A DNA stretch of 12,170 nucleotides from Actinomycetota bacterium (lineage in GTDB: Bacteria; Actinomycetota; Humimicrobiia; Humimicrobiales; Humimicrobiaceae), in contig JAFGMJ010000076.1 of NCBI GenBank assembly GCA_016927635.1, positions 1-12,170 on the forward strand. The letters are read 5' to 3'. Positions 1 through 12,170 of the stretch are shown here, piece after piece. Under the pieces are notes generated by a model. That model saw nothing but the letters and a program-made list of their open reading frames with translations. It made no database searches and had not been told where the DNA came from. Made by a program: the position numbers and the translations under genes. Positions within the stretch are counted from its first letter, which is position 1. Every line of letters begins with the position of its first letter.

Positions 1-39
1 ATTTCAATATTACAAATTCAGCCCGGCATTTATTCTGCT

Positions 40-981
40 CTATTTTTTATTATCTTTTAAAAAATTCCTCTTATAAGAAAAAGTATTAGTAATAATAATG
101 CCAGCCAAAATAAGCGGTGCGCCTACCCAGAATAGCCACTTAAATTTTTCATCAAGTATTAACAGTGATAAAATTACTGCAAAAACTGGTGTCATATAAA
201 TATATATTGCGATCTGTGAAGCTGGAAATCTCTTAAGGCATATAAACCACAAAGGATATGCAATACCTATCATTGTCAGCCCAAGTAATACCACTAAAAG
301 ATTAATTTTCCAACCCGCCATGATTATATCTGAAAAACCTACTGTGGAAGCGGTTAGCACCGCAAGCAAGACAGCACCGGAAAATATTGCAATAGCAGTT
401 ATAATCAAAGGGTCATTTGAAGCAAGGATCTTTTTGCCTATTACAGAATAAAGCGCAGCTGACAATGCAGCAAGCAGTGAAAATGCAGCACCCAAAAGAT
501 TGATATTTTCTCCCCCGCCATTAATATTAAACCCATTGTTAAAAGTAACAAATACCACGCCTATTATTGCAAGAAAAATACCAATGCCCTGAAGGATGGT
601 TATCTTTTCTTTAAGTATAATTGCTGCAAATATCGCTATAAAAACAACATTATTTGATACAAGCACTGCATTTACAGAAGCAGGTATGCGTGCAAGCGCA
701 CTGAAGGTAAGTATCTGATAAAGAAAGAATCCCAGCACACCGATACCCAAAGAAATAAATATGTCACGAATTGATATACGGGATATTTTTTTTATCCTGC
801 CAGATATTATTAAAAAGATCAGCAAGCCAATAAACCCTATGGTCAGGGTCATTGTACCGAGTTGAAAGGGATGCAGTTTTTCTAATATAATTCTACCTAG
901 CGGATGACCTATAGCCCAGAAAAAAGAAACAGCAAGCATTAAAAAATATTCAATACGTATACGGTTATTGCTGCCTGGCAT
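40..981 (-). CDS. EamA/DMT-family inner-membrane transporter
   Basis: This is a 313-residue, very hydrophobic protein with about ten predicted membrane segments in two related halves, the usual DMT/EamA design. The first half ends with a conserved stretch of type ARIPASVNAVL followed by LKEKIT. The second half ends with RFPASQIAIY, then LDEKFKW and a final hydrophobic helix, which are the matching EamA repeat ends. Family members export or import small metabolites such as amino acids or sugars; the substrate cannot be read from sequence. I place the start at ATG 981-979 because AAGGAAGGA (992-1000) lies 10 nt upstream. The same frame opens earlier, at 1029, but that start would overlap the ferredoxin gene by 31 nt and add a charged 16-residue leader. 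The Shine-Dalgarno overlaps the stop codon of the ferredoxin gene, so the two genes are probably translationally coupled. The gene ends with TAG at 40-42. Confidence 0.88.
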   Translation of the reverse strand: MPGSNNRIRIEYFLMLAVSFFWAIGHPLGRIILEKLHPFQLGTMTLTIGFIGLLIFLIISGRIKKISRISIRDIFISLGIGVLGFFLYQILTFSALARIPASVNAVLVSNNVVFIAIFAAIILKEKITILQGIGIFLAIIGVVFVTFNNGFNINGGGENINLLGAAFSLLAALSAALYSVIGKKILASNDPLIITAIAIFSGAVLLAVLTASTVGFSDIIMAGWKINLLVVLLGLTMIGIAYPLWFICLKRFPASQIAIYIYMTPVFAVILSLLILDEKFKWLFWVGAPLILAGIIITNTFSYKRNFLKDNKK

Positions 982-998
982 ATTTAGATTATCCTTCC

Positions 999-1247
999 TT
1001 AACCGCAACCTATACAAAAATGATTGCATTTACACTTATATTCATTGACCCCATCAAAATAATTTATAGCATTACTTGCGCACATTACACCGCAGTATTG
1101 GCAACCCTCAATACAGTTGCCAGGGTATTTCACTACCGGTTCCGGGGATTTTGACCTGTCAAAAACAGCATTTGCGCAAAGATCTATGCAGTATCCACAC
1201 TTTGTACATTTAGAGTAATCGATTACCGGTTGCCATTTTTCTGCCAT
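999..1247 (-). CDS. Small 4Fe-4S ferredoxin-like protein with extra C-terminal Cys group
   Basis: This 82-residue protein carries twelve cysteines. C14, C17, C20 and C24 form the classical CxxCxxCxxxC cluster motif. C45, C49, C52 and C56 form a second, CxxxCxxCxxxC motif, so a dicluster (2x[4Fe-4S]) ferredoxin fold is expected. The last twelve residues add C72, C74, C78 and C81 (CxCx3CxxC), which ordinary bacterial ferredoxins of this size lack and which could bind a third metal site. It is likely a cytoplasmic electron carrier or a small Fe-S partner subunit. The start at 1247 is supported by GAGGAA at 1256-1261, 8 nt upstream. It lies 52 nt after the second NagB-like gene, and its TAA stop (999-1001) overlaps the ribosome-binding site of the EamA gene. 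Its redox partner is unknown; the Fe-S flavoenzyme encoded at 9924-12071 is one candidate. Confidence 0.82.
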   Translation of the reverse strand: MAEKWQPVIDYSKCTKCGYCIDLCANAVFDRSKSPEPVVKYPGNCIEGCQYCGVMCASNAINYFDGVNEYKCKCNHFCIGCG

Positions 1248-1299
1248 GACTTATATTCCTCGAATTTAAACCTAAAAATTTGATAAATTTAATTTAATA

Positions 1300-2229
1300 T
1301 CAGTGCATATCAACAGAACATGACCCTATGCCATAACGGTAAAAATTAAACTGTACATCCGGATGGTCAGCCAGTAGAGACATTGGTACTGAAGAGTCCT
1401 GTATTTTTTTTGAAATCATAAAAGAGGTCAATCGTATTCCAAATGGATTATCATGATTACCTGCATGCCATATTGAGACTTTACTGGATTTCCAGGTTTC
1501 AGACGGTCCAACAGAAATAGCTTTGGAAGGAATATTTGAAACTACACCGCCTCCCGACGTTCTTGCATTTTGTATTATCGTAAGCGGATGGAGTTCCACA
1601 ATCCTGGTGGTCAGTTTTCTGTATTCTTCGGGTGAAGGCGGGTTATCTTTATGTTCACCTTCTCTTTTTACAGGGTCGTTGAATGCCCAGTGCTTTACTT
1701 CCCCCTGACCTCCCTGCATAATCAAGCAAGAGGCTTCATCATAGGATTTTTTATAATCTTCAATATTGCCCACACTTAAAAAATGCATGTTTTCTTCTGG
1801 CATTTTTAACTCTTTTTTAATCTTGCTAAAACACAGATCCATATCTGCTTTTTTGAAACTTAACGGATCTGTTTCAGGCACTTCCCTACCATTTATGTAC
1901 CATTCATCCATTGCCCAGAAGTGTGCATACTTTAAATCAACCTCAAGGTCATTTACCAGCTGCGCAACAAGAGGGAGCTGCTCTGTAGGCCCTATTGGGC
2001 CACATAAACCACAAGGTTTTAAAGCTGTAGCCTTTTTCCAGCAATATATATATTCCAGAGCCTCAGCCAGGTAAAAAGACTCAAGAGTATCATAAAAATT
2101 CACTGTAAAGCCTGGCCTTGAAAGCTGGATTATGTCTTTTTCTGAAAGTCTTGCAGCAGCGTTCAAAATCTCATTATCCAAAGTCGTGTAATCCCACCAT
2201 CCTGCAGCAATTTTACTTTCGTTTCTCAT
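1300..2229 (-). CDS. NagB-like (glucosamine-6-phosphate isomerase/deaminase fold) protein, divergent paralog 2
   Basis: This 309-residue protein has the NagB/6-phosphogluconolactonase fold. Visible landmarks are a substrate loop of type GPIGPTEQ (77-84), an AMDEWY segment whose D108 matches the catalytic base D72 of E. coli NagB, and [14 protein letters not shown] (173-186), which corresponds to NagB GGVGNDGHIAFNEP. By eye, D141 of NagB is replaced by V178, H143 is kept as H180, and E148 becomes D185. The NagB phosphate ligand R172 appears kept (R223), but I see no counterpart of K208. The first ~40 residues extend beyond classical NagB and resemble the N-terminus of the neighbouring paralog. 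Start ATG 2229-2227 is preceded by AGGAGG at 2237-2242, 7 nt away. The fold assignment is secure, but the reaction is not. It may isomerise or deaminate an amino sugar other than glucosamine-6-phosphate, perhaps together with the paralog at 2305-3219. Confidence 0.82.
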
Positions 2230-2304
2230 CGAATATCCTCCTGTAAAAACATTACTTACTTATTTATTATTGTTTTTATATTTAAATCAATTTAAAAAAT
2301 CTGC

Positions 2305-3219
2305 TTAAAATAATTCCATTTCAACCGGTTGGGCTGTAATTTTGTCTGCAACAAACAAGACATCTTCAGTGGGGTTTTTATGCAGCTGAAGCAGAGTGCC
2401 CGGGCGGTCAAGCGTTGGAGGATGCATCAACGCCAGCCTTAGACTTGCAAGCTGCCATTTTAAAAACCCGTTATCACAATAAATCTCTATTCTTTTTGCT
2501 TCCATAATAGGTTTCATGCCTATAGTTACTGCTTTTGGCGGTAGATCATAACAATTGCCTCCAAGGCTTGAAATGCTGTTTATAACAAAAGTATCAGAAT
2601 TCAAATCAATAATCCTGGTTCTTGATTTTATAAACTGTTCAATTGTCATTTTTGTAAAATAAGTATCAAAAGGTTCATTGAAAGCAATATGTCCGTGATA
2701 ACCAAGCCCTCCAAAACAGGTATCAATGCCGCCAAGTTCCTCTATTTTATTTTCATTATAATCAAGGTCTGCAGGATCAGGAAATATTATCTGCTCTTTT
2801 TGAAGACCCAGTGGTTTATCAAGAAGAGAAAAAAGATTTCTTTCCATAAACCCCCTGAAGCTTACAGGATGATTTTCAGATACCCATCTGCTCTCCCAGT
2901 CCAGGTATTCATCCATGAAAAAAAACCATACTTTTTCGAGATTGATTTTCTCTTTATTCAAAATCTGGGCCAGTATTTTATACTGAGGGGTTGGACCAAC
3001 AGGAAGTATCATCTTTGTGCTGGAGTCTTTATTGTTTTTTTCTATTATTACATCAGCTATTGACCTTGCCATTTCATTATAAAGTGTCTCTGTAGTATCA
3101 ACAACCCTGAATCCTACATTAGCCCATTTTTTTATTTCATCAGATGGCATGGCCATTAACCTTTTAAAGTCTTCATGGCTTATTGTCTGATGCGTTAAAA
3201 TTCCCTTAAAACCATTCAT
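2305..3219 (-). CDS. NagB-like (glucosamine-6-phosphate isomerase/deaminase fold) protein, divergent paralog 1
   Basis: This 304-residue protein is of the glucosamine-6-phosphate deaminase/isomerase family. It shows PVGPTPQY (73-80) where classical NagB has PTGGTP, FMDEYLD with D103 at the position of catalytic base D72, and GGLGYHGHIAFNEP (170-183). In that motif H177 and E182 match NagB H143 and E148, while NagB D141 is replaced by H175. By eye, NagB R172 (phosphate ligand) falls on I216, and K254 may match K208. Classical NagB is about 266 residues; the extra ~37 at the N-terminus align with the paralog at 1300-2229, which supports the start at 3219 despite a weak ribosome-binding site. 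An internal ATG preceded by AAAAGG would give a protein starting at residue 24 and is the main alternative. The gene follows the Gfo/Idh dehydrogenase gene by 57 nt. Substrate and exact reaction are unknown; an amino-sugar or ketose/aldose interconversion is likely. Confidence 0.84.
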   Translation of the reverse strand: MNGFKGILTHQTISHEDFKRLMAMPSDEIKKWANVGFRVVDTTETLYNEMARSIADVIIEKNNKDSSTKMILPVGPTPQYKILAQILNKEKINLEKVWFFFMDEYLDWESRWVSENHPVSFRGFMERNLFSLLDKPLGLQKEQIIFPDPADLDYNENKIEELGGIDTCFGGLGYHGHIAFNEPFDTYFTKMTIEQFIKSRTRIIDLNSDTFVINSISSLGGNCYDLPPKAVTIGMKPIMEAKRIEIYCDNGFLKWQLASLRLALMHPPTLDRPGTLLQLHKNPTEDVLFVADKITAQPVEMELF

Positions 3220-3261
3220 ATTTACTGCTCATATCCGGCTGTATTAACATTTACAATAAAA

Positions 3262-3286
3262 AAATTTGTAAATTTTTTACAAATTT
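3262..3286 (-). terminator. AT-rich perfect stem-loop with T-tract over the Gfo/Idh stop codon
   Basis: AAATTTGTAAA (3262-3272) and TTTACAAATTT (3276-3286) are perfect 11-nt inverted repeats with a 3-nt loop. Read on the minus strand, the stem is followed by a run of T ending at 3258, as in an intrinsic terminator. The stem has only one G-C pair, so any termination would be weak. The TAA stop of the upstream gene lies within it, so translating ribosomes would disrupt it. Partial termination or 3'-end protection are both possible. Confidence 0.3.
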
Positions 3287-4293
3287 ATAACGCTATGTGT
3301 TTTTGCTGATTTAATTGCTGCAAGAGCCAGCTCAAGAGAGGACCTGCCATCTTCAAAAGTTGCTATTTTTACCGGTTTATTATTTTCAATACAATCTATA
3401 AAGTAGCTAAGCTCTGCATGGAACGCATCTTCTTTTTCAGCCTCAAGGATTTCAACTGAACCGTCATTTTTGTAAACCTTTATTTCTGCTGCCTGGGACC
3501 TTTCCTCAATATTCTTGCCAGCCCTGAAAATCCACTCTAAAGTCCCGCCCTCACAAAGAATCCTTAAAGCCATTGTAAAAGGAAAAGCACCTTTAAATTC
3601 CCAGCCGCCCTCTACAAGTGCAGATACTTTGTTTTCAAATTCTATTGTTGTGGCTATATGGACAAGACCGCCGCTTTCTTTTTTTAAAGGATCAAAAATC
3701 CCCTGTGCCATTACAATTGATGGCTTGCCGAATAACCATACCAGGTAATCAAGATCGTGTATGTGAAGATCAAGGGCTGCGCCTCCGCCCAGTTTTTCAC
3801 TTGCGCCCCAGTCATTTTGATGCCAGTCTGGTGTAACTGCCAGCCTCTGGCAAAAAGCATGCATTGGCTTTCCCAAAACATTGCTGTCAATATACTCTTT
3901 TACTTTTACATATTCAGGCCAGAATCTGAGCACATGACCGACTATGGCTTTTACTCCACTGTCGTTTACTGCTTTTATCATAACATCAGCATCATCAAGA
4001 GAAAGAGCCAGTGGTTTTTCACAAAAAAGATTCTTTTTTGCAGCTGTTGCTTTAAGAACCATTTCCTTATGGAGGAAAGTCGGTACACATATATCTATAA
4101 GGTCTATTTCTTTATCTTTAAAAATCTCATCTGTATCGTTTAAATATTTTATATTATGTTCTTCTGCAAATTTCATACCCGTCTGTTCAACCTTATCTGT
4201 AACAGCATACATCTGCACATTTTTAATCTGTTTATAAGCGCTTGCATGAGCCTGTGCTATATAACCTGCCCCTATAAATCCGATTTTTACCAT
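3277..4293 (-). CDS. Gfo/Idh/MocA-family NAD(P)-dependent sugar dehydrogenase
   Basis: This 338-residue cytoplasmic oxidoreductase has the usual family length. It has an N-terminal Rossmann domain with GAGYIAQAH (8-16), the conserved CEKPLAL (91-97) containing catalytic K93, and the C-terminal-domain motif GGGAALDLHIHDLDY (169-183), where D175 and H179 are the expected catalytic pair. The family oxidises a ring hydroxyl of sugars, inositols or glycosides with NAD(P)+, often at C3 or C2 of free or glycosidic sugars. The neighbouring TIM-barrel protein is a frequent partner in inositol and 3-keto-sugar pathways, so a keto-sugar intermediate is a reasonable inference here. Start ATG 4293-4291 has GGGGAGG at 4300-4306, 6 nt upstream. 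The gene begins 35 nt after the TIM-barrel gene. Its TAA stop (3277-3279) lies inside an 11-bp inverted repeat. The exact substrate cannot be assigned. Confidence 0.92.
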   Translation of the reverse strand: MVKIGFIGAGYIAQAHASAYKQIKNVQMYAVTDKVEQTGMKFAEEHNIKYLNDTDEIFKDKEIDLIDICVPTFLHKEMVLKATAAKKNLFCEKPLALSLDDADVMIKAVNDSGVKAIVGHVLRFWPEYVKVKEYIDSNVLGKPMHAFCQRLAVTPDWHQNDWGASEKLGGGAALDLHIHDLDYLVWLFGKPSIVMAQGIFDPLKKESGGLVHIATTIEFENKVSALVEGGWEFKGAFPFTMALRILCEGGTLEWIFRAGKNIEERSQAAEIKVYKNDGSVEILEAEKEDAFHAELSYFIDCIENNKPVKIATFEDGRSSLELALAAIKSAKTHSVINL

Positions 4294-4328
4294 TATTTAC
4301 CTCCCCGTATTTTTAAAAACTTTTATTT

Positions 4329-5132
4329 TTATATCCAGTCATGTTTTTTAAGAAAATCGTAGGATTTTTTTACAGCCTCATTTATTTCCTCCAGGGTGCG
4401 CTCTTTACCGTCAAACTCAATCTCTACGCTGCCCGGGCCATCAAAATTTTTCAATATTTCAAAAATCTTTTCAAAATCCATTACACCATCACCAAGTGCC
4501 GGAAAATCCCAGTCTTTAAACTTACCGCTTCCGTTATCTTTTAAATGTATGTAGCCCATATAAGGAATTGCATTTTGCAGATCGTCCTCTGCTCTTACAT
4601 TTCCATAAAATGTGACATTGCCTGTATCATAGTTTAATTTTACATTGGAATGATTGGCAGCCTTTATTATTTCTGCGCCTATTTTACCTGTATTGCACCA
4701 TTCGCCATGCATTTCAAGACATATTGTGATGCCTTTTTCTTTTGCATAATCTCCAAGCTCCCTTATATCGCTGTAGAATTTCTTTTTATCTTCATCACTT
4801 TTAACTTCACCGGTATCAGTGGTCACATATTTAACGCCTGAAAGTCCTGCAAAATCCAGAAATTTCTTAAAATTTTCCACGCCATTTTCTTTCATCAACC
4901 TTGTGTGGCCCGCAAGACACTGTAGCTGCAGGCCGTGTCCTTTTAAATCCTGCAGTACTTCATCAACTACTTTTTGGCTTACTTCTATTTCAGGTCTAGG
5001 TATATGTTCAAAATAAGAAGGTGCACTTGCAAGTTCAATATATTTAAAACCTGCGTTGGCAATTCCTGCAATTGCTTCTTTTCCGCTGTAGTTTGGATAA
5101 GTGGACGTTACCACACCAATTGTTTTTTTCAT
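4329..5132 (-). CDS. Sugar phosphate isomerase/epimerase-like TIM barrel (AP_endonuc_2 / xylose-isomerase-like)
   Basis: This 267-residue protein has the metal-dependent TIM-barrel pattern shared by hydroxypyruvate isomerase, inosose dehydratase/isomerase and 3-keto-sugar enzymes. It starts with a beta-strand (IGVVTSTYP) and a GIANAGFKYIELA strand-helix unit. Likely metal ligands are E140 (in CLEMHG), D169 (in NYDTGN), H196 (in HLKDNGSG) and E238 or E240 (in VEIEFDG), spaced as in the family. It probably isomerises, epimerises or eliminates water or an aglycone from a keto-sugar made by the adjacent dehydrogenase; this pairing is inference. AAAGGG upstream of ATG 5132-5130 is an acceptable ribosome-binding site. 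It lies 72 nt after the PIG-L gene and 35 nt before the Gfo/Idh gene. The annotation 'phosphate' comes from the family name; nothing here shows that the substrate is phosphorylated. Confidence 0.88.
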   Translation of the reverse strand: MKKTIGVVTSTYPNYSGKEAIAGIANAGFKYIELASAPSYFEHIPRPEIEVSQKVVDEVLQDLKGHGLQLQCLAGHTRLMKENGVENFKKFLDFAGLSGVKYVTTDTGEVKSDEDKKKFYSDIRELGDYAKEKGITICLEMHGEWCNTGKIGAEIIKAANHSNVKLNYDTGNVTFYGNVRAEDDLQNAIPYMGYIHLKDNGSGKFKDWDFPALGDGVMDFEKIFEILKNFDGPGSVEIEFDGKERTLEEINEAVKKSYDFLKKHDWI

Positions 5133-5204
5133 TTTAAGCCCTTTCTTTTATTTTAAAAATTATTATATATTACAAAACATTACAGATATTTAATTGAGTT
5201 TTCC

Positions 5205-5906
5205 CTAGGGTAAAATCCTTTTTGTCAATCCCTGGGGATACATCTGCGCCTGAATAAATGCTTCTGCATAAAAAACTGCAGCCTGGAAACCTCTGTATCT
5301 TGCGACCACCTTAATATATTCTTCAACATCGCTGTCATGCATATCCTTGAGCCAGCCTATCTGAGACTGCATTTTCATCATCATTGAAATTTTTGTGTCA
5401 ATAGTATCAGTTATATCAACAAAATCAGTGGGCGAAAAATTTATGCCCCCCAGAGTGTCCATATAATATAGATAAGGCAATTTGGTTGAGGGCGCATAAT
5501 CTGTTTTAACTAGCCTTAAGCTTGCAAGATACGTGGCTTCAAAAACAAGCCTGCTCACATTTATATGATCCGTCATATAATCCTGAGGATTGTGTGTGAT
5601 TATAAGGTCGGGGTCGGCCTGCCTTATCACATCTACTATTTTCAGTCTGCAGCTTAAATCAAGGACAACTTCACCATCAGGAATACCTGCTGTTAAAGAT
5701 TTTGCTCCGATAATAGATGCAGATTCTATTGCTTCCGCCCTGCGGATTTTTGCAATTTCTTCAGATGTGAGGGTTTTGCTGCCTTTACTGCCATCACAAA
5801 CATGGCATATAAATACCTCATCTCCCCGTTTGCTGTACTTTGTCATTGTTCCTGCACATATTATCTCAATATCATCCGGATGTGCCCCAATTGCAAGTAC
5901 TTTCAT
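5205..5906 (-). CDS. PIG-L family (LmbE-like) zinc N-deacetylase
   Basis: This 233-residue protein has all the hallmarks of the PIG-L/LmbE family. These are GAHPDDIE near the N-terminus (H9, D11, D12: zinc ligands and catalytic base), THNPQDYMTDH (104-114) with H114 as the probable third zinc ligand, and a C-terminal YRGFQAAVFYAEAF block typical of the family. Characterised members remove the acetyl group from N-acetylglucosamine units in small conjugates (for example MshB and BshB in thiol synthesis, or chitin-derived sugars). In this locus, beside a sugar importer and two NagB-like proteins, a catabolic deacetylase of an imported N-acetylamino sugar is more likely than thiol biosynthesis. 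No glycosyltransferase or ligase of such thiol pathways is in the window. AAGGGG lies upstream of ATG 5906-5904. It follows the permease gene by 54 nt. No signal peptide is seen, so it acts in the cytoplasm. Confidence 0.92.
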   Translation of the reverse strand: MKVLAIGAHPDDIEIICAGTMTKYSKRGDEVFICHVCDGSKGSKTLTSEEIAKIRRAEAIESASIIGAKSLTAGIPDGEVVLDLSCRLKIVDVIRQADPDLIITHNPQDYMTDHINVSRLVFEATYLASLRLVKTDYAPSTKLPYLYYMDTLGGINFSPTDFVDITDTIDTKISMMMKMQSQIGWLKDMHDSDVEEYIKVVARYRGFQAAVFYAEAFIQAQMYPQGLTKRILP

Positions 5907-5960
5907 TTCAATACGCCCCTTTTAAAAAATATTATTATAATAACAACAGGACAAATTAAT

Positions 5961-6950
5961 TTATCGCCTCATTTTACCAATATTGCTTATAACTGTTGCC
6001 ACAACTATTATTGCACCCAAAACAATGGTCTGGGTAAATGAAGATACTCCAACTATGTTAAGTGCATTGCTCAGGATGCCAAGAAGCAGGACACCAAAAA
6101 ATGCCCCTACAAGGCTGCCTTTTCCGCCTTCGAAAGTGATTCCTCCTATAATAGCAGCCGCAAGAGCCTGGAGTGCAAAATTTGCACCTACATCTGCCTG
6201 GACCATGCCAAGCCTGGATATAAGAATAAGAGAGGTAAACCCTACTATAAGTCCCGATAACGCATATATAGATATTATATGCAAATCAACATTGATTCCT
6301 GAAAGATAGGCTGCAAGAGGATTGCCGCCAATTGCATTTAAACGTCTTCCGTATTTTGTATATTTTCGCAACAAGAATGAAAAAATAAATATCAATAAAA
6401 ATATTATTATGGCTACAGGAACAATGCCGCCTATTTTAGCCTGGCCAAGAAATTGAAATTGCCCTGTTATAGCCTGTGGCCTTCCACCTCCGACTATTAA
6501 AGCGATGCCAAGAAAGACATAATTCATTCCAAGCGTTATTATAAGAGGCGTCACTTTACTTTTAGCTATTATGACACCATTGATAAAACCAAAAACAAGA
6601 CCAAGTAAAAGGACTACAATTACACTTAAAAAGATACTTTTACCTGTTAGAAGCATCCTTGCAAAAATTATTGCCAGAAGTCCTGTCATATTTCCTATTG
6701 AAATATCAAGACCTCCAGATATCATAAGCAGCGCCATGCACATTGTAAGAATGCCAAGTGTTGAAATCTGCTGCATTATGTTCAATAGATTCCTTAAAGT
6801 CAGAAAATTCTGATTCAGAACACTAGCAGCTACCCCTATTACTATAATAACCAGAACCAGATAAACAATCTGATTGTTTAAAAATCTCAGCTTATCAACA
6901 ATAGAAGCCGGACCATTTACCTTTTGTTTGATTTCCTTAGAGTTTGACAC
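5961..6950 (-). CDS. Ribose-type (CUT2) sugar ABC transporter permease
   Basis: This 329-residue integral membrane protein of the BPD_transp_2 type (RbsC/XylH/AraH relatives) has about eight to ten hydrophobic segments. The conserved MALLMISGGLDISIGNMTGL block falls in the first third and GGNPLAAYLSGINV in the middle; the latter is the usual cytoplasmic loop that contacts the ATPase. The late LAAAIIGGITFEGGKGSLVGAFFG stretch is also highly characteristic. It would form the membrane channel as a homodimer. The start codon is GTG (6950-6948), only 2 nt after the ATPase stop. Its Shine-Dalgarno GGGAGGA (6959-6965) lies inside the 3' end of the ATPase gene, so translation is probably coupled to give matched amounts of the two subunits. 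The sugar transported is not evident from sequence. Confidence 0.94.
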   Translation of the reverse strand: MSNSKEIKQKVNGPASIVDKLRFLNNQIVYLVLVIIVIGVAASVLNQNFLTLRNLLNIMQQISTLGILTMCMALLMISGGLDISIGNMTGLLAIIFARMLLTGKSIFLSVIVVLLLGLVFGFINGVIIAKSKVTPLIITLGMNYVFLGIALIVGGGRPQAITGQFQFLGQAKIGGIVPVAIIIFLLIFIFSFLLRKYTKYGRRLNAIGGNPLAAYLSGINVDLHIISIYALSGLIVGFTSLILISRLGMVQADVGANFALQALAAAIIGGITFEGGKGSLVGAFFGVLLLGILSNALNIVGVSSFTQTIVLGAIIVVATVISNIGKMRR

Positions 6951-6952
6951 CT

Positions 6953-8467
6953 TTAATTTCCTCCCATAAAGCCTGATAAAATATTTTCTTCATTTATCTC
7001 ATTTTTTTCGAGTACTTTTGAGATTTCATAATTCCTGATTATAATTATCCTGTCGCTTAATGATATTAGCTCTGGCATTTCAGAAGAAATCATAATAATA
7101 GACTTTCCGCTTGCAGCAAGTTCTGTAAATAACTCATAAACCTCGGTTTTAGCATTTACATCAATACCATGAGTGGGTTCGTCTACAATCAGTATATTAA
7201 CGCCTTTAAAAAGCCATTTTGCAATAACAACTTTCTGCTGGTTGCCTCCACTTAAAAACCTTATTTCCTTATTTAAAGACGGTGTTTTTATATTCAGTTT
7301 ATTGACATATTCATTGCATAGTTTTCTTTCTTTACCCAGACTTAAAAATAATTTGCCTATACTATCAATGCCAACTACAGTAATGTTATGATCTACAGGC
7401 AGACCCATAAAAAGCCCATCTACCTTTTTGCTTTCAGTAAGCAGCGCAATACCGGATTTAACTGCCTGTATTGGGTTAGAAGGGGTTATGTTTTTGCCTT
7501 TGTAAAATATTTTTCCCCCAAGTTTTCTGTAAGCTCCAAAAATCGCCCTTGCTATTTCTGAGCGCCCGGCACCTTTCAGGCCTGCAACACCCAGTATTTC
7601 ACCTTCCCTAACTCTGAAGCTAATCGGCTTTGCGGATTCTTTAATTTTAAGGTCCCGGACCTCAAAAATATAATCCCCGACAGGGCTTTCTTTTTTCTTG
7701 AAAAAAAGATCGACTGGCCGTCCTATCATTTCTTTAGCAAGATCATCCGGCTGGTATTTCTCAAGTTTTTTATCATGTGTATTTATTGCCCTTCCATCTC
7801 TTAGCACTGTTATCCTGTCAGCGACTTCAATTATCTCTTCAAGATCATGGGCAATATATATAACTCCAACTCCTTCTTTGGAAATCCTTTTTACCATCTC
7901 AATTACCAGCCCGATATCCTTGACATTAAAAGCCTGGGTCGGTTCATCAAGAATAAGCACTTTTGGTTTCTGGGCAAGAGCTTTTAAAATCTTTACAAAC
8001 TGCTGGTCGGAAGGGCTTAGTCTTTCATATATCTCGTCCACCTTAAGGGTTATACCCATTTGTTCCGCCAGTGTATTAGCCTGGTCTGTCATTGTCCTGT
8101 AACTTACAAAAAATTTTTTACTATCAATAAGCTCAGTGCCTAAAAATATATTCTCAGCTGCGGAAATGCCCGGTACAAGAATGTCTTCCTGGTATACAGT
8201 CTGTATTCCAAGCCTTCTTGCAACATGAGGCGTGAGATACTTATGAGTCTCTCCACTGATTGTTATTTCTCCTATGTTGGGCTGGAATGCACCTGACAGT
8301 AATTTTATAAATGTCGATTTTCCTGCGCCATTTTCACCAATAAGCCCATGGACCTCACCTTTATACAGGTCAAAGTTGAAATTATTAAGCGCTTTTACAC
8401 CAGGAAATTCTTTTGAAATATTCTTTACATCTAAGATTTTTTCTTTTTCTAATGTTTTGTTTTCCAT
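6953..8467 (-). CDS. Ribose-type (CUT2) sugar ABC transporter, double ATP-binding subunit
   Basis: This 504-residue cytoplasmic ATPase has two ABC domains in tandem, as in RbsA, MglA and XylG. The first domain has Walker A GENGAGKST (44-52), Q-loop Q93, a degenerate signature LSPSDQQ (150-156), Walker B LILDEPT (171-177) and H-loop H207. The second has the degenerate Walker A GLKGAGRSE (296-304), in which the usual lysine is replaced. It also has signature LSGGNQQ (405-411) and Walker B ILIVDEPTHGID (425-436). The same asymmetry is normal for this family. It powers uptake by the permease encoded directly downstream. The start ATG 8467-8465 has only a weak purine-rich site, unlike the strong one of the binding-protein gene. 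A long stem-loop in the preceding spacer may help set lower expression of this subunit. Confidence 0.95.
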   Translation of the reverse strand: MENKTLEKEKILDVKNISKEFPGVKALNNFNFDLYKGEVHGLIGENGAGKSTFIKLLSGAFQPNIGEITISGETHKYLTPHVARRLGIQTVYQEDILVPGISAAENIFLGTELIDSKKFFVSYRTMTDQANTLAEQMGITLKVDEIYERLSPSDQQFVKILKALAQKPKVLILDEPTQAFNVKDIGLVIEMVKRISKEGVGVIYIAHDLEEIIEVADRITVLRDGRAINTHDKKLEKYQPDDLAKEMIGRPVDLFFKKKESPVGDYIFEVRDLKIKESAKPISFRVREGEILGVAGLKGAGRSEIARAIFGAYRKLGGKIFYKGKNITPSNPIQAVKSGIALLTESKKVDGLFMGLPVDHNITVVGIDSIGKLFLSLGKERKLCNEYVNKLNIKTPSLNKEIRFLSGGNQQKVVIAKWLFKGVNILIVDEPTHGIDVNAKTEVYELFTELAASGKSIIMISSEMPELISLSDRIIIIRNYEISKVLEKNEINEENILSGFMGGN

Positions 8468-8510
8468 ATGATGCCCGTATAAAATTTATAATTACACCTG
8501 TATGTTTATA

Positions 8511-8551
8511 ATTTGCGGTCTTATGATTTAATTAAACATAAGACCGCAAAT
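8511..8551 (-). promoter_or_regulatory. Intercistronic 15-bp stem-loop between binding-protein and ATPase genes
   Basis: ATTTGCGGTCTTATG (8511-8525) and its exact reverse complement (8537-8551) enclose an 11-nt AT-rich loop. It sits 46 nt after the binding-protein stop and 43 nt before the ATPase start. There is no clear U-tract after the stem on either strand, so full intrinsic termination is unlikely. Similar stem-loops after periplasmic binding-protein genes protect the upstream mRNA end and leave more binding protein than ATPase or permease; that role is inferred by position. Confidence 0.6.
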
Positions 8552-8557
8552 CTATAA

Positions 8558-8574
8558 AAACTGAAAATCAGTTT
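8558..8574 (-). promoter_or_regulatory. Second small stem-loop in the binding-protein/ATPase spacer
   Basis: AAACTGA (8558-8564) and TCAGTTT (8568-8574) form a 7-bp perfect inverted repeat with a 3-nt loop. On the minus strand the stem ends in a run of five T, resembling a weak terminator placed just before the larger stem-loop. Only two G-C pairs support it, so the signal is modest. Confidence 0.3.
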
Positions 8575-8597
8575 AAATAGTAGAGGCTAAAATAAGA

Positions 8598-9695
8598 TTA
8601 CCATGAATCAAGGCCGCCTACATATTCAAACAAATCTTCAGATGCCGGCCATGGAATATTTTCATCAAGATTATCCGGTGTAATTACCATGTTGGGCAGT
8701 GGTATGAATTTCTCGGGTGGCTCTATTCCCTGTGATACAAAAAGCCACATTGCCTTAAACAACCAGAGACCCTGAAGTGAAACCGGTGATGCTACGGTAG
8801 CATCGATGATTCCCTCATCAAACTGCTTCAGTCCAGTAGGGCCGCCACCGGTTGCAATAATTGGAATGGTGCCCTCAAGACCCGCGTCTTTTAATGCATT
8901 GTAGGCGCCCTGTGCAACAGGTTCATTGTTTGCAAAAATAGCATCAAATTCTTCACCTGATGCTATTACATCAGATACTTCAGGCTGTGCAGTCTGAGTA
9001 TCCCATTGCGTGTCTCTTCTGATGGCAATAGTTGTGCCGCTTGTTGATTCAGCAATTGCTCTTTCCACGCCTCCTTCATACGCTTCTACTATTCCCATTC
9101 CGGGCTGGCCTCTTACATAAAAGATCTTTGCTCCAGGATATTCCGTATCAAGCCATTTAATAGCTTCATAACCGATATTGTCATATTCACAAGCTACATT
9201 GAAGAGATAGTCTCCCTTGAATTCATATCCAATCAGTTCTGAAGTAAGTTTGGTGTTTTCAAAGGCAATAGGAATACCTGCTTCTTTTGCCAGTTCTGCA
9301 TATTGTTCGCCGCTTTCAGGTGTCCAGATAAAAACACCTATTGCATCTACGCCCTTGCTTAGAAGGTCTTCAAAATTAGCAAGCTGTTTTGCGCCATCCC
9401 ATCCAGCGTCAATTACCTGCACCTCTACACCTTTAGATTTTGCAGCAAATTCGAAATTCTCAACGCTGTAACCGTTCCACTCATCTGAAAGTGCAGTTGG
9501 CAAATTACCGAATACAAATGTCTTTGTTGTCTCGGCAGCAGTAGTCTCAGCAGCAGCTGTGGTCTCAGCAGCAGCTGTGGTCTCAGCGGCAGCTGTGGTT
9601 TCAGCAGCTTCTTCCTGCGCGCATCCACTGAATCCCAGGGTTAGAAGTAAAGCTATTACCACGCTCGCCACTATTAATAATAATGGTCTTTTCAT
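8598..9695 (-). CDS. Sugar ABC transporter substrate-binding lipoprotein (Peripla_BP_4 type)
   Basis: This 365-residue protein has a lipoprotein signal peptide: basic KR near the start, a hydrophobic helix (4-22) and FSGC with C25 as the likely lipidated residue (Phe at -3 is less usual than Leu). A low-complexity linker of Ala-Glu-Thr-Thr repeats (about residues 30-58) then tethers the domain to the membrane. The rest is a type I periplasmic-binding fold of the RbsB group: FGNLPTALSDEWNGY, LLSKGVDAIGVF, AGIPIAFENT, DAIFANNEPVAQGAYNAL and PIIATGG are the usual strand-helix landmarks. It captures the sugar outside the membrane and delivers it to the ATPase/permease genes downstream. The start 9695 has a strong AAGGAGG at 9701-9707, 5 nt upstream. 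A probable promoter (9815-9844) lies 120-149 nt upstream of the start, so this gene likely begins the transport operon. The ligand is not identifiable. Confidence 0.94.
   Translation of the reverse strand: MKRPLLLIVASVVIALLLTLGFSGCAQEEAAETTAAAETTAAAETTAAAETTAAETTKTFVFGNLPTALSDEWNGYSVENFEFAAKSKGVEVQVIDAGWDGAKQLANFEDLLSKGVDAIGVFIWTPESGEQYAELAKEAGIPIAFENTKLTSELIGYEFKGDYLFNVACEYDNIGYEAIKWLDTEYPGAKIFYVRGQPGMGIVEAYEGGVERAIAESTSGTTIAIRRDTQWDTQTAQPEVSDVIASGEEFDAIFANNEPVAQGAYNALKDAGLEGTIPIIATGGGPTGLKQFDEGIIDATVASPVSLQGLWLFKAMWLFVSQGIEPPEKFIPLPNMVITPDNLDENIPWPASEDLFEYVGGLDSW
9527..9610 (-). repeat. In-frame 18-bp tandem repeat encoding the lipoprotein linker
   Basis: About three and a half near-identical 18-bp units (for example 9543-9560, 9561-9578, 9579-9596, with a partial unit to 9610) plus a degenerate copy on the left are visible. 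Each encodes a six-residue Ala/Glu/Thr unit of the tether after the lipidated cysteine. Units differ by one or two bases. Such repeats can change in number by slippage without shifting the frame. Confidence 0.85.
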
Positions 9696-9753
9696 TTTTT
9701 CCTCCTTTTTTATATCAACCTTAACAGCAGCACAGTTTTTGTACTGCCTTTAT

Positions 9754-9766
9754 TGATGATTCATCA
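9754..9766. promoter_or_regulatory. Palindrome in the 5' leader of the transport operon (possible operator)
   Basis: TGATGA and TCATCA flank a single T (13 nt in all). It lies 59 nt upstream of the binding-protein start and about 40-55 nt downstream of the start site predicted from the 9815-9823 -10 element. The size and placement suit a repressor operator of a sugar operon, but no regulator gene is in the window to match it, and a short palindrome in AT-rich DNA can arise by chance. Confidence 0.3.
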
Positions 9767-9814
9767 GCATTATCATTGCTATAGATTATTAATTGGCTTG
9801 AATATTTATAATAA

Positions 9815-9844
9815 ATTATAACAAAAATCACCATTAATCTCCAA
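9815..9844 (-). promoter_or_regulatory. Probable sigma-70-type promoter of the ABC transporter operon
   Basis: On the minus strand an extended -10 TGTTATAAT (9815-9823), a perfect consensus, is preceded after 18 nt by TTGGAG (9839-9844) as a weak -35 element. Transcription would start near 9808, giving a leader of roughly 110 nt before the binding-protein ATG. It lies in the largest intergenic gap of the window. This suggests that the transporter and sugar enzymes can be expressed apart from the upstream flavoenzyme. Confidence 0.55.
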
Positions 9845-9871
9845 TTACTCAGGTTTATTCTAATCAATTAA

Positions 9872-9897
9872 AAATCTTTGTCTGTAAATAAAGATTT
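9872..9897 (-). terminator. Weak stem-loop with T-run after the flavoenzyme gene
   Basis: AAATCTTT (9872-9879) and AAAGATTT (9890-9897) form an 8-bp inverted repeat with a 10-nt loop, 26 nt past the flavoenzyme stop. On the minus strand the stem runs into five T. Only one pair is G-C, so this would at best be a leaky terminator separating the flavoenzyme from the transport operon. Confidence 0.3.
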
Positions 9898-9923
9898 GGG
9901 ATTAAATATATCCTGTAATATTT

Positions 9924-12071
9924 TTAAAAGCCCAGCTGTTTTTTTACATCGATTGGCAAATCATCGAGAAGTGCTCCATTTGGATTCTTGACGCAATTGT
10001 CAGGGTCAAGATACAGAATAAATGATGCGCCTTCTTTAACTGCAGCGTGAAGGTTCCTTGGACTTTTTGCATCCCCTACAGTTACCACAGGTATACCGGC
10101 AGCTTCAACTTTCGCAAAAGTATCAGCAAGCTCAGTATTTGATCTTGTATAACAGGTAACTATATCGTCAGCCTCAATTGTAGTGATGTTTAAGTTCTTA
10201 TCTATGATTTTTACTTCTTTTTCACCTATATCATATAATGTCGAACTCTCGAATACTTTAACAGGATATTTGTAGGGTTTTGAGTGAAGTGCTTCAGCAT
10301 CGCCCTGAGCCATCCTCTTACGAAGAACATACATATGAATTACTTCAACGCTGGAACCAAATTCTTTCCTGTCTGTTACAACTGTTACATCTTTGCCTGC
10401 TGCGCCAAGAAAAGCCACAAGGTCAGCTGCACCATAATGGTCACCCCAAACTATTACCTTTTCGCCAAGCTTTACGCCTTTACGTCCGCTTCCTTTTGGA
10501 TAAAACTCACAGGTAGCTTTTGGGCAGGAAAATGCTGCTTCCATTGAGGTAATTCTTTCTGTAAGCCCATTAACATCGGGTATGTAGCTTACTGCGCCAG
10601 TTGCATTTAATACTACTTCGAATTTCTTGAGTTCCTCTACATTTGGCACATGTTCCATTAGAACCTCTACACCAAGGTCCTTGATTTCATATCTTAACCA
10701 GTCTGCATACCATTTCATCTTATCCTTATCAGGAACAAGGCAACATCCAAGTATAGCGCCGCCAAGCTCGTTTGACTTTTCAAAAATAGTAGGTTTGTGG
10801 CCGCGCAAAACTGCCCATCTTGCCGCTTCCATACCTGCTGGACCGCCGCCTACAATTGCAATTTTCATAGACCTGGAAGCTTTTGTCCCATCTAATTTAT
10901 AAAAGTCCAGATCACCCATGACCGGATTAATTGCGCATGCAATATCTTTTTTCGCCATAAGCGATTCCTGCCAGCAACCTGTCAGGCATGATATGCACTT
11001 ACGTATTTTATTCTCTTTTCCCAGCAACACTTTTGTAGGCCAGTATGGATCAGCAAGGGCCCCACGGCACATTCCTATCATATCAGCTTTGCCGTCTGCT
11101 ATTATTTTTTCACAGAATTCAGGAGTCCTTAAGGCATGGCTGATAATGACAGGTATTTTCACAAGTGGTTTTACAGCCTCAGCAGAGTATAGGGTCCAGC
11201 CTTCCTGGTACTGCATGGGATCGAAACCGGCGCCGGGAGTTTCCTGTATGCACTGGCTTAAATCAAGAGCATCGGCTCCGCCTTCTTCAAGCGCTACAGA
11301 AATTCTTTTGCTTTCCTCAACATCTATTCCTTCGGGAACCCATTCATTAGCTGAAAAACGAACTATAACAGGAAAATCATTTCCGCATTTGTTTTTTATT
11401 TCCTTTATTACAGCCAGAGGAAAACGCATGCGGTTCTCAAAGTTACCGCCAAAACGGTCTATCCTTCGGTTAAGATAGGGACTTAAAAATGCTGACATCA
11501 AATAGCCGTGTGCTGCGTGAAGACAAACTGCATCAAATCCGGCTGCCTGGCATCTCCAGGCTGCAAGAGACCAGAGCTCTACCTGATCAAGTATCTGAGC
11601 TGTGGTAAGAGCCTTTATTTCTTTTCCTTTTTCCTCTGCATTTGCAAATACTATCTCATGGCCTGCTGACCATGGAAGTTTAACAACCTGGTCATTTGTA
11701 GAATAATAACTGCCCTTTGGCATTGGGCACTGCCTGCCGGGATGCTGTATCTGTGGTATTGCCAGGGCGCCATATTTCTGTATGGATTTTGCAAGTCTTG
11801 CCATTGCCGGTATCATATTGTCTTCGTCTATTATAAGACCAGTGACAGTAACACGTCCCGTCTTTGAATCTGGAGTGCAGCCTCCGATATTAATCATGCT
11901 GTAACCGCCTTTGGCAATTTCTGAATATACTGCTATATCAAGCTCACTTACAGACCCGTCTGCATTTGAGCAGCTTATGGCAGTAGGTTCAAAATTTATT
12001 CTATTCTTAGCCACAACAGAACCTATGCGAATTGGCTTAAATAGATTAGGATATTTTGTTTCTGTTGACAT
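9924..12071 (-). CDS. Old Yellow Enzyme / 2,4-dienoyl-CoA reductase-type FMN, 4Fe-4S, FAD oxidoreductase
   Basis: This 715-residue flavoenzyme is built like 2,4-dienoyl-CoA reductase, 2-enoate reductase and trimethylamine dehydrogenase. The N-terminal FMN TIM barrel (about 1-345) has QIQHPGRQ (107-114), HAAHGY (185-190; H185/H188 substrate pair and Y190 proton donor) and NRRIDRFGGNFENR (201-214). C359, C362, C366 and C379 form the 4Fe-4S motif. A FAD/NAD-type domain follows, with IVGGGPAGMEAA (406-417) and an ELGG motif (435-438). The second nucleotide-binding loop is unusual: WGDHYG (542-547) replaces the normal GGGxxG, which recalls the degenerate site in amine dehydrogenases. It probably reduces an activated C=C bond or oxidises a small substrate in the cytoplasm; the substrate is unknown. 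Start ATG 12071 has AAAGGAG at 12079-12085, 7 nt upstream. It is separated from the transport operon by 228 nt with its own promoter, so a shared pathway is plausible but unproved. Confidence 0.9.
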   Translation of the reverse strand: MSTETKYPNLFKPIRIGSVVAKNRINFEPTAISCSNADGSVSELDIAVYSEIAKGGYSMINIGGCTPDSKTGRVTVTGLIIDEDNMIPAMARLAKSIQKYGALAIPQIQHPGRQCPMPKGSYYSTNDQVVKLPWSAGHEIVFANAEEKGKEIKALTTAQILDQVELWSLAAWRCQAAGFDAVCLHAAHGYLMSAFLSPYLNRRIDRFGGNFENRMRFPLAVIKEIKNKCGNDFPVIVRFSANEWVPEGIDVEESKRISVALEEGGADALDLSQCIQETPGAGFDPMQYQEGWTLYSAEAVKPLVKIPVIISHALRTPEFCEKIIADGKADMIGMCRGALADPYWPTKVLLGKENKIRKCISCLTGCWQESLMAKKDIACAINPVMGDLDFYKLDGTKASRSMKIAIVGGGPAGMEAARWAVLRGHKPTIFEKSNELGGAILGCCLVPDKDKMKWYADWLRYEIKDLGVEVLMEHVPNVEELKKFEVVLNATGAVSYIPDVNGLTERITSMEAAFSCPKATCEFYPKGSGRKGVKLGEKVIVWGDHYGAADLVAFLGAAGKDVTVVTDRKEFGSSVEVIHMYVLRKRMAQGDAEALHSKPYKYPVKVFESSTLYDIGEKEVKIIDKNLNITTIEADDIVTCYTRSNTELADTFAKVEAAGIPVVTVGDAKSPRNLHAAVKEGASFILYLDPDNCVKNPNGALLDDLPIDVKKQLGF

Positions 12072-12123
12072 AAGTAATCTCCTTTTTGTTTAAAGAAATC
12101 AAAAAATAAAATATTCAGCAATT

Positions 12124-12170
12124 TTATTTATAAATCACCTCCTTTTTATATTGCCGCTTATTTGCTTCTA
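12124..12170 (-). CDS. Possible 3' end of an upstream gene cut by the window edge
   Basis: On the minus strand one frame is open from the edge for 14 codons (ending KRQYKKEVIYK) and stops at TAA 12126-12124, 53 nt before the flavoenzyme start. The other two frames contain stops near the edge. The stretch also holds a very strong Shine-Dalgarno-like sequence, AAAAGGAGGTGA (12135-12146), with no good start codon at the right distance. It could be the tail of an upstream gene or just leader sequence; the evidence is thin. Confidence 0.2.
   Translation of the reverse strand, partial: EANKRQYKKEVIYK

Follow-up and report, generated by a model that had tools for sequence, protein, structure and literature searches.

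What do two proteins of the NagB fold do side by side in one bacterial operon, and on which sugar do they act? The stretch of DNA that raises this question (the window, 12,170 nucleotides) is one whole contig, contig C135 of genome G000, from an uncultured bacterium whose genome is 77% complete. We refer to the two proteins as NagB_A and NagB_B. We think that they work like NagB, the glucosamine-6-phosphate deaminase, on another substrate, which is probably an amino sugar without a phosphate.

The genes of the window named below all lie on the minus strand. In the direction of reading, an OYE-like flavoenzyme (9924-12071) is followed by a sugar-binding protein (8598..9695, 365 aa, PF13407), an ABC transporter ATPase (6953..8467, 504 aa, with two PF00005 stretches), an ABC sugar permease (5961..6950, 329 aa, PF02653), a PIG-L/LmbE family protein that is a probable de-N-acetylase (5205..5906, 233 aa, PF02585), a xylose-isomerase-like TIM barrel (4329..5132, 267 aa, PF01261), a Gfo/Idh/MocA oxidoreductase (3277..4293, 338 aa), NagB_B (2305..3219, 304 aa), NagB_A (1300..2229, 309 aa), a ferredoxin-like ORF (999-1247, 82 aa) and an EamA transporter ORF (40-1029). 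The ATPase was assigned with Pfam, and the genes from the sugar-binding protein to Gfo otherwise with Pfam and NCBIfam; the two NagB-like genes are intact ORFs that were assigned by fold and alignment. From the sugar-binding protein to NagB_A the intergenic gaps are short (2 to 130 bases), which fits a single operon. The operon thus delimited encodes an ABC importer, and Pfam and NCBIfam profile searches recognised no sugar kinase among its genes. The nearest NCBIfam model for its PIG-L protein is BshB1, at a score below the cut-off.

Several further features of the window were recorded. By eye, the sugar-binding protein has a lipoprotein-like N-terminus followed by a repetitive Ala-Glu-Thr-Thr stretch. 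The gene of the OYE-like flavoenzyme lies upstream of that of the sugar-binding protein, at a distance of 228 bases; the NCBIfam models nearest to the flavoenzyme are mycofactocin OYE 2, BaiCD and bilirubin reductase, none of which it matches above the cut-off. The ferredoxin-like ORF and the beginning of the EamA transporter ORF share 31 bases. At locus L033 (genome G004), a NagB_A fragment is directly followed by a relative of the window's EamA transporter.

Family models recognise the two proteins to different degrees. Against TIGR00502 (NagB), NagB_A scored 26.3 bits and NagB_B 102.3 bits, neither reaching the cut-off of 236.9. NagB_B is borderline for PF01182 (Glucosamine_iso; 26.3 bits, gathering score 27), a family to which its own database record and many of its close relatives among the matches listed are assigned. 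As NagB_A gave no Pfam match at E 0.001 and no PDB sequence match at E 1 (phmmer), we used a fold comparison: predicted structures show the NagB fold in both proteins, as a first, sequence-only reading of this DNA had proposed. NagB_A and NagB_B are homologous to each other (25% identity, E 2e-20, far above chance).

We mapped their active-site residues on E. coli NagB (NC_000913.3). D72 corresponds to D103 in NagB_B and D108 in NagB_A, H143 to H177 and H180, D141 to H175 and V178, and E148 to E182 and D185. R172 is replaced by I216 in NagB_B and kept as R223 in NagB_A; K208 is replaced by Q256 in NagB_B and by a non-Lys residue in NagB_A (I265 or T, as the alignment is ambiguous there), with R266 nearby. 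Two residues are missing from the GGT loop of both proteins, which therefore reads G-P-T, and both carry an insertion before the R158 region. The mapping bears out the sequence-only reading on the retained Asp of the DE motif and active-site His, on the residues at the D141 and E148 positions, on the GPT loop, on Ile at R172 in NagB_B and on the absence of a matching Lys at K208 in NagB_A; it extends the last point to NagB_B through Q256.

Conservation was assessed in the best 119 listed of at least 8000 NagB_A relatives and the best 119 listed of 1156 NagB_B relatives. In NagB_B, D103, H175, H177 and E182 are each present in 119/119, and Q256 in 117, the other two being gaps. Residue 216 is aliphatic in 113 of these 119 (L 76, I 24, V 13), and position 254 is occupied by N in 71, R in 18 and K in 12. 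NagB_B lacks R172 and K208, and no replacement Lys is conserved in its relatives. In NagB_A, D108, K179, H180, D185, R209, H259 and R266 are each found in 119/119 and R223 in 118/119; the same states hold in all 78 NagB_A proteins of at least 290 aa from named loci, with R266 in 77. Phosphate contacts given in a simulation of S. mutans NagB include Lys194 (93.0%), Thr38 (83.7%) and Ser37 (PMC8369159). Judging from the sequence, NagB_A may act on a substrate with an anionic group, since R223 and R266 are kept and K179 is gained. The case for an unphosphorylated substrate is firmer for NagB_B than for NagB_A.

To which of these changes should weight be given? We compared 11 canonical-side rows (NagB, its fusions to PIG-L and related proteins) with 29 sister-clade rows, all of our own selection; L167, a canonical-side row of the tree described below, is left out of this comparison. 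K208 and the full-length T-G-x-[TS] loop are both retained in 11/11 canonical-side rows. All 29 sister-clade rows have a shorter loop, by two residues or, in one row, by three, and K208 is lost in 26/29, Lys being present in L132, L160 and L161. The D141 column holds D, N, S or T among the 11 canonical-side rows, of which only 3 retain R172. The host's own canonical NagB (L039:43-819, above the TIGR00502 cut-off) has Glu at the R172 position, which makes R172 an unsafe marker of the phosphate site. Because canonical-side relatives also vary at D141 and R172, changes there are not diagnostic, and D141 was dropped as the key change. The altered phosphate site first proposed for the pair therefore stands on the shortened loop and the lost Lys, and loses the weight that had been placed on D141 and R172.

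A tree of 47 rows gives the same division. A branch with 100/100 support splits canonical NagB and the NagB-PIG-L fusions from NagB_A, NagB_B and unnamed subfamilies; the NagB_A clade is supported at 100/100 and the NagB_B clade at 99/94. The fusions were considered as close kin of the pair and rejected, as their NagB half groups with canonical NagB. Six places in the host genome match NagB_B, counting NagB_B itself and NagB_A, and a second NagB_A copy (65%) lies on contig C33, where the second gene upstream of it encodes a Gfo protein. The host also encodes a canonical NagB elsewhere (contig C77, 274.8 bits against TIGR00502), so the pair does not substitute for it. NagB_A-type proteins are spread over many phyla; in the best 80 loci of at least 571 relatives, identity to the window's protein is 64-76%.

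The most recurrent partner is the PIG-L deacetylase, an association absent from the earlier reading. Of 79 named NagB_A loci, 51 have a PIG-L gene directly beside NagB_A and in the same orientation, and 59 have one anywhere in the locus sequence; the other 20 have none in the available sequence, some being short contigs and others not. The eightieth named locus, L072, stands outside this count; it contains an intact NagB_A gene, closely followed by a PIG-L match (G086:C1). The background is 217 PIG-L matches in 50 genomes (about 220 Mb), roughly one per Mb, from which we estimate the probability of chance adjacency at well under 1%. NagB_B loci were compared from 11 of the 12 genomes that have a close NagB_B, G026 being uncounted as its NagB_B is split over contigs. 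NagB_B and PIG-L share one cluster in 10 of the 11 loci (window, L024, L139-L145, L147), and the remaining one, L146, begins at NagB_B; the TIM barrel and Gfo genes lie between them in 8/11. Among more distant members of the sister clade, PIG-L is next to the NagB-like gene in just 2/12 loci; the partnership is therefore no general feature of the clade. In L026, L027 and L028, from related genomes, NagB_A is accompanied by M20 and M24 peptidase-family genes and not by PIG-L, which hints at another substrate class; in L027 and L028, NagB_A is next to a putative cyclase. The cut-off of NF002557, the fusion model (PRK02122), is passed in 6/25 genomes; there is also a gene region, G109:C44, that gives matches to PF02585 as well as to NF002557 positions 367-420. 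The PIG-L partnership offers a concrete substrate class to test.

Taken with the importer, these data lead us to favour, at somewhat less than an even chance, an operon that breaks down an acetylated amino sugar, or a close derivative of one, after import; in it, PIG-L deacetylation would precede NagB-like isomerising deamination and no 6-phosphate would be involved. The sugar would enter through the ABC importer without being phosphorylated. Gfo and the TIM barrel might then adjust it by oxidation and by isomerisation or epimerisation, and PIG-L would strip the acetyl group. Ring opening would rely on the active-site His (H177 in NagB_B, H180 in NagB_A), and proton transfer at C2 on the Asp (D103 or D108), with release of ammonia and formation of a ketose; overall, this would be the NagB reaction on a sugar lacking the 6-phosphate. 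NagB_A would act as a further deaminase, from a separate subfamily and with its own, perhaps anionic, specificity. A PfkB-family gene (cluster c13) directly follows NagB_A in 7/79 named loci, all from Planctomycetota or a group within it, a position consistent with a free ketose as the product. This pathway is least secure in the place that it gives to Gfo and the TIM barrel. The suggestion that the substrate is not 6-phosphorylated gains from the loss of the loop residues and Lys, from the ABC importer and from the lack of a kinase gene in the operon, but is tempered by R223, R266 and K179 of NagB_A. Lys at the K208 column in 3/29 sister-clade rows also counts against it, as does a NagK-like gene in 5/9 other NagB_B loci, with which a phosphorylated intermediate is possible. 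Substrates of the T. maritima inositol pathway and mycothiol-like glycosides were also considered, and no evidence for them was found.

In the main rival reading, Gfo would first convert the amino sugar to a 3-keto or other oxidised form, and the pair would act on that product by isomerisation, epimerisation or elimination at C2 and not by plain deamination. We consider this unlikely, if not strongly so. We scanned 193 of 217 operon mates of NagB_A (those of at least 120 aa, other than PIG-L, within four genes on either side; the 24 omitted are about 500 aa or longer), and the commonest families were Gfo/Idh/MocA (21/193) and AP_endonuc_2 (16/193), both of which also occur in the window. Gfo adjoins NagB_B in the window and in 7/10 other NagB_B loci, and both proteins retain the Asp that in NagB acts at C2. 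The nearest NCBIfam models for the window's Gfo are IolG and UDP-GlcNAc 3-dehydrogenase, neither reaching its cut-off. The match to the latter (150.5 bits, cut-off 450) speaks for this rival, and the higher score of the inositol dehydrogenase model IolG than of the 3-dehydrogenases against it. Moreover, the main Gfo cluster is found in just 24/84 NagB_A loci (two of the 84 being the same contigs under two ids), and in L024 and L145 PIG-L is directly beside NagB_B with no Gfo between.

A more doubtful alternative is that both proteins are ordinary deaminases of 6-phospho amino sugars that hold the phosphate with other residues, in NagB_A with R223, R266 and K179. It draws on the R172 equivalent and the two further invariant basic residues of NagB_A, on the host's canonical NagB, which likewise lacks R172, and on the NagK-like gene that accompanies NagB_B in other operons. 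Downstream of NagB_B, a URO-D-like gene (URO-D/MtaA type) is present in all seven loci that continue past NagB_B without NagB_A. A BadF-type (NagK-like) gene is present in five of these seven, one being without it and one cut; counted over the nine NagB_B loci besides the window and L024, it is found two genes downstream in five, is absent from one and would lie beyond an earlier cut in three. The closest NCBIfam model for the BadF-type protein is NagK (96.5 bits, cut-off 370); these genes were typed on representatives, one BadF-type and two URO-D-like proteins with Pfam and one of each kind with NCBIfam. In the window and L024, NagB_A occupies the place of the URO-D-like gene and, usually, the NagK-like gene of the other operons. 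The related operon at L139 has its URO-D-like gene at 7630-8772 and its NagK-like gene at 6642-7577, and 16 places in genome G000 match a URO-D-like protein.

Against ordinary 6-phospho deaminases stand the Lys and full loop kept in every canonical-side row compared, set against the loop shortened in every sister-clade row, the lack of R172, K208 or a conserved replacement Lys in NagB_B, and the window's lack of a recognisable sugar kinase gene. The host's own 77% complete genome (G000) likewise gave no relative of the BadF-type protein, though the same query is matched in 29/61 genomes at E 1e-20. Nor is it matched in G018, G001 and G004 (these three and G000 being 73 to 92% complete); G001 and G004 are further NagB_A-bearing genomes of the same two genera as G000 and G018. 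Five other NagB_A-bearing genomes do have the BadF-type protein, with NagB_A and NagB_B on different contigs.

The sequence-only reading had also suggested that the pair acts as a heteromer or in two successive steps. The two genes are in tandem in the window, 75 bp apart, and adjoin in L024 as well. Among 61 genomes (the host's own and 60 relatives), a close NagB_A (at least 64% identity) was found in 9, one being a 102-residue fragment, and a close NagB_B (at least 60%) in 12; 7 have both, and the genes are neighbours in 2, the window's genome and G018, of another genus. We also searched for NagB_B in the genomes of 50 of the 80 named NagB_A loci, from another collection: one has a close NagB_B (75%), at the same place as G029 of the 61-genome set, and in the remaining 49 the matches are at most 41% identical. 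NagB_A is absent from all nine NagB_B loci besides the window and L024, two of which end at NagB_B. The family tree places the two in distinct clades, which do not always co-occur. Given the two neighbouring cases in 61 genomes, the 49 of 50 genomes without a close NagB_B and the separate clades, an obligate pair is not supported, and we rejected one hetero-oligomeric enzyme or two fixed successive steps as a main reading; it seems to us very improbable. Equally improbable is that one or both proteins are 6-phosphogluconolactonase-type lactonases or other non-deaminating NagB-fold hydrolases. Lactonases share the fold but rank below glucosamine-6-phosphate deaminases among the matches.

Beyond this operon, we propose, a shade more tentatively than the deacetylation–deamination pathway itself, that a large and widespread sister family of NagB has dropped the 6-phosphate and forms, with a free-standing PIG-L, a kinase-free counterpart of NagA/NagB in which free N-acetylated amino sugars or their 3-keto derivatives would be deacetylated and deaminated before phosphorylation. 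The best-listed NagB_A relatives, where named by their sources, are called glucosamine-6-phosphate deaminase or isomerase; if NagB_A-type proteins do not use 6-phosphates, this name is wrong for a large group. Amino sugar use would then be mis-reconstructed in Planctomycetes, Spirochaetes, Lentisphaerae, Chloroflexi and uncultured Actinomycetota. Among the papers examined from a search of the open-access literature in PMC, which does not cover subscription papers, none treats the NagB_A/NagB_B pair, the family or the NagB and PIG-L module.

How does the pair compare with known systems? The nearest is glucosamine-6-phosphate deaminase NagB itself (TIGR00502; PDB 2bkv, 1dea, 5hj5), with which it shares the fold, the base Asp and the active-site His, and, at the E148 position, an acidic residue (Glu in NagB_B, Asp in NagB_A). 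It differs in falling far below the TIGR00502 cut-off, in a phosphate loop two residues shorter and in the loss of K208. PRK02122 (NF002557) unites the same NagB and PIG-L combination in one protein; NagB_A and NagB_B are separate polypeptides scoring 15.8 and 79.3 bits against its cut-off of 384. The NagB half of the fusion groups with canonical NagB, with the phosphate Lys and loop kept in the three fusions compared, whereas NagB_A and NagB_B are free-standing and lie outside that clade. The sister-clade paralogues (G000 C18 and C169, G035, G010, L131-L133, L155-L161) share the shortened loop in 14/14 and have Trp-Gln at the K208 position in 8/14; L156 and L157 have His at the D141 position, like NagB_B. 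They nevertheless form separate subfamilies; in most of them another residue stands at D141, and most have different gene neighbours.

In E. coli, nagB has the deacetylase gene nagA alongside, and N-acetylglucosamine is used by deacetylation followed by isomerising deamination, both on 6-phosphates. The window's operon would follow the same order of reactions. In contrast to the NagA/NagB pathway, the deacetylase that accompanies its NagB-like pair is PIG-L and not NagA, and the operon brings together an ABC importer, PIG-L, Gfo and a TIM barrel without a sugar kinase gene of its own.
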